Assembly: GCA_039636795.1 (NCBI GenBank)
Contig: CP143430.1
Coordinates: 1,674,001 to 1,738,000 of the forward strand
Source: Micrococcaceae bacterium Sec5.1
GTDB lineage: Bacteria > Actinomycetota > Actinomycetes > Actinomycetales > Micrococcaceae
DNA length: 64,000 bases
Reading direction: 5' to 3'
Position 1 is the first letter of the stretch; every line of letters starts with the position of its first letter. The position numbers were made by a program, and so were the translations under genes. The notes below the pieces were generated by a model, which was given only the letters and a program-made list of their open reading frames with translations, was not told the DNA's origin and did not search any database. This document shows, piece by piece, positions 1 through 64,000 of the stretch.

Positions 1-17
1 GAAACTAGTAATTCATG

Positions 18-52
18 AAAAGGGGTGGTCACTTCGGTGGCCGCCCCTTTTT
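18..52 (+). terminator. Intrinsic terminator upstream of pyrH
   Basis: A near-perfect stem (AAAAGGGG paired with CCCCTTTT, extended by GGTCAC/GTGGCC) closes on a TTCG tetraloop and ends in a short T run. It would end transcription of the gene left of the window, probably tsf by usual actinobacterial order (inference). Confidence 0.85.
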
Positions 53-93
53 CATGCACCCGTCCGGGTAGTATCTGCGCGGACCCACAGCAC

Positions 94-99
94 GATAAT
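94..99 (+). promoter_or_regulatory. Possible -10 element of pyrH
   Basis: GATAAT lies 30 nt upstream of the pyrH start and after the terminator, so pyrH could have its own promoter. No convincing -35 box is visible. Confidence 0.3.
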
Positions 100-129
100 C
101 TAGCCAGAATCCACCAACGGGAAGGCACC

Positions 130-867
130 ATGGAAACCGTCAATACTGCAATCCAGCCCGAGAAGACCCGGCGCCGTGTACTTCTGAAACTTTCCGGCGA
201 GGTCATCGGCGGAGGCAAGCTCGGCGTCGATCCTGAGACCGTCCGCGCTATCGCCAAGCAGATCGCTGCTGCCGTCGCTGACGTCGAAGTAGCCATTGTG
301 GTTGGCGGTGGAAACTTCTTCCGCGGAGCCGAACTATCCCAGAGCGGCATGGACCGTTCCCGTGCGGACTACATGGGCATGCTTGGCACGGTCATGAACT
401 GCCTCGCGCTGCAGGACTTCCTGGAGCAGGCGGGCGTCGAAACCCGCGTCCAGAGCGCCATCACCATGGGCCAGGTGGCAGAGGCGTACATTCCTCGCCG
501 GGCCATCCGTCACATGGAAAAGGGCCGCGTGGTCATCTTCGGTGCAGGAGCCGGTCTGCCGTACTTCTCCACGGACACAGTAGCTGCACAGCGTGCGCTC
601 GAAGTCCACGCCGACGTCGTACTGATGGCCAAGAGCGGTGTGGATGGCGTCTACACCGCAGATCCCAAGAAGGATTCCTCCGCCGAAAAGCTTGATGTCC
701 TCAGCTATGACGACGCCCTGCGCCGGGACATCCGTGTCATGGACCAGACAGCCATGACCATGTGCAAGGACAACAACCTGTCCATGGTGGTCTTTGGCAT
801 GGAGGGCGAGGGCAACGTTACCCGCGCCATCCTGGGTGAAACGCTGGGAACCCTGGTTACTCCCTAG
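130..867 (+). CDS. pyrH: Uridylate kinase (UMP kinase)
   Basis: PyrH phosphorylates UMP to UDP with ATP in the cytoplasm, an early step of pyrimidine nucleotide synthesis. The 245-residue product has the amino-acid-kinase fold signature: a KLSGE phosphate loop at residues 20-24 and GGGN at 59-62, with [10 protein letters not shown] and [13 protein letters not shown] further on. An upstream extension is open in frame, but ATG at 130 is preceded by GGGAAGG and gives the usual family length, so it is preferred. It is the first gene of the core series pyrH-frr-cdsA, as in most actinobacteria. Confidence 0.97.
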
Positions 868-893
868 CAGCGGCTAGGATATTTCTAGGACCG

Positions 894-915
894 TCCGCCC
901 CTCGTGGCGGATCTT
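894..915 (+). terminator. Hairpin between pyrH and frr
   Basis: TCCGCC pairs with GGCGGA around a 6-nt loop, followed by TCTTT. It could be a weak terminator or attenuator in the 117-nt gap between pyrH and frr. Confidence 0.4.
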
Positions 916-984
916 TACTGTGCATTCCTGTAACGTGCATTGCCGCCCGCAGTTGGGCAGCGACTATTTTCTGAGGAGAAACCC

Positions 985-1542
985 GTGATCGAAGAGACCT
1001 TGCTCGAAGCCGGCGAGAAGATGGACAAGGCGGTTGAGGTAGCCAAGGAAGATTTCGCCTCGATCCGTACGGGCCGGGCAAACCCCGGGCTCTACAACAA
1101 GGTGATCGTGGAGTACTACGGCACACCCACTCCGCTGCAGCAGCTCGCATCCTTCGCAGTTCCGGACGCACGGACCATCCTCATCACGCCGTACGACAAA
1201 ACGGCACTGCGTGACATCGAGAAAGCCTTGAGCGACTCCGAGGTTGGCGCCAACCCCTCCAACGACGGCAACATCATCCGTGTCACCATCCCGGAGCTCA
1301 CCAAGGAGCGCCGCAAGGAATACGTCAAGATCGTCAAGGGCAAGGGTGAAGACGCCAAGGTCTCCATCCGCAGCATCCGCCGCAAGGCCAAGGACGCTAT
1401 CGACAAATTCGTCAAGGACGGCGACGCCGGCGAGGACGAAGGTTCACGCGGTGAGAAGGAACTCGACGCCATCACCAAGCAGCACGTCGACAGCATTGAC
1501 GAACTGCTCAAGCGCAAGGAAGCCGAGCTGCTCGAGGTCTAA
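985..1542 (+). CDS. frr: Ribosome recycling factor
   Basis: RRF splits the post-termination ribosome together with EF-G. The 185-residue product has the family hallmarks: SIRTGRANP near residue 30, an alpha/beta insert with YYGTPTPLQQLA, then the long charged helices (KERRKEYVK, RRKAKD). The start is GTG at 985, six nt after a strong GAGGAG; in-frame codons further upstream lack a ribosome site. The stop TAA shares one base with the cdsA start, so translation of the two is probably coupled. Confidence 0.97.
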   Translation: MIEETLLEAGEKMDKAVEVAKEDFASIRTGRANPGLYNKVIVEYYGTPTPLQQLASFAVPDARTILITPYDKTALRDIEKALSDSEVGANPSNDGNIIRVTIPELTKERRKEYVKIVKGKGEDAKVSIRSIRRKAKDAIDKFVKDGDAGEDEGSRGEKELDAITKQHVDSIDELLKRKEAELLEV

Positions 1543-2477
1543 TGAACCAGGCAGAGCCGGCACCCGCTGGGCGGGTCCCGACACGCGATACGAGCAAACG
1601 CGTCAGGCGTCTGCGAGGGAACCCGACGCCGAAGGCAGGCCGTAATCTTCCGGCAGCCATCGGCGTCGGGCTTGCCATGCTTTTCGCCGTGCTTGGGGGA
1701 CTGCTGTTCCTCCCGCTCGGATTCGTCCTGCTCACCACATCGTTTGCGGTGCTGGGCGTTTGGGAAGTTTTCAGGGCCCTTGAGGCCCAGGGGACCAGGA
1801 TGCCGATCATCCCAGTGATGATCGGAACCCTGGTGATGCCTGTTTCCGCCTACTTTGGCGGTTTGGAAGGCTTGTTGTTCACCATGACGGCAAGCTGCGT
1901 CGCAGTGCTGCTGTGGCGCTCCATTGAGAGTGCCGCAGGTGCCCCCCGCAGCGTCTTCGCGGGTGTCTTCACTCTCGCTTGGATACCGTTCCTGATCAGC
2001 TTCGCCGCGCTCCCGCTGCATGCCAGCGGCGGCGCGACTCCGGTCGGCTTGTGGCCGGACGGCATTCCAGGTGGAGCCTGGCAGATCGCCACCATGCTGC
2101 TCCTGGTCGTATCGAATGACACGTTCGGTTACATCGTGGGCGCCTCCTTCGGGAAGCACCCGATGGCACCGAAAATCAGTCCCAAAAAGTCCTGGGAAGG
2201 ATTTGCCGGTTCTGTCGCAGGCGCCATGATCATTGGTGTTCTTGCGTGTGTCCTCATGTTGGACAAACCGTGGTGGGTTGGCTTGGTGCTGGCTACCGGC
2301 ATGGTTGCTGCTTCGACGGCGGGAGACCTCGCCGAGTCCATGGTCAAGCGCGAACTTGGCGTGAAGGACATGAGCAGCATCCTTCCCGGCCACGGTGGTG
2401 TCATGGACCGTTTGGACTCGATCGTCTTCGCGGCCCCTGTAGCCTATGTTCTGTTCGCGCTGCTGAGCGGCGTCTGA
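1542..2477 (+). CDS. cdsA: Phosphatidate cytidylyltransferase
   Basis: CdsA makes CDP-diacylglycerol from phosphatidic acid and CTP in the membrane, the branch point for phospholipid synthesis. The 311-residue product has an Arg/Lys-rich N terminus of about 40 residues and then many hydrophobic membrane segments. The family signature is near the C terminus: SMVKRE, then KD, and HGGVMDRLDS at about residues 283-293. It overlaps frr by one base. Confidence 0.95.
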   Translation: MNQAEPAPAGRVPTRDTSKRVRRLRGNPTPKAGRNLPAAIGVGLAMLFAVLGGLLFLPLGFVLLTTSFAVLGVWEVFRALEAQGTRMPIIPVMIGTLVMPVSAYFGGLEGLLFTMTASCVAVLLWRSIESAAGAPRSVFAGVFTLAWIPFLISFAALPLHASGGATPVGLWPDGIPGGAWQIATMLLLVVSNDTFGYIVGASFGKHPMAPKISPKKSWEGFAGSVAGAMIIGVLACVLMLDKPWWVGLVLATGMVAASTAGDLAESMVKRELGVKDMSSILPGHGGVMDRLDSIVFAAPVAYVLFALLSGV

Positions 2478-2498
2478 CACCCCGATGAAGGAAAATTA

Positions 2499-3083
2499 GT
2501 GACTTTGGATATTCGTCGCCAGATTCCCGCAACGTTCGACCGCGTTGAGCGCAGCAAGTATGGCTATAACGCCAAGCAAGTGGATGCGTTCCTTAGCCGT
2601 GCCAGGACTTCTTTCGAGAACCCTGTGGGTGCCGCCGATCAAGTGGCCAGCACGGATGTACGCGATGTAGCTTTTGACCCGGTCAAGGGTGGTTACGACG
2701 CCAACAGCGTCGACGCCGCGTTGGATCGGCTTGAAGACGCTTTCGCAAGGCGGGAACGCGATGACCTCATCAGCCAGCAGGGCGAGGAAGCCTGGCTCCG
2801 GCAGATCGGTAAGCTCTCCGGCATCCTTCGCGGACGGCTGCACCGGCCCGACGGCGAACGATTCCGCCGCCCGGCCAAGAAGAAAGTCCGCAGCTACAAC
2901 GTCCAGGACGTGGATGCACTCTGTGCCGAACTCATCGGTTACCTGGAACACGACCAGCCCCTCAGCGTGGACACCGTCCGCCGTGCAGTCTTCCGCGCCG
3001 CCAAGGGCGACGAAGGCTATGACGAGGCCCAGGTGGATGCATTCCTTGATCGTGTGGTTGAACTGATGGCGGCCATCGACTGA
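2499..3083 (+). CDS. DivIVA-repeat protein
   Basis: The 194-residue cytoplasmic protein contains four copies of a DivIVA-like motif (aromatic, GY or equivalent, then VDAFL or VDALC), near residues 14-33, 55-78, 118-135 and 155-180. Repeats one and four are the best preserved (YGYNAKQVDAFL, EGYDEAQVDAFL). DivIVA-domain proteins bind curved membrane and organise polar growth or septation, but this one lacks the long coiled coil of true DivIVA/Wag31, so its role is unknown. The GTG start follows GATGAAGGAA. It lies 21 bp after cdsA and may be cotranscribed with it. Confidence 0.85.
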   Translation: MTLDIRRQIPATFDRVERSKYGYNAKQVDAFLSRARTSFENPVGAADQVASTDVRDVAFDPVKGGYDANSVDAALDRLEDAFARRERDDLISQQGEEAWLRQIGKLSGILRGRLHRPDGERFRRPAKKKVRSYNVQDVDALCAELIGYLEHDQPLSVDTVRRAVFRAAKGDEGYDEAQVDAFLDRVVELMAAID

Positions 3084-3096
3084 GAAGGCCTCCAAA

Positions 3097-3789
3097 CTAA
3101 CGTGGTGTTGGGGAGATGGGTGGGTTGTTCTTCCACACATCGAGGTAGCGGCGCCTCCCTCGAGCCAGCACTGTAACGAAAAAAGCCAGTGCTGCCACGA
3201 CGGCAACGCCCACCGCGACAGCGGCTGGCAGTCCTGCCACCAACAGCGCCGAGCCAACCAACAAGGCGATCAGTGCTGCGTTTACAGTTGCCATGAATAT
3301 CATGCTGCTGCCGGCCACTTGGCTGAAGTCCTTCCTATCTCCGAAGAAGTAGTACGTACGCTTCGAACCTTCTTGGTCGTCGTGGGATCCAGCCATAAGG
3401 TACTTCGCCATGCCAGGGTCCAGCTCCACGTACGCGGCTCGCAACCGGTTCATGGCGATGACGTACATCAGATCCTCCATTCCGACGCTGATGACGCGTA
3501 TGTGGGTTAACAGCCCCACCATGAGGTCGATGGTGAGGATGGTCAGCGCGAATGCCCTGAAGGCTTCGGAGAATTGCGTAGCTTGTCCCACCAGGGCAAC
3601 ACTCAGCAGGCTGGCCGATGTGAACGTCAGGAACATGCTGATGCGCGTGAGTACCTCACCTTGTGTAGTGCTTCTTGAAGCAAGAAGACTCCAGTGTTCG
3701 GTGGCCAGCAGCTGGGCCCTGATGCTGGGCGACAACGCCGGTAGGGTCATGGGCGGTTCGGGGCTGGCTGCACCCGGTTCCTCGGACAT
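3097..3789 (-). CDS. Hypothetical four-helix membrane protein
   Basis: I do not recognise this family. The 230-residue product has a soluble N terminus of about 45 residues, two membrane segments at about 50-68 and 78-96, a central soluble part with several charged and aromatic residues, and two more membrane segments near 160-210. The start ATG at 3789 follows AAGGTGG at good spacing. It lies 77 bp downstream of the symporter gene on the same strand and could be read through from that operon. It is convergent with the DivIVA-repeat gene, with 13 bp between the stops. Confidence 0.75.
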   Translation of the reverse strand: MSEEPGAASPEPPMTLPALSPSIRAQLLATEHWSLLASRSTTQGEVLTRISMFLTFTSASLLSVALVGQATQFSEAFRAFALTILTIDLMVGLLTHIRVISVGMEDLMYVIAMNRLRAAYVELDPGMAKYLMAGSHDDQEGSKRTYYFFGDRKDFSQVAGSSMIFMATVNAALIALLVGSALLVAGLPAAVAVGVAVVAALAFFVTVLARGRRRYLDVWKNNPPISPTPR

Positions 3790-3866
3790 GGCGTCATTGT
3801 CCACCTTGCGCCATGCCCGGACAACAGGGTGCCAATACAACAGGGCGCCGCCTTGTGTGCAGCTTC

Positions 3867-5333
3867 CTAGCGTTCGGTAGCCACTGGCCGTTCTGGAACG
3901 TGCAGGCGGGACATGACGCGGTTCACGGAAGCCGGCACACGGTTCTTGGTCCAGACGGAGACTGCCACCGTCACTGCGAAAGCAGCGGGGACCGTCCATG
4001 CAGCCGGTTGCGCCAACCAGGCAGGAGCATTGCCCTGGCCCATGACAGTGCCCATCACCATGGCCCCGCCACACAGCAGCGCACCGGTCACCATCCCCGC
4101 AATTGCCCCGGCATCGGTCAGCCCACGCCACCAGATTCCCAGCAGCAACACGGGACAAATGGTGGAGGCCGTAAAGGCAAAGACCAGTCCAACGCTCCCG
4201 GCCAAGGCCAGAGTGTCTGTCATGAAAGCAAAACCCAAAGGCACGACGGCGGCAAGCAGCGCCGCGAGGCGGAATCCCCGGACGCTTCCTCCGAAGAGGT
4301 CCTGGCTGATAACGCCGGAGAGCGAAACCACCAGCCCGGACGTGGTGGACAGGAATGCGGCGAAGGCGCCGGCGACTACGAGTGCTGAGAGGAGTTCACC
4401 GGCTGTTCCACCCACGAGCTTGCCGGGCAACAGCAGGACCAAGGCATCGGCTTGTCCGGATTGTGCCAGTTCCGGGGCGAAGATTCTTCCCAGAGCGCCG
4501 GACAGCGTGGGGAAGAGATAGAACACAGAGAGCAGTCCAAGGACGATCAATGTGGTGCGGCGTGCCGATTGTCCATCTGGATTTGTGTAGAACCGTACCA
4601 GGACGTGCGGCAGGCCCAACGTCCCGAAGAGCAGTGCCACCAGGAGTGAAATGTTCTGGTAGGCGCTGGCGGCTGGCTGGCCAGTGGGATTGACCGGGAG
4701 TTGGGCTTGGTGCGGGGTGTCGTTTCCAGCCAGCACCAGGAGCACGAAAATCACGGGAACGGCCAACGCAGTCAGCTTGAGCCAATACTGGAAAGCCTGA
4801 ACGAACGTAATGGACCGCATCCCACCAGCCACCACAGTGAGGCACACCACCAGCACCACCGCCGTCGAACCTACCCACGACGGCAGTCCCGTGGTGATGC
4901 GGATGGTGAGCGCAGCGCCATGAAGCTGGGGCACGATGTACAGCCAGCCGACGGCCACCACTACCAGGCTTGTGACGCGTCGAACCATCCTGGAATCCAG
5001 GCGCGCCTCGGTGAAATCCGGGATGGTGTACGCGCCAGAGCGCCGCAGGGGAGCGGCAACGAAAAGCAACAGCATGAGGTAACCAGCGGTGTAACCAACA
5101 GGGAACCACAAGGCATCGGTTCCGGACAGCAGGATCAGTCCCGCGACTCCCAGGAAGCTCGCGGCGGAGAGGTATTCGCCGCCAATCGCTGAGGCATTCC
5201 ACCACGGCGGAACCGTGCGCGAGGCAACGTAGAAGTCTCCAGTAGTGCGTGAGATGCGCAGGCCGTAGAAGCCGATGACCGCCGTCGTGATCGAAACTGC
5301 CAGAAAGGCGACCAAACCAACAGCAGGGTTCAC
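3867..5333 (-). CDS. Solute:sodium symporter (SSS family)
   Basis: The 488-residue integral membrane protein has the SSS fold with 12-13 hydrophobic helices. An early GDFYVASRTVPPWWNASAIGGEYLSAASFLG-type segment, given here by its ends GDFYVASR and EYLSAASF, is typical of the acetate/proline/pantothenate branch. It probably takes up a small carboxylate with sodium; the substrate cannot be read from sequence. GTG at 5333 overlaps the stop of the upstream small membrane protein by 4 bp. It is the last clear gene of an apparent operon kinase-regulator-small protein-symporter. Confidence 0.9.
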   Translation of the reverse strand: MNPAVGLVAFLAVSITTAVIGFYGLRISRTTGDFYVASRTVPPWWNASAIGGEYLSAASFLGVAGLILLSGTDALWFPVGYTAGYLMLLLFVAAPLRRSGAYTIPDFTEARLDSRMVRRVTSLVVVAVGWLYIVPQLHGAALTIRITTGLPSWVGSTAVVLVVCLTVVAGGMRSITFVQAFQYWLKLTALAVPVIFVLLVLAGNDTPHQAQLPVNPTGQPAASAYQNISLLVALLFGTLGLPHVLVRFYTNPDGQSARRTTLIVLGLLSVFYLFPTLSGALGRIFAPELAQSGQADALVLLLPGKLVGGTAGELLSALVVAGAFAAFLSTTSGLVVSLSGVISQDLFGGSVRGFRLAALLAAVVPLGFAFMTDTLALAGSVGLVFAFTASTICPVLLLGIWWRGLTDAGAIAGMVTGALLCGGAMVMGTVMGQGNAPAWLAQPAAWTVPAAFAVTVAVSVWTKNRVPASVNRVMSRLHVPERPVATER

Positions 5334-5692
5334 TTGTCCTCCACGAGGTCCCGATATCGGGCTTCATTGCGTGCGGCCGCGCGGTTGTACAGCCAGGCGC
5401 TCAGGCCGATCACGGGGTAGATCCCCAGCCCCAGCAACAGCCAGTCGAGCGGAATGCCCAGGATCCGAGTCTCGGCCACCCCTGGTCCGAAGACCAGCAA
5501 TAGGGCGAAGGCAGCGAGAATCAGCAGGAAGCCGCAGGCCACCACCAAGGCGAGCCGCAGTTGCGAGCGGATGAGGGAACGGACGAAAACGCGTCCCGCG
5601 TCCGAATCCTCGGCGACTTCGCCGCCGTAAGGGAACCGGGTGGGGGTCGGTATGGCTGCTTGGTGTGGTGCCGTGACCCGAACGCGCGTCAT
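5330..5692 (-). CDS. Small membrane partner of the SSS symporter
   Basis: This 120-residue protein has a soluble N terminus, two hydrophobic helices at about 47-70 and 80-102, and a charged tail (RNEARYRDLVED). Size, topology and position directly before an SSS symporter match the DUF485-type small subunits that accompany acetate-type symporters, though I see no firm family motif. It overlaps the symporter by 4 bp and the response regulator by 4 bp, so all three are probably translated from one mRNA. Confidence 0.75.
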   Translation of the reverse strand: MTRVRVTAPHQAAIPTPTRFPYGGEVAEDSDAGRVFVRSLIRSQLRLALVVACGFLLILAAFALLLVFGPGVAETRILGIPLDWLLLGLGIYPVIGLSAWLYNRAAARNEARYRDLVEDK

Positions 5693-6408
5693 CCTTGAGG
5701 CCGGATGCGGGTGGATTGCAGCTTGTCACGCACCGATGGCAGGTGGCGCCGGCTAATGGGCAGTTCCGCGCCAGCCACTCTTACGCTGGGGGCAGTCGCA
5801 GAAAGCTTCAAATGCCCCACATGGTCCAAGGCAATCAGGTAGCTGCGGTGGATCCGGATAAAACCGGCTTCGGCCCACTTCTGTTCCAGATCGCTGAGCG
5901 GGACGCGGATCAGGTAACTGGCTTCGGCTGTGTGCAGCCTGGCGTAATCGCCCTGCGCCTGCACGTAGCTGACATCATCCCGACGGATCATGCGGGTAGT
6001 GCTTCCCAAGTCCACCGTGATCATTTCGGGAGCAGGAGCGCCGTCCTTGATCAGCTCGCTGATCCGGTCCACGGATCGTGCCAGCCGCTCGGCACGGAGC
6101 GGCTTGAGGAGATAGTCGATGGCAGCGAGGTCAAAGGCCTCCAACGCGCAGTCTTCGTCAGCGGTGACAAACACGACGGCGGGCGGGCTGCTGCTGCGCG
6201 CGATGGCGCGGGCGATGTCCAAACCAGATAGGGCCGGCATATGGATGTCGAGGAACACGGCGTCAACGGACTCCCGTTCCAGGATCCGTAAAGCCTCGGC
6301 CCCGGACGAGGCGCGATGGATGGTGCCAATGCGCGCATCCCGCCCGAGCAGGAAAGCGAGCTCCTCCACGGCGGGCAGTTCGTCATCAGCGACGAGCACG
6401 TTGATCAT
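5689..6408 (-). CDS. LytTR-family response regulator
   Basis: A 239-residue DNA-binding response regulator. The receiver domain (about 1-120) has the acidic pair DD at 8-9, the phospho-acceptor Asp54 in FLDIHMP, and a conserved Lys in YLLKPL. The C-terminal part (about 130-232) is a LytTR domain with YVQAQGDYARLHT and FIRIHRSYLIALDHV, typical of this non-HTH fold. It follows its likely kinase by 22 bp. LytTR regulators bind direct repeats about 21 bp apart; such a repeat lies in the nearby divergent intergenic region (7700-7731). Confidence 0.95.
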   Translation of the reverse strand: MINVLVADDELPAVEELAFLLGRDARIGTIHRASSGAEALRILERESVDAVFLDIHMPALSGLDIARAIARSSSPPAVVFVTADEDCALEAFDLAAIDYLLKPLRAERLARSVDRISELIKDGAPAPEMITVDLGSTTRMIRRDDVSYVQAQGDYARLHTAEASYLIRVPLSDLEQKWAEAGFIRIHRSYLIALDHVGHLKLSATAPSVRVAGAELPISRRHLPSVRDKLQSTRIRPQG

Positions 6409-6430
6409 GATTAAAGATTAGCCCCGTGTG

Positions 6431-7633
6431 TCAGGCGTCATGTCCGGGCTGGGATTTGGGGACCCGCATGGTGATCAGCGTTCCTTCACCTGGAGCCGTT
6501 TCGATGACGAGGCCGTGCTCGTCCCCATAGACCTGCCGCAAGCGGGCGTCCACGTTGCGCAAGCCCACGTGCTCACCGTCTGTATGTCCGGCAAGCACGG
6601 ACCGCAGGTGCTCCGGGTCCATCCCCACGCCGTCGTCCTCGATAGTGACCTCGGCGAACGCGCCGGAATCGTTTGCGCAAATGGTGATGTGTCCCGGGCC
6701 TTCCTTCGCCTCAAGGCCGTGCCGGACCGCGTTCTCCACCAGCGGTTGCAGACTAAGGAACGGTATGACCGTGCTCAGCACCTCGGGTGCGATCCGAAGG
6801 CTGACCTGCACGCGCTCGCCGAACCTGGCCCGTTCCAGAAGAAGGTAGCGGTCGATGCAGCGCAGTTCCTCGGCCACCGTGGTGAAGTCGCCGTGCCTTC
6901 GGAAGGAGTACCTGGTGAAGTCGGCGAACTCCACCACGAGCTCCCTGGCCCGGGCGGGATCAGTATTGATGAAGGAAGCGATCACATTCAAGGAGTTGTA
7001 AATGAAGTGCGGGCTGATCTGGGCACGAAGCGCACGGACCTCGGCCTCCATCAGCAGGGTCCGCGAAGCCTCCAACTCAGCCAGCTCAAGCTGGGCGGCA
7101 ATCCAGTCAGCCACTTCGCTGGTGGCCCGTACCAGCCCGGCTCCAGCCGAGGGCGCAAGGGCTGCCACCGATCCGACTACTTTGGAGCCGGCACGGATGG
7201 GGGCAATGACAGCACTGAAATCGTGGTGGCCGTGCTCGGATTTTGCGGACGCAGAATGGCCGGCGTGGGGCACCACGGCAGTTCGGCCCGTCGCCAGCAC
7301 CTCCGCGGCGAGACGCATGAGGGAAGGCCGCAGCTCCTCCGCAACCCCATCCCAGGCAAGGACCGTATCGGTGTCCGTAATGGCCAGCGCGTCGCAGCCG
7401 AGGAGCATTCGCAGTTGCTTGCTCGCCTTGGCCGCGCCAGAGGCTTGCAGTCCGCCACGCAGGTGCTGCCCTGCACGCGAGGCCGCGTGAAGTGTGTTGT
7501 AGGTGGCCCGCTCAGCGTCCGTGCCCAGGTCCCGGAAGGAGCGGATCACCTTCAGTCCAACACCCACGACGACGGCGACGGCCAGCACGATCACGGCGAT
7601 CGCGGCTGCGGTGAAGAGCGGGGAGTCAGGCAT
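6431..7633 (-). CDS. LytS-like sensor histidine kinase
   Basis: A 400-residue kinase: one N-terminal membrane helix at about 8-30, a GAF-like sensory region at about 65-185, then the His_kinase dimerisation segment with the phospho-accepting His209 in QISPHFIYNSLN, and a HATPase domain with VENAVRHGLE and EDDGVGMD. It lacks the multi-helix 5TM-LYT sensor of classical LytS, so the signal is probably sensed by the GAF-like domain in the cytoplasm. It pairs with the LytTR regulator next to it. There is no ribosome site before ATG 7633, and TACGCT ends 6 nt upstream, so the mRNA is probably leaderless. Confidence 0.93.
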   Translation of the reverse strand: MPDSPLFTAAAIAVIVLAVAVVVGVGLKVIRSFRDLGTDAERATYNTLHAASRAGQHLRGGLQASGAAKASKQLRMLLGCDALAITDTDTVLAWDGVAEELRPSLMRLAAEVLATGRTAVVPHAGHSASAKSEHGHHDFSAVIAPIRAGSKVVGSVAALAPSAGAGLVRATSEVADWIAAQLELAELEASRTLLMEAEVRALRAQISPHFIYNSLNVIASFINTDPARARELVVEFADFTRYSFRRHGDFTTVAEELRCIDRYLLLERARFGERVQVSLRIAPEVLSTVIPFLSLQPLVENAVRHGLEAKEGPGHITICANDSGAFAEVTIEDDGVGMDPEHLRSVLAGHTDGEHVGLRNVDARLRQVYGDEHGLVIETAPGEGTLITMRVPKSQPGHDA

Positions 7634-7639
7634 AGAGCC

Positions 7640-7645
7640 AGCGTA
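7640..7645 (-). promoter_or_regulatory. Putative -10 of the histidine kinase operon (leaderless)
   Basis: TACGCT on the minus strand ends 6 nt before the kinase ATG. This fits a leaderless transcript starting at the start codon. Confidence 0.5.
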
Positions 7646-7699
7646 GCGGGATGCTCGATCACTTCCTGCGCCGTTTTTCCCGACGTTCTCTCATATCCC

Positions 7700-7731
7700 A
7701 CCGTTCGGCGCAGCATCCTGACCGTTGGGCG
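7700..7731 (+). promoter_or_regulatory. Candidate LytTR binding site (21-bp-period direct repeat)
   Basis: ACCGTTCGGCG (7700-7710) and ACCGTTGGGCG (7721-7731) match at 10 of 11 positions and begin exactly 21 bp apart, two helical turns. This is the layout of known LytTR targets. It lies between the kinase operon and the DUF485-symporter operon, about 110 bp before the latter's start. Confidence 0.6.
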
Positions 7732-7777
7732 ACGGTGGCAGCTGGTTCTCTGGAACCACTGGCACGGCGCGTTCGAT

Positions 7778-7793
7778 AGTGATTGCAGTCACA
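7778..7793. promoter_or_regulatory. CRP/GlxR-like operator upstream of the DUF485-actP operon
   Basis: AGTGA-N6-TCACA matches the CRP-family consensus TGTGA-N6-TCACA at 9 of 10 positions. It is 50 bp before the DUF485 start, so it overlaps or follows the likely promoter. Confidence 0.55.
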
Positions 7794-7843
7794 TTGGCAA
7801 AGCGTGTGGAGCTGATGTGGACACATCACAATCAGGAGGAACC

Positions 7844-8224
7844 ATGGGTAATGAGGCCCAACCCCAGGACGCAACAGCGTCGGTGGACTTCCAGGAAGTC
7901 CAGCAAACGGAACGGTTCAAGACGCTGCGCAAGCGGCACCGCAGTTTTGTCTTCCCAATGGCAGTGGCGTTCCTGCTTTGGTATTTCGCCTACGTTCTCT
8001 TGGCCGACTACGCCGTCGGCTTCATGTCCATCAAAGTTTGGGGCAACATCAACGTCGGCCTGATCCTCGGACTGCTCCAATTTGTCACCACGTTCGGCAT
8101 CACCGCTTGGTACGTGAGCTACTCCAACCGGAAGCTGGACCCCATCGCTGCCGAGATCCGCAACGAGATCGAGGGCCACCAGTTCGATAAGGACGGCAAT
8201 GTGATCAGCAGGGCAGCCAAATGA
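7844..8224 (+). CDS. DUF485 membrane protein, partner of ActP-like symporter
   Basis: A 126-residue protein of the DUF485 family (YjcH-like). A soluble N terminus contains FKTLRKRHRSFVFPM, followed by two membrane helices at about 37-58 and 70-95 and a short charged tail. In many bacteria this small protein is encoded directly before the acetate symporter actP and is thought to assist it. The start ATG at 7844 follows the strong ribosome site AGGAGG. It overlaps the symporter by 4 bp (ATGA). Confidence 0.92.
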   Translation: MGNEAQPQDATASVDFQEVQQTERFKTLRKRHRSFVFPMAVAFLLWYFAYVLLADYAVGFMSIKVWGNINVGLILGLLQFVTTFGITAWYVSYSNRKLDPIAAEIRNEIEGHQFDKDGNVISRAAK

Positions 8225-9852
8225 CCACGAACCACATCAGCACCCTTGTCCCCGCGGTCAACGTCGCCGCATTGAAGGATACGACGCTGCTCAACATGGG
8301 TATTTTCGCGCTCTTCGTGGCCGTCACCATGGTGATCGTCTTCCGGGCCAGCAGGAACAACAAGACCGCGGCGGACTACTATGCGGCCGGCCGTTCCTTC
8401 ACCGGTTCACAGAACGGTACAGCGATCGCGGGCGACTACCTTTCGGCGGCCTCGTTCCTGGGTATCACTGGCGCCATTGCTATCAACGGATATGACGGTT
8501 TCCTTTACTCCATCGGCTTCCTCGTCGCATGGTTGGTGGCCTTGCTCCTCGTGGCCGAGCTCTTGCGCAACACCGGCAAGTTCACCATGGCCGATGTCTT
8601 GTCGTTCAGACTTCGCCAGCGGCCGGTCCGAATAGCAGCAGCCCTCTCCACCCTTGCGGTTTGCTTCTTTTACCTCCTAGCGCAAATGGCGGGAGCCGGT
8701 AGCTTGATTTCGCTCCTCTTGGGCATCAGCGACTGGGGCGGACAAGCTTTGGTGATTATCGTCGTCGGCGCCCTGATGATTATGTACGTCCTCATCGGAG
8801 GCATGAAGGGCACCACCTGGGTGCAGATCATCAAAGCCATCCTGCTGATCGCAGGCGCTGCAGTCATGACTGCCTGGGTGCTCGCGATCTACGGATTCAA
8901 TCTCTCCAATTTGCTCGGTTCCGCGGCCGAGGCCGCCAACAACCCTGCCGTTCTCAACCCAGGCCTGCAGTATGGCAAGACGGAAACGTCCAAGCTCGAT
9001 TTCATGTCCTTGGGCTTGGCATTGGTCCTCGGCACTGCTGCCCTCCCACACGTTTTGATGCGTTTCTACACGGTTCCCACAGCCAAGGAAGCACGCAAAT
9101 CCGTGGTCTGGTCGATCTGGCTGATCGGCCTGTTCTACCTGTTCACGCTGGTACTGGGCTACGGTGCAGCAGCTTTGGTTGGAGCAGATACCATCAAGTC
9201 CGCACCCGGCGGCGTCAACTCTGCCGCACCCCTGCTGGCCTTCCACCTCGGTGGGCCGCTGCTGCTCGGCTTCATATCCGCCGTCGCTTTCGCCACCATC
9301 CTTGCAGTGGTAGCGGGACTGACCATCACAGCGGCGGCGTCCTTTGCCCATGACATTTACGCCAATGTCATCTCTAAGGGCAAGGCCGACGCCACCACAG
9401 AGGTCAAGGTGGCCCGGCGCACCGTAGTGGTCATCGGTATTCTCGCCATCCTCGGTGGAATCTTCGCCAACGGCCAGAACGTCGCCTTCCTGGTGGCTCT
9501 TGCCTTCGCAGTGGCAGCTTCGGCCAACCTGCCAACCATCGTCTACTCGTTGTTCTGGCGGAAGTTCACCACACAGGGTGCCGTATGGAGCATGTATGGT
9601 GGCTTGGGTTCGGCCATCCTGCTCATCGCGTTCTCGCCCGTGGTCTCGGGTGCAAAGACGTCCATGATCCAGGGAGCCAACTTCGCGTTCTTCCCGCTGA
9701 GCAACCCGGGCATCGTATCCATCCCCCTCGCCTTCCTGCTGGGCTGGCTGGGGACCGTCCTGGATAAGCGCCGTGAGGATCCGGCCAAGCAAGCGGAGAT
9801 GGAAGTCCGCTCACTGACTGGTATCGGTGCAGAGAAAGCGGTGGATCACTAA
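8221..9852 (+). CDS. actP: ActP/MctC-like monocarboxylate (acetate) sodium symporter
   Basis: A 543-residue SSS-family permease with about 13 membrane helices. Typical motifs are ADYYAAGRSFTGSQNGTAIA at about residues 50-69, YLSAASFLGITG, and LPHVLMRFYTVP in the central helices. The preceding DUF485 gene is the usual mark of the acetate/propionate/pyruvate branch, so a monocarboxylate:sodium role is likely; the exact substrate is not proven. It is the second SSS symporter around the LytS/LytTR pair. Confidence 0.9.
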   Translation: MTTNHISTLVPAVNVAALKDTTLLNMGIFALFVAVTMVIVFRASRNNKTAADYYAAGRSFTGSQNGTAIAGDYLSAASFLGITGAIAINGYDGFLYSIGFLVAWLVALLLVAELLRNTGKFTMADVLSFRLRQRPVRIAAALSTLAVCFFYLLAQMAGAGSLISLLLGISDWGGQALVIIVVGALMIMYVLIGGMKGTTWVQIIKAILLIAGAAVMTAWVLAIYGFNLSNLLGSAAEAANNPAVLNPGLQYGKTETSKLDFMSLGLALVLGTAALPHVLMRFYTVPTAKEARKSVVWSIWLIGLFYLFTLVLGYGAAALVGADTIKSAPGGVNSAAPLLAFHLGGPLLLGFISAVAFATILAVVAGLTITAAASFAHDIYANVISKGKADATTEVKVARRTVVVIGILAILGGIFANGQNVAFLVALAFAVAASANLPTIVYSLFWRKFTTQGAVWSMYGGLGSAILLIAFSPVVSGAKTSMIQGANFAFFPLSNPGIVSIPLAFLLGWLGTVLDKRREDPAKQAEMEVRSLTGIGAEKAVDH

Positions 9853-9879
9853 AGTTCAACAAGAATGAGGCCAAACACG

Positions 9880-9912
9880 GGGGCTCCTTCTGCCAAACGG
9901 CGGGGGAGCCCT
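9880..9912 (+). terminator. Terminator after actP
   Basis: GGGCTCC (9881-9887) pairs with GGAGCCC (9905-9911) with one extra G-T pair. There is no long T run, which is common in high-GC hosts. It also separates actP from the convergent PHP gene. Confidence 0.6.
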
Positions 9913-9930
9913 CGGGCATGCCAGGACTAA

Positions 9931-10965
9931 TCACCTCTTGAGGCTGAGCCATTCCGTCAACTGTTCCAAAGGCCATGTGGTGACGATCCGTTCCTTAGGC
10001 ACCCCAAGTGCCTCGGCACGTTCGGCGCCATACTGAAGGAAATCGAGTTGGCCAGGGGCATGGGCATCACTGTCAATGCTGAAGAGGCAGCCGGCGTCCA
10101 GCGCCATCTTGATCAACGCGTCCGGAGGGTCCTGCCGCTCCGGCCGTGAATTGATTTCGACGGCGACGCCCCACTCGGCACATTCGGTGAAGACCTTCAT
10201 GGCATCGAATTCGGACTCAGGACGGGTGCCGCGCGATCCTTGAACGAGACGGCCCGTGCAATGCCCCAAGACGTTCGTGTGTGGATCGCTGATTCCGCCA
10301 AGCATCCGCTTGGTCATGGTCTTCTTGTCCGAGCGCAGCTTCGAGTGGACACTGGCCACCACCACGTCCAGCCGGTCCAGCATTTCCGGCGTCTGGTCCA
10401 GGGTCCCGTCCTCCAGGATGTCCACTTCGATGCCTTTGAGCAGGCGGAAGCCGTCCTGATTAGCATTGATCCCTTCCACCACACCGAGCTGTTTCTCTAG
10501 CCGTTCAACGCTGAGGCCATTGGCGATGGTCAGGTTGGGGGAGTGGTCAGTGAGGGCAAGGTATTCACGGCCCAGGGTTTTGGCGGCAGCCACCATGGTC
10601 TCAATCGGTGAGCCGCCGTCGGACCAATTGCTGTGGCTGTGCAGATCGCCGCGTAACGCAGCCTTGAGGGTGTCGCCGCCGGACGCCAAGGATTCCGCGC
10701 CACGCTCGCGAAGGTCGGCCAGATAATCGGGCACCCTCTCTCCCAGAGCCTGGGTGATGACTTCCCCGCTTCGGTCCCCAACACCTTTCAGGCTCGTGAC
10801 TCTTCCGTTCCGGACGAGCCTGGCCAACTCGTCGGGCGGAAGCTGCCGAACGGCGTCGGCCGCTTTCCTGAAGGCCTGGACCTTGAAGGTGGGGGCTTGG
10901 CCACGTTCCAACCAAAAGGAGATTTCTTCGAGCGCCTCAACGGGATCCATGGCTCCATGATCCAC
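9931..10965 (-). CDS. PHP-domain protein with helix-hairpin-helix N terminus
   Basis: The 344-residue protein joins an N-terminal helix-hairpin-helix segment (about 54-70, TSLKGVGDRSGEVI) to a PHP phosphoesterase domain. Metal-binding motifs visible are DLHSHSNWSDG (His109, His111), LTDHSPN (His141), VASVHSKL, NVLGHCTGR and DSDAH near the C terminus. The order resembles the non-polymerase parts of PolX, so a metal-dependent phosphatase or nuclease acting on DNA ends or nucleotides is plausible. The start may be GTG 10965 or ATG 10950; neither has a clear ribosome site. Confidence 0.85.
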   Translation of the reverse strand: MDHGAMDPVEALEEISFWLERGQAPTFKVQAFRKAADAVRQLPPDELARLVRNGRVTSLKGVGDRSGEVITQALGERVPDYLADLRERGAESLASGGDTLKAALRGDLHSHSNWSDGGSPIETMVAAAKTLGREYLALTDHSPNLTIANGLSVERLEKQLGVVEGINANQDGFRLLKGIEVDILEDGTLDQTPEMLDRLDVVVASVHSKLRSDKKTMTKRMLGGISDPHTNVLGHCTGRLVQGSRGTRPESEFDAMKVFTECAEWGVAVEINSRPERQDPPDALIKMALDAGCLFSIDSDAHAPGQLDFLQYGAERAEALGVPKERIVTTWPLEQLTEWLSLKR

Positions 10966-10972
10966 GAACCGG

Positions 10973-11008
10973 GCGCACCATCAACAGTGGGCAATGTTGA
11001 TGGTGCGC
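10973..11008. terminator. Perfect 14-bp-stem hairpin
   Basis: GCGCACCATCAACA pairs perfectly with TGTTGATGGTGCGC around an 8-nt loop, between two minus-strand genes. No T run follows on either side. It probably ends transcription of the upstream membrane-protein gene, and it lies only 7 bp before the PHP start. Confidence 0.65.
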
Positions 11009-11026
11009 GGGTTCGGGCGATTGCCA

Positions 11027-11617
11027 CTAGTGGTGGTGGCTTGGAATCTGTGCTGGAGGTGTGCCTTCGGAGGGGGCTTGGCCGTGTTCGCCGTGGGGGA
11101 CGGCGTGCTGGCCTGCCATGGATGCTGCCAGTCCCGGCGTGGCAACTGACGCAACAACGACGGCGGCCCCGAACGCGGCTGCCAGAAGCCGCCCGGTCCT
11201 TGGCAGGCCGTGGGCGCCGCCGTCGTTGGTCTTTTGCTGCCGACCCAGCCAACCGCCTCCGCCAAGTGCCATCAGCGTCAGTCCCAAGGCGGCAAGATGG
11301 CTAACGTCAAGCGAGGGTTCCTTAGCCGCCAAATCCCCTGCGACGACGGCGATGTGGGCAGCCGCCGCAACCGCCAGAGCGGGAAAGGCAAGCCGGCGGA
11401 AGACAAGGGTGTTGCGGTGCAGCCCCCATAAAGACCACGCCAGGAAAGCGAGTCCAGCTGCCAGGGCAACCGTTCCAGCAACCACCAAGCCAAGCGCGGC
11501 AGCTTCTGTCAGGCAGCCAGCCGCAATGGACAGTTCCACCATCCCGGCGGCCATGGCCGCAAAGTAGACGAACAACAACGCGGCCGCGTTCAGTGTGGGG
11601 TGATATTTGACTGCCAT
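11027..11617 (-). CDS. Hypothetical membrane protein with His-rich tail
   Basis: I do not recognise this family. The 196-residue product has about five hydrophobic helices (near 8-30, 38-62, 75-95, 104-120, 140-160) and a C-terminal tail outside the last helix that is rich in His, Gly and Pro and ends in HHH. Such tails can bind metal, but no metal gene is adjacent. A GAGGA sequence lies upstream of ATG 11617. It follows the DUF4383 gene by about 60 bp on the same strand. Confidence 0.7.
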   Translation of the reverse strand: MAVKYHPTLNAAALLFVYFAAMAAGMVELSIAAGCLTEAAALGLVVAGTVALAAGLAFLAWSLWGLHRNTLVFRRLAFPALAVAAAAHIAVVAGDLAAKEPSLDVSHLAALGLTLMALGGGGWLGRQQKTNDGGAHGLPRTGRLLAAAFGAAVVVASVATPGLAASMAGQHAVPHGEHGQAPSEGTPPAQIPSHHH

Positions 11618-11638
11618 AGCGCTGTCCTCGGTCTCGAT

Positions 11639-11682
11639 GGTTCCGCGATCAGGGATTCCGTGGGCGGGGTTCCGCGATCAGG
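11639..11682. repeat. 15-bp direct repeat spanning the DUF4383 stop
   Basis: GGTTCCGCGATCAGG occurs at 11639-11653 and 11668-11682, 29 bp apart. The second copy contains the stop codon of the DUF4383 gene. Confidence 0.8.
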
Positions 11683-12085
11683 CGCGGGCCGAGACGACGA
11701 CGGCCTTGTCCTGGGACAGGGCGACACCCAGAAGCACAACGGCGCTGGCCAGGTGCAGGACGTTGTCTGCCCCGTTCAGGGCGATGATGTTCAGCGAAGT
11801 ACCCACGAGGAAAAGGCCGAGGATACCCACCAGCAGATAGACGCCGCCCACCGCGCTGTTAACGGACTTGGAAAGCGTGACGCTGTTCATGCCCGCGTAA
11901 AGAAGGGCTGCACCTATGGCCAAGTGAATGACGTTGTGCAGGGGGTTCACCGCGAAGATGATCAGGTTGGCGCCTTCGGTGGCGAAGAACCCGATTCCCG
12001 AAGTGACGAAGAATCCGAGCACGCCTACCAAGAGGTATACGGCTCCGAAGATGGTGGCGATCAAGCGATTGGGCGAAGTACGCAT
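11678..12085 (-). CDS. DUF4383 membrane protein
   Basis: A 135-residue integral membrane protein of the actinobacterial DUF4383 family. Four hydrophobic helices carry the repeated pattern GxxYLLVGxLGF and NxxHLxxG (NPLHNVIHLAIGAALL and NGADNVLHLASAVVLL), which looks like an internal duplication. Function is unknown. ATG 12085 follows GGAAGG. It precedes another membrane-protein gene on the same strand. Confidence 0.88.
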   Translation of the reverse strand: MRTSPNRLIATIFGAVYLLVGVLGFFVTSGIGFFATEGANLIIFAVNPLHNVIHLAIGAALLYAGMNSVTLSKSVNSAVGGVYLLVGILGLFLVGTSLNIIALNGADNVLHLASAVVLLGVALSQDKAVVVSARA

Positions 12086-12214
12086 TGGTCCGAACCTTCC
12101 GGTGATGGCAGGGACTTTCCCGGCCGTCCTGTGGAACCCCGGACGGGGCTCTCAAACAGTGATTCGGACCATGAGCGGATGCGGATGGGTGGAAACTGGA
12201 TTATTTTTCCGCCG

Positions 12215-12937
12215 TTATGGACGGAGGCGGATGCTGCTCATTTTGAGATCGTCGGTCCCTTCGAAAACGTACTTGAGATCGATGGTCTTGCCACTGCACT
12301 GCAAGGTTCCCGCGATGTCCGCTTTATTATTGCCGTTGTTCGAGTTCACGCTCACCGAGCTGTAATTGGTTTTGCATGAGTCATCAAGTTCCAGGCTGGC
12401 AATGCCGTCGATGAAGGACTGCTTATCCAGTTCGTCCTTCAAGGCCTGGTGCAGATAGTTGTCATAAGCCTGCTCTGTTTGCCCTGAAACAACCAGATTG
12501 GTGAACTCGTCAGCCAACGATCTTGCCTTCGACGTCGCGCTGCCCACGACATTCACCAGCACCAGGATGCCCACCACGGCCAGGACGATGACTCCTGCCA
12601 CAATACTCAGGACAATCCAGAGCACCTTCCTGCTCTTGGCCGGCGGTGGAAACTGCTGGCCGTACTGGCCGGGCGCGTACTGGCTCTGCGGGTACTGACC
12701 GGGCGGGTACTGGCCTTGCGGGTACGGGTTTTGGTCCGGTGGGTACTGTCCAGGGGCGTTCTGACCTTGGGAGCCCGGGGACGACGGCGGCTGTTGCCAC
12801 TGCGGTGGAGTTCCGTTCGGTTGGGAGTACCCGGGGCCGGGCGGGACGGGTGGTGGGTTCTGGCCGTATTCGCTTCCACCGTATTGATTTCCGCTGCGCT
12901 GTCCGTCGCGACCATTCGGTTCCTGCGGGTTGCTCAC
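12215..12937 (-). CDS. Membrane-anchored protein with Pro/Gln/Tyr repeats
   Basis: The 240-residue protein starts with about 100 disordered residues made of PPGQYP/PQGQYP-type repeats, then one membrane helix at about 113-137 (VLWIVLSIVAGVIVLAVVGIL), then an external domain of about 100 residues. The C-terminal domain, with one Cys pair (DDSCKTNY and LQCSG), resembles small NTF2-like or DUF4878-like secreted domains, but I cannot name it. GTG at 12937 follows AAAGGGG and is preferred to the longer open frame to 13030. Confidence 0.75.
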   Translation of the reverse strand: MSNPQEPNGRDGQRSGNQYGGSEYGQNPPPVPPGPGYSQPNGTPPQWQQPPSSPGSQGQNAPGQYPPDQNPYPQGQYPPGQYPQSQYAPGQYGQQFPPPAKSRKVLWIVLSIVAGVIVLAVVGILVLVNVVGSATSKARSLADEFTNLVVSGQTEQAYDNYLHQALKDELDKQSFIDGIASLELDDSCKTNYSSVSVNSNNGNNKADIAGTLQCSGKTIDLKYVFEGTDDLKMSSIRLRP

Positions 12938-13061
12938 TGTAGTGCCCCTTTCGGCAGCCTGCGGCAGCGCCACCACGTAGCCGGAAACCGCTGGCCGGCC
13001 CCCGATGCGTCCATCTGAATCAAATCGCACTCACCGTTCCACAGGCAAGGGCCAAAAGGTA

Positions 13062-13091
13062 CTAAACGGCAGGTGAAAGCCGGGGGTTTAG
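13062..13091 (-). terminator. Hairpin at the end of the Lrp gene
   Basis: CTAAACGGC pairs with GCC and GTTTAG with a 4-nt G bulge. It overlaps the stop codon of the Lrp/AsnC regulator gene. Confidence 0.4.
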
Positions 13092-13558
13092 CCTTCAGAG
13101 CGCCGACCCAGCAGGGGTTGCACCCGGTACGGAATCATTTCCCGCATCGCCAAGGCAGTGTCGGTGCGGTCAACGCCGTCGCACGCAAGGATCTTGCCGT
13201 TGATCCGGTAAAGGTCCTCGGCGTCCAGCGCCACCACCCGCAAGAGCAAGTCGGCTGATCCGGTGAGGCCAAAACCTTCCAGGATCTCCGGGATGTCCGC
13301 AAGATCCTTCGCGAGGGAGGCGAGTTTCTGTTGCTGGACATGCACGGTGATGAATGCCGTCAGGGGGTAGCCGAGGGCGACCGGATTGATGCGCCGCTCA
13401 AAGGAGAGAAAAGCATGCTTCTTCTCAAGCTGGGCCATGCGTGCCTGGACGGTATTGCGGGACAGGCCAAGTCTCTGGGCGAGGGCCACAACGGTCCCTC
13501 TGGGATCCTTTGCCATCGCTGAAAGGAGCCGGGTGTCAGTGCCATCCAAAGGTTGCAT
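13088..13558 (-). CDS. Lrp/AsnC-family transcriptional regulator
   Basis: A 156-residue regulator. The N-terminal winged HTH (about 1-60) has the recognition region LAQRLGLSRNTVQARMAQLE, and the C-terminal RAM domain begins near residue 68. Lrp/AsnC proteins respond to amino acids or 2-oxoacids. The gene is divergent from the branched-chain 2-oxoacid dehydrogenase operon, the usual place for its regulator, so BkdR-like control is likely. The start is taken as ATG 13558; the frame also opens at GTG 13576. TAATCT ends 8 nt upstream and there is no ribosome site. Confidence 0.9.
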   Translation of the reverse strand: MQPLDGTDTRLLSAMAKDPRGTVVALAQRLGLSRNTVQARMAQLEKKHAFLSFERRINPVALGYPLTAFITVHVQQQKLASLAKDLADIPEILEGFGLTGSADLLLRVVALDAEDLYRINGKILACDGVDRTDTALAMREMIPYRVQPLLGRRSEG

Positions 13559-13641
13559 AATGCGCAAGATTAGCACGGCCTGGCCGCTGCCAACATGGCA
13601 GAATGCTCAAGTTTTTCATCGGTAGTTGTACCCCATGCGTC

Positions 13642-13659
13642 TTGTGAGTAGGGTCACAA
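13642..13659. promoter_or_regulatory. Perfect CRP/GlxR-like operator between lrp and bkd
   Basis: TTGTGA-N6-TCACAA is a perfect dyad and matches the CRP-family consensus TGTGA-N6-TCACA fully. It is about 92 bp from the Lrp start and 130 bp from the E1 alpha start. A Lrp site would be looser and AT-rich, so a CRP-family protein is the better guess. Confidence 0.65.
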
Positions 13660-13779
13660 TTAACGCTGGCGAAGGAGCCAGGGGGTCGGTCTGTGCTTGG
13701 ATCACAAGTCCATCAGGGCCGACAAAACCTAGCCGGAAGGTTGCGATCACCTGTGTTGACGGATAAGGCGGGCAAGGGA

Positions 13780-14922
13780 GTGCAATATGACGCTCCGCGC
13801 CCCGGACAAAGTGCACATAATCCTTTGCGGACGGGGGGCAACCTCCTGCAGTTGGTGTCGCCGGAAGGCGAACGGATCAGCCACCCGGAATTTGATCTCT
13901 GGATCAAGGACATCGGCGATGAGCAATTGGGCTCCTTGTTGGAGGACATGACAGTCATCCGCCGCATCGATACCGAAGCCACAGCCCTCCAGCGGCAGGG
14001 AGAACTGGCCCTCTGGCCGCCGCTGCTGGGACAGGAAGCAGCCCAGATCGGTTCAAGCCGTTCCTTGCGCGACGACGACTTTGTTTTCCCCAGCTACCGT
14101 GAGAGCGGCGTCGCGTACATCCGTGGAGCCCATGTCTCTGAGATCGCCCAGGTTTGGCGCGGAAATGCCCTGTACTCCTGGGATCCAAAGCGAATCAACA
14201 TGGCGACGCCCCAAATCATCATTGGTTCCCAGAGCCTCCACGCCACCGGTTACGCCATGGGCGTCCAGCTGGACGGCGCCAGCACGGCAGTACTTGCCTA
14301 CTTCGGGGATGGCGCCACGAGCGAAGGCGACGTGAGCGAGGCCATGGTGTTTGCCGCGAGTTACCAGGCGCCTGTGGTGTTTTTCTGCCAGAACAATCAC
14401 TGGGCCATTTCCGAACCCGTCCGCGTGCAGTCCCACGTCCAATTGGCCGACAGGCCTACAGGGTTCGGCATCCCCAGCCTGCGCGTTGATGGAAACGATG
14501 TCCTCGCCGTCATGGCCGCTACCCGTTGGGCTTTGGATCGCGCCCGTAGCGGTGGTGGGCCAACGTTTATCGAAGCGGTCACCTACCGCATGGGTCCGCA
14601 CACTACTGCCGATGATCCCACGCGGTACCGGGACCCGAACGAGCTGGAGGACTGGGCTGCCAAGGATCCTATTCTCCGCTTGCGGAGGCTCCTTGACGCC
14701 AAGGGCCTGCTCACCGAAGATCTTGAGAGCAGAGTCAAAGCCAAGGCCGACGCCGTTGCAGCCGAACTCCGTACCAGCTGCGTTAACATGCCTGATCCGC
14801 AGCCGTTGGACGTCTTTAACCACGTTTACAGCACACCCAATTCCTGGATTGAACGCCAGAAGGATCAATATTCGCGCTACCTGAACAGTTTCAACCAGCC
14901 GGTCGAGGAAGGTGCACTCTGA
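13780..14922 (+). CDS. bkdA: Branched-chain 2-oxoacid dehydrogenase E1 component, alpha subunit
   Basis: The E1 alpha subunit binds thiamine diphosphate and decarboxylates 2-oxoacids from leucine, isoleucine and valine (or pyruvate). The 380-residue product has the ThDP motif GDGATSEGD ending in QNNHWAISEP, and RMGPHTTADDPTRYR in the phosphorylation-loop region. Separate alpha and beta subunits, an E2 and a divergent Lrp regulator favour the branched-chain enzyme over pyruvate dehydrogenase, which in this group is usually a single-chain AceE. The start is uncertain: GTG 13780 follows AAGGCGGG, but TTG/GTG at 13852/13855 is possible. Confidence 0.88.
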   Translation: MQYDAPRPGQSAHNPLRTGGNLLQLVSPEGERISHPEFDLWIKDIGDEQLGSLLEDMTVIRRIDTEATALQRQGELALWPPLLGQEAAQIGSSRSLRDDDFVFPSYRESGVAYIRGAHVSEIAQVWRGNALYSWDPKRINMATPQIIIGSQSLHATGYAMGVQLDGASTAVLAYFGDGATSEGDVSEAMVFAASYQAPVVFFCQNNHWAISEPVRVQSHVQLADRPTGFGIPSLRVDGNDVLAVMAATRWALDRARSGGGPTFIEAVTYRMGPHTTADDPTRYRDPNELEDWAAKDPILRLRRLLDAKGLLTEDLESRVKAKADAVAAELRTSCVNMPDPQPLDVFNHVYSTPNSWIERQKDQYSRYLNSFNQPVEEGAL

Positions 14923-15932
14923 TGTCCAAGCTCACGTTTGCCCGGGCTATCAATGCCGGCCTCCGCAAGTCCCTGGAAAACGATCCCAAAGTCATCCTCA
15001 TGGGCGAGGATATTGGTTCCCTCGGTGGTGTTTTCCGAGTCACCGACGGACTCCAGAAGGACTTTGGAAAGCACCGTGTGATTGATACGCCCCTGGCCGA
15101 GTCCGGCATCATCGGAACCGCAGTGGGCCTGGCCTACCGGGGCTACCGCCCAGTGTGCGAGATCCAGTTCGACGGCTTCATCTATCCTGCTTTCGATCAG
15201 ATCGTCAGCCAGGTGGCCAAGATGCACTACCGGACCCAGGGGCGGGTCAAGATGCCCATCACCATCCGCGTTCCTTTCGGTGGAGGCATTGGCTCGCCGG
15301 AGCACCACTCGGAATCGCCGGAAGCATACTTCACTCACACCTCAGGACTTCGGGTAGTGGCGGTGTCCAACCCTCAGGACGCCTACACCATGATCCAGCA
15401 GGCCATTGCCTCGGATGATCCTGTTCTCTATTTCGAACCCAAGCGCCGCTACCACGACAAAGGTGACGTCGACGAGTCCATGGACCTCTCCAAAGCGATG
15501 CCATTGGACAAGGCAGCTGTGGTCAACGCCGGTTCGGACGTCACCCTGGTGGCTTACGGCCCTCTGGTTAAAACCGCCAAGGATGCGGCCCAGGCTGCGG
15601 CTGATGAAGGAGTCTCCGTGGAAGTCATCGACCTGCGCTCGTTGGCTCCCGTTGACTACCCGGTGGTGGAAGCATCCGTGCGCAAGACGGGCCGTCTGGT
15701 CATCACGCACGAGGCCGGACAATCCGGTGGCCTCGGAGCGGAGATTGCGGCCAGCATTACTGAGCGCTGCTTCAACTACCTGGAGTCCGCCCCCGTCCGG
15801 ATTACCGGCTTCGACGTTCCCTACCCCTACTCGAAGCTTGAAATGCACCATCTCCCGGATCTGGACAGGATTCTGGATGGCGTGGACCGCACCTTGGGCC
15901 GCCCCAACTCCCTGAGTGGACTGGAAGGATGA
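14922..15932 (+). CDS. bkdB: Branched-chain 2-oxoacid dehydrogenase E1 component, beta subunit
   Basis: The 336-residue beta subunit forms the alpha2beta2 E1 heterotetramer. Visible family features are LMGEDIGSLGGVFRVT near the N terminus, DTPLAESGIIGTAVGLA, and the transketolase C-terminal region with EVIDLRSLAPVDY and VITHEAGQSGGLGAEIAA. It overlaps the alpha gene by one base (TGATG), which suggests coupled translation and equal output. Confidence 0.95.
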   Translation: MSKLTFARAINAGLRKSLENDPKVILMGEDIGSLGGVFRVTDGLQKDFGKHRVIDTPLAESGIIGTAVGLAYRGYRPVCEIQFDGFIYPAFDQIVSQVAKMHYRTQGRVKMPITIRVPFGGGIGSPEHHSESPEAYFTHTSGLRVVAVSNPQDAYTMIQQAIASDDPVLYFEPKRRYHDKGDVDESMDLSKAMPLDKAAVVNAGSDVTLVAYGPLVKTAKDAAQAAADEGVSVEVIDLRSLAPVDYPVVEASVRKTGRLVITHEAGQSGGLGAEIAASITERCFNYLESAPVRITGFDVPYPYSKLEMHHLPDLDRILDGVDRTLGRPNSLSGLEG

Positions 15933-17407
15933 CCACCACCATGATCAAGGAATTCAGGCTGCCGGACCTTGGCGAAGGCCTGACCGAGTCGGAAATCCTG
16001 AGCTGGAAGGTCGCAGTGGGGGACACCGTCACCCTCAATCAGGTCATTGCGGAGGTGGAGACGGCCAAGGCCGTCGTCGAGCTGCCGTCGCCTTTCGCCG
16101 GCGTCGTAGCGGCCCTGCACGAGCAACCCGGTTCCGTGGTGGAGGTCGGTAAACCGATCGTCTCCTTCGAAGTGGACGACGCCGGGGCCTCCAATGGGGG
16201 CAACGGACCGGCCGCTGGCGATCAGGCTGTCAGCGAACCGAAGTCCACCAGCGAACCTGCATCAGACGGGGGATCTGAATCGAAGAGCCGATCCGGATCG
16301 AACGGCGGGTCGCAACCAGTCGAGGCGAGCGGGGCGGCCGCAAGTCCCGCCAAACGTGAGCCGAATCTGGTGGGGTATGGCGCCGTCGTCGAGCACACCG
16401 GACGGCCGACGCGCCGGGTCCGTGCCAACGTCCAACCCGTCCAAACAGAAACCGTCCAAGCCGAAACGCCGCAGGCTCGCCCCGCGGAAGTGGCGCGTGA
16501 GTCAACCCCTCACCCTGACGCAGCCACGGCTGAGCGTCCACGTTCCACACCGCCGGTCCGTAAGCTGGCGCGCGATCTCGGGATTGACCTGCAGTTGGTT
16601 CGCGGAACTGGTCCGGGAGGACTGATCACGCGAGAAGACGTCCAGAACTTCACGGATGAAGCGGAAGCCGCAAACGCAGCACTGGCGGAGCCCGCAGCGA
16701 CCGGCGAGCGTGAAACGCGCTTGCCTATCAAGGGTGTCCGGAAGTTCACTGCGGCCGCCATGGTGCAGAGCGCATTCACCGCGCCGCACGTGACGGAATT
16801 CCTGACGATCGATGTCACAGCGACCATGGAATTGCTGGCGCGGCTTCGGGCCAGCAAAGCGTTCGAAGGCTACAAGCTCACCCCGCTCACGATCGCGGCC
16901 AAGGCGGTCCTGATAGCGCTACGGAACAACCCAACGTTGAACTCGCGGTGGGACGAGGCGCGCCAGGAGATCATCCAGTACAACTACGTCAACCTTGGCA
17001 TCGCGGCTGCTACGCCCCGGGGCCTGACGGTACCGAACATTAAGGATGCCGATCGCCTGACCCTACGGGAACTTGCTACGGCGTTGTCGGAACTCACAGA
17101 TACGGCACGTGCAGGCAAGACGTCTCCATCAGACCTCTCGGGCGGCACCATCTCCATCACCAACATCGGAGTATTTGGGATCGACGCCGGAACGCCCATC
17201 CTGAATCCGGGCGAGGCTGCCATCGTGGCCTTGGGTGCTGTGCGGAAGGCGCCGTGGGTGGTGGATGATGAGATCGCCGTGCGGCAGGTGATGTCCCTGA
17301 GCTTGTCCTTCGACCACCGCGTTGTGGATGGCGAACAGGGCTCACGCTTCCTGGCGGACCTTGGCGCTATCCTGTCCGATCCCGCCATGGTGTTGACTAT
17401 GGTCTAG
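15929..17407 (+). CDS. bkdC: Branched-chain 2-oxoacid dehydrogenase E2 (dihydrolipoyl acyltransferase)
   Basis: The 492-residue core subunit transfers the acyl group from lipoate to CoA. It has one lipoyl domain (about 5-80, Lys47 in EVETAKAVVE), a long Ser/Gly/Pro-rich linker, a peripheral subunit-binding domain (about 200-240, VRKLARDLGIDL and GTGPGGLITREDV) and the CAT catalytic domain ending with DHRVVDG. One lipoyl domain fits a branched-chain E2. It overlaps E1 beta by 4 bp; ATG 15941 is an alternative start. No E3 gene lies nearby, so E3 is probably supplied from elsewhere. Confidence 0.94.
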   Translation: MTTTMIKEFRLPDLGEGLTESEILSWKVAVGDTVTLNQVIAEVETAKAVVELPSPFAGVVAALHEQPGSVVEVGKPIVSFEVDDAGASNGGNGPAAGDQAVSEPKSTSEPASDGGSESKSRSGSNGGSQPVEASGAAASPAKREPNLVGYGAVVEHTGRPTRRVRANVQPVQTETVQAETPQARPAEVARESTPHPDAATAERPRSTPPVRKLARDLGIDLQLVRGTGPGGLITREDVQNFTDEAEAANAALAEPAATGERETRLPIKGVRKFTAAAMVQSAFTAPHVTEFLTIDVTATMELLARLRASKAFEGYKLTPLTIAAKAVLIALRNNPTLNSRWDEARQEIIQYNYVNLGIAAATPRGLTVPNIKDADRLTLRELATALSELTDTARAGKTSPSDLSGGTISITNIGVFGIDAGTPILNPGEAAIVALGAVRKAPWVVDDEIAVRQVMSLSLSFDHRVVDGEQGSRFLADLGAILSDPAMVLTMV

Positions 17408-17431
17408 CTTCACGAATGTATGAAGCTGCGC

Positions 17432-17484
17432 CGACCCACCCCTTTACGAGTGCTTGCAGGAAACTGCGGCTAAGGGGTGGGTCG
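17432..17484. terminator. Terminator after the bkd operon
   Basis: CGACCCACCCCTT (17432-17444) pairs perfectly with AAGGGGTGGGTCG (17472-17484) around a 27-nt loop. It lies between the convergent bkd and epimerase genes and could serve both. Confidence 0.7.
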
Positions 17485-17488
17485 TCGC

Positions 17489-17523
17489 GCGTTCAGTCTT
17501 CTGTTGTGCGTTCAGTCTTCTGT
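17489..17523. repeat. 16-bp direct repeat at the 3' end of the epimerase gene
   Basis: GCGTTCAGTCTTCTGT occurs at 17489-17504 and 17508-17523, a 19-bp period. The second copy contains the epimerase stop codon. Confidence 0.8.
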
Positions 17524-18384
17524 GGGGGTGGTCCGATTGGAGTGGACGTCGCGCCAGCTGTGTTCCGGCTCGAAGCCCAGGAGCCTGCGGGCTTTGTCGA
17601 TGGACAGCATGGTTTCATGCTGGCCCAGTTCCTTGACAACCTCGACGCCGGGAAAGACTTCCGAAGCGAGCTCGGCGCTGCTTCGGCTCATCACGGTGTC
17701 GGAAGCGGCGATGATGAAGGTCTCGAAACCGGGTGCACCTTTCTCCAGGGCGCGGACAACGGCCTGGGCGCCGTCTCGGGCATCGATGTAGCCCCAGAGA
17801 TTCCACTTGCGCAGGGTGGCCTCCGAGTCAAAGGACGGGAAGGCGTCGTAGTCTTCGGGGTCCATCACGTTGGAGAATCTTAGTGCGGTGATGCTCAACG
17901 CCGGGTCCCAGCGCGTGAGCTGGATGGCCATCTGCTCCTCGAGGTGTTTCACGAGGGAGTACGTGCTTTCAGGCCGCGCCGCGTACTCCTCATCCACGGG
18001 AATGTAGGGAGGGTCGATGTCGAAGGGGAGTCCCAGGACCGTCTCGCTGGAGGCATAAACCACCTTCTTGATGCCCGCTCGCCGCGCTGCCTGAAAGACG
18101 TTGTAGGTGGAGAGCATGTTGTTTTCAAAAATTGCGGCGTCCGGAGCCAACCCTGGTGCGGGGATGGCAGCCAAATGGACGATGGCGTCCAAGCCGCTGT
18201 GTTGGTCGTCCAAGCCGAGGACGACGTCCAGGACCTGTCCATAATTGCGAAGGTCCACGTTTACATAGCCGCGACCCCTCTTGCCTGCGCGGTCAATGTT
18301 GAGCACGTTGTGGCCATCCTGCGTCAGCCGGCGGACCACGCTCCTGCCCAGTTTTCCGCTTCCGCCGGTTACGGCAATCCTCAT
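17512..18384 (-). CDS. NAD(P)-dependent epimerase/dehydratase
   Basis: A 290-residue extended short-chain dehydrogenase. It has the N-terminal nucleotide-binding motif TGGSGKLG (a GxxGxxG variant at about 7-14), DAIVHLAAIP, and the catalytic YSLVK with an upstream ASSETV Ser. Substrate is probably a sugar nucleotide or sugar acid (uronate dehydrogenase-like proteins look similar); the neighbours do not decide. ATG 18384 follows GAGGAG and is preferred to the frame opening at 18414. Confidence 0.85.
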   Translation of the reverse strand: MRIAVTGGSGKLGRSVVRRLTQDGHNVLNIDRAGKRGRGYVNVDLRNYGQVLDVVLGLDDQHSGLDAIVHLAAIPAPGLAPDAAIFENNMLSTYNVFQAARRAGIKKVVYASSETVLGLPFDIDPPYIPVDEEYAARPESTYSLVKHLEEQMAIQLTRWDPALSITALRFSNVMDPEDYDAFPSFDSEATLRKWNLWGYIDARDGAQAVVRALEKGAPGFETFIIAASDTVMSRSSAELASEVFPGVEVVKELGQHETMLSIDKARRLLGFEPEHSWRDVHSNRTTPTED

Positions 18385-18552
18385 GGTGTGCTCCTCGATA
18401 GTGGCTGGTGCCAACCCAGTGGCTTTATGGATTCAGTATGGGTTCGAGCTTCAGCCTAGGCTCCACTACCTCCCCGCACAGCCCCTGAAACTGGCCCTGT
18501 GAGTCCTAGGAATACTGGAACGGCCCAAGAACATACGCGCGCAGGCATCCGG

Positions 18553-18616
18553 CACACTTCCGCATACCCACGGCACCGCGCTGGCGCACTTCGGCATACC
18601 CGCGGCACCGCGCTGG
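18553..18616. repeat. 32-bp tandem repeat, two copies
   Basis: Two adjacent 32-bp units (18553-18584 and 18585-18616), 29 of 32 positions alike, each ending in CGGCACCGCGCTGG. They lie in the 260-bp gap between the epimerase promoter side and the end of the HNH gene, where I see no gene. Confidence 0.8.
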
Positions 18617-18644
18617 CCGCACCCCGCATCATTGTCGGGCAGGT

Positions 18645-20333
18645 CTATGTTCTCTGGGGTGTGTGGTGGTGGTTGCGTCGGGGTGTTTGTTTGGGGTCGA
18701 TGTGTGGTGGTGGGGTGAACCAGGGCACGCCGGTGGTCATGTCGATCCGCCACTGTTCTTTGTGGATGACGCCGTGGTGGTGGCTGCAGAGCAGGGTGCC
18801 GTTCTCGGTTCCTGTGGTGCCGCCGTGTGACCAGTAGGTGATGTGGTGGGCTTCGCACCAGGGAGCGGGCATGGTGCAGTCGGGGAACGCGCAGCCGCCG
18901 TCGCGGGCGGTGATGGCTTTGCGGATGTGCGGTGGGAAGATCCGGGTGGTGCGGCCGATGTCCAGGACGCGGGAGTCGCTGCCGAGCAGGACGGGGAGGA
19001 TATCGGCGTCGCAAGCGATTTTGCGGATGGTGTTGGGGTGCATCGGACCCAGGAACGTTGCTGTGCCGGTGCTGAGTCGTTGGTGGTCGGTGCGTCGTTC
19101 GAAGAGGTCGCGTTCGTCGATGGTGGCCGTGACTTGGGGGCGGAGTCCGCCGTTGGCTGGCAGTTTCCCGGTGGTCATCGCGACGGCACAGGCTCCGACG
19201 AGTCCGTCGAGGAGTTTCATGGGGCGGGAACGCCGGTCCAGATCCGGTCCGGTGGGATTACTATCCGTGGTGAGTCGGGGGTTGGTGGCGACGTTCATGG
19301 CGGTGGTGAGGGTTTCGTATTGTTCGGCGGTGGCGAAGATTTCGATGTGGTGCAGCCCGTGGCGGCGTCGGCGGCGGAAGAACGCGCCTTGGAGTTGGCG
19401 GAGGATTTCCTCGCTGGGTTCGGGACCGTCTTGGTCGATCGAATCGACCCAGCGTTTGGCTATTTTGGTGACGAAGTCCGGGTCGGATTCAATGGCTGTG
19501 GCGGTGAGGGCGTGTTCCATCCGGGTGAGCGTGTCTTCGTCGGTGAGCAGCCGGACTTTTTCCAGAGCGCTGCTGATGATCGTAGCGGACCGGGAAGGCA
19601 CCAGCGCTGAGGAGAGGGCTTCGGCCAGCACTTCGCGCCGGGCCGGGATCTCCTGCCCGGCCATTCCGGTCTGCGGAAGGACGTCGGGTGCGAGGGCGAG
19701 CCTGCGCCGGGCTTCCCCGATGCTGATCCGCAACCGGGCCCGAAGGAACTCAGCGGCATTCCGGTACCCGTCATCCAGGAAGCTGGCCGTGCCCGTAACC
19801 GTCGCACGCGTGGCTGGTTCAGTCCAACCGGTCCGCCACTCCGGCGCGCTAGCCGAGGACCCCGGCGACGCTTGTTGTGCTTCCTTCCGGGTCCTTTCCA
19901 CCGCTTGCGCCGCGACAACCTGCAAGTACTCCAACGACCGGGAGATCTCCTCGATCCTGCCGGCAAAGTCAGCGGCCTCAACAAACCCAAACAGCCGCGC
20001 CGCATCGGCTGCTGCAGTCAACCGCAAGGGGTCCAGAAGAGCCGCGCCGTCCTCAAGAAGAGCCGCCACGTCCCGTCCGGTAGCCGCAGGTTTGGGATAC
20101 CTATTTTCGAAATGGGGGCTCGGCTGGGCAAGCCCGGCTCTGTTGCCCAGGCCGGCTCTGTTGCCCAGCCCGTGGAAATGGCCGATCGAGATGATGGGCG
20201 CCGTCGAATCCTTGAACCCGGCCCTGACCAAGTCCGGCATGCTCAAGAAGCGCTGTGACCGGGCAGCGGCCAGGGCAGCAACAACAGGGGACGATCCCGT
20301 CCGAAGTGCCGTTAGCTGCCCCATATCTTCCAT
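18645..20333 (-). CDS. DUF222/HNH endonuclease-domain protein
   Basis: The 562-residue protein has a DUF222 (13E12-repeat) region over most of its length and a C-terminal HNH nuclease domain: CAFPDCTMP, WCEAHHITYWSHGG, then NGTLLCSHHHGVIHKEQW. The catalytic HH and zinc-binding Cys residues are present. These proteins occur in many copies in Arthrobacter and Mycobacterium genomes; their function is unknown, and homing or mobile origin is suspected but unproven. A GLGNRA hexapeptide is tandemly duplicated near the N terminus. ATG 20333 is chosen; TTG 20339 is also open. Confidence 0.88.
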   Translation of the reverse strand: MEDMGQLTALRTGSSPVVAALAAARSQRFLSMPDLVRAGFKDSTAPIISIGHFHGLGNRAGLGNRAGLAQPSPHFENRYPKPAATGRDVAALLEDGAALLDPLRLTAAADAARLFGFVEAADFAGRIEEISRSLEYLQVVAAQAVERTRKEAQQASPGSSASAPEWRTGWTEPATRATVTGTASFLDDGYRNAAEFLRARLRISIGEARRRLALAPDVLPQTGMAGQEIPARREVLAEALSSALVPSRSATIISSALEKVRLLTDEDTLTRMEHALTATAIESDPDFVTKIAKRWVDSIDQDGPEPSEEILRQLQGAFFRRRRRHGLHHIEIFATAEQYETLTTAMNVATNPRLTTDSNPTGPDLDRRSRPMKLLDGLVGACAVAMTTGKLPANGGLRPQVTATIDERDLFERRTDHQRLSTGTATFLGPMHPNTIRKIACDADILPVLLGSDSRVLDIGRTTRIFPPHIRKAITARDGGCAFPDCTMPAPWCEAHHITYWSHGGTTGTENGTLLCSHHHGVIHKEQWRIDMTTGVPWFTPPPHIDPKQTPRRNHHHTPQRT

Positions 20334-20411
20334 GATCAAATCATTTCATCGGGGTCCGACATTTTAAGAGGAACCTGGAAGACAGCTCCAACCTCCCGGC
20401 AAAACCAACAA

Positions 20412-21044
20412 TCAGGCTGAGGTCAGCGCAGCCAGGGCCATCTGCTCCAGAATGGGCCTGGCAGACTTCACAGCGATCCTCCGTCCGTGATGGCGGACGG
20501 AGTGGGGCGTGGAATTGATCAGGCCAAAGGCTGCGTGTGCCCGGACACGGAGGCCGGCGACATCTGCGCCGTGGTGGATGCGAGCCAGGACGTCTACCCA
20601 CGTTTCAACGTAGGTGCGTTGCAAGGATCGGACTTCGGCTTGGTCGGCGCTGCTGAGGCTCCCGAAGTCGCGATCCTGGACGCGGATGACGTCCGGGTTG
20701 CTCAGCGCAAAGTCCACCTGGAACTGGATCAAGCCCTTCAGCGCCTCCATGGGATTCTCCGCTTCCGTGACCACGCGGAGGCCGCCGTCGAGCAGGTCGC
20801 GGCTGACGCTGAGGAGGAGCTCGCCGAGGACGGCCTGCTTACCGGGGAAGTGCCGGTACACGGCGGGACCGCTGACGCCTGCGGCCGCACCAAGATCCTC
20901 AAGCGAAACCCTGTTGAAGCCATTCTCTGCGAAGAGTCCCGCCGCCGCTGAAAGCAATGCCAGCCTGCGGAGTTCCTTGGCCTGGCCCCGCTGGGTTGCT
21001 GCGGCTGGGCTGCGGACAGTGCCTGTTTCCGGGCCTCCGGTCAC
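20412..21044 (-). CDS. TetR-family regulator of the leucine operon (BkaR-like)
   Basis: A 210-residue TetR regulator. The N-terminal HTH (about 20-70) has LFAENGFNRVSLEDLGAAAGVSGPAVYRHFPGKQAVL, seen here at its ends LFAENGF and VYRHF. The C-terminal ligand domain is less conserved. It is divergent from the acyl-CoA carboxylase operon; in M. tuberculosis the TetR regulator BkaR (Rv2506) sits next to the homologous leucine operon, so it probably represses here and is released by an acyl-CoA (inference). The GTG start follows AGGAGGAGGAG. Confidence 0.92.
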   Translation of the reverse strand: MTGGPETGTVRSPAAATQRGQAKELRRLALLSAAAGLFAENGFNRVSLEDLGAAAGVSGPAVYRHFPGKQAVLGELLLSVSRDLLDGGLRVVTEAENPMEALKGLIQFQVDFALSNPDVIRVQDRDFGSLSSADQAEVRSLQRTYVETWVDVLARIHHGADVAGLRVRAHAAFGLINSTPHSVRHHGRRIAVKSARPILEQMALAALTSA

Positions 21045-21066
21045 GTTCTCCTCCTCCTAGGCGTGC

Positions 21067-21088
21067 AACTGTGCTGGACATCACAGTT
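21067..21088. promoter_or_regulatory. CRP/GlxR-like operator upstream of the leucine operon
   Basis: AACTGTG-N8-CACAGTT is a perfect 7-bp inverted repeat. Within it TGTGC-N6-TCACA (21070-21085) matches the CRP-family consensus at 9 of 10 positions. It lies between the TetR gene and the carboxylase operon. Confidence 0.55.
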
Positions 21089-21097
21089 AATAAAGAC

Positions 21098-21115
21098 TAA
21101 CCTAAATTTCAGTTA
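21098..21115. promoter_or_regulatory. Candidate TetR operator
   Basis: TAACCTAAATTTCAGTTA is an 18-bp dyad, symmetric except for two mismatched pairs. The half TAACCGAAAT recurs at 21124-21133, so the regulator may bind twice. The position in the divergent gap fits autoregulation plus repression of the carboxylase operon. Confidence 0.55.
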
Positions 21116-21148
21116 CGTGGCACTAACCGAAATGGCCTGGGGCCGGGA

Positions 21149-22774
21149 ATGGAACAGTGGTCAATGGAGACAATCGCCAGCTTGGCAGGACCCAACAGCG
21201 GCACCTTTGAAGCCAATCAGGAAGCGCAGCTGGCCCTCGTAGGAGAACTGAAGGAAAGGCTTGCCACAGCAGCCCTTGGGGGGCCCGCGAAATCCAGGGA
21301 GCGGCACGTCGCCCGTGGCAAACTGTTGCCCCGCCAGCGCATTGACTACCTCCTGGACGAGGGCAGCCCGTTCCTTGAGATAGCACCCTTGGCCGCCAAT
21401 GGCATGTACAACGATGATTCGCCGGGCGCAGGAGTGATTGCCGGTATTGGGTTGGTCCATGGCCGGCACGTCCTTGTGATTTCCAACGATGCCACGGTCA
21501 AGGGCGGCACGTACTACCCCATGACGGTCAAGAAGCATCTAAGGGCCCAGGAAATTGCCCTGGAAAACAACCTTCCATGCATCTACCTCGTGGATTCCGG
21601 GGGAGCGTTCCTGCCCAAGCAGGATGAGGTGTTCCCCGACAAAGAGCACTTTGGCCGGATCTTCTACAACCAGGCGCGCATGTCCGCAGCGAAGATCCCT
21701 CAAATCGCCTCGGTGATGGGTTCATGCACGGCCGGCGGAGCATATGTGCCGGCCATGAGTGACGAGACAGTGATTGTCCGCAACCAGGGCACTATCTTCC
21801 TCGGCGGCCCCCCACTGGTGAAGGCAGCGATTGGCGAGATTGTCACCGCTGAAGAACTAGGTGGCGGCGAGGTGCACTCTAGGATTTCCGGAGTTACGGA
21901 CCACCTGGCCGAAAACGATCAGCACGCGCTGGAGATCGTCCGGGACATCGTCGGGACGTTGCCCAAGCCAGCCCCACCGGCGTGGGACGTGCTCGACGTC
22001 GTCCTGCCGCCCGTCGTCGACCCCTCCGGGATTTATGGCGTGGTCCCCACAGACGTCAACGCCCAGTACGATGTCCGCGAAGTCATCGCCCGGCTCGTGG
22101 ACGGATCCCAATTCCATGAGTTCAAGAAGAACTACGGCACCACGCTGGTGACTGGATTCGCTCATCTCCATGGACACCCTGTTGGCATCGTGGCCAACAA
22201 CGGGGTCCTGTTCAGTGAGTCCTCGCTCAAGGGCGCCCACTTCATCGAACTCTGCGATCAGCGCGGGATCCCGCTGATCTTCCTGCAGAACCTCTCCGGT
22301 TTCATGGTGGGCAAAGACTACGAGCAAGGCGGCATTGCCAAAAACGGCGCAAAGATGGTGACCGCCGTCGCAACGGCGAGGGTACCCAAGCTGACAGTTG
22401 TCATCGGCGGCTCTTTCGGCGCCGGAAACTACTCCATGTGCGGGCGTGCCTACTCGCCGCGTTTCCTGTGGATGTGGCCCGCTGCCCGTATTTCGGTAAT
22501 GGGCGGAAGCCAGGCATCCAGTGTCCTTGCAACGGTCAAACGGGACCAGTACGAGGCCGCTGGCCAGGAATGGTCCGCCGAGGAAGAGGAGGCCTTCAAA
22601 GCTCCCATTAAGCAGCAGTACGAGGAACAAGGCAGCCCCTATTACTCCACCGCCCGGCTTTGGGATGACGGCATCATCGATCCCGCAGACACCCGACGGG
22701 TCCTGGGCATGGCTTTGGACGTCGTCTCCCGCCAGCAACTGCCCGAGACCTCCTTCGGCCTCTTCAGGATGTGA
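21149..22774 (+). CDS. accD1: Acyl-CoA carboxylase beta subunit (methylcrotonyl-CoA carboxylase)
   Basis: The carboxyltransferase half of a biotin-dependent acyl-CoA carboxylase, 541 residues (normal for the family). It has the N-terminal crotonase-like fold with [18 protein letters not shown] and the C-terminal half with [15 protein letters not shown] and [15 protein letters not shown]. Its partners (isovaleryl-type dehydrogenase, CoA-transferase, MaoC, CitE-like lyase) point to 3-methylcrotonyl-CoA as substrate. ATG 21149 is used; ATG 21164 is possible. Confidence 0.93.
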
Positions 22775-22776
22775 CC

Positions 22777-24981
22777 ATGACTCTGCCAACCACCACAGCA
22801 TCAGCCGCCACCGTGGCGTCCCGTCCGTTCAGCGCCGTCCTCGTTGCCAACCGTGGTGAGATCGCTTGCCGCGTGATCCGAACCCTCCGGGACATGGGCA
22901 TCCGCTCCATTGCCGTCTATTCGGACGCGGACAAGCATGCCAAGCACGTGGCGCTTGCCGATACCGCAGTGGCAATCGGGGGGACGGCGCCCTCGGAGAG
23001 CTACTTGAAAATCGACGCCATCATCGATGCCTGTCGCCGCAGCGGTGCGGTGGCAGTCCATCCTGGCTACGGCTTCCTGTCCGAGAATGTGGAGTTCGCC
23101 AAAGCCCTTGACGTGGCGGGGATAACGTTCATCGGACCGGGCGTCGACGCGATCGAGGTCATGGGTGACAAGATTCGTTCCAAGAATCACGTCATGGCCT
23201 ACGACGTCCCCTGCGTACCCGGAATCGCGGTCCCCGGTCTCACCGATCAGGAACTGATCGACGCTGCGCCCTCGGTAGGTTTTCCTTTGCTCATCAAGCC
23301 CTCGGCAGGCGGCGGCGGCAAGGGGATGCACATCGTTCAGCGGCCCGAAGACATGGCTGCCACACTGCAGACCGCACGGCGTGTGGCAGCTTCGGCGTTC
23401 GGGGATGACACCCTTTTCCTGGAACGGCTCATCAAGGCACCCCGCCACATCGAGGTCCAGGTCCTCGCTGACAACCACGGCAACGTCATCCATCTGGGCG
23501 AGCGCGAATGTTCCCTTCAACGCCGCCATCAGAAAGTTATTGAGGAAGCTCCTTCAGCACTCTTTGAGTCGCTGGCGGACGGCCCGGCCGAACGGGCACG
23601 CATTGGAGAGGCAGCTTGCAACGCAGCACGTTCGGTCAAATACAGTGGTGCCGGCACGGTGGAATTTTTGGTGTCCGACGAACATCCCGATGAGTTCTTC
23701 TTCATGGAGATGAACACGCGCTTGCAGGTGGAGCACCCCGTCACCGAAATGGTCACAGGGATAGACCTCGTTGAATGGCAGGTGCGGATCGCCGCCGGTG
23801 AGGTACTCACCGTTGCGCAGTCCGACGTCGTTCTTGACGGCCACGCCGTAGAGGCACGCGTGTATGCCGAAGTACCGGAGCGGAACTTCATGCCCTCGAT
23901 GGGGCGCGTCGTGGCGCTCGCCGAGAATGGCGGGACGGATCCCAAGGTGCTTGGCCAGCAACGCTCCCGCGCGAACGTCCGGATCGACTCCGCGATGCGC
24001 GAGGACCTTGAGATCACCGGCGACTACGATCCCATGCTGGCCAAAGTCATCGCGTGGGGCGAAAACCGCGCTGCTGCCCTGGACACCTTGGACGCCGCCC
24101 TGGGCAGGTACACCCTGCTGGGCTTGGACACGAACGTGGAATATCTCCAGCTGCTGATCAATGATCCTGACGTCCGCGCCGGCCACCTGGACACGGGGCT
24201 GATCGAACGCAAGCTGCCGTCCATGGAGTTCAGGCACGCAGGCGCCAACGAATTGATCGCTGCCTCCCTGACGCTGTGGCTTGAAAACAAAGCGCTGTGG
24301 CTCGAAAAGAAGGCAAACGCTGGGGCTGCTGCCCATGCCGGCAACGCCTGGAGCTCGCTTGATTCCTGGCGCATTGGCGCCCGCGGCGCCTGGAGTGCCA
24401 CGTTCGGACTGCCGGGTGGCGGCACCTCCACCGTTGCTTTGACGGAGGACTCCGGCACCTTCTCGGCAGTTATCGACGGCGGCCCTGACGCGGGCCGTTC
24501 GGCCAAAGTCAACGCCGTGGAACGGACCGGGGACGGCATCGTCCTGGAGATCGACGGCGGCCGGGTCACCTATGCGGCGGGGCTGCCACCAGCCGAGGCG
24601 AACGGAATCCGGGCGATCTACCTTGGCAAGGATGGCTGGTCCTGCCGCCTGGAAGTCCTGGACCGCACCGAACGTCTCCGGAGGATGCTGGCAGGCATCC
24701 AGCGCGAAGAAGGTGCGGCAGACCCGGAGGTGCGCTCGCCGATGCCGGGAACGGTGGTTTCGGTGGCAGTGGCCAACGGAGACATGGTCCAAGAGGGGCA
24801 GCCACTCCTCTCGGTCGAAGCCATGAAAATGGAACACCAATTGGTGGCATCGGTTGCCGGAACCGTCCACCTCACCAGCAAACGGGGCGACCTGGTCAAA
24901 GCCGACCAAGTGCTCGCCACTATTCACGCAGCAGACCCTCTTGAAGGACCCGCAGAAACAGACAAGGATCTCCAGCCATGA
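22777..24981 (+). CDS. accA1: Acyl-CoA carboxylase alpha subunit (biotin carboxylase and BCCP)
   Basis: The 734-residue subunit carries biotin carboxylase and the biotin carrier in one chain. Motifs: FSAVLVANRGEIACRVIRT at the N terminus, the ATP-grasp GGGGKGMHIV, RECSLQRRHQK and EMNTRLQVEHPVTE, and the C-terminal biotinyl Lys684 in EAMKMEH. The central linker contains a tandem LWLENKA/LWLEKKA duplication. It works with the beta subunit to carboxylate methylcrotonyl-CoA. ATG 22777 is preferred over GTG 22771; the gene begins 2 bp after the beta gene. Confidence 0.94.
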   Translation: MTLPTTTASAATVASRPFSAVLVANRGEIACRVIRTLRDMGIRSIAVYSDADKHAKHVALADTAVAIGGTAPSESYLKIDAIIDACRRSGAVAVHPGYGFLSENVEFAKALDVAGITFIGPGVDAIEVMGDKIRSKNHVMAYDVPCVPGIAVPGLTDQELIDAAPSVGFPLLIKPSAGGGGKGMHIVQRPEDMAATLQTARRVAASAFGDDTLFLERLIKAPRHIEVQVLADNHGNVIHLGERECSLQRRHQKVIEEAPSALFESLADGPAERARIGEAACNAARSVKYSGAGTVEFLVSDEHPDEFFFMEMNTRLQVEHPVTEMVTGIDLVEWQVRIAAGEVLTVAQSDVVLDGHAVEARVYAEVPERNFMPSMGRVVALAENGGTDPKVLGQQRSRANVRIDSAMREDLEITGDYDPMLAKVIAWGENRAAALDTLDAALGRYTLLGLDTNVEYLQLLINDPDVRAGHLDTGLIERKLPSMEFRHAGANELIAASLTLWLENKALWLEKKANAGAAAHAGNAWSSLDSWRIGARGAWSATFGLPGGGTSTVALTEDSGTFSAVIDGGPDAGRSAKVNAVERTGDGIVLEIDGGRVTYAAGLPPAEANGIRAIYLGKDGWSCRLEVLDRTERLRRMLAGIQREEGAADPEVRSPMPGTVVSVAVANGDMVQEGQPLLSVEAMKMEHQLVASVAGTVHLTSKRGDLVKADQVLATIHAADPLEGPAETDKDLQP

Positions 24982-26141
24982 GCAGTTTTGACCTTAACGA
25001 GGAATACCAGGACCTCAGTGATTCCGTCCGTGAATTCGCCGATGAAGTGGTGGCACCCGTATCTGCCAAGCACGATGAAGAACACAGCTTCCCCTATGAA
25101 GTGGTCAAGCAGATGGGGGAGATGGGCCTGTTCGGCCTGCCGTTCCCGGAGGAGTTCGGTGGAATGGGCGGGGACTACTTTGCCTTGGCGCTGGCTTTGG
25201 AGCAGTTGGGCCGGGTGGACCAGTCCGTGGCAATTACGCTTGAGGCCGGCGTGTCCCTGGGCGCCATGCCCGTGCACCGTTTCGGCACGCAGGAACAGAA
25301 GGAGCGTTGGCTTCCCGAGCTGGCATCCGGACGGTCCTTGGCCGGATTCGGGTTGACCGAGCGTGAGGCCGGTTCCGATGCGGGCGGCACCAAGACACAC
25401 GCCCACGTGGACAACGGCGAATGGGTCATCAACGGCAACAAGGAGTTCATCACGAACTCCGGCACGGACATCACCACTTTGGTGACCGTCACTGCCGTCA
25501 CCGGTAAGACGGAAAACCCCGATGGCAGCGCCAAGAAAGAAATATCCACCATCCTGGTGCCCACCGAAACCCCGGGCTTCAAGGCCGAGAAGGCCTACAA
25601 CAAGGTGGGCTGGAACGCGTCGGACACGCATCCACTGACTTTGGACAACGTCCGGGTTCCTGAAGCGAACCTCCTGGGCCAGCGGGGCAGGGGATATGCC
25701 AACTTCCTGTCCATTCTTGACGAGGGGCGGATTGCCATTGCCGCCTTGGGCACGGGCGCGGCCCAGGGTTGCGTGGATCTTTCGGTGAAGTATGCCAAGG
25801 AACGTAGCGCCTTTGGCCAGAACATCGGCAAATACCAGGCCATCCAATTCAAGATCGCAAGGATGCAGGCGAGGGCCCATACGGCCCGTTTGGCCTATTA
25901 CGATGCAGCAGCGAGGATGCTGGCCGGCAAGCCGTTCAAGACTGAAGCGGCCATCGCTAAGATGGTCGCAGGCGAGGCTGCCATGGACAACGCACGGGAC
26001 GCCACCCAGGTGTTCGGTGGCTATGGCTTCATCAACGAATTCACAGTGGCACGCCATTACCGCGATTCCAAGATTCTGGAAGTCGGGGAGGGAACCACTG
26101 AGGTCCAGTTGATGCTCATCGCCCGCGAGCTGGGTCTGTAA
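24978..26141 (+). CDS. Acyl-CoA dehydrogenase, probable isovaleryl-CoA dehydrogenase
   Basis: A 387-residue FAD enzyme with the full acyl-CoA dehydrogenase fold. Visible are [34 protein letters not shown] flavin region ([11 protein letters not shown]), and [15 protein letters not shown] near the C terminus. In the matching M. tuberculosis operon this is FadE19. It oxidises isovaleryl-CoA to 3-methylcrotonyl-CoA, feeding the carboxylase next to it (inference from context). It overlaps the alpha subunit by 4 bp. Confidence 0.92.
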
Positions 26142-26161
26142 CCGTAGGGGAAGGATCAAGG

Positions 26162-26974
26162 ATGATTGACAAGGTTGTTGCCAGCGCCGCGGAAGCGGTG
26201 AAGGACATCCCGGACGGCGCCTCGCTCGCCGTCGGCGGTTTTGGCTTATGCGGCATCCCCGTATCGCTGATCGACGCGCTCCACAGCCAAGGCACCACGG
26301 ACCTGGAGACCGTCAGCAACAACTGTGGCGTGGACGATTGGGGCCTTGGAATCCTCCTCAAGGATGGGCGAATCCGACGCACCATCAGCTCCTACGTGGG
26401 TGAGAACAAGGAGTTTGCCAGGCAGTACCTCGCGGGCGAACTGGAAGTGGTCCTAACCCCGCAGGGAACCCTCGCCGAGAAATTGCGCGCAGGCGGCGCC
26501 GGTATTCCCGCCTTTTACACGAAGGCCGGCGTGGGAACCCAGGTCTCCGAGGGCGGCTTGCCGCAAAAGTACGACGCCGAAGGGAACGTTGCGATCGCCT
26601 CCGAACCCAAGGAGGTGCGGACCTTCAAGGACGCCGACTACGTGTTGGAAGAATCGCTGACGCCGGACTTCGGGCTGGTCCATGCGTGGAAGGGCGACCG
26701 CCACGGCAATCTCGTTTTCCATGCAACAGCCATGAACTTCAACCCCCTGTGTGCCATGGCCGCCAAGACAACCATCGCCGAAGTCGAGGAACTCGTGGAA
26801 GCCGGTGAGCTGGACCCGGAACACATCCATACGCCCGGCATTTTCGTGCAAAGGGTGGTTGTGGCTCCCACAACGGAGAAACGGATTGAGAAACGGACGG
26901 TGGCTCTGACCACCAGCCAGGCAAGCAGCCAAGCACCCAGCCAAGCAACCAGCCAGGCAGGAGCAGCACAGTGA
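26162..26974 (+). CDS. scoA: 3-oxoacid CoA-transferase, subunit A
   Basis: The 270-residue A subunit moves CoA from succinyl-CoA to acetoacetate, the end step of leucine breakdown; homologues in the M. tuberculosis cluster are also candidates for itaconate activation. Motifs: [28 protein letters not shown], and the GKTT-like region near [14 protein letters not shown]. The last 20 residues are an extra tail of SQA(S/P/T) repeats, absent from the usual protein and not expected to matter for catalysis. Confidence 0.93.
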
Positions 26975-27723
26975 GTGACAACTCGTACCACGACATCCCG
27001 CCCCGTCCAGAAGCCGTGCGGCACGAGTACCGCCGTGCCGACGTCGACCATCACGAAGCCAAAGGCTGGAACCGCAACGAACTTGCCGCACGCGTGGCCC
27101 AGGAACTCACGAACGGCCAGTACGTGAATCTGGGGATTGGGATGCCCACCCTGATTCCCAACTACATTCCCGCAGGTGTGGAAGTGATCCTCCATTCCGA
27201 GAACGGCATCCTGGGCGTCGGACCTTATCCGGCCGAGGACCAGGTTGATCCGGACCTCATCAACGCCGGCAAGGAAACTGTCACCATCAAACCGGGCGCT
27301 GCGTTCTTCGATTCGGCCTCGTCCTTCGGCATGATCCGCGGCGGCCACGTGGATGTCGCCGTTCTGGGTGCTATGGAAGTGGCAGCCAACGGCGATCTTG
27401 CCAACTGGATGATCCCCGGAAAGATGGTCAAGGGCATGGGTGGGGCCATGGACCTCGTGTTCGGCGCCAAGAAGGTGATCGTCATGATGGAGCATGTGGA
27501 CCGCAACGGCAGGCCCAAGATCGTCAAGGACTGCTCCCTGCCCCTGACGGGCAAGGGCTGCGTGGACCGGATCATCACCGACCTTGCCGTGATCGACGTC
27601 GTCAAGGACGAGGGGGAACCGCGGCTGGTCCTTCGCGAGCTGGCTCCCAACGTCACTTTGGACGAGGTCGTGGCTGCCACCGGAGCTGAACTCTTCGAAG
27701 AGGACCAGGAACTCACCGTATGA
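26971..27723 (+). CDS. scoB: 3-oxoacid CoA-transferase, subunit B
   Basis: The 250-residue B subunit holds the catalytic Glu: Glu77 in the SENG motif ([12 protein letters not shown]). It also has VNLGIGMPT and [10 protein letters not shown]. An N-terminal extension of about 30 residues rich in His and Arg precedes the core. The GTG start overlaps scoA by 4 bp, giving equal output of A and B. Confidence 0.94.
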
Positions 27724-28205
27724 CGCGGGTTGTTGAGCAGCGTGGACTGTACTTCGATGAGCTTGAAGAGGGCGTGATCTACGCCCACAAACCCGGACGA
27801 ACAGTCACGGAGACGGACAACGTCCTGTTCACTACCTTGACCATGAACACCCAGGCGCTGCATCTGGACGCAGCATGGAGTTCAACGCAGCCATTCGGGC
27901 AGCGGCTGATGAATTCCATGTTCACCTTGTCCACAATGGTGGGGCAGTCGGTGACCCAGTTGACGCAGGGCACCATCATCGCCCAGCTGGGCTTGACGGA
28001 TGTCGCCTTTCCCCACCCGCTCTATCACGGGGATACCCTGTACACGGAAACGGTGATCACTGCCAAACGGTTGTCGTCCTCGCGTCCGGGCCAGGGTGTG
28101 GTGACCATGCAACATACTGGCAGGAACCAGGACGGAGTGGTGGTGGCGCTTGCCACGCGGACCTGCCTGATGTGGACCCAGGAAGCATACGCCGCACAGT
28201 CCTAG
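27720..28205 (+). CDS. MaoC-family (R)-hydratase
   Basis: A 161-residue single hot-dog MaoC dehydratase. Motifs include [20 protein letters not shown] at the N terminus and [17 protein letters not shown]. In the M. tuberculosis operon the equivalent (Rv2499c) hydrates 3-methylglutaconyl-CoA to the (R) form of HMG-CoA, or a similar unsaturated acyl-CoA; the same role is inferred here. It overlaps scoB by 4 bp. Confidence 0.88.
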
Positions 28206-28265
28206 GCCGTTTCCGCATTTGTCAGCATTCCAGCAGCCCAGCATTCCAGCAGCAAGGAACCCTTC

Positions 28266-29141
28266 ATGCCTTCTCCCCATTCGTCCCTTCATGGCGCGGT
28301 TACACCGTTCACCATGGGGCCGGCACTCCTCTTTTGCCCCGCTGACCGGCCGGAGCGTTTCGGCAAGGCGGCGGATCGTTCGGACGCCGTGATCCTGGAC
28401 CTTGAAGATGCCGTGGCTCCGGGGGACAAGCAGAGGGCCCGGGGCGCGATCCTCGCGCAGCTCGGATCCGAAGGAGACACTGCTGAGCTGGACCCGAGCC
28501 GCACGATTGTCCGCGTCAACCCAGTGGGCTCCGCGGAATTCGAGAAGGACCTGCACAGCCTGGCGCACACTCCCTACCGCACTGTCATGCTCGCCAAGGC
28601 AGAGAGTGCCGAACAGCTCAGGGCGCTTGAGGGCTACCGCGTGATCGCACTCTGTGAAACGGCCGCCGGCATCGTCAATGCTTCAGTCATCGCCGCGGAA
28701 CCCAACGTGGTTGCCTTGATGTGGGGCGCCGAGGACCTGCTTGCTTCCTTGGGCGGTCTCTCCAGCAGGAACGACGACGGCGGCTACCGGGCCGTGGCCC
28801 TGCACGCACGGTCCGCTGTGCTGCTTGCCGCCAAAGCCGCTGGCAAGGAAGCCATCGACTCCGTGTATGTGAACATCCCCGATCTTCAGGGCCTGGCTGT
28901 GGAATCCCTTGACGCCGTAGCCAGCGGTTTCGGTGCCAAGGCCTGCATCCACCCGAGCCAGGTGGCAACAGTCCGTGAGGCCTACGCACCAACGCCTGAA
29001 GCCGTGACCGAGGCCGCCGAGCTCCTCGATGCGGCATCTGCGGCCGGAACGGGGGTCTTCCAGTTCAAAGGCAAGATGATCGATGGCCCCATCCTCAAAC
29101 ACGCGGAGGCAACACTGCGCCGGGCCCGCCACGCGAAGTAA
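28266..29141 (+). CDS. HpcH/HpaI-type CoA-ester lyase (Rv2498c-like, CitE family)
   Basis: A 291-residue TIM-barrel lyase of the CitE/Rv2498c family. Visible are LFCPADRPERFGKA, DLEDAVAP (metal-binding Glu/Asp), VRVNPVGS, and GAEDLLASLGG. M. tuberculosis Rv2498c is reported to cleave (R)-HMG-CoA in leucine catabolism and citramalyl-CoA in itaconate breakdown; the same place in the operon makes both plausible here. No classical HMG-CoA lyase is present in the window. The ATG follows AAGGAA; it is the last gene of the operon. Confidence 0.88.
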   Translation: MPSPHSSLHGAVTPFTMGPALLFCPADRPERFGKAADRSDAVILDLEDAVAPGDKQRARGAILAQLGSEGDTAELDPSRTIVRVNPVGSAEFEKDLHSLAHTPYRTVMLAKAESAEQLRALEGYRVIALCETAAGIVNASVIAAEPNVVALMWGAEDLLASLGGLSSRNDDGGYRAVALHARSAVLLAAKAAGKEAIDSVYVNIPDLQGLAVESLDAVASGFGAKACIHPSQVATVREAYAPTPEAVTEAAELLDAASAAGTGVFQFKGKMIDGPILKHAEATLRRARHAK

Positions 29142-29182
29142 CAGTTGAACCCCATGTTGTGGAAGAACATGGGGGTCAACTG
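29142..29182 (+). terminator. Terminator of the leucine operon
   Basis: CAGTTGAACCCCATGTT pairs with AACATGGGGGTCAACTG with one mismatch and a 7-nt loop. It directly follows the lyase stop codon and precedes the IS element. Confidence 0.85.
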
Positions 29183-29206
29183 TCACCTCGGCGCGAGGCT
29201 GCAGCG

Positions 29207-31033
29207 CTAGGAGACTGCTGAATAAGCGGGTTGGTGGGGCGGGCGGAACGCCACCAATAGCCGTCTAGCGGCATGTTCTGGTCAGCACCCTTGGGTGCGA
29301 CAACGGGGTCGTTCCGCCCGCTTGCGTTCATTCTGCCTCAGATCCGGAGCGTCATCCAGCGATTTTTTACGGATGGGTCAGGTCCTGCCGGTGGATTATC
29401 GCAGCGCCCATGATCCTTGGTTCTCTGTGAGTCCGAGGGCGAGGAGCCGTCGGAGGTTCAGTCCGGCGATCCGCAGTTGGAGCCAGGCGTTGTTCCGTTT
29501 GATGCCGCGGTGGGGAACGCGTCGGTTGCCGCGGGTGAGCCAGGCGATGGACCGCTCGACCATGGGCCGGTGCCTGCGGTAAGCGTCCCGGAAGGCCGGG
29601 TCCCCGGCGCGTTGACGGTGCTCGCGCTGCAACGCGTCGTGTTCGTGAAGTTCTATTTGGCGTCCCCGGGCTGCGCTGGTGCACCGGTGCCGGAGTGGGC
29701 AGTCGGTGCAGGCGGCACCGAACGTGACCCGCCGTTTGGCAGTGATGGTCCTGGTGAGACCGTTCGGGCAGGTCACGGTGCCGGCTGCTTCATCGACGGT
29801 GAAATCATCGAGGGTGAACCCGCCTTCAACTGCCGGGCGCAGCGGCCAGGGTTTGATCACCGGGGTATGGCCGGTGCCGGCTAGAGCGGCGAGCATTTCC
29901 CCGGAACCGTAGGCCGAGTCGGCCAGGACGTCCACGCTGGTGCCGGCGATCGTGGGATCCGCGCCGATCAGGCGGGCACCGACGGCTCCGTCGCTGTTCT
30001 CCGGTCCGGAGGCCTTGGTCAGCTCCGCGGCGGTGACCAGCCCGGTATCGGGCTCGATGACAATATGGGCCTTGAACCCGTCCTGCTGGCGGGACTGGGT
30101 CTTGTGCGCGTGCCGGGTGTCCGGGTCCACGGTGGAGATCATCCGGTCCGGTGCGACCTTCCGGGCGATACGCCACCGCCCGTCCGTGCCGTCCGAATCC
30201 TCGGCCGGTTCCACGTCCTGCCCCGCGACCAGTGCCAGCAGCGCGTACGCATCGGCGGCTTTGCCGTCCAAGGCCTCGGGATCGACCGCGGCCAGCAGCG
30301 CCAGCGCGTCGGTGACAAGCGCCGAAACCAGGCCGTCCCGGGCAGCCGGGTCATCCCACGCGATATCCGGTTTGCCGGTTCGCGTGTAGTCATACCCGTT
30401 TGCGTGGGTGCTCAGCAGTTCCTGGCCGGCAGGGACGTCACGGCCGAAGCGGCGGATCCCGGCGATCAGTTGCGTGATGGTGTCCTGCCTCGCGACCGCG
30501 TCGTCGAGGACTGTTGAATCCACAGCTCTGCGGCGCTTGCCCTTCAGGATTCCGGTTTCCGCCACGACCTCGGCGATGGCCTCCATGATCCGGTGCGGGT
30601 TCCCCGACCCGGCCAGGCGCCGCCGCCAGTACGTCAGCGTACTCGGGTGGAACGCGATATCCGTCAGCCCGTATCCGCACGCGGCTTTCCAACGCAGATC
30701 GTACGTCAAGCCCTCGGCCGTTTCCCGGTCAGAGAGCCCCTGCAATGCCTGCAACACCAGCACCGAGCCGATCACCGGCGCCGGAACCGACGGCCGGCCG
30801 CGCCGCGACGGAAAGAGATCCTCCATCATTGAATCCGGAAACAGGCGCCCCCGATGCCTGGCCAGAAAAGCGAAGACGCTGCCCGGAGTCAACAACTCTC
30901 CGGCCAGCGCCTCCACATCCAAATACCCGCGTTGCCCGTCCTCGCGTCCCTGCATAAGACCAGTCTTAACCACCAGGCCCACCAGTCCAGCCGACGCGCC
31001 CCACAACCGCCGATTACTTCAGCAGTCTCCTAG
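29207..31033. mobile_element. IS1182-family insertion sequence with CTAG target duplication
   Basis: The 1819-bp body (29211-31029) has imperfect terminal inverted repeats starting with the perfect 12-bp GAGACTGCTGAA. It is flanked by CTAG at 29207-29210 and 31030-31033, a likely target-site duplication, and carries one transposase gene on the minus strand. It lies between the leucine operon and the sugar cluster; the right CTAG holds the stop codon of the Gfo/Idh gene. The ends are intact, so recent insertion is likely. Confidence 0.88.
29396..31006 (-). CDS. IS1182-family DDE transposase
   Basis: A transposase of up to 536 residues; ATG 30955 (519 residues) is an alternative start. It has the N-terminal DUF772-type region, catalytic Asp residues in AVDSTVLDD and VLADSAYGSGE, an insertion with the DCPLRHRC Cys motif, and the catalytic Glu in MVERSIAW near the C terminus. 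The frame is unbroken, so the element may still be active. Confidence 0.93.
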   Translation of the reverse strand: MWGASAGLVGLVVKTGLMQGREDGQRGYLDVEALAGELLTPGSVFAFLARHRGRLFPDSMMEDLFPSRRGRPSVPAPVIGSVLVLQALQGLSDRETAEGLTYDLRWKAACGYGLTDIAFHPSTLTYWRRRLAGSGNPHRIMEAIAEVVAETGILKGKRRRAVDSTVLDDAVARQDTITQLIAGIRRFGRDVPAGQELLSTHANGYDYTRTGKPDIAWDDPAARDGLVSALVTDALALLAAVDPEALDGKAADAYALLALVAGQDVEPAEDSDGTDGRWRIARKVAPDRMISTVDPDTRHAHKTQSRQQDGFKAHIVIEPDTGLVTAAELTKASGPENSDGAVGARLIGADPTIAGTSVDVLADSAYGSGEMLAALAGTGHTPVIKPWPLRPAVEGGFTLDDFTVDEAAGTVTCPNGLTRTITAKRRVTFGAACTDCPLRHRCTSAARGRQIELHEHDALQREHRQRAGDPAFRDAYRRHRPMVERSIAWLTRGNRRVPHRGIKRNNAWLQLRIAGLNLRRLLALGLTENQGSWALR

Positions 31034-32133
31034 GCGCGTACCGGCGTCGAAAGTTCTGCCAGTTCCACCATGTCCGGGCGGCTTACGGTGCTCTGGATGG
31101 CTACCGAGTGTCCTGTCTTGGCTGATTCCAGCACGGACTCCATGACCTCAAGGGCATGGAACGCGAGTTGGCCGCCAGCTCGGGGCTCTTGCCCGGCCGG
31201 TGTAGCTGACAAGTCGGCGATGCCAAAGCCGCGGCCGGCGTCAACGTAACCGGCGGAGACAGGCAGCGTTTTCCACTCCTCGGCTCCCAACTCGAACAGC
31301 TGCACATCGCCGTCGAAGTGGTTGGGATCCGGAACAATGAGCGAACCCTTTTCCCCATGGATTTCGATGTTGGGGCTCTTGGTCTTGACGGCGTCGAAGC
31401 TCATGAACAGCGTCGACAAAGCGCCGGACGCGTGGACCAGGACACCCGTGACGTGGGAGTCGATCTCCACGGGCACTTTTTGCCCCTGGCGAGGACCGGA
31501 ACCGATGGTGCGTTCGCTGCGGGTGTGGCTGGCCGCGCCCACCACCGACGCTACGGGGCCCAGTAACGTGACCAGTGCGGACACGTAGTAAGGGCCCATG
31601 TCCAGCAGCGGCCCGCCTCCGGGCTGGTAGTAGAAATCGGGATTCGGATGCCAACGCTCATGCCCTGCCGTAGCCATGGTGGCTGTCGCCGAAACCGGCG
31701 CGCCAATCAGGCCGTCGTCGATCGCTTTTCGGGCGGTCTGGATACCGGTGCCGAGGACTGTATCCGGAGCGCAGCCCACAATCACTCCCGCCGCGTGGGC
31801 CGCTTCGAGCACGTGCCGGGCCTCTGCCGTGGTTGCTGCCAACGGCTTCTCGCCATAAACGGACTTGCCCGCCGCGATGGCCTTGAGGGCGATCTCAGCA
31901 TGCGCTGCCGGGATGGTCAGGTTGAGGACAAGTTCGACGTCGTCGGCCTCAAGCAGCTCATCCACGGACAAGGCACGGACGCCGTCGTAGGAGTCGGCAA
32001 CCGCCTGGGCGCGGGCTGGATCAAGGTCCGCGACGGCTATGAGGTTGATGGAATCCAGCCGGCGGAAGTTTGTCAGGTATTGGGCGATGATGGCGCCGCA
32101 GCCAATGATTCCAACATTCAGCGGGATGCCCAC
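31030..32133 (-). CDS. Gfo/Idh/MocA-family oxidoreductase
   Basis: A 367-residue NAD(P)-dependent sugar oxidoreductase. The N-terminal Rossmann motif is VGIIGCGAIIAQYL, the family EKPLA Lys is present (YGEKPLAAT), and the C-terminal alpha/beta domain holds GGGPLLDMGPYYVSAL. It probably oxidises or reduces a sugar at C3. GTG at 32133 follows AAAGGGG and overlaps the ThuA gene by 16 bp. Its stop codon lies in the CTAG target of the IS element. Confidence 0.9.
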   Translation of the reverse strand: MGIPLNVGIIGCGAIIAQYLTNFRRLDSINLIAVADLDPARAQAVADSYDGVRALSVDELLEADDVELVLNLTIPAAHAEIALKAIAAGKSVYGEKPLAATTAEARHVLEAAHAAGVIVGCAPDTVLGTGIQTARKAIDDGLIGAPVSATATMATAGHERWHPNPDFYYQPGGGPLLDMGPYYVSALVTLLGPVASVVGAASHTRSERTIGSGPRQGQKVPVEIDSHVTGVLVHASGALSTLFMSFDAVKTKSPNIEIHGEKGSLIVPDPNHFDGDVQLFELGAEEWKTLPVSAGYVDAGRGFGIADLSATPAGQEPRAGGQLAFHALEVMESVLESAKTGHSVAIQSTVSRPDMVELAELSTPVRA

Positions 32134-32819
32134 AGCATGCCCCTTTCGATGATCGTGCGTACGTTGCTGTCCTGGAGGATTTCCACGCGGTGGCCGGGAG
32201 TGGAGACGAAGATTCTTCCCTTGCCCCATTGCCGGGTCCAAATGGCGGGGGAGGTGACCTCACGGTTCCACGGGTCCCATTCGCGGACTTTTTGCGTAGT
32301 GGTCGCTAGGACGTCGATGTAGTCATCGGCCAGAACCCAATACTGCTCGGTGACGAGGTCAAAGTCTCCGATTCCCTGGGTAATGGGGTGCTCGGCCGCA
32401 GCGGGAAGCATGTTCACCGTGTAGGGAACATAGTTATCTGACTGCTCGCCAATCCGTTCGTCCTCATGCTTGCCCGGGTGGCAGGCGAACTGGCCCCCGA
32501 TCAAGTGCAGGTAGTCCGAAGTGTTGCGGTAGGAATCCGCGATCCCGCCGTGCCATCCGGCAAGTCCAGTGCCATTTTCGACGGCGGTGCGGAGCCCCTC
32601 GAACTCGTCTTTTTCGATGGTGGACATTGTCATACACTGCACGATGAGGTCCACCCCGGCCATGTATTCAGTGTCCGCGTAGATTTTGGGGGATTCCTCC
32701 ACCCTGACCTCATAGCCGTTGGCTTTGAGGAAGGGGAGGAACAGTTCGGTCGCCTCAACCGGCTGGTGTCCGTCCCAGCCGCCTCGAACCACCAGTGCGG
32801 TCTTGCTCTTGCTTGTCAT
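32118..32819 (-). CDS. ThuA-domain protein
   Basis: A 233-residue protein of the ThuA (trehalose utilisation) family with a glutamine-amidotransferase-like fold: ALVVRGGWDGHQP at the start and LAGWHGGIADSYR near the middle. In rhizobia ThuA acts with ThuB, a Gfo/Idh enzyme, in breakdown of trehalose and related disaccharides through keto forms. The same pairing is seen here. ATG 32819 follows AAAGGA. Confidence 0.88.
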   Translation of the reverse strand: MTSKSKTALVVRGGWDGHQPVEATELFLPFLKANGYEVRVEESPKIYADTEYMAGVDLIVQCMTMSTIEKDEFEGLRTAVENGTGLAGWHGGIADSYRNTSDYLHLIGGQFACHPGKHEDERIGEQSDNYVPYTVNMLPAAAEHPITQGIGDFDLVTEQYWVLADDYIDVLATTTQKVREWDPWNREVTSPAIWTRQWGKGRIFVSTPGHRVEILQDSNVRTIIERGMLWASR

Positions 32820-32877
32820 GTTTTCCTTTATATTCGTAATCGTCCGGGTGAGTCTGTTGGCTGTTCGAAAATCAGTT

Positions 32878-33888
32878 TCAGCGAGCGGCGAAGGCGGCAT
32901 CGAAAGCTGCAGCCGGGGGACGGATAGCAGCCAGCCGGCGGACCATGTCCAACGCTTCCGGGGCGCCGATCAGCCGGTCCATGCCGGCGTCTTCCCATTC
33001 GATGCTGGTAGGTCCGGTATATCCGATCGCGTTGAGCATCCGGAAAATGGGTTCCCAGTTCACGTCTCCATGGCCTGCGGTGACGAAGTCCCAGCCACGG
33101 CGGGGATCCGCCCACGGTAGGTGGGATCCAAGACGACCGTTGCGTCCATTGAGCTGGCGCACGGATTCCTTCACATGGACATGGAAGATCTTGTCCGCGA
33201 AGTCCTGGAGGAACATCACGGGGTCAAGGTCTTGCCAGATGAAGTGGGAGGGGTCAAAGTTCAGGCCAAAACTGTCCCTGTGCCCGATCGCTTCCAGTGT
33301 GCGTTTGGCAGTCCAGTAGTCGTAGGCGATTTCCGACGGATGGACTTCCAAGGCAAAACGGACTCCTACCTCGTCAAAGACATCCAGAATGGGGTTCCAA
33401 CGGTCTGCGAAGTCCTGGTAGCCGCGCTCGATCATGCCTTCTGAAGCCGGCGGGAACATCGCAACGCACTTCCAGATGGACGAGCCCGTGAACCCCGTGA
33501 CGGTCTTGACCCCAAGCCTTGCCGCCGCACGTGCCGTGGTCTTCATTGCTTCGGCGGCCCGCTGACGGACGCCCTCAGGATCGCCGTCGCCCCACACGTT
33601 TGGTGCCAGGATGTCCCGGTGACGTTCATCGATGGGGTCATCGCACACTGCCTGTCCAGTCAGGTGGTTGGCGATCGCATGGACCGAGAGGTGGTGCTTC
33701 TCCAGGATGTCCAGCTTGCTTTGAAGATACGAGTCGTCCTCGACGATGCGCCGGGGGTCCAGATGATCGCCCCAGCAGGCAATCTCCAAGCCGTCAAAGC
33801 CCCACTCGCCAGCCAGCCGGGCTACTTCCTCAAACGGCAGGTCGGCCCATTGGCCGGTAAAAAGGGTGATGGGTCGGGTCATGTTCAT
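32878..33888 (-). CDS. Sugar phosphate isomerase/epimerase (TIM barrel, IolE-like)
   Basis: A 336-residue AP-endonuclease-2/xylose-isomerase-like TIM barrel. Visible metal-binding and family motifs are [41 protein letters not shown] and FHVHVKE. Related proteins act on keto-sugars as epimerase, isomerase or lyase/hydratase. Upstream GAGAGGA supports ATG 33888. It lies 58 bp before the ThuA gene and 5 bp after the oxidoreductase. Confidence 0.9.
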
Positions 33889-33893
33889 TCCTC

Positions 33894-35087
33894 TCAGACG
33901 TTCTGCCAGCGGCTCGCGTTGCCCGCGCTCGCCTCAACCGCGGCCAGCACCTTTTGAACCTGCAAGGCATCAGAGAACGACGGCGTGGGCTGCTCCCCGG
34001 CGCCGATGGCATTCACCAGGTCCACCACCTGGTGGGTGAATCCGTGCTCGTAACCAAGGCCGTGCCCGGTGGGCCACCAATTGCCCGTGTAGGGGTGGGA
34101 CGGTTCGGTGACAATGATCTTGCGGAATCCGGCGTCAGGTTCCAGCGCCGAATCGTAGACCTGAAGCGAGTTCATGTCCTCGAAGTCGAAAGCCAGCGAG
34201 CCCTTGGTCCCGTTGAGCTCCAGGCGCATGGCATTCTTGCGGCCCAAGGCAAAACGAGTTGCTTCGAAGATGCCGATGGTGGCGCCAGCACCGTCGTCGT
34301 GCTTTCCGGCAAACCGGGCGGTGAACAGCGCGGCGTCGTCCACCGTGACCGGCCCCTTGGGGGCGTCCGTCCCGCCGCGACCTCCGAGGCCCACGTAATC
34401 TCCACCCACAGGGCGTTCCTTCACGAAGGTCTCCAGCAGCGCCGAAACGCCGGTGATGGTGGAGCCTGTGATCCACTGTGCGGCGTCGATGCTGTGGGCG
34501 CCGATATCGCCGAGTGAACCGGAGCCGGATTTGGACTTGTCCAGGCGCCACGTCAGCGGCGCATCCGCGTCACTGAGCCAGTCCTGCAGGTATTGCGCCC
34601 GGACGTGGCGGATGTCGCCCAGGCGCCCTTCCTCCATCATCCGCTTTGCCAATGCCAAGGCCGGAGTGCGCCGGTAACTGAAGCCGCACATGGACAGTAC
34701 GCCGCGCTCGGCTGCCGCCTGGGCAACCGCTGTCATTTTCTCCGCCTCTTCCACTGAATTGGCCAGTGGCTTTTCGCAGAGCACGTGCTTGCCCGCTTCC
34801 AAGGCGGCCATAGCGATCTCGGCGTGCGTGTTTCCTGGGGTGCAGATATCGATGAGGTCAATGTCATCGCGTTCGATCAGTCGGTGCCAGTCCGTTTCCA
34901 CCGAATCCCAACCGTACTTGGCGGCGGCCGCACGCACGCCGTCCGGGTTGCGGCCGGCGACGGCGGTCAGTTCGGGTATCAGGGGGAGGTCGAAGAATCG
35001 CGGCGCTGTCCGCCAGGCGTGCGAGTGGGCAGCGCCCATGAAGGCATAGCCCACCATGCCCACGCGGAGGCGTTTGGGTTCTGACAT
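33894..35087 (-). CDS. Gfo/Idh/MocA-family oxidoreductase
   Basis: A 397-residue member, different from the one at 31030. The N-terminal motif is [17 protein letters not shown], followed by [12 protein letters not shown] and [21 protein letters not shown]; the pattern AFMGxAHSxAW resembles levoglucosan/glucoside 3-dehydrogenases and similar enzymes (from memory, not searched). It could open the pathway by oxidising the imported sugar at C3. ATG 35087 follows AAAGGA. Confidence 0.9.
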
Positions 35088-35100
35088 GTGAAGGTCCTTT

Positions 35101-36006
35101 CTACTTGCTGAAGCCTGCGGTAAGACCACTGACCAGCTGGCGGCGTCCGAGGACGTAAATCACCAGGATCGGCAGGGTGCTCAGGACGACGGAGGCAAGC
35201 ACAGCGGGGATGTTGACGCTGAACTCGCCTTGGAAAGTCCACAGTCCCAAGGGGAGGACACGGAGTCCAGGGCTTTGGGTGAGTACCAGCGGCAACAGGA
35301 ATCCGTTCCAGACATGCAAGCCGTTGTAAATTGCCACGGTTACTATCGCCGGGCGGGTCAAGGGCAGCGCCAGCCTCCACATCGTTTGCCAATCGCTGCA
35401 GCCATCCAGGCGCATTGACTCGAACAATTCGTTCGGCACATCGCGGATGAAGTTGGACAGGATCAGCACCGTCAAAGGAATGGCGAATGCAACGGAGGGA
35501 AGCATGATGGCAAGGAGGCTGTCATACAGGTTCAGCCGGATGATCATCAAGTAGATCGGGATGATGGTTGCCTGGAGCGGAATCGCCAAGCCCATGAGGA
35601 ACATGCCGTTGACGAACTTCAGGTATCGGCCGCGACCACGAACTATCGCGAAGGCTGCCATGAAGGAGATCAGAACCGTGGGGATCACGGAGCCGAGTGT
35701 GACGATCACGCTGTTCATGAAATACGTGGTGAAGTTGGCCTCGAGAACCAGCTTGTAGTTCTCCAAAGTAGGCGCCGCCGGGAGGGCCAACGGATTCTGC
35801 CCAAAGTACCCTTCGGAGGTCTTCAGGCTGGTGATGACGATGTAGTAGATCGGCACAATGATGATGGCCAGCCATATCCAACCGCCAAGGCCTCCGGGAA
35901 TGTTCAGCCGCCTGACCCGTGAACCGAGGCTCTGTTTGGCCTTGATGGAGTGGCCTGGGGGAGTGGCTGGAGCGGTTTTCGAATCGCTGCGAAGGACAGT
36001 GCTCAC
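35101..36006 (-). CDS. Sugar ABC transporter permease (MalG-like)
   Basis: A 301-residue inner-membrane permease of the CUT1 family with six helices. The EAA-type loop near the last third is FESMRLDGCSDWQTMWRLALPLTRP, seen by its ends FESMRLDG and LALPLTRP. It pairs with the permease encoded just before it. GTG 36006 follows GGAAGG; the longer open frame overlaps the upstream gene. Confidence 0.93.
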   Translation of the reverse strand: MSTVLRSDSKTAPATPPGHSIKAKQSLGSRVRRLNIPGGLGGWIWLAIIIVPIYYIVITSLKTSEGYFGQNPLALPAAPTLENYKLVLEANFTTYFMNSVIVTLGSVIPTVLISFMAAFAIVRGRGRYLKFVNGMFLMGLAIPLQATIIPIYLMIIRLNLYDSLLAIMLPSVAFAIPLTVLILSNFIRDVPNELFESMRLDGCSDWQTMWRLALPLTRPAIVTVAIYNGLHVWNGFLLPLVLTQSPGLRVLPLGLWTFQGEFSVNIPAVLASVVLSTLPILVIYVLGRRQLVSGLTAGFSK

Positions 36007-36007
36007 C

Positions 36008-36937
36008 TTACAAACCTTCCAATTGGCTGCCCTGCTTGTCCTTGCCTCCAAGGCGCTGGAGGAACAAGGCAAGGACAAGGCCGATGACGACGAGGATGAC
36101 TGCAATGACACTTGCCGGGCCCATCAGGTTGGCCCGGAAGCCGCGCAAGTACATGTCCAGCGCCAGGATGCGGGTGGAGTTACCCGGCCCGCCACCAGTC
36201 AGGACGAAGATGAGGTCGAAGTACGTCAGCGATCCTACGACCATCAGGGTGGATGAGGTGATGATGGTGTATTTCAGCTGGGGAAGCGTGATGTGGAAGA
36301 ACTGCTTAATGATTCCCGCACCATCGATCTGTGCTGCCTCGTACAGGGACTTGGGGATTTGCCGGACACCACCTTGGTAGATGAGTGTGTGGAAGGGCAC
36401 GAACTGCCAGGCGATCACAAAGATGACCAAGCCCAATGCCAACTGCGGGACGCCCAGCCAGTCCTGGGCCAGGAAAGGCAAACCCAATCCCATGGCCAGC
36501 CCAAAGTTAGGGTCCAACAGTGCTTTGTACGCGATGGCAACTGCCGCGGAGGAGAGCAGAAGCGGCAAGAAGTACAACACCGCCAAGGCAGCCCTGTAAC
36601 GCTGTGTGCCGGCCGTGAAGACTCCCAGCAGAAGGCTGATAGGCGTCTGGACCAGCCAGGAGACAATCATGATCAGGAAGGTCAGGCCCAGGGCGTTGTA
36701 CAGTCCGGGGTCGCTGAGAACTGAGGACCAGTTCTCCAGGCCGGCTGCTCCAATGGCGCCGATGCCGTCCCAGTTGGCGAAGCTCAGAACCAGGACACCT
36801 ACCAGCGGCGCAAGCGCGAACACCACGAAGAAGATCAAAGCCGGGACCGTCAGCCACGCAAGCGCAGATTTTTGCTGCCCGGTCTGCTCGATTTTCCGCG
36901 GTGCAGCGGCAGCCCTGTGAGTCGTTGTTGAACTCAT
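36008..36937 (-). CDS. Sugar ABC transporter permease (MalF-like)
   Basis: A 309-residue CUT1 permease with six helices and the EAA-loop region LYEAAQIDGAGIIKQFFHI. It forms the membrane channel with the MalG-like subunit. It overlaps the binding-protein gene by 4 bp. No ATPase is encoded here, so a shared MsiK-type ATPase elsewhere probably drives it, as is usual for actinobacterial CUT1 importers. Confidence 0.93.
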   Translation of the reverse strand: MSSTTTHRAAAAPRKIEQTGQQKSALAWLTVPALIFFVVFALAPLVGVLVLSFANWDGIGAIGAAGLENWSSVLSDPGLYNALGLTFLIMIVSWLVQTPISLLLGVFTAGTQRYRAALAVLYFLPLLLSSAAVAIAYKALLDPNFGLAMGLGLPFLAQDWLGVPQLALGLVIFVIAWQFVPFHTLIYQGGVRQIPKSLYEAAQIDGAGIIKQFFHITLPQLKYTIITSSTLMVVGSLTYFDLIFVLTGGGPGNSTRILALDMYLRGFRANLMGPASVIAVILVVIGLVLALFLQRLGGKDKQGSQLEGL

Positions 36938-38259
36938 TTGCCCAGGGTGGCATTCATGTTCTCGGCGAACTGCTGTGGCGTGATCGACTTGAGGAAGAGT
37001 TGGTCGATGTTGTTAAGCAGGGCCTCCGCCGCAGTCGGGCTTAGGGCTTGATCCCATGACTGCTGGAAGTTCGGGGCATTTTTGGCCAGGTCGTACACGA
37101 AGTTCAGGAAGTCCTTGTCCGGGGACGTTGCGAGCTTGTCTTCAATTCCGTTGACGATCGGGACCGAACCGGAGTTGATGTAGGCGTCAATGACCGTGTC
37201 TGTCATGATGCCCTCCTTGAAGAACTTCTTCGCCGTTTCCTTTTCTTTGTCGGTGGCCTTGGCCGAAATCGACATGTACTGGGCTGGGTTGCCTACGCCA
37301 TTCTTAGGATCTCCCTTGCCTCCCGCGACTGTCGGGAAGGTGACGAAGCCCAGTTTTCCGTCCTGGACGAAGTTCTGGCCTTCCTTCTTCATGGGTCCGT
37401 ACGTCCAGGAACCTTGAAGCAACATTGCTGCTTTGCCCGTGAACAACAGCGCCTGATCCGCCTTCGAATCTGCCGTGATGGAGGAGAAGCCCTTGATGAA
37501 GCCATCGGCGGACACCAGTTCCTGGATCTTGGTACCCGTTTCAATCACTGCAGGATCCATCCAAGCATTGGGCTTGCCCTCGAAGATCGCCTTGAATACC
37601 TCGGCGCCTCCGATGCGGTCCAGCAAGTACTCCAACCACATCATGGAGGTCCAGCGGGATTGACCGCCCAAGGAGAATGGGGCTACGCCCATGTCGTTGA
37701 AGGTCTTTACCAGCGACATGACGTCGTCCCAGGTCTTGGGTGGCTGCACCCCCGCCTTCTCAAAGAGCTCCTTGTTGTAGAACAGCACCACTGGGGCCAC
37801 GTACTGGTTGGGGAGGGCATAGATCTTGCCGTTGACGGTAGCCGCACCGAAGGAAGCGGGGAAGAACTTGTTTTTCAGATCCGGGTTGGCCTCGAACCAG
37901 CTGGTCAGGTCCTCCACCTGATTGGCCTCGGCGTAGGTCTTCAACGTCCCGCCACCCCATCCATAGACAATGGTGGGGGCCTGGCCGGCGCCGATCGCGG
38001 TTTTGATCTTCGTCTTGTAAGCATCGTTCTGGAAGTACGTCACAGCGATCTTGTTATCGGGGTTCGACGAACCAAAAGCATCGACGGCTTTCTGGATGGT
38101 GGTCTGGTTCGGCTCGCCGGAGAGGAACCACATGCTGGCGCCTCCTCCGCTCGCGCTGCCCGGTCCGGACGTACCGCAGGCACTGGTTGCCATGACTGCG
38201 AATGGCGTAACAGCCGCTAGAGCCAGAAAAGAACGCCGTGATGATTGGAACTGCTTCAT
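36934..38259 (-). CDS. Sugar ABC transporter substrate-binding lipoprotein
   Basis: A 441-residue extracellular binding protein of the SBP_bac_1 type. The N terminus has SSRRSFLALAA (a twin-arginine-like signal) and a Cys in ATSACG that probably carries the lipid anchor, though the -3 residue is not the usual one. The rest has the two-lobed fold with GWGGGTLKTYAEA and VGNPAQYMSIS. It sets the sugar specificity of the importer; the sugar is unknown. ATG 38259 follows GGAGAAGC. Confidence 0.92.
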   Translation of the reverse strand: MKQFQSSRRSFLALAAVTPFAVMATSACGTSGPGSASGGGASMWFLSGEPNQTTIQKAVDAFGSSNPDNKIAVTYFQNDAYKTKIKTAIGAGQAPTIVYGWGGGTLKTYAEANQVEDLTSWFEANPDLKNKFFPASFGAATVNGKIYALPNQYVAPVVLFYNKELFEKAGVQPPKTWDDVMSLVKTFNDMGVAPFSLGGQSRWTSMMWLEYLLDRIGGAEVFKAIFEGKPNAWMDPAVIETGTKIQELVSADGFIKGFSSITADSKADQALLFTGKAAMLLQGSWTYGPMKKEGQNFVQDGKLGFVTFPTVAGGKGDPKNGVGNPAQYMSISAKATDKEKETAKKFFKEGIMTDTVIDAYINSGSVPIVNGIEDKLATSPDKDFLNFVYDLAKNAPNFQQSWDQALSPTAAEALLNNIDQLFLKSITPQQFAENMNATLGK

Positions 38260-38339
38260 TGCTTCTCCATGTGTAGTCGCCTCGTTGGGCACGTTGCGGT
38301 GCCCATCTCCCAAAGGAGTGACCATCTCCCGAAAAATAC

Positions 38340-38351
38340 CGAAATATTTCG
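38340..38351. promoter_or_regulatory. LacI-family operator 1 (upstream of ABC operon)
   Basis: CGAAATATTTCG is a perfect 12-bp palindrome 80 bp upstream of the binding-protein start. An identical copy lies at 38483-38494. Confidence 0.8.
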
Positions 38352-38359
38352 CGAATGCG

Positions 38360-38379
38360 GTTTAGGTCACGGTCTAAAC
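38360..38379. promoter_or_regulatory. Inverted repeat of unknown factor
   Basis: GTTTAG (38360-38365) and CTAAAC (38374-38379) form a perfect 6-bp dyad with 8-bp spacer. A weak CRP-like site (AGTGC-N6-TCACA, 38383-38398) follows. Confidence 0.35.
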
Positions 38380-38482
38380 TAAAGTGCATTCCATCACACG
38401 TCAAGGTTTACTTTTCGCTGCTTGAGCTGCTGTGGGCGCCTTCTTGAGCTTTCCCTCGGCATCCCGCATACTCGAAACAAGC

Positions 38483-38494
38483 CGAAATATTTCG
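38483..38494. promoter_or_regulatory. LacI-family operator 2 (at the lacI-type gene start)
   Basis: A second exact CGAAATATTTCG palindrome ends 14 nt before the regulator's ATG, where it would block its own transcription or initiation. It supports autoregulation. Confidence 0.8.
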
Positions 38495-38508
38495 AAAGCA
38501 GGGGGATT

Positions 38509-39612
38509 ATGGAACGCGAGCTGCGTCCGCTCAAGCTCACACTGGCTGCCGTGGCCAAAGAGGTGGGTGTCTCAGCGCCTACGGTTTCCAAGGTGGTGAA
38601 CGGCAGGGAGGACGTGGCCGAGGAAACCCGGGCGCGCGTGCTGGCGGCCTTGCAGCGAACCGGATACAAATCGCCGCTCCAACGCAAAAGCCTTCCCGCC
38701 CGGCAGTCAGTTGAGGTGGTTTTCGACTCCCTGAACTCGGCCTACTCCGTGGAAGTCCTCAACGGCGTGATGGAGCATGCGGCGGTCTCGGACATGGAGG
38801 TCATCCTCTCGGTCACCAGCAGGCAAACAGCGTCACCTTTGGGACCGGAGGAGCGGGCTCAACGCATCATCGACGAAGGACGCAGCGGAATGATCGTGGT
38901 CACTTCCGCCTTTGGCTCGGCACAGTTGGAAGCCTTCCAACGACGCCGGATCCCCATCGTGGTGGTGGACCCCCTCAACCCGCCGCCGGCAGAGGTGTTC
39001 AGCGTGGGTGCCAGCAACTGGGCCGGCGGCAAGGCCGCAGCGACGCACCTGCTCGAGTTGGGACACCGCAAGATTGCCTACATAGGCGGTCCTGCCACGG
39101 CGGAATGCAGCCAGGCGCGGCTCCACGGCTATATGGCCGCACTCATGGCGGAGGGCATCGCTGTGGACGACGACTATGTCTCCGCGGGCCCCTTTCGGCC
39201 CGAGAATGGTGTGAGAGGCATGAAGGCCCTGCTGGCACTTGAAGATCCGCCCACGGCAATATTCGCTGGAAGCGACAGCATCGCGTTGGGTGTCCTGGCA
39301 GAAGCGCGAAGGCAGGACATCCGGATTCCGAAGGACATGAGCCTGGTCGGTTTCGACGGCACCCATCAGGCGGAAGAATCCGTTCCACCCCTGACCTCCG
39401 TCTCACAGCCACTACAGGAAATGGGCCGTTCGGCCCTGCGGTTCATCCTGCGCCAGGTCCATGGCGAAGATATCGATTCCCGAAGGGTGGAGCTGGCTAC
39501 GCACTTGGTGGTCCGTGAGTCCACGGCGCCGCCGCCCGCATCCAAGGTCAAACCTGCGTCCAAGGCCAAGCCTGCATCTAAGGCCCAGTCCGCCCGCGGC
39601 AAAGTCGGATAA
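38509..39612 (+). CDS. LacI-family transcriptional regulator
   Basis: A 367-residue repressor. The N-terminal HTH (about 9-35) has TLAAVAKEVGVSAPTVSKVVNG, seen as AKEVGVSAPTVSKV, followed by the hinge and a periplasmic-binding-type domain. A C-terminal tail of PASKVK/PASKAK/PASKAQ repeats is unusual. It is divergent from the sugar ABC operon and flanked by two identical palindromes, so it probably represses that operon and itself until the sugar or a keto derivative binds. ATG 38509 follows AGGGGG. Confidence 0.93.
   Translation: MERELRPLKLTLAAVAKEVGVSAPTVSKVVNGREDVAEETRARVLAALQRTGYKSPLQRKSLPARQSVEVVFDSLNSAYSVEVLNGVMEHAAVSDMEVILSVTSRQTASPLGPEERAQRIIDEGRSGMIVVTSAFGSAQLEAFQRRRIPIVVVDPLNPPPAEVFSVGASNWAGGKAAATHLLELGHRKIAYIGGPATAECSQARLHGYMAALMAEGIAVDDDYVSAGPFRPENGVRGMKALLALEDPPTAIFAGSDSIALGVLAEARRQDIRIPKDMSLVGFDGTHQAEESVPPLTSVSQPLQEMGRSALRFILRQVHGEDIDSRRVELATHLVVRESTAPPPASKVKPASKAKPASKAQSARGKVG
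39538..39591 (+). repeat. 18-bp in-frame repeat, three copies, in the lacI-type gene
   Basis: Three tandem 18-bp units encode PASKVK, PASKAK and PASKAQ, giving a Lys-rich C-terminal tail. Confidence 0.75.
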
Positions 39613-39614
39613 CG

Positions 39615-41093
39615 CTAAAGAAGCCGCCGCCGTCGAGGCGTAAGAGAGACGGGCGGAATGGCGTCATACAGCAGCACCCGCACCCAACGCTCACCCGTCT
39701 CACGGAACTCCGCACGGCTGGCGAAACGGTAAAGATAGCTGCGCGCACGTACCCAACGCGGCCGTTCGCCGTCGAACGGGTCATGGCGAAGCAGCCCAAG
39801 CGTGGTCTCGTCTGCCTCCAACAGCTTCTCCAGGAAGGCATAGAACCAACCCTCGTGGACGGTCCGCAGCGGCAGGAACCACATGAGCCAATCCAGCCTG
39901 AGGTGATACGGCGCCCATTGCCGTGGCAGACGGCGGAGGTCGCCGGGTTTGCCTTTGAAGCCGTACTCCAGCCATTGGTCGTCAGCTGCATCGGGCTCTT
40001 CAGCCATGGTGCCTTCGACGACGATCTCGATCCGCTGCTTCGTCACCGTACCGAACGCACCATAGGCATTGACCAGGCGCCAGCGGTTGAAGCTCGCATT
40101 CATGAGTTGCTGGCGCGAGAAGAGGTTCAGGAGCGGCCGGTAACTGAGGACCAGCAACAGGACCGTCACGGCAAGTACGACGACGAGCCACCACAGCGGT
40201 GTTTCGGCACCCGGGTGCCACTCGAGCGGAATGACGGGAAGAACAGCATGCGGCACCGGATCACTCACTGCAGCGAAGGCGAGAACGATTGCCATCCAGT
40301 TCAGCCAGGCAAAATTACCGCTGCCCACCAACCAAAGCTGCGTCACAATGATGATTCCTGCCGCGATACTGGCCAGCGGTTGGGGCGCGAACAGGAAGAA
40401 CGGAACCACCAACTGCGCGAAGTGGTTTCCCACCACTTCCACCTTGTGCAGAGGACGGGGGAGGAGATGGAACTGCCGGCTCAGCGGTCCGGGCATCGGC
40501 TGCGTCTCGTGGTGGTAGAACATCGCCGAAAGGTCGCGCCACTCACGCCCGCCCCTGATTTTGATCATTCCCGCGCCGAACTCAAGCCGGAACACCAGCC
40601 ACACAATCAGGATCAGGATGGTAGTGGGCGGCGGAACCTGGTCCGAGCCAAGGAACGCTACGGTGAAACCGGCCTCCAGCAGCAGGATCTCCCAGCCAAA
40701 GCCATAGAACGTCTGGCCCACATTGACGATCGACATGTACAGGAACCAGAGGGCGAGGAACGCCACCATCGGCAGCCACGGTGGTCCCAACTGCGGCAAG
40801 CCCAACACCAGCAAGGCGGACACCGCGATGCCCACCCAACAGACTGCACGCAGCAAGGCATCCGAGTAACGCCACTGAAAGAGAGTGGGCCGGGCCAGAC
40901 GCCGCGCCATCTCAAGAAACGAAGGTACGGGAAGCAAGCCACGCTCGCCAAGAAGGGCCGGAAACTGGTTCATGGTGGAGAGGAACGCAACCAGATAGAG
41001 GGCGGCCGTACCGCGTTGCAATACCTGCCGCGCGAATTCGTAGTTCCGCGCGTCAAACCAATCCTGCGCATCAAACCAGGCCAGCCACTCCAC
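39615..41093 (-). CDS. Lipase-maturation-factor-like membrane protein
   Basis: A 492-residue integral membrane protein of the DUF1222/LMF1-like family. It has about eight hydrophobic helices, with WRYSDALLRAVCW, GWEILLLEAGF and FRLEFGAGMIKIRGG in the first half and WLEYGFKGKPGDLRRLPRQW, seen as GFKGKPGDLRRLPRQW, near the C terminus. Animal LMF1 helps lipases fold; the bacterial role is unknown. GTG 41093 has no ribosome site but TAACGT ends 6 nt before it, so the mRNA is probably leaderless. Its stop is 2 bp from that of the LacI gene. Confidence 0.88.
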   Translation of the reverse strand: MEWLAWFDAQDWFDARNYEFARQVLQRGTAALYLVAFLSTMNQFPALLGERGLLPVPSFLEMARRLARPTLFQWRYSDALLRAVCWVGIAVSALLVLGLPQLGPPWLPMVAFLALWFLYMSIVNVGQTFYGFGWEILLLEAGFTVAFLGSDQVPPPTTILILIVWLVFRLEFGAGMIKIRGGREWRDLSAMFYHHETQPMPGPLSRQFHLLPRPLHKVEVVGNHFAQLVVPFFLFAPQPLASIAAGIIIVTQLWLVGSGNFAWLNWMAIVLAFAAVSDPVPHAVLPVIPLEWHPGAETPLWWLVVVLAVTVLLLVLSYRPLLNLFSRQQLMNASFNRWRLVNAYGAFGTVTKQRIEIVVEGTMAEEPDAADDQWLEYGFKGKPGDLRRLPRQWAPYHLRLDWLMWFLPLRTVHEGWFYAFLEKLLEADETTLGLLRHDPFDGERPRWVRARSYLYRFASRAEFRETGERWVRVLLYDAIPPVSLTPRRRRLL

Positions 41094-41099
41094 AATTCC

Positions 41100-41105
41100 A
41101 CGTTA
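41100..41105 (-). promoter_or_regulatory. Putative -10 of the LMF-like gene (leaderless)
   Basis: TAACGT on the minus strand ends 6 nt before the GTG start. Confidence 0.45.
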
Positions 41106-41157
41106 CGCGCGGGAAAGAAGTGGTCAAGCAGGGTTTTCCACTTACCCGGGTGCTACG

Positions 41158-41187
41158 TTCGCACGCTTCTGCGGCTGCTGGGATACT
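41158..41187 (+). promoter_or_regulatory. Putative dxr promoter (leaderless)
   Basis: TTCGCA (41158-41163) and GATACT (41182-41187) are 18 bp apart, and the -10 ends 6 nt before the dxr ATG. No ribosome site is present. Confidence 0.5.
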
Positions 41188-41193
41188 TAAGCA

Positions 41194-42378
41194 ATGCAGC
41201 CGCGCAAGATCGTCATCCTCGGGTCCACGGGTTCCATCGGCACACAGGCGATTGACGTCGTCGACGGCGCCCCGCACCTTTTCGAAGTGGTGGCACTGAG
41301 CGCCGGCGGCGGAAACCTCGAACTGCTCGCCCAGCAGGCTGTCCACACGCGGGCGCAGGCTGTAGGCATTGCCTACGGCGATCCGGAAGCACTACAGAAC
41401 TTGATTGACGCCGCGGCAGCCCGAAGCGGCTTGCGTAGCTTTGCTCCGGAAATTTTCGTTGGTCCGGACGCGTCCACCCGTATCGCGGAAGTCGAATGCG
41501 ACGTCGTTCTCAACGGCATCACCGGCTCCATTGGACTGGCGCCCACCCTGGCCGCGCTCGCATCCGGTGCCACCTTGGCGCTCGCCAACAAGGAGTCGCT
41601 GATTGTCGGTGGTGCCCTGGTGAAAGCGGCCGCAGCCCCTGGCCAGATCGTGCCTGTTGATTCCGAACATTCAGCCATCGCCCAGTGCCTGCGTTCGGGT
41701 ACTGATCAGGAGGTGGAGAAATTGATTCTCACGGCCTCCGGCGGTCCTTTCCGCGGCCGCAGCCGTGCGCAGCTTCACGATGTCACACCCGCCGAGGCTC
41801 TGGCGCATCCCACCTGGGATATGGGCCTCATGGTCACCACCAACTCGGCGAGCCTCGTTAACAAGGGCCTGGAAGTGATCGAGGCACATCTGCTGTTCGA
41901 TGTACCCCTGGACAGGATCGACGTCGTGGTCCATCCACAGTCGGTGGTCCACTCCATGGTTCAGTTCGTGGATGGGTCCATCATCGCCCAGGCGTCGCCG
42001 CCTGACATGCGGCTTCCCATTGCCTTGGGACTGGGTTGGCCTGGGAGGGTTCCAAGGGCTGCCCAACCATGTGACTGGACCCAAGCCACAAGTTGGACAT
42101 TCGAACCACTGGACTCGGTTGCGTTTCCGGCAGTGGAGCTCGCCAAGGAGGCCGCGAAGCAGGGCAGCACCTACCCTGCCGTCTTCAACGCGACCAACGA
42201 GGAAGCCGTGGAGGCTTTCCACGCGGGCCGCATCCGCTTTACGGACATCGTTGACACGGTGGAGTCCGTCCTCAGCGAACATTCAGGTTCTTCGGAGCTT
42301 ACGGTGGAGTCCGTGCTGGATGCTGAGAGTTGGGCACGCACGCGCACCCATGATCGTTTAGCCAACAGCGCCGTATAA
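41194..42378 (+). CDS. dxr: 1-deoxy-D-xylulose 5-phosphate reductoisomerase
   Basis: Dxr makes 2-C-methyl-D-erythritol 4-phosphate with NADPH, the first committed step of the MEP isoprenoid pathway. The 394-residue product has the NADPH motif [27 protein letters not shown], the metal-binding [13 protein letters not shown] and [10 protein letters not shown]. It lies close to ispG, another MEP gene, with the M50 protease between. Its mRNA seems leaderless. Confidence 0.97.
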
Positions 42379-42392
42379 ACAAAGAACCCCCT

Positions 42393-42416
42393 ATGGAAGC
42401 AGTCCCGTCGGTATGA
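42393..42416 (+). CDS. Possible seven-codon upstream ORF (MEAVPSV)
   Basis: ATG 42393 opens a seven-codon frame whose TGA (42414-42416) overlaps the protease ATG at 42413 in an ATGA. The protease start itself has no ribosome site, so coupled reinitiation is possible. Short frames also arise by chance. Confidence 0.25.
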   Translation: MEAVPSV

Positions 42417-43744
42417 GTCCCGTCCTTCTTTTCATCCTTGGAGTCGTCTTCGTCGCCCTCGGCGTCGCAGTATCCATCGCTTTGCACGAGGTTGGCCACC
42501 TGGTCCCCGCGAAGCTCTTTAAAGTGCGCGTGACCAAGTACATGATTGGCTTCGGGCCCACCTTGTGGTCCAAGAAGAAGGGTGAAACGGAGTACGGCTT
42601 CAAGGCGCTTCCCTTGGGTGGCTACGTGGCCATGATTGGCATGTATCCGCCCAACAAAGAAGATGGCGGGGTGCGTCCGTCCAGCACGGGCATGTTCCAG
42701 ACTCTTGCCAGTGAGGCCCGTTCGGTCGCGCATGAAGAAGTGGGCCCGGGGGATGAAGGCAGGGTCTTTTACAAGCTGCCGGTCTGGAAGAAAATCATCA
42801 TCATGCTCGGCGGACCGGCCATGAACATGCTCATCGGTTTGGTCCTCCTGGCCGTCCTGCTCATGGGTTTTGGCGTTGCCACGGCCACCACCACCATCGC
42901 GGACGTCTCAAAATGCCAGGTGGCTGCCGGCAAAACGGTGGACCCGGATTCGGCGGACTGCAAGCCAACACCCGCGGCGGCCGCCGGGCTGCAGCCGAAC
43001 GACACCGTCAAGACTTTCGACGGCAAAGCCGTCACCAGCTGGGATGAACTCACCGGCTGGATCCGGGCCTCGGCGGGCCGGGAAGTACCCATCACCGTAG
43101 AACGCAACGGCTCGGAAGTTTCCACCACCGTTACTCCAGTCTTGTCCTCGCGGCCGGTTGTCGGTGCCGATGGACGCCAGGAGCAGGATGCCAACGGCGT
43201 GCTGAAGTACCAGGAGGTTGGCTTCCTGGGAATCGGCGCGCAGAGCGCCTTGGTTCCCCAGCCGGCGTCGTCCGTCCTTCCCATGGCAGGGGAGAATATT
43301 AAGCAGATTTCCGGAGTAATACTTAACCTGCCTGCCCGTGTGGTTGGGGTGGCGAAGGCCGCCTTCAGCGAGGAACCCCGTGATCCCAACGGCCCCATCA
43401 GTGTGGTTGGCGTCGGTCGGGTGGCCGGGGAAGTTGCTGCCATGGAAGAGGTACCGCTCCAGGCACGCATTGGAACGTTGGTAGGGCTGCTTGCCGGCCT
43501 GAACTTCGCGCTGGCCATCTTCAACCTTGTACCCCTGCTGCCCCTCGACGGCGGCCATGTGGCGGGCGCCCTGTATGAGGGGGCCCGGCGCCAGGTGGCA
43601 AGGCTGAGGGGAAAGCCGGATCCAGGTGCTTTCGATATCGCAAAGCTGCTTCCCGCTACATATGTGGTGGCAGCGCTGCTGATGGCCATGGGCGCGCTCC
43701 TGATTTACGCGGACATCGTCAAGCCGGTGAATATCTTTGGCTGA
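42413..43744 (+). CDS. M50 family site-2 metalloprotease (RseP/Rip1-like)
   Basis: A 443-residue membrane-embedded zinc protease. The first helix contains HEVGH (His25, Glu26, His29), followed by the GFGP and GGYV motifs, a PDZ domain near residues 180-240, and the last catalytic LDGGHV near residue 380. Such proteases cut anti-sigma factors and other membrane proteins. In actinobacteria the gene stands between dxr and ispG, as here. Confidence 0.95.
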   Translation: MSPVLLFILGVVFVALGVAVSIALHEVGHLVPAKLFKVRVTKYMIGFGPTLWSKKKGETEYGFKALPLGGYVAMIGMYPPNKEDGGVRPSSTGMFQTLASEARSVAHEEVGPGDEGRVFYKLPVWKKIIIMLGGPAMNMLIGLVLLAVLLMGFGVATATTTIADVSKCQVAAGKTVDPDSADCKPTPAAAAGLQPNDTVKTFDGKAVTSWDELTGWIRASAGREVPITVERNGSEVSTTVTPVLSSRPVVGADGRQEQDANGVLKYQEVGFLGIGAQSALVPQPASSVLPMAGENIKQISGVILNLPARVVGVAKAAFSEEPRDPNGPISVVGVGRVAGEVAAMEEVPLQARIGTLVGLLAGLNFALAIFNLVPLLPLDGGHVAGALYEGARRQVARLRGKPDPGAFDIAKLLPATYVVAALLMAMGALLIYADIVKPVNIFG

Positions 43745-43815
43745 AACCCCTGACCGGGACCCGGGGCCTGCAGAGTGAGCTGCAATGGATGGCGGATCAT
43801 CGCTACGCGTCGGGA

Positions 43816-43821
43816 TAGGCT
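43816..43821 (+). promoter_or_regulatory. Putative -10 of the YciI gene (leaderless)
   Basis: TAGGCT ends 6 nt before the YciI ATG, and no ribosome site is seen. Confidence 0.45.
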
Positions 43822-43827
43822 AGTTTC

Positions 43828-44121
43828 ATGACTGTTTTCGCTGTTGAGTATGTATACGTCGCCGAATCCGGCGCCCTCCGCGACGAAGCCCGCCCGTCGC
43901 ACCGCGCCTGGCTGGGCAACCTCGCAGAGGACGGCACGCTGCTTGCGAGCGGACCCTACGGTGATGGTGCCGGCGCACTGCTCATCTTCAAATCAGCAGA
44001 TGAAGCCGAACTCAATGACCTCCTGAAGCAGGATCCGTTCGCCGAAGCCGGCGTCATAGCCGGCATCCGCACCACGGAATGGGACCCCATTATCGGCGTC
44101 CTGGCTGCCCACGCATCCTAG
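43828..44121 (+). CDS. YciI family protein
   Basis: A 97-residue YciI-like protein with a ferredoxin-like (dimeric alpha-beta barrel) fold. It has [26 protein letters not shown], visible as RPSHRAWL and LASGPYGDG, and DPFAEAGVI. YciI proteins are often small enzymes or ligand binders of unknown role. It separates the protease and ispG genes. Confidence 0.9.
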
Positions 44122-44170
44122 CTCCGGCGTCCTCCACCACAACGATCCACCCCAAACCCAAGGAGTCCAC

Positions 44171-45337
44171 GTGACCTCGGTCAGCCTGGGAATGCCAGCA
44201 GCCCCACCCCCCGTCCTTGCCCCGCGCCGTAAGACGCGGCAGATCAAGGTTGGATCCGTTGGCGTTGGCTCCGATTCACCTATCAGCGTGCAGTCCATGA
44301 CTACCACGCCCACCACGGATATCAACGCCACGCTTCAACAGATCGCCGAACTGACGGCCTCCGGCTGCGACATCGTCCGCGTTGCCTGCCCGTCAGCGGA
44401 CGACGCCGAGGCGTTGCCGATCATCGCCCGGAAATCCCAGATCCCCGTGATCGCCGATATCCACTTCCAGCCGAAGTACGTTTTCGCGGCCATTGAAGCA
44501 GGATGCGCAGCGGTCCGTGTGAACCCCGGCAATATCCGGAAGTTCGATGACCAGGTCAAGGAAATTGCCGCGGCCGCGAAGGACCATGGGACGTCTATCC
44601 GCATTGGCGTCAACGCTGGTTCCCTGGAGCCGGGCATCATGAAGAAGTACGGCAAGGCCACCCCTGAAGCGCTGGTGGAGTCCGCTGTCTGGGAGGCCTC
44701 GCTCTTCGAAGAGCACGGTTTCCACGACTTCAAGATCTCCGTGAAGCACAACGACCCCGTCATCATGGTTGCTGCCTACGAGATGCTCGCCGAAAAGGGC
44801 GACTGGCCCCTGCACCTTGGCGTAACCGAAGCCGGTCCGGCGTTCCAGGGAACCATCAAGTCCGCGACTGCTTTCGGGGCACTGCTGTCCCGCGGAATCG
44901 GTGACACCATCCGCGTTTCCCTCTCGGCGCCGCCCGTGGAGGAAATCAAGGTAGGCAACCAGATCCTGCAGTCATTGAACCTGCGCCCGCGCAAGCTTGA
45001 GATTGTGTCCTGCCCGTCCTGTGGCCGCGCCCAGGTGGACGTGTACACGTTGGCTGAGCAGGTAACCGCCGGCCTTGAGGGGATGGAAATCCCCCTCCGC
45101 GTGGCCGTCATGGGCTGTGTAGTCAACGGCCCGGGTGAAGCCCGCGAAGCGGACCTCGGTGTAGCCTCCGGAAACGGCAAAGGCCAGATTTTCGTGAAGG
45201 GCGAAGTCATCAAGACAGTGCCTGAAAGCGAAATTGTTGAGACACTGATCGAAGAGGCCATGCGTATCGCTGAAGAGATGGGGGAGGCCGATGGCGAAGA
45301 TGCTGTCAAGGGTAGCCCCGTGGTTAGCGTCTCGTAA
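44171..45337 (+). CDS. ispG: 4-hydroxy-3-methylbut-2-enyl diphosphate synthase (GcpE)
   Basis: IspG reduces MEcPP to HMBPP with a [4Fe-4S] cluster, late in the MEP pathway. The 388-residue product has [19 protein letters not shown] at the start and the cluster-binding Cys residues in [11 protein letters not shown] and [14 protein letters not shown] 44171 follows AAGGAG. It forms part of the dxr-ispG isoprenoid locus. Confidence 0.97.
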
Positions 45338-46178
45338 CGAGACAGGCCTGGGGGTTAGGGTGCTCGGCAGTGCCGACACCTTGGCCCTTCGCGCGCTTGC
45401 GAGCGAAGATCCCGTTGCCAACGTCTTCATCCTGGCGCACCTGGACAGCGTAGGATCGGCCGCGCCCACCAGCGGCGGCGCCAGCGTCTTTGGCGTGTTC
45501 GACGACGACACCCTCCTTGGAGCTTGTTGGGCGGGAGCCAACCTGGTACCGGTGCAACTCGATCCCGGGCTTACCGGATATGTAGCTACGGCGGCCCACC
45601 AATCCGGCAGGCGATACGCCTCCATCTTTGGGCCAGCAGAAACGGTGCTGGCCCTCTACTCCCGCTTTGAGCAGTTGGGCCACTTCGCGCACGAAGTCCG
45701 CTCCAGGCAGCCCCTTTTGACCATTTCCGGTGGACCGGCCATCGAAGCCAATCCTTTGCTGACCTTCGGCACCATGGCGGACTTCGAACGCATCCTGCCC
45801 GCCTGCGCCGCCATGTTCGAAGAAGAAGTTGGCTACTCGCCGTTCCTGGGCGGCCAGGACTTCTACAGCAGGCGCGTTGCCGGGCTTATCCGCCAAGGGC
45901 ATTCGCTGGTCCACATCGACGCTGCCGGGACCGTTGTTTTCAAAGCAGAGTTGGGTGCAGTTACCCAGGACGTCACGCAGGTCCAAGGCGTATGGATGAA
46001 TCCGGAGATGCGTGGGCACCACCAGAGCGCTGGCTACATGGCCGCCGTCGTAAATCTCTCACGTACCTTTGCGCCCGTAACGAGCCTGTACGTCAATGAC
46101 TACAACGCCAAGGCCCGGGCCACCTACGAAAGAGTCGGCTTCGAGCAAGTCGGCACGTTCGCAACAGTCCTCTTCTAG
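45291..46178 (+). CDS. GNAT-family acetyltransferase (DUF4081 plus GNAT)
   Basis: A 295-residue protein with an N-terminal DUF4081 segment (about 20-130) and a C-terminal GNAT domain whose acetyl-CoA loop is near [18 protein letters not shown]. The substrate is unknown. It starts inside ispG with an overlap of 47 bp; the strong GGGAGG before ATG 45291 supports that start. It is often found next to ispG in this family of bacteria. Confidence 0.88.
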
Positions 46179-46180
46179 CC

Positions 46181-46242
46181 CAAGTAAGTAGCAGTTAACG
46201 CCGTTTTGGGGGCTCTAAACGGCATCAGCTGCTACTTACTTG
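46181..46242. terminator. Long inverted repeat after the GNAT gene
   Basis: Arms of 26 bp (46181-46206 and 46217-46242) pair with three non-Watson-Crick positions and a 10-nt loop. Probably a terminator. The end of the right arm is repeated at 47040-47055. Confidence 0.75.
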
Positions 46243-47055
46243 TAGTCTGTACTCGACTGACGCCAGTCAGCTCTTCACTCAACCTTTTGTCGGGGAACAA
46301 ATGAATAAGAATGCGCTGCGCGGATTGTTCGTGTCAGGACTGTTGGTCATGGGCCTTACAGCCTGTGGCGGTGCCGGAACCAGCACGGAGGCTGCTTCCG
46401 CACCCGCAAGCGGGACGACGACTCAGACCTCCACACCGACGCCTGCAGAGGTGAAAAATTACACGGTGGAGGAGCTGACCTCCATTGTTGGTCAGATCCA
46501 GGACAAGCACGGAACCAAGCTCAGCGTTACTTCCAGTGCAGATATCAGTGGCTCCCAGGACCAGATGAAAGCTCTGTGGGCACAGATGCAGGTTGAACCC
46601 GCGGAGTGCAAGGATTTGGCCATGGGCTCGATGGCCCAGCCAACTACGGGCATAGTAGCCGCGGTTGGCGTTAGCCAGGATCTTGCTGCCGGTACCGTGA
46701 GCAGTATTTCCCTGGGGACCGGTCTGACTCCGGAGGCCCTCGAGAAGGCAGAGAAGAGCGTTGACGAACTGGCCACGTGTCAAAACATGACCCTGACAAC
46801 TCCAAATGGAACCACCACATTGCAGCTGACTGACTTGGGTAATCGGAAGCCCGTCGGTTCGCTCTATGCAACTCGAATGGACAGCAAATTGCCGGATGGT
46901 CGGACACAGTCGATGTTGATGTCGCAGGCTACTAAGCAGGGTGTGGTCATCGCAGCGATAGCCGTCGGGGGCAAGACAGAAGACGAAGCCTTGGCAACTG
47001 TCACCACTCTTATGGACCAAGCTGCGGCGCTCATCAAATAGCTGCTACTTACTTG
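46227..47055. repeat. 16-bp direct repeats flanking the lipoprotein gene
   Basis: AGCTGCTACTTACTTG occurs at 46227-46242 and 47040-47055, enclosing the lipoprotein gene. The second copy contains the stop codon of the convergent TetR gene. Confidence 0.85.
46301..47041 (+). CDS. Hypothetical lipoprotein
   Basis: I do not recognise the family. The 246-residue protein has a lipoprotein signal (hydrophobic core and the lipobox LTACGG, Cys near residue 22), then a Ser/Thr/Pro-rich spacer of about 25 residues and a C-terminal globular domain of about 190 residues with two Cys. It resembles secreted mycobacterial-type substrate-free lipoproteins (DUF5642-like) only weakly. Its bases are slightly more AT-rich than the neighbours and it is bounded by direct repeats, which may mark an insertion. 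ATG 46301 follows GGGGAA. Confidence 0.78.
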   Translation: MNKNALRGLFVSGLLVMGLTACGGAGTSTEAASAPASGTTTQTSTPTPAEVKNYTVEELTSIVGQIQDKHGTKLSVTSSADISGSQDQMKALWAQMQVEPAECKDLAMGSMAQPTTGIVAAVGVSQDLAAGTVSSISLGTGLTPEALEKAEKSVDELATCQNMTLTTPNGTTTLQLTDLGNRKPVGSLYATRMDSKLPDGRTQSMLMSQATKQGVVIAAIAVGGKTEDEALATVTTLMDQAAALIK

Positions 47056-47660
47056 GGGGAGTCCAGGTTCCCGGTGAGATACCGCTGGATGGTCGGTGCC
47101 ATCAGGCTCACTACCTCCTCCTGATCAGCACTCGCCAGCGGTTCGAGCCGGATTACGTAGCGGAGCAGCATCAGTCCAACCACTTGTGTCGCCACCAGAT
47201 TGCCGCGCAGCCGGACTTCCTCAGCAGGACCCTCCACGCCCACCATGACCCGGGACAGGATGGTCCGGCTCACCGTCTCCCGCAGCAGTGCCGTTTTGGC
47301 CTTCGATCCGATGGTTCCCCGGACGAATGCCACCAGGCCGGGCTGCGCCGGGCTCTCCCATAACCGCACTACCGCACGGACCAGTGCTTCAGCCCTCGCC
47401 TCCGGTTCCAGGGTTTCAACCCCGGCCAGTACCTCTTCAGGATCGGCAGGTAACTCCACACTGGAAGCGAACAACTCGTCTTTGCCTTTGAAGAAGTGGT
47501 GCACCATGGCCGGATCCACTGAAGCTTCCCGTGCCACTTGTCGAAGACTGGTGCCGTCGAACCCTTGCTCCGCGAACAACTTCCGGGCCGCCACCAGAAT
47601 GGCTTCGCGCGAATGATCGCTCCCGCTTCGACGGCCGCGGCGCAGGGGCTCCAGGCTCAT
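47049..47660 (-). CDS. TetR-family regulator of the adjacent ABC transporter
   Basis: A 203-residue regulator with N-terminal HTH (about 20-66, LFAEQGFDGTSLRQVA and VHHFFKGKDELF). It is the last gene of an operon with an ABC ATPase and permease, and overlaps the permease by 4 bp. It probably represses the operon promoter, where an AATTCA...TGAATT dyad is present. ATG 47660 is chosen because it begins the family core. Confidence 0.9.
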   Translation of the reverse strand: MSLEPLRRGRRSGSDHSREAILVAARKLFAEQGFDGTSLRQVAREASVDPAMVHHFFKGKDELFASSVELPADPEEVLAGVETLEPEARAEALVRAVVRLWESPAQPGLVAFVRGTIGSKAKTALLRETVSRTILSRVMVGVEGPAEEVRLRGNLVATQVVGLMLLRYVIRLEPLASADQEEVVSLMAPTIQRYLTGNLDSPK

Positions 47661-48412
47661 GACGTCTGCCGCCTCAGGGTCAATGAGGCAAGGACAAGGA
47701 CTCCGACAACGATTCCGCCCATCACCATGGTGTCCTGCCACATGGTTTCAGTTGCGTCGATGTTCCCTGCGATCTCCTGAAGGGCGTCAACAGAAAAGGT
47801 CAGGGGAAGGACTCCGGAGATGGCCTCGAGGACGTCGTTCATCTGCTCCCGGGCCACGAAGAGTCCGCAGAGCAGGATCTGGGGCACCACCACTACCGGC
47901 ATGAACTGCACAGCCTGGAACTCGGTGCGTGCAAAGGCCGAACACAGCAGCCCCAGGGCCACTCCAAGGACAGCGTTGATGACCGCGATCAGCACGACGA
48001 ACCCGGGACTGCCCTTGATGTCCAGATCGAAGATCCAGTACGCAACAGCTGTAGCCACGAGGGATTGCAGCGCGGCCATGATGGAGAAGGCAATGGCGTA
48101 GCCGAACAAGAGGTCCGCTTTATGGATGGGTGTGGTGAGGAGCCGCTCCAGGGTCCCGGAGGTTCGTTCCCGCAGCATGGTGATGGACGTGACCAGGAAC
48201 ATGACGACGAATGGGAAGATCGCCAGCATCATCAGGCCAACGCGGTCGAAGGTGCGCGGAAAGCCCGGGGGCAGTGTTTCGTTCTCGAAAAGATAATAGA
48301 CGGCTGTGAGCAGCAGCGCCGGAACCACCATAATGAGCGCCACGCTGCGGTGATCGTGCCGCAATTGACCCAGGACCCGGGCGGTGGTTGCAAGGGTCAT
48401 GCGAAGATTCAT
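47657..48412 (-). CDS. ABC transporter permease (ABC-2 type)
   Basis: A 251-residue ABC-2-type permease with six helices and the family-typical segment MLRERTSGTLERLLTTPIHKADLLFGY. It works with the ATPase encoded upstream, probably as a drug or lipid exporter. ATPase and permease overlap by 4 bp. Confidence 0.9.
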   Translation of the reverse strand: MNLRMTLATTARVLGQLRHDHRSVALIMVVPALLLTAVYYLFENETLPPGFPRTFDRVGLMMLAIFPFVVMFLVTSITMLRERTSGTLERLLTTPIHKADLLFGYAIAFSIMAALQSLVATAVAYWIFDLDIKGSPGFVVLIAVINAVLGVALGLLCSAFARTEFQAVQFMPVVVVPQILLCGLFVAREQMNDVLEAISGVLPLTFSVDALQEIAGNIDATETMWQDTMVMGGIVVGVLVLASLTLRRQTS

Positions 48413-49170
48413 GATGCCACCTGGCTTTCCTTTGCCGGCTGACCGCTGTCCGGGCCACGTTCGGCGTCTTTGATCATGTTCAGGAACGCGCGCTCAAGGT
48501 CATTGCTGCGTCCCCGGCTTGCGAGCTCGGCGGGTGTGAGCTGCGCCAACAGCAGGCCGTCCCGCAGAAGCAGCAACGAGGAACAATGCGACGCTTCTTC
48601 CATCACATGACTGGAAACCAGGAGCGTCGTTCCGCCAGCGGCCATGTCAACGAACCGCTCCCATAACTCCGCACGCAGTACCGGATCCAAGCCCACTGTC
48701 GGTTCGTCCAGGACCAGCAGCTTGGGGTGCGCCACCAGCGCGCATGCCAAGGACACGCGGCTGAACTCCCCGCCCGAGAGGTTCCCGGCTTTCTGCTTGG
48801 CAAACGATTCGAGCCCGACGGCGGCAATTGACTCCGCGACGTCCGTCGCCGTTGCCTTGTGCATGGCGCCGAAGTACTTCACGTTGGCTTCGACGCTAAG
48901 GTCCGAGTAGACGCTGGCACCTTGGGTGACGTACCCGACGTCGTGCCTTAATGGTGCGCTGCCCGCCGGACGGCCAAGGACACTGATGGATCCACGGGTG
49001 ATGCGTTGTACCCCAACGATGCCGCGCATGAGTGTCGTCTTGCCGCTTCCTGACGGGCCGAGCAGCCCCGTGATCTGCCCGCTGTCCACGGCAAAGTCCA
49101 GGCCCCGCAGAATTCTTGTCCGGCCCCGGGAGATGTGCAGGCCACTGGCTTCTATTGCTGCATCTGACAT
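48409..49170 (-). CDS. ABC transporter ATP-binding protein
   Basis: A 253-residue ATPase with Walker A LGPSGSGKTTLM, Q-loop near YVTQGASVY, signature NLSGGEFSRVSL, Walker B LLVLDEPTVGLDP and the switch His in SSHVMEE. It powers the adjacent ABC-2 permease. ATG 49170 follows GGAGG; a longer frame starts at TTG 49203. Confidence 0.94.
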   Translation of the reverse strand: MSDAAIEASGLHISRGRTRILRGLDFAVDSGQITGLLGPSGSGKTTLMRGIVGVQRITRGSISVLGRPAGSAPLRHDVGYVTQGASVYSDLSVEANVKYFGAMHKATATDVAESIAAVGLESFAKQKAGNLSGGEFSRVSLACALVAHPKLLVLDEPTVGLDPVLRAELWERFVDMAAGGTTLLVSSHVMEEASHCSSLLLLRDGLLLAQLTPAELASRGRSNDLERAFLNMIKDAERGPDSGQPAKESQVAS

Positions 49171-49193
49171 GGCTGCCTCCGGCACCAACGAGT

Positions 49194-49213
49194 AATTCAC
49201 CAAGTGATGAATT
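49194..49213. promoter_or_regulatory. Candidate operator of the TetR/ABC operon
   Basis: AATTCACCAAGTGATGAATT has perfect 6-bp outer arms (AATTCA/TGAATT), with a TCAC-CAA-GTGA half inside. It lies just upstream of the ATPase start. Confidence 0.5.
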
Positions 49214-49340
49214 AACGCTAAGTCTGGCCAACGGCGCGGTCAAGGGCACTTTGCCATCAAAATCCTTGAAAACGTGTCCGCTATCACATAAGTTTTTCCC
49301 AAGCCGTGTCGATGGGGCACGGGTGGTTACAGGGGGAATC

Positions 49341-49454
49341 ATGGCAAAAACCTTGAAGGATGCCTTTGGCAGCCGCACCATCCGTGAGCTCGGCAGTCAC
49401 CAATGCTTCCCAGTCGCAGGCGATCCCGTTCCGCTGGAGGGAACGGGGGACTAG
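49341..49454 (+). CDS. Possible 37-residue small protein
   Basis: A 37-codon frame preceded by AGGGGGAATC at good spacing, between the ABC operon and proS. The product (MAKTLKDAFGSRTIREL at the start) is basic and unknown to me. Its 3' part lies in a hairpin (CCCGTTCC/GGAACGGG), so it may simply be leader RNA. Confidence 0.3.
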   Translation: MAKTLKDAFGSRTIRELGSHQCFPVAGDPVPLEGTGD

Positions 49455-49459
49455 TCCCC
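49425..49459. promoter_or_regulatory. Two overlapping hairpins upstream of proS
   Basis: CCCGTTCC (49425-49432) pairs with GGAACGGG (49440-49447), while GGGGACTAGTCCCC (49446-49459) is a perfect 14-bp palindrome. They share bases, so they would exclude each other. Apart from these, the 500-bp gap 49171-49672 holds an operator, a small ORF and a 15-bp repeat. Confidence 0.45.
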
Positions 49460-49560
49460 GGACAGAGTCTGCGGCCGGCCGGCCGCTGAGCCACGCCATC
49501 GCAGGATGACCAGCCGAACTTTGGCCAGGGGCTTCCATACGCGACGGCGTGGCTCTTCTC

Positions 49561-49605
49561 TGTGCTGAGCTGTTCCGTGCTGGGCCATTCTGTGCTGAGC
49601 CGCCC
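49561..49605 (+). repeat. 15-bp tandem repeat, three copies, upstream of proS
   Basis: Three diverged 15-bp units starting TGTGCTGAG, CGTGCTGGG and TGTGCTGAG, 70 bp before the proS start. Confidence 0.65.
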
Positions 49606-49672
49606 GCCGGCAGCCGGTAGATTAGTAGACAGTTGTTTTTGCCACATCTGCCATAGAAACGGATACGTACCC

Positions 49673-51484
49673 GTGGTCCTTCGCCTTTCCCAGTTGTTCC
49701 TGCGCACCCTGCGTGAAGATCCCGTCGACGCCGAGGTCGCCAGCCACAAGCTCCTGGTCCGGGCTGGTTACATACGCCGTGCCGCGCCTGGCATTTACAC
49801 GTGGCTGCCGCTGGGACTGAGCGTCCTGCGCAAGGTGGAGGAGATCATCCGGCAGGAAATGTCCGCCATTGGTGCGCAGGAAGTCCACTTCCCGGCACTG
49901 CTGCCGCGCGAACCCTACGAGGCCACCAACCGCTGGACCGAGTACGGGGAGGGCCTGTTCCGGCTTCAGGACCGCAAGGGTGCCGACTACCTTCTGGCTC
50001 CGACGCATGAGGAAATGTTCACGCTCCTGGTCAAGGACCTGTACTCCTCGTACAAGGACCTGCCGTTGAGCCTGTACCAGATCCAGAACAAGTACCGCGA
50101 TGAAGCGCGCCCCCGCGCAGGTCTCCTCCGTGGGCGCGAATTCATCATGAAGGATTCTTACTCCTTCGACGTTGACGACGCCGGCTTGGACGCAAGCTAC
50201 GCCGCCCACCGCGCCGCATACCTGAAGATCTTCGAACGCCTGGGCTTGGAAGTCATTCCGGTTGCTGCCACCGCAGGTGCCATGGGTGGCTCCAAGAGCG
50301 AAGAATTCCTCTTCCCCACCGAGATCGGCGAGGACACCTTTGTGCGCTCGGCCGGCGGCTACTACGCCAACGTCGAGGCAGTCACCACGGTTGTCCCTGA
50401 GGATATTGATTTCACGGACGCGCCGGCTGCCCAGGTTCTGGGCACACCGAACACACCGACCATCGAGACACTGGTTGACGCAGCCAACCAGCTCGCACCC
50501 CGCAGCGAGGCCGACGGCGGTGCCTGGACTGCCGCTGATACGTTGAAAAACGTCGTCCTCGCCGTGACTCTGCCCACCGGTGAACGCCAGATCGTCGTCC
50601 TCGGCGTTCCGGGTGACCGTGCCGTGGATCTCAAGCGGGTGGAAGCGAACATTGGATCGTTCCTTCCCATCGCCGGCGAGATCGGGCTGGAAGCAGCCAA
50701 CGAGGAAGACCTCAAGAAGCTGCCGTGGTTGGTCAAGGGCTACATCGGCCCCGGTTTGTCCCTGGATGAAGCCGTGCTGGGCCTGGAAGGTTCTTCCAAG
50801 CTGCTGTTCCTCGTCGATCCCCGCGTCGTCTCCGGTACAACCTGGGTGACGGGCGCCAACATCGATGGCAAGCACGTCTTCGGACTGGTAGCGCGCCGCG
50901 ACTTCACCTGGGACGGCGTCATCGAATGCACCGACGTCCGGGCAGGGGATCCGGCGCCCGACGGCTCCGGACCGCTTGAAACTGCCCGTGGCATCGAAAT
51001 GGGCCACATCTTCCAACTCGGACGCAAGTACGCCGAGGCGCTGGATCTGAAGGTACTGGACCAGAACGGCAAGCAGGTAGTTGTCACCATGGGCTCCTAC
51101 GGTGTTGGTGTCACGCGTGCTGTCGCAGCCCTTGCCGAAGCCAACCATGACGACCGCGGCCTCGTGTGGCCACGTTCGGTGGCCCCGGCCGACGTACACG
51201 TTGTGGCGGTGGGCCGCGGCGACGAAATTTTCGAAGCTGCAGAGAAACTATCGGCGGAACTCGAGGCAGCAGGCCTCGCCGTCATCTTTGATGACCGGCC
51301 CAAGGTTTCTCCCGGCGTCAAGTTTGGCGATGCCGAGCTCGTCGGCGTGCCCACTATCCTGGCCGTCGGCCGTGGACTCGTGGACGGCGTAGTGGAGATC
51401 AAGGACCGTCGCAGCGGTGAAGCCGAGAACATCTCGGTGGAAAAAGCCGTGGATTACGTGGTCAACGCTGTCCGTAACCGGTGA
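49673..51484 (+). CDS. proS: Prolyl-tRNA synthetase
   Basis: ProRS attaches proline to tRNA-Pro. The 603-residue product is the long bacterial form, with an editing (INS) domain between the class II motifs: motif 1 near [12 protein letters not shown], motif 2 in [21 protein letters not shown] (seen as [12 protein letters not shown]), motif 3 and [10 protein letters not shown], and the C-terminal anticodon domain. GTG 49673 gives the typical VVLRLSQLF start; the longer frame from 49562 is rejected. Confidence 0.96.
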
Positions 51485-52275
51485 TTTCCGGCTTCGAGAC
51501 CATCCAGCTCACCACCATCATCCTGATTGTGGTGGCTGGATTCGCAGCCGGCTGGGTTGACGCGGTAGTAGGAGGCGGGGGGCTGATCCAGCTCCCCGCA
51601 CTGCTGCTGGTGTCTGGCATCACCCCCGTCCAGGCCCTGGCCACGAACAAGATGGGTTCCATCTTCGGCACCACCACCAGTGCCACAACGTATTACCGGC
51701 GGGTGGGACCGGACCTCAAGACGGCAATACCCATGGCGGTGATTGCACTGGCGGGGAGCTTTGGCGGTGCCATCCTCGCTGCATCGCTGCCAGCCAGCGT
51801 CTTCAAGCCCATCATTGTGATGGCGCTGATCGCCGTCGCGATTTTCACGGCACTCCGCCCCAGTGCGGGCGAGCTGACGGCTCTGCGGCACGATGGGCAC
51901 AAGCACTATGTGGTGGCCTGCCTGATCGGTGCCGTGATCGGTTTTTACGATGGCCTGATCGGTCCCGGTACGGGATCATTCCTGGTGATCGCCTTGGTCT
52001 CGGCCATGGGCTACGCCTTCCTCGAAGCCAGCGCAAAGGCCAAGATCGTCAACATGGCCACCAATGCCGGTGCCCTCATTTTCTTCCTCCCTCACGGCTC
52101 CTTGCTGTGGGGAGTGGGCCTGGTGCTGGGGCTGGCGAACATGGCGGGCGGATACCTTGGTGCCCGGACAGCTGTGGCCAGGGGGAGCGGGTTTGTACGG
52201 ATCGTGTTCCTGATCGTCGTGGCGGCATTGATCATCAAGCTCGGCATGGACGTCTGGAACGACAACGTCAGCTGA
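51481..52275 (+). CDS. TauE/SafE-family sulfite exporter-like protein
   Basis: A 264-residue membrane protein of the TauE/SafE family with about eight helices, and the family motifs [20 protein letters not shown] (20 residues) near 20-40 and [16 protein letters not shown] near 150. It may export sulfite or sulfonates, or another anion. It overlaps proS by 4 bp, so it may be cotranslated with it. Confidence 0.9.
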
Positions 52276-53281
52276 CTGCGTCCCCGGGCTCAGGCAAATC
52301 CTGTGCTGCTGGAAGTCCTTCGAGTGTCCTGCCCGCCAACGTGCTGGCCACCCATAAAGAACGGGCCAGATCGCCTTCGTGTCCTCGTTTTCCCGCGTAC
52401 CACAGGGCGTTGTCCACTTCGCGGGCAACGCTCCACTGTCGCGCGACCTCCGGATCAAGCCCAGCGGCGAGGCTGAATTCCCGGCATCGCTCCCGCAGGG
52501 CAGCTGCAGGATCGCGGCGTGACAGATCCTTGATCCGGTTCCACAGAACAGGCGCCACCGCAAATTCGGCCTCACCGATCTGCGGCTGCGGATCGATGGC
52601 CACGTATTCGCGGCGGTCCCCGCCCAAGGTGCCGAGGATGTTCATGAAATGCAGATCGGTGTGCACCAGGACGTCCCTGCCGGATCGGCGGCCCACAGCA
52701 CCGCGGGTCTGGCACACCTCCAGTGCAGCCTCCAACAACCACCGCGGGAAGGGTCGGTCCTGCCGCTCCCACTCAGAAGGCATTTCGTCGCTCCAGCGCT
52801 CGGCCGTGGCAGCGATGTGATCGAATCCCCGCCACTCGGGACGATCATCAGGGGTAATGGAAAGCTCGCGCATGATCTCACCCCAGACCTGCCGGGCCTC
52901 ATCCATGGGGACATCCTGTAGCCAACAGGACGCGTCGAGGCGTTCCAGCAGCATAGAGCAACTGGCGGTGTCGGCAGCCAGGAGCCCGACAGCTCCGTGG
53001 CCGCCCCACAGGGCCAAGGCATGGCGCTCCACGAGAGCTTCCTCATGCGGATAGGCGATCTTCAGGGCAGCCTGCCTGCCGTGCTGGAGAACGGGCACAA
53101 CCAAGGCTCCGTGTCCGTTCCAGGGCTCTTCACCGGGTGCGAGGTCCACGGACAACTGCCAACGGTCCAAAGCCTCACGGATAAGCCCCGGAAGGCTCGC
53201 CAGCCAGTCCCGCCCCGCAGAATCGCGGTTGTATCGGGCGTGCAGGTCGCCCGGAATCGGAATCATGGCGTGAAGGGTCAC
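52268..53281 (-). CDS. APH(6)-family aminoglycoside/hydroxyurea phosphotransferase-like protein
   Basis: A 337-residue kinase of the APH_6_hur group. The kinase fold shows LVVPVLQHGRQAALKIAYP in the N lobe and the catalytic HTDLHFMNIL with AIDPQP in the C lobe. Such genes are common in actinobacteria and need not confer resistance. GTG 53281 has no ribosome site, but TAGGCT ends 6 nt before it, indicating a leaderless mRNA. Its stop overlaps the TauE gene by 8 bp in convergent orientation. Confidence 0.88.
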   Translation of the reverse strand: MTLHAMIPIPGDLHARYNRDSAGRDWLASLPGLIREALDRWQLSVDLAPGEEPWNGHGALVVPVLQHGRQAALKIAYPHEEALVERHALALWGGHGAVGLLAADTASCSMLLERLDASCWLQDVPMDEARQVWGEIMRELSITPDDRPEWRGFDHIAATAERWSDEMPSEWERQDRPFPRWLLEAALEVCQTRGAVGRRSGRDVLVHTDLHFMNILGTLGGDRREYVAIDPQPQIGEAEFAVAPVLWNRIKDLSRRDPAAALRERCREFSLAAGLDPEVARQWSVAREVDNALWYAGKRGHEGDLARSLWVASTLAGRTLEGLPAAQDLPEPGDAVS

Positions 53282-53287
53282 GCCATC

Positions 53288-53293
53288 AGCCTA
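53288..53293 (-). promoter_or_regulatory. Putative -10 of the APH-like gene (leaderless)
   Basis: TAGGCT on the minus strand ends 6 nt before the GTG start. Confidence 0.5.
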
Positions 53294-53315
53294 GCTCTGC
53301 CCGGCGGTACTACCC

Positions 53316-54044
53316 TCAGAAAACGCCGCTGGCGCCCAAGAGGCTTCCGATCGAGAACGTGGCTGCAAGCGCCAAGGCCCCGCCCAGCACCACCCGGGCT
53401 GCTGCCCGGAACCTGGGTGCCCCACCAATCCAGGCCCCCAGGGCTCCCGTGATCGCGAGAGCCAGCAGGACGGCAGCGAACGTCAGTGGAACCCGCATTT
53501 CGGGGGGAGGGAGCAGGATGGCCAGCATGGGAAGCACGGCGCCCAGGGTAAATGCCACTGCCGAGGCAAAGGCGGCGTTCCACGGACTCACGATGTCGTC
53601 TTCGTGGATATTGAGCTCGGCGGACAAGTGCGCCGCAAGGGCATCGTGCTTCGTGAGTTCTTCGGCCACTGTCCGGGCGGTACGCGGTGTGAGCCCCTTC
53701 GCCTGGTAGATCGCGGCAAGCTCCTCGAGTTCTTCCTCCGGCTGTTCGGCGAGTTCCCGGCGTTCCTTCTCGATGAGCGACTTCTGCGTGTCGCTCTGGC
53801 TACTGACAGATACGTATTCGCCCAACGCCATGGAAATGGCGCCACCCACCAGGCCAGCCGTACCAGCAGCGAGGATGCTGCCGGTGTTGGTCGTGGCACC
53901 GGCCACGCCGACGACGATCGCGGCGACGGAGACGATGCCGTCATTCGCCCCCAAAACTCCGGCGCGCAGCCAGTTCAGCCTATGGGCCAGGTCATCACGA
54001 TGCGGTTCGTTCTCGTGTGTGGTAGCAGTTTCTGCGGAAGCCAT
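53316..54044 (-). CDS. VIT1/CCC1-family transporter
   Basis: A 242-residue VIT1/CCC1 protein with about five helices and the family motifs LRAGVLGANDGIVSVAAIVVG and AGTAGLVGGAISMALGEYVSVSSQ, seen as GLVGGAISMALGEYVSV, and the cytoplasmic metal-binding loop rich in Glu (LIEKERRELAEQPEEELEEL). It probably moves iron or manganese. It lies 88 bp from a ferritin-like gene. Confidence 0.92.
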   Translation of the reverse strand: MASAETATTHENEPHRDDLAHRLNWLRAGVLGANDGIVSVAAIVVGVAGATTNTGSILAAGTAGLVGGAISMALGEYVSVSSQSDTQKSLIEKERRELAEQPEEELEELAAIYQAKGLTPRTARTVAEELTKHDALAAHLSAELNIHEDDIVSPWNAAFASAVAFTLGAVLPMLAILLPPPEMRVPLTFAAVLLALAITGALGAWIGGAPRFRAAARVVLGGALALAATFSIGSLLGASGVF

Positions 54045-54131
54045 GGTTCAAGCCAAGCACCGCCGGGCCGCCTTGGCCAGCATGGCTAGGCTCGCCTACC
54101 CCATCCGCGGCTTGGACTAACTGGCTTTGGA

Positions 54132-55226
54132 CTAACTGCGGGTGGGCGTCGGCAGGGGAGGCAAGTCATCGGCGTCGAAGTCCAACCCCGGCAAAGCGGC
54201 CAGCGCGGCACCCCAATGCAAGCTCCTGCGCACGGCCGCCAGCAGGCCGCTGGTGGCCCAGTCCCGGGTCTCTCCTGTCGAAAGCGCGATGAGATCTCCA
54301 AATCCCTGCAGGGAGTCCGATTCCAGGGCTCCCAAGCCCGCGGCCGGGTCTTCAGCGAACTGTGCAGGCAGCCTGTATCCGGCCTCCCGGGTAGGGACGT
54401 CGCCGCAGTTACGGCGGGTCAAGGCCTCCGCTTGTTGAAGCAGACGCTCGTGCACCGCAAGATCCTTGGCGGCTTGGGCAGTTGCGCCAGCGTCCAATCG
54501 CTTCAGCGCCACCTGATAGATGTAGACGGCTTCCTGTTCGGAACGGACAGTGGCGGCCAAAGCCGCATCGGTGGTGGCAGCGGTTGCATCCGGGGTGGGG
54601 CTGACTGAAGGGCACTGGTGCACAGCCGGTGTAGTGGCAGGCGGGTTACCACTCGACGTCGGCGACGGTACCGGCAGCTGCCACACCGCAGCCAGCTTTT
54701 CGCCTTGGAGAAGTTGGGCGGATCCGACGGCGGCGAGCAACCGGGCGATCCCGCCGTCGGCCTCGCGGGCGTCGTCCAGTCGTTGCCGCCCGCTGGCGGT
54801 CAGGCCAGCCACGACTGCAGCGGGCGTCGCTTGCTGGGCCGCATCATCCTCAGAAGGGTCATCTTTATCGCTTGCCGTCGAGGCTGCGGAGGTGGCAGCA
54901 GCTGCGGCAGAAGGTGGAAGGAGGGTCCGGGACTGTGTTGTCAGCAATGTCACAGCATCGTCCAGGGCGGGCGTTTGGGAACCAGATCCTCCAGCTGCCA
55001 TCAATCCAGCAGCCGATTCCAGCAGCCCCTTAGTATCGGCGAAAGCGTCGGCGAGGGCAGACTCGGAGAATGAAACCGCAGGGGGAGTCCCGGAATCCCG
55101 CGGTAGAAGTACGATTCCCGTGCCCGCAACGAGCAGCGCAACCACGGAAATGAGAAGGAGCCGACCCCACGCTGGTGATTGTCGTTTTTCACTTGTCTGC
55201 TCGTCCACAACACACCATGGTGTCAT
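54132..55226 (-). CDS. Membrane-anchored DUF4439 ferritin-like protein
   Basis: A 364-residue protein: a cytoplasmic N terminus, one membrane helix (about 22-42, LLLISVVALLVAGTGIVLL), a low-complexity Ala/Ser/Asp-rich stretch, and a C-terminal DUF4439 ferritin-like helical domain with QEAVYIYQVALKRLDAG and EWATSGLLAA-like helices. Such domains may bind iron, but the usual metal Glu/His set cannot be confirmed. The start may be ATG 55226 or GTG 55208. It is divergent from rimP, as often in Micrococcales. Confidence 0.82.
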   Translation of the reverse strand: MTPWCVVDEQTSEKRQSPAWGRLLLISVVALLVAGTGIVLLPRDSGTPPAVSFSESALADAFADTKGLLESAAGLMAAGGSGSQTPALDDAVTLLTTQSRTLLPPSAAAAATSAASTASDKDDPSEDDAAQQATPAAVVAGLTASGRQRLDDAREADGGIARLLAAVGSAQLLQGEKLAAVWQLPVPSPTSSGNPPATTPAVHQCPSVSPTPDATAATTDAALAATVRSEQEAVYIYQVALKRLDAGATAQAAKDLAVHERLLQQAEALTRRNCGDVPTREAGYRLPAQFAEDPAAGLGALESDSLQGFGDLIALSTGETRDWATSGLLAAVRRSLHWGAALAALPGLDFDADDLPPLPTPTRS

Positions 55227-55313
55227 GTGGACGGGAAACTCCGTGCACCATGTGCTGCCGAAAATCGTTAGGCTAGTAGTCACAACAACATCTATCGGGA
55301 GGCGGCGGGCAAC

Positions 55314-55925
55314 GTGAGTGACTCGGAAGCCACGACTTCAACAGACCGTACTGAGTCGAATTCAACGGCCACCATCCACAACCCGGAAGAGCGCAGGCTA
55401 AAGGCGCTGCTCGAACCGGCAGTCCTTGCCAACAGGCTCTACCTCGAGGATGTTTCCATCCACGTTGCCGGTTCACACCGCACGGTCCACGTCGTCGTGG
55501 ACCTTCCGCAGGAGGAGACCGGAGGCGTCAGCCTTGACGCCATCGCAGATGTCTCGCGTGGGTTGTCCGATATTCTGGACAACGATCCCCACGACGACGG
55601 CCGTCCCTACGACCTCGAAGTTTCTTCGCCAGGAGTAGGCCGTCCGCTGACGGAACCACGCCACTGGCACAGGGCCCGCGGCCGCATGGTCAGGGTCAAC
55701 GTCATCCAGGGTGAGAACGTCCTTGGCCGGATTGCGTCAGTAGATGACGCCGGTGTGACCCTCATTCCGGAGCACGAGGTCAAAAAGGGCATGAAGCCCA
55801 AACAGGGGGACCCCATCACTATTCCTTTCGACAGGATCCGCCACGGAAAAGTCGAGATTGAATTCAGCCACCTCCACGAGGCCGGGCTGGCAGACGAACA
55901 CAATGGACCTTCCGAGGAGGCCTAA
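55314..55925 (+). CDS. rimP: Ribosome maturation factor RimP
   Basis: RimP is needed to mature the 30S subunit. The 203-residue product has an N-terminal RimP domain with [21 protein letters not shown] and the Sm-like C-terminal domain ([15 protein letters not shown] and [13 protein letters not shown]). GTG 55314 follows GGGAGGCGG. It overlaps nusA by one base. Confidence 0.95.
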
Positions 55926-56905
55926 TGGATATTGACATGAGCGCACTGAGACTCCTGGAGCGTGAGCGTGAAATCCCGCTGGACCTCCTGATTCCCACCA
56001 TCGAGCAAGCGCTCCTGGTGGCCTATCACAAGACGCCCGGTGCCTTCGAGAAGGCCCGCGCCGAGCTGGACCGCAAGAGCGGCCACGTGACCATCTGGGC
56101 AACGGAAATCGACGACGACGGGGAGGCCATCGGGGAGTTCGAGGACACCCCGGCCGGTTTCGGCCGTATCGCTGCAAGCACGGCACGCCAGATCATCCTG
56201 CAGCGTCTTCGCGACGTTGAGGACGATAACGTATTAGGCGAATTCAAGGGTCGCGAAGGCGAACTCGTTGCCGGCATGATCCAGCAGGGCAACAACCCGC
56301 ACATGATCCAGGTAAACCTTGGATCCGTGGAGGCCCTGTTGCCGCCACCCGAGCAGGTTCCTGGTGAGAAGTACATTCACGGCAGCAGGCTTCGTGCCTT
56401 CGTGGTGGATGTCCACCGTGGGGCGAAGGGCCCGTCCATTACGCTTTCGCGTTCGCACCCGGGCCTGGTCCGTAAGTTGTTCGAAATGGAAGTTCCGGAA
56501 ATCGCGGACCGTTCCGTCGAGATCGTGGCACTTGCCCGGGAAGCCGGCCACCGCACCAAGATCGCCGTCAAAGCGAACATCCCCGGTGTCAACGCCAAGG
56601 GCGCTTGCATCGGCGAAATGGGCTCCCGCGTCCGTGCAGTCATGACCGAGCTGAACGATGAAAAGATCGACATCGTGGACTTCAGCGAGGACCCGGCGAC
56701 CTTCATCGCCAACTCCTTGTCACCGTCCCGGGTGAATTCGGTCACTATCACGGACGAGGCAACTCGCTCGGCCCGTGTAGTTGTGCCCGACTACCAGCTC
56801 TCCTTGGCGATCGGCAAGGAAGGCCAGAATGCACGCCTCGCTGCGAAGCTGACCGGATGGCGGATCGATATCGTGTCCGACGCCGCCCCGGCCAAGACCG
56901 ACTAA
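55925..56905 (+). CDS. nusA: Transcription termination/antitermination factor NusA
   Basis: NusA binds RNA polymerase and controls pausing, termination and antitermination. The 326-residue actinobacterial form has the N-terminal polymerase-binding domain, an S1 domain near 125-190 and two KH domains ([18 protein letters not shown] and [19 protein letters not shown]). It lacks the C-terminal acidic repeats of E. coli NusA, which is usual here. Confidence 0.96.
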
Positions 56906-56913
56906 CGATCGTT

Positions 56914-56932
56914 CCGGCGGCCTGGCCGCCGG
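56914..56932 (+). terminator. GC hairpin after nusA
   Basis: CCGGCGG pairs with CCGCCGG around a 5-nt loop, 9 bp after the nusA stop. It may attenuate read-through into ylxR-infB. Confidence 0.4.
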
Positions 56933-56986
56933 GAGCCGCGCCGCGCTGGCGGTGTGGCCGGTTTCGGCTGTCCGGGGCCGGGGGGC

Positions 56987-56992
56987 TAGAAT
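56987..56992 (+). promoter_or_regulatory. Possible -10 upstream of ylxR
   Basis: TAGAAT in a GC-rich region, about 108 bp before ylxR. No good -35 is seen. Confidence 0.3.
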
Positions 56993-57099
56993 AGATGGAA
57001 CCGGGCTTACGTCCGGTATCCGCGCGCTTTGACGTGCCTTATCTGCATGTGCAGGGTCGGCCGTCAGCGCAAGTTTGCAGAGGCAGGTAAGGACACGTC

Positions 57100-57441
57100 G
57101 TGGCTGAACTGCTTGAACGCGGCCATGGCCCTGTTCGTACCTGCATCGGATGCCGGAAGCAAGGCTCTCGGTCCGAGCTTGTCCGGCTGGTCGCCCAAGG
57201 CCGTGGTTCGTCCACTGTCCTTGTGGATGTTCGACGCCGGATGGCCGGCAGGGGTGCGTGGCTGCATCCCAGCGAAAAGTGCTTGGCATTGGCAATCAAG
57301 CGGCGTGCTTTCGGAAGGGCCCTTGCGGGCGCTACTGAAACAAGCGCCGTCGAAAGCTACTTCATGTCAGGCGCGCCACTTGTGGAGGCTCAGGCTGCCA
57401 CAGGAAAACCGTCCAAACCTGAAAGCGGGTCAGAAAACTGA
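57100..57441 (+). CDS. ylxR: YlxR family RNA-binding protein (DUF448)
   Basis: A 113-residue protein of the YlxR family, with the diagnostic RTCIGCRKQG and GRGAWLHPSEKCLALAIKRRAF (seen as GRGAWLHPSEKCL). The family binds nucleic acid or the RNase P protein and lies between nusA and infB. GTG start at 57100; GGTAAGGA upstream. Confidence 0.92.
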   Translation: MAELLERGHGPVRTCIGCRKQGSRSELVRLVAQGRGSSTVLVDVRRRMAGRGAWLHPSEKCLALAIKRRAFGRALAGATETSAVESYFMSGAPLVEAQAATGKPSKPESGSEN

Positions 57442-57593
57442 TGGAAACCCGATGAGTTCCCAGCGATGAGTGCGTAACGATGACAACTTTGTTGCGCTCT
57501 GCAATGGGCCTTTTAGTCGCGCTGGCGGCAGGGGCCCGCAGTAAGAAGTAGACGGTTCGTGCCTGGCTCGGTGCGGACCGAGACAGGAGAAAT

Positions 57594-60482
57594 GTGGCCA
57601 AGGTCCGCGTACATGAGCTCGCCAAAGAGCTCGGTATTACTTCCAAAGATGCAGTAACAAAACTGCAGGAATTGGGCGAATTCGTTCGCTCCGCCTCTTC
57701 CACCATTGAGGCCCCCGTCGTGAAGAAGCTTCGCGACGCTTACCCCGGTGCAGGCGCTGCAAAGGCAGCTGCCCCCGCACCTGCAGCCGCCCCCAAGGCT
57801 CCGGCTGCTCCCGCAACATCCCGTCCGGCCGCTCCGGCTCCGGGTCCGGCTGCACCAAAGGCTCCGGCTCCGGCAGCACCCGCCGCGGCTGCACCTGCCG
57901 CCCCCGCTGCATCTGCTCCTGCGGCGCCTGCCCCGGCAGCGCCCTCGGCTCCCGCCGCATCCACGACGCCGTTTTCGGCGAAGCCCGGTGCCCGTCCTGC
58001 TCCCAAGGCAGAGACTCCGGCTCCGTCCCGCCAGGGCGGCCAGGCTCCGCGTCCCGGCGGTCCCCGTCCGGGCAACAACCCCTTCGCTACGTCCCAGGGC
58101 ATGCCCCGCGGCCGTGGTGGCGATGGCGAACGTCCGCCGCGTCCGGGCAACAACCCGTTTGCAACCTCGCAGGGCATGCCCCGTGCAGGTGGCCGCAACG
58201 ATGGCGAACGCCCCGGTGGTCCCCGCCCCGCAGCAGGTGCCGGTGGTCCCCGTCCCGCAGCAGGCAGCGGTGGTCCCCGTCCGGGTGCTCCGCGTCCCGG
58301 TGCACCCCGTCCCGGTGGTGCTCCGCGTCCGGCCGGCGGTCCCGGTGGTGGAAACCGTCCTACTCCGGGCATGATGCCCAACCGCACTGAGCGTCCGGCT
58401 CCCGGTGGCGCAGGTCGTCCCGGTGGCGCAGGCCGTCCGGGTGGCGGCGGACCGGGTCGTCCCGGTGGCGCACCAGGTGCAGGTACCGGTGGCGGCGCTC
58501 CCGCCGGCGGTGGCTTTGGCAAGGGTGGCCGCGGTCGCGGTGGTACCCAGGGTGCCTTCGGCAAGGGCGGCGCCGGTCGTGGCAAGCAGCGCAAGTCGAA
58601 GCGTGCAAAGCGCCAGGAACTGGAGCAGATGAGTGCTCCGTCGCTGGGCGGCGTGTCCGTACCCCGCGGCGATGGCGAGACCATCATCCGTCTGCGCCGT
58701 GGTTCCTCCATCACGGACTTTGCGGAGAAGATCGATGCGAACCCCGCGTCGCTCGTGACCGTTCTGTTCCACCTCGGTGAGATGGCAACGGCCACGCAGT
58801 CCCTCGACGAAGACACCTTTGGATTGCTTGGTGCCGAACTTGGCTACAAGCTCCAGGTTGTTTCGCCGGAAGACGAAGAGCGCGAGCTGCTGGACCAGTT
58901 CGACATCAACATCCAGGACGAGCTCGACGCCGAGGGTGACGATGTCCTCGAGGCACGCCCGCCGGTTGTCACCGTCATGGGTCACGTTGACCACGGTAAG
59001 ACCCGCCTGCTTGATGCCATCCGCAACTCCAACGTTGTGGCCGGCGAGCACGGTGGAATCACCCAGCACATCGGTGCTTACCAGATCAGCCACATCCACG
59101 AGGGCACGGCCCGCGACATCACGTTCATTGACACCCCCGGTCACGAGGCCTTCACGGCCATGCGTGCACGTGGTGCCAAGGTCACCGACATCGCGATCCT
59201 GGTTGTTGCAGCCGACGACGGCGTTATGCCGCAGACGGTGGAAGCACTCAACCACGCCCAGGCAGCCAACGTGCCGATCGTCGTCGCAGTGAACAAGATC
59301 GACAAGGAAGGCGCCAACCCTGACAAGGTCAAGGGGCAGCTCACCGAGTACGGCCTGGTTCCCGAAGAATACGGTGGCGACACCATGTTCGTTGAGGTTT
59401 CTGCGCGCCAGAACCTCAACATCGATGAACTGATCGACGCCGTCCTGCTGACGGCCGACGCCGCACTGGACCTGCGTGCCAACCCGGACAAGGACGCTCG
59501 AGGCATTGCCATTGAAGCGAACCTGGACAAGGGCCGCGGTTCCGTGGCCACCGTTCTGGTGCAGTCCGGTACCTTGGCCGTGGGTGACACGATCGTGGCC
59601 GGTACGGCTCACGGCCGCGTCCGTGCCATGTTCGACGAGAACGGCGAGGCACTCGATGTCGCACTGCCGTCCCGCCCGGTCCAGGTCCTCGGCCTGTCCA
59701 ACGTGCCGCGTGCAGGTGACACCTTCCTGGTGACCCCGGACGAGCGTACGGCCCGCCAGATCGCCGAGAAGCGTGAAGCTGCCGACCGCAACGCCGCACT
59801 GGCGAAGCGTCGCAAGCGCATCAGCCTGGAAGACTTTGACCAGGCCGTTGCTGAAGGCAAGATCGACACCCTCAACCTCATCCTCAAGGGTGACGTTTCC
59901 GGTGCCGTGGAAGCCCTCGAAGACGCCTTGCTCAAGATCGATGTCGGAGACGACGACGTTCAGCTCCGTGTCATCCACCGCGGTGTGGGTGCCATCACGC
60001 AGAACGACGTCAACCTGGCAACAGTGGACAACGCCATCATCATCGGCTTCAACGTCAAGCCGGCTGAGCGCGTCGCCGAACTGGCTGACCGTGAAGGCGT
60101 GGACATGCGCTTCTACTCCGTCATCTACGCAGCAATCGATGACATTGAGATGGCCCTCAAGGGCATGCTCAAGCCGGAGTACGAAGAAGTCCAGCTCGGT
60201 ACTGCCGAAGTCCGCGAAGTCTTCCGTTCCTCCAAGTTCGGAAACATCGCCGGTTCGATCGTCCGCACTGGCATCATCCGCCGTAACACCAAGGCACGTG
60301 TTAGCCGCGACGGCAAGGTCATCGGTGACAACCTCACCGTTGAGACGCTCAAGCGCTTCAAGGATGACGCAACCGAAGTCCGTACCGACTTCGAGTGTGG
60401 TATCGGTCTTGGCTCGTTCAACGACATCTCCGAAGGCGACATCATCGAGACCTTCGAGATGCGCGAAAAGCCGCGCGTCTAG
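57594..60482 (+). CDS. infB: Translation initiation factor IF-2
   Basis: IF-2 places initiator tRNA on the 30S subunit and uses GTP. The 962-residue product has an N-terminal IF2N domain, then a long Pro/Ala/Gly-rich disordered region (about 50-330), then the GTPase domain: G1 [16 protein letters not shown] (G3), NKID (G4), and the EF-Tu-like and C-terminal domains. It starts with GTG at 57594 after AGGAGAA. The low-complexity part makes long shadow ORFs on the other strand. Confidence 0.97.
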
Positions 60483-60493
60483 GTTCCGCTTGG

Positions 60494-60527
60494 AGCGGGT
60501 CCGTCGGGTAGCCCCGGCGGACCCGTT
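60494..60527 (+). terminator. Hairpin between infB and rbfA
   Basis: CGGGTCCG (60496-60503) pairs with CGGACCCG (60518-60525), with a second inner CGGG/CCCG stem. It directly follows the infB stop and may partly stop transcription before rbfA. Confidence 0.5.
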
Positions 60528-60559
60528 CCGTACCCGTTTCTACTTTCCAGGAGGAAGTC

Positions 60560-61072
60560 ATGGCCGATCCGGCACGCGCTGCCAAGTTGGCGCAGCGGAT
60601 AAAGGTCGTCGTCGCCGAGGCCCTCGGCCGCAGGGTCAAGGACCCACGCGTCGAGTCCATCACGATCACGGACGCCCGCGTCACCAACGACCTTCAGCAC
60701 GCCACCATTTACTACACCGTCTTTGGTGACGAGATTGCCCACGCGGATGCCGCCAGGGCATTGGAGAAGGCCAAGGGTGTGCTGCGACAGGAAGTCGGCC
60801 GCAACATCACTGTCCGGCTTACTCCCACCCTCGAGTTCGTTGCTGACCAGATTCCGGTCAATGCATCCAACCTTGAGGAGCTGCTTCGTGAAGCAAAGCG
60901 TCGCGACGCCGAGGTAGCCGCTTTGGCTGCCGGTGCCAAGCACGCAGGCGAGGCTGACCCCTATAAGGGCGAGGCTTCCGAGGGCTCCGAAGAAATCGAC
61001 GAAGACGACTTCGACGAAGAAGACATCGACCTCGCGGACGATGACGAACTCGACGAAGACGCCAACCGCTAA
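60560..61072 (+). CDS. rbfA: Ribosome-binding factor A
   Basis: RbfA helps 16S rRNA processing in 30S assembly. The 170-residue product has the KH-like core of about 115 residues, with ITDARVTNDLQHATIYYTVFG and RLTPTLEFVADQ, then an acidic tail of about 40 residues rich in Asp and Glu, usual in actinobacterial RbfA. ATG 60560 follows CAGGAGGAA. Confidence 0.96.
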   Translation: MADPARAAKLAQRIKVVVAEALGRRVKDPRVESITITDARVTNDLQHATIYYTVFGDEIAHADAARALEKAKGVLRQEVGRNITVRLTPTLEFVADQIPVNASNLEELLREAKRRDAEVAALAAGAKHAGEADPYKGEASEGSEEIDEDDFDEEDIDLADDDELDEDANR

Positions 61073-61081
61073 GAATCTTTT

Positions 61082-61146
61082 GAGTTTGTGTACACGTAAT
61101 GCCCTTGGGACGCGTTCCCAGGGGCATTACGTGTGTACACAAACTC
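61082..61146. terminator. Long hairpin after rbfA
   Basis: A 29-bp stem (left arm 61082-61110, right arm to 61146) with one 2-nt bulge and a small loop. It ends the translation cluster and extends to within 15 nt of the deaminase start. Confidence 0.85.
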
Positions 61147-61148
61147 GC

Positions 61149-61154
61149 TAGTAT
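61149..61154 (+). promoter_or_regulatory. Putative -10 of the deaminase gene (leaderless)
   Basis: TAGTAT ends 6 nt before the deaminase ATG; the -35 would fall in the right arm of the rbfA terminator. Confidence 0.5.
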
Positions 61155-61160
61155 CTGAAC

Positions 61161-61661
61161 ATGTCCGCGCACAACGCCCAGCAGCATGATGAATTCCTGA
61201 ACCGTGATGAATTCCTGAACCGGGCCATACGGCTCGCAGTTCAGAACGTCTCCGACGGCGGTGGGCCGTTTGGCGCTGTTGTCGTCACGCCGGACGGCAG
61301 CGTCCATGAGGGTGTCAACCGCGTAACGCGAGACAACGATCCCACGGCGCATGCCGAAGTGGTGGCCATTCGCCGTGCCGCAGCGGATCTGGGCAGCTTC
61401 GATCTCAGCGGCTCGGTTCTCTATGCCAGTTGCGAGCCTTGCCCCTTGTGCCTCTCGGCCACACTCTGGGCCAGGATTGGCCGGGTGTATTTCGCTGCGG
61501 ATCGGCACGGAGCCGCCAGGGCCGGTTTCGATGATGCAGTGTTCTACGAGTACTTCGCCGGTACGCGGCCTGAGCTGCTTCCTGTGGAACATGCGCCGGT
61601 AGCTGCCTCCGAGACACCCTTTGAGGCCTGGCGGAACAACACCGAACGCACCGACTACTAG
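61161..61661 (+). CDS. Nucleoside/guanine deaminase-family protein (CMP/dCMP deaminase fold)
   Basis: A 166-residue zinc deaminase. The zinc motifs are HAEVVAIRRAA and SCEPCPLC (PCxxC). It probably deaminates guanine or another purine/pyrimidine base (GuaD-like). The N terminus has a tandem DEFLNR duplication (DEFLNRDEFLNRA) not typical of the family. There is no ribosome site, which fits a leaderless mRNA. Confidence 0.87.
   Translation: MSAHNAQQHDEFLNRDEFLNRAIRLAVQNVSDGGGPFGAVVVTPDGSVHEGVNRVTRDNDPTAHAEVVAIRRAAADLGSFDLSGSVLYASCEPCPLCLSATLWARIGRVYFAADRHGAARAGFDDAVFYEYFAGTRPELLPVEHAPVAASETPFEAWRNNTERTDY
61185..61220 (+). repeat. 18-bp in-frame tandem duplication
   Basis: Two 18-bp units starting GATGAATTCCTGAACCG encode DEFLNR twice at the deaminase N terminus. 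Confidence 0.75.
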
Positions 61662-61667
61662 CGGCCC

Positions 61668-62822
61668 TTACGGCCGGGCAGGAAGCCGGCTGACGCCGTC
61701 GAGCAGTTCCTGCTGATCGCCGCACAACGCAATCCGGATCCAATCCTCGCCGATCGACCCAAAAGCGGTGCCTGGCGCGAAGGCGACACCCGAATCCGCC
61801 AGGAACGCGTGCACCCAGGCCCGGACGTCGCCGCCACTGACATGGGAGACATTGGCCCACAGGTAGAAAGCTCCCTGTGCGCCGAGGAAGGGGATGCCCT
61901 TGCCTTCCAGGATGGCGGAAGCGGCGTCACGGTTGCTCCTATAGTGGTTTCGCGCGTCCGTCACGTAGTCCTGGGGGCCGGTCAACGCGGCCAAGGCCGC
62001 ATACTGCGATGGCGAGGCAACGCAGGAAACGATTGCTTCCATGACATTGTTCATCCTCTTTTCCATGCCCGGCGGGCAGATCAAGGCTCCGATTCGCAGG
62101 CCGGTGAGCCCGTAGGTCTTTGACAGTGTCAGTGATGTGAAGACGCGTGCCTCACCGGGGATGTCGCTATCGAAGCGGACAGGGCTGACATGCGGGACGT
62201 CAAAGGTGAAGGCTTCATAGCACTCATCAGAGATGATCCAGAGATCGTGCCGGACGGCGAGTTCCACGAGCTGCCGGGTCGCGTCCTCGCTGATGACGGC
62301 GCCCAGGGGGTTGGAGGGCGAGTTCAGCATGAGGACCCGGGTCTGCCCAGTGATGAGGGCTTCGATGTCCTCGATGTCCGGCTGGAAGTCGTTATGCGGA
62401 TACAGGGGATACGGAACGGGCACCGCGTGGAGGAGCCGACTGGTCATGGCGAACGTGGGGTAGCCGGGGTTGGGCAGGAGGATTTCATCGCCGGGGGAGA
62501 GAAGCAGGCTCATGGCGAAGTGCAGGCCTTGTTGGGCTCCGTCCACTATGTAGACGCGTTCGGCACCGATATCCACGTGATGATGCTCACGGAATCTCTT
62601 GGCGAAGGCTTCGCGGAGCGCGGGAATTCCTGCGTTTGGGGTGTAGTTGGTTTCGTCCCGTTCAAGGCACGCTATTCCGGCGTCGAGGACGTGCCGTGGG
62701 AGCGCAAAGCCCGGCTCGCCGATGCTGAGCACGATCGCCCCGGGGGTGGTCCAGGCGGCCTCAGTGATTTCTCGGATCTGGTTCACGGGGACATCGCGGA
62801 CGTGTGCTGCAAGCTCAGGCAT
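61668..62822 (-). CDS. Class I/II (PLP-dependent) aminotransferase
   Basis: A 384-residue fold-type I PLP enzyme. Motifs: SIGEPGFALP, DGAQQGLHFAM (PLP phosphate), NSPSNPLGAV, and the PLP Lys in SLTLSKTYGLTGLRIG. It may act on aromatic or other amino acids; the substrate is open. It has a ribosome-like AGGA only 9 nt away, but TAGGAT ends 7 nt before ATG 62822, so a leaderless mRNA is likely. It is divergent from truB. Confidence 0.9.
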   Translation of the reverse strand: MPELAAHVRDVPVNQIREITEAAWTTPGAIVLSIGEPGFALPRHVLDAGIACLERDETNYTPNAGIPALREAFAKRFREHHHVDIGAERVYIVDGAQQGLHFAMSLLLSPGDEILLPNPGYPTFAMTSRLLHAVPVPYPLYPHNDFQPDIEDIEALITGQTRVLMLNSPSNPLGAVISEDATRQLVELAVRHDLWIISDECYEAFTFDVPHVSPVRFDSDIPGEARVFTSLTLSKTYGLTGLRIGALICPPGMEKRMNNVMEAIVSCVASPSQYAALAALTGPQDYVTDARNHYRSNRDAASAILEGKGIPFLGAQGAFYLWANVSHVSGGDVRAWVHAFLADSGVAFAPGTAFGSIGEDWIRIALCGDQQELLDGVSRLPARP

Positions 62823-62829
62823 GGGAGCT

Positions 62830-62835
62830 ATCCTA
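62830..62835 (-). promoter_or_regulatory. Putative -10 of the aminotransferase gene
   Basis: TAGGAT on the minus strand ends 7 nt before the ATG. It is interlocked with the truB promoter. Confidence 0.5.
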
Positions 62836-62843
62836 GCCACCCA

Positions 62844-62849
62844 TATACT
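62844..62849 (+). promoter_or_regulatory. Putative -10 of truB (leaderless)
   Basis: TATACT ends 7 nt before the GTG start of truB, with no ribosome site. Confidence 0.55.
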
Positions 62850-62856
62850 GGTAAGC

Positions 62857-63789
62857 GTGCTTTCTGGACTGGTAATCGTTGACAAACCGCAGGGATGGAC
62901 CAGCCATGATGTGGTTGGCCGGATGCGGCGGCTGGCCGGTACCCGGAAAGTGGGGCATGCTGGAACGCTTGATCCCATGGCTACAGGCGTGCTGGTCCTT
63001 GGGATCAACAAGGCCACACGTCTCCTGACCTACATTGTGGGAACGTCCAAGACGTATACGGCCACTATCAGGCTCGGCGAAACCACCATCACCGATGACG
63101 CCGAAGGCGAAGTTACCCAGGCGCGCAGCGCAGTGGAGGTCAGCGACGAAGCGATTGCTCAAGGCGTCGCCGCCCTCACGGGCCCCATCCAGCAGGTACC
63201 CAGCAGCGTCAGCGCGATCAAGGTCAACGGTGAACGCTCCTATGCCCGTGTCCGCTCCGGCGAAGAAGTCAAGCTTGCGGCCCGGCCCGTCACCATCCAC
63301 CGCTTCGACATCCACTCCATCACCAGGATCGACGGCGGCCGGGTAGTCGACGTCGATGTCACCGTGGAATGTTCCTCCGGCACGTACATCCGGGCCTTGG
63401 CCCGCGACCTCGGCATCGCCTTGGGCGTCGGCGGACATCTCACCGCATTGCGGAGGACGCAGGTGGGCCCTTACACGATCGACCAGGCGCGGACGCTGGA
63501 AGAACTCGCCCGGGAACTCGAAGTCCTGGACATGTCCCTTGCGGCGCGTTCCCTGATGCCCAACCGGGAATTGAGCGATCAGGAAACCACCGAGATCTCC
63601 TTTGGCAGACGCATCGCCGCAGGCCCTGGCGCCGGAACGCCGGCAGCTGCCACTGCTGAGAATCCTGCCGCAGCGTTCGCGCCGTCGGGAGAGCTGGTGG
63701 CCCTGTTGGCCGATACGGGGAGCTTTGCGAAGCCTGTGTTGGTCTTTGCCCCCGGAACCGGCACCGCCACAGTCGGCGAGGAAAAGTAG
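62857..63789 (+). CDS. truB: tRNA pseudouridine synthase B
   Basis: TruB makes pseudouridine 55 in the T loop of tRNA. The 310-residue product has LVIVDKPQGWTSHDVVGRMR, the catalytic Asp in GHAGTLDPMATGVLVLG, YTATIRLGE, and SSGTYIRALARDLG. GTG 62857 gives the usual start and lies 7 nt from TATACT. The last about 60 residues are an Ala-rich extension. Confidence 0.95.
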   Translation: MLSGLVIVDKPQGWTSHDVVGRMRRLAGTRKVGHAGTLDPMATGVLVLGINKATRLLTYIVGTSKTYTATIRLGETTITDDAEGEVTQARSAVEVSDEAIAQGVAALTGPIQQVPSSVSAIKVNGERSYARVRSGEEVKLAARPVTIHRFDIHSITRIDGGRVVDVDVTVECSSGTYIRALARDLGIALGVGGHLTALRRTQVGPYTIDQARTLEELARELEVLDMSLAARSLMPNRELSDQETTEISFGRRIAAGPGAGTPAAATAENPAAAFAPSGELVALLADTGSFAKPVLVFAPGTGTATVGEEK

Positions 63790-63791
63790 GC

Positions 63792-64000
63792 ATGGACGGC
63801 TATTTCTACTCCATCCTTATTGTTGGTTTGGTATCCACGATCGCGTGCGTCGTGGCAGGTTTGATGAAGAAAGCCCCCAACGACGTCACAATCTTTTCCG
63901 TGTTGGCTGTGGAGCTGGCCCTGCTGGTCTACTTGGTTGGCTCGATTGTCCGCGTTGCCACGGGTGAACAGATGGCCGGCGAAGCCTGGGAGTTCTGGGG
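63792..64000 (+). CDS. Membrane protein, cut by the window end
   Basis: The first 69 residues of a protein continue beyond the edge. They contain two hydrophobic helices (about 6-24 and 35-54), separated by a basic segment with KKAPND. In related genomes a small membrane protein follows truB before ribF (from memory). ATG is 2 bp after the truB stop. Confidence 0.7.
   Translation, partial: MDGYFYSILIVGLVSTIACVVAGLMKKAPNDVTIFSVLAVELALLVYLVGSIVRVATGEQMAGEAWEFW

Follow-up and report, generated by a model that had tools for sequence, protein, structure and literature searches.

The window analysed here, a stretch of 64,000 nucleotides from Micrococcaceae bacterium Sec5.1, carries a histidine kinase operon on the minus strand and a DUF485-symporter operon on the plus strand, with a short direct repeat in the gap between them. 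The features on which the analysis relies are listed below in order of position.

3867 to 5333, minus strand: second symporter-like protein, in the kinase operon (PF00474, 163.5 bits)
5330 to 5692, minus strand: small DUF485-like membrane protein, in the kinase operon (PF04341, 26.8 bits, just under the cut-off of 28)
5689 to 6408, minus strand: LytTR response regulator, the presumed binder of the boxes (Response_reg and LytTR domains)
6431 to 7633, minus strand: histidine kinase (hydrophobic segment at residues 1-34, GAF, His_kinase and HATPase)
7700 to 7711, plus strand: predicted LytTR operator box 1, ACCGTTCGGCGC, with the 11-mer ACCGTTCGGCG at 7700-7710 (from the direct repeat, the conservation at 21 bp and the position profile)
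7721 to 7732, plus strand: predicted LytTR operator box 2, ACCGTTGGGCGA, with the 11-mer ACCGTTGGGCG at 7721-7731 (same basis as box 1)
7748 to 7755, plus strand: conserved CTCTGGAA, a possible weak -35 element of a putative DUF485-mctC promoter
7775 to 7780, plus strand: GATAGT, a putative -10 element, conserved in close relatives
7778 to 7793, plus strand: CRP/GlxR-like palindrome AGTGATTGCAGTCACA (from the conservation of GYGR-N6-TCAC)
7834 to 7839, plus strand: AGGAGG, ribosome-binding site of the DUF485 gene, 4 bases before the ATG at 7844
7844 to 8224, plus strand: DUF485 gene, the first of the target operon (PF04341, 115.1 bits)
8221 to 9852, plus strand: mctC-like symporter gene (PF00474; NCBIfam NF058657, MctC)

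Both domains of the regulator pass their Pfam cut-offs, with 76 bits for the receiver (cut-off 30.2) and 68.7 bits for LytTR (cut-off 22.6), and it is the sole LytTR protein found in its own genome. Its best NCBIfam model is BtsR at 139.8 bits, which is under the cut-off of 246. The symporter at 8221 to 9852 passes the NCBIfam model NF058657 (MctC, monocarboxylic acid transporter) with 904.3 bits against a cut-off of 670; judging from this family, its predicted substrates are pyruvate, acetate or propionate. The kinase operon bears a second, diverged copy of the symporter/DUF485 transporter pair at 3867-5692, and for its symporter-like protein (3867 to 5333) no NCBIfam model passed its cut-off.

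The initial annotation had pointed to a direct repeat with a 21-bp period in the gap common to the kinase operon and the DUF485-symporter operon. Both the repeat and its placement were borne out: the copies ACCGTTCGGCG (from 7700) and ACCGTTGGGCG (from 7721) have starts exactly 21 bp apart and one mismatch in 11 bases, and they lie inside the 210-bp gap that separates the minus-strand kinase start at 7633 from the plus-strand DUF485 start at 7844. On the opposite strand, the kinase operon has its start 67 bp before box 1. Whether counted as 11-nt repeats with 10 nt between them or as 9-nt repeats with 12, the arrangement has the 21-bp period and the format of LytTR-type operators.

A genome-wide pattern, RCCGYTNRSCG-N10-RCCGYTNRSCG, which was written after the repeat had been seen, has a single exact match in the 5,426,886 bases (5.43 Mb) of the genome, at 7700, and zero one-mismatch matches in the whole genome. 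When up to 3 mismatches are allowed, 192 genome matches are obtained vs 218 for a reversed-pattern control, which corresponds to background. Beyond the exact site, a search by mismatches for a regulon in the window's own genome returned nothing above background and was rejected. With a matrix scan of both strands of the 64-kb window, one 21-bp pair of at least 8 bits is found, located at 7700 and scoring 34.3 bits. An 11-bp repeat in two copies within a GC-rich gap is weak evidence alone and might have arisen by chance; it becomes convincing because it is conserved in relatives.

Conservation of the pair among relatives

Relatives of the kinase were collected from named genomes (80 loci) and from genomes of the genus and family, giving 140 loci in total. 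In 131 of these, the kinase and DUF485 genes are divergent with a gap of less than 900 bp, resulting in 124 distinct gaps. Related genomes are non-independent; all counts refer to sequences, not events. The pair NCC(A/G)(C/T)T is present at exactly 21 bp in 106 of the 124 distinct gaps, and first-order random sequences, used as a control, gave a mean of 0.3 and a maximum of 3. Grouped by kinase identity, the pair is found in 25/25 gaps at 88% or more, 43/43 at 80-88%, 30/47 at 65-80% and 8/9 below this range. When CCG(C/T)T boxes are counted, the 21-bp spacing occurs in 102 gaps and the next most frequent one, 20 bp, in 13. The repeat is consequently conserved at its exact spacing in relatives that keep the kinase/regulator pair, a check that the initial annotation had proposed. 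Since this spacing is kept in so many gaps and also at other promoters, a chance repeat is extremely improbable.

Eighteen of the 124 gaps lack the strict pair, which counts against an operator, and many of these retain, by eye, a good box together with an altered one 21 bp away. The regular expression undercounted such degenerate pairs, so a matrix was used afterwards. Based on this matrix, 127 of the 131 kinase loci reach at least 12 bits, a count that is circular in part, as mctC boxes served to train the matrix. The matrix counts for the cstA, OFA, kinase-less and distant loci are not circular. In the divergent relatives L039, L044 and L047, two successive 21-bp steps result in three boxes.

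Some loci in this collection are unusual. Two Arthrobacter-like loci (L040 and L046) stem from records titled Vibrio cholerae strain 35D and Sporosarcina beigongshangi, which are probably mislabelled or contaminated. In one genus genome, an additional kinase (51% identity) lies close to an additional LytTR match (G021:C2:208192-211193). Near two kinase orthologues, L073 (61%) and L286 (55%), neither a regulator nor a symporter could be recognised within the stretch taken.

Forty genomes have no convincing kinase orthologue, and 21 of them possess an mctC orthologue with 73-83% identity. In none of these 21 was the pair found within 400 bp upstream of mctC; over 1100 bp upstream, the best matrix score is -8.6 bits. 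None of the 21 has a LytTR match either. More broadly, LytTR matches are missing from 26 of the 27 genomes searched that lack a convincing kinase, among them all 21 with mctC; in the remaining one, G041, a LytTR match sits in a longer frame and mctC was not matched. Five of the genomes with no convincing kinase belong to the same genus (G041, G051, G065, G079 and G097), and these have no mctC orthologue either.

The assignment of the repeat to the LytTR regulator, as made in the initial annotation, is supported by its presence in 106/124 gaps and its absence (0/21) from the kinase-less mctC genomes. As judged from sequence comparison, the repeat is very probably the docking site of this regulator. 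Co-occurrence is a correlation, and the repeat could in principle be the site of an unrelated regulator that accompanies the locus. This is very improbable, however, as 0/21 of the mctC genomes without the pair have a LytTR match, both the 21-bp period and the box match printed LytTR sites, and the pair occurs at three unlinked gene families.

Position of the pair at the DUF485-mctC operon

The pair accompanies the DUF485-mctC operon when this operon lies elsewhere. Where mctC is away from the kinase start, the pair precedes DUF485-mctC in 10/10 examined loci (2 by eye and 8 by matrix), in agreement with the DUF485-symporter operon being the target, as had been predicted at the outset. In Nonomuraea cavernae (L080) and Planotetraspora mira (L075), the two examined by eye, mctC is situated downstream of the kinase operon and the pair stands before DUF485, as ACCGTTCGTCG/ACCTTTCATCG and GCCGTTCGGCG/ACCTCTCGCCG, respectively, each 21 bp apart. 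A distant set consisted of 20 loci of 17-19 kb each. All nine distant loci with DUF485-mctC (9/9) have a pair of at least 13 bits, 145-254 bp before the DUF485 match, and in 8 of these 9 DUF485-mctC lies away from the kinase start. In the stretch taken, the seven f5-family loci (L281-L285, L299 and L300) contain no DUF485-mctC. In L297, a cstA-like gene located at most 0.8 kb from the kinase is preceded by a 25.8-bit pair, and further pairs of at least 12 bits among the 20 distant loci occur in L285, L294, L295 (a third box), L300 and L296.

These positions bear on the possibility that the repeat, while being the site of the LytTR regulator, mainly serves autoregulation of the kinase operon. 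The gap is common to both operons and, according to the available part of PMC6193735, a different kind of LytTR-type system uses such repeats for autoregulation. However, the pair goes with DUF485-mctC, and at the kinase start of the 8 distant loci with mctC elsewhere the matrix showed no pair of at least 8 bits. The boxes also read toward mctC, with zero 21-bp pairs of (A/G)CC(A/G)(C/T)T boxes on the opposite strand in the 124 gaps, and the same pair occurs before cstA and OFA genes. Autoregulation as the main role is quite unlikely and was rejected on the ground that, in loci with mctC elsewhere, it is mctC that the pair precedes.

Between the boxes and DUF485, information content is high for CTCTGGAA (offsets 49-55 from box 1) among the 25 close relatives and, in part, among the 43 at 80-88% kinase identity; this conservation is absent in the more distant set of relatives. 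The element lies farther from the boxes than the 10 bp reported in PMC6193735, as far as available, to be commonest in S. mutans-type systems, which counts against the operator reading. A consensus promoter search for DUF485-mctC gave no match. The palindrome at 7778 to 7793 is one that we take to resemble CRP/GlxR sites. Its pattern, GYGR-N6-TCAC, is found in 107/124 gaps with the kinase and in 12/21 upstream regions without it (random control: mean 0.8, maximum 4), and as the palindrome is present both with and without the kinase, it appears to be an input of its own. Measured from box 1, the AGTGA of this CRP/GlxR-like element comes 76-78 bp downstream in 87 of the 89 sequences having both. 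This near-constant spacing suggests that the boxes keep a fixed phase relative to some element near the promoter.

Another option is that the regulator binds the boxes and represses DUF485-mctC, in keeping with the fact that the boxes overlap no known start site. This is unlikely, as the boxes are upstream of the putative promoter elements at 7748-7780, as in the LytTR-activated promoters treated in PMC6193735, and both BtsR and YpdB are described in the consulted portion of PMC7730263 as inducing their transporters, BtsT and YhjX. From position, family and the analogy to BtsR/YpdB, we infer that the regulator would activate DUF485-mctC.

A perfect palindrome, TGATGTG-GA-CACATCA, is located at 7813-7828, past the promoter region and ahead of the DUF485 ribosome-binding site. 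It is kept in close relatives, not in L008.

Candidate targets beyond mctC

A looser pattern was run over 61 genus genomes. Among the matches listed, a second recurrent pair with a different spacer is found before an MFS transporter gene. With matches per genome near the control, this second family had been considered as noise; that explanation was rejected, the pair being part of an OFA-type transporter promoter. The MFS transporter scores 306.9 bits with the SfMCT L-lactate model (cut-off 320) and 172.7 bits with the oxalate/formate antiporter subfamily model (cut-off 374.85), and is thus under both cut-offs. OFA-type genes were matched in 34 of the 61 genomes, the window's own only weakly, and 30 loci were scanned. 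In these loci, chosen by protein homology, the strict pair is present in 24/30 and the loose pair in 26/30 (control means of 0 and 0.26, respectively), while the mctC-trained matrix detects a pair of at least 12 bits at 21 bp before 29/30.

For cstA, a set of 50 promoters was composed of 30 loci and 20 of the 24 other matching genus genomes (G016, G019, G030 and G053 were omitted). Within 600 bp upstream, the mctC-trained matrix reaches at least 12 bits at spacing 21 in 31/50, and at any other spacing from 13 to 29 in 0-2/50. The remaining 19/50 genus cstA promoters stay below 12 bits, which counts against the operator reading. For genomes lacking a convincing kinase, 20 cstA loci (L321-L340) out of 23 matching genomes were scanned, and 3/20 promoters reach at least 12 bits, one at the usual place (G097) and two at unusual places. 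G097 has no LytTR match, yet carries a 23.4-bit pair before cstA; this counts against the proposed link, and the pair may be a relic. A further pair was seen in one genome, that of an uncultured actinobacterium (L076), before a GPR1/FUN34/YaaH-family (YaaH/SatP-type) gene.

Exactly one LytTR match was found in 18 of the 19 genus genomes tested, a set selected largely on account of the second pair. To go by the boxes upstream of cstA and of the OFA-type MFS transporter gene, these too are probably targets of the regulator in relatives, and with these likely extra targets a monocarboxylate-uptake regulon emerges. It looks wider than the initial annotation had foreseen, taking in cstA, the OFA-type MFS gene and, in one genome, the YaaH/SatP-type gene. 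The genome of the window itself has a weak cstA site (3.8 bits, with one good box) and an OFA orthologue was not found there, so mctC may be its only strong target. Taken together, the targets point to short monocarboxylates, not to one acid, as the presumed ligand.

Two minor observations concern other genes. In L206 (1223-1265, genome G016), three boxes in 21-bp steps stand before a cstA-like gene that looks split between two frames. In L296 (3869-5952), the 12.6-bit pair overlaps the end of the symporter gene and lies 110 bp before an acetate-CoA ligase gene, which comes after the kinase operon.

Proposed regulatory model and comparison with known LytTR systems

We consider it highly likely that the regulator at 5689-6408 operates at the two boxes and switches on DUF485-mctC monocarboxylate uptake, with a wider regulon in relatives. 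The adjacent kinase would phosphorylate the LytTR regulator, two molecules of which would sit on the boxes, two helical turns apart on one DNA face. The bound regulator would then help RNA polymerase to start the DUF485-mctC operon, and uptake of short monocarboxylates (the pyruvate, acetate and propionate class) would be switched on as a result. The CRP/GlxR-like site at the promoter would add a second input.

According to PMC4847170, in the part available, LytTR sites consist of two repeats of 9-11 nt with 11-13 nt between them and have no common consensus, so box likeness alone proves little. A close likeness is to E. coli BtsS/BtsR (YehU/YehT), with a LytTR regulator and a site upstream of btsT (yjiY), the gene of a CstA-family pyruvate transporter. 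The BtsR site, ACCGCTTA-N13-ACCACTCA (PMC4847170, Table 1), has a 21-bp period and is similar to the boxes here; both contain ACC(G/A)(C/T)T. The targets differ, being the CstA-family btsT in E. coli and the SSF-family mctC here. At btsT, CRP is described as a second input in the excerpt of PMC5431176. As reported in the accessible text of PMC7730263, BtsT, CstA and YhjX are each able to import pyruvate, and E. coli cstA itself is outside BtsR control.

The other E. coli system, YpdA/YpdB (PyrS/PyrR), also has a LytTR regulator, with a 10-bp direct repeat before the MFS gene yhjX (PMC4847170, in part). YhjX is implicated in pyruvate uptake (PMC7730263, in part), and its counterparts here are the OFA-type MFS genes of relatives with the pair. 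The YpdB repeat, GGCATTTCAT, is unlike the box here. Whereas E. coli has two regulators, one LytTR domain was found in 18/19 genomes tested here. In S. mutans, the BrsR repeats ACCACTTAT-12-ACCGCTTAT show the 21-bp period and lie upstream of the -35 (PMC6193735, Table 2, from the part available). The S. mutans HdrRM and BrsRM systems are autoregulating and pair the regulator with a membrane inhibitor protein, not with a kinase.

The MctC of Corynebacterium glutamicum, to whose family the symporter here belongs by the NCBIfam cut-off, is described as a pyruvate transporter (PMC7730263) and as a monocarboxylate transporter (PMC7026483). In the excerpts of these two papers, no LytTR control of MctC is mentioned. 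The control genomes in which LytTR was matched do not include C. glutamicum. In the open-access literature searched, which leaves most subscription journals outside, no prior description of such a system was recognised.

The main difference from BtsS/BtsR concerns the sensor. As stated in the available part of PMC10653868, all LytS-like kinases, BtsS included, have a 5TMR-LYT input domain. In the kinase here, which has one hydrophobic segment only, no match to 5TMR-LYT was obtained up to an E-value of 10, which places it outside the LytS-type (BtsS-like) kinases. The system is therefore like BtsS/BtsR at the DNA end and is not filed as BtsS/BtsR. It is best read as a BtsR-like regulon for monocarboxylate uptake in actinobacteria, one that has a different sensor. 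As such, it yields an operator and a regulon open to test, from a LytTR system of actinobacteria whose one regulator seems to act on several carboxylate importers that are not related to each other. It also suggests that the link between a BtsR-like box and pyruvate/acetate uptake exists in both Actinobacteria and Enterobacteria, with the sensor differing.

A hint as to the function of the kinase operon's symporter-like protein comes from its gene neighbourhood. Best matches to the small DUF485-like protein are present in 137/140 loci and to the second symporter in 139/140, cross-matches to mctC included. In most distant loci, both remain near the kinase and the regulator, even when mctC is elsewhere. 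A transporter-like co-sensor is proposed because these two proteins stay near the kinase. The symporter-like protein and its DUF485-like partner (3867-5692) might then form a transporter-like monocarboxylate sensor that replaces 5TMR-LYT and reports to the one-segment GAF kinase, with one LytTR box leading to MctC, CstA, the OFA-type MFS and YaaH/SatP; we put this forward tentatively, as a somewhat doubtful proposal. Contrary to the co-sensor pattern, L073 and L286 have the kinase without the small protein and the second symporter.

A last likeness, which may be coincidence, concerns the spacing of short motifs past the boxes. Upstream of E. coli btsT (L351, 784-809), CTCTGG and GATAGC are found 58 and 78 bp past its first box, and in the window CTCTGG and GATAGT lie 48 and 75 bp past box 1.
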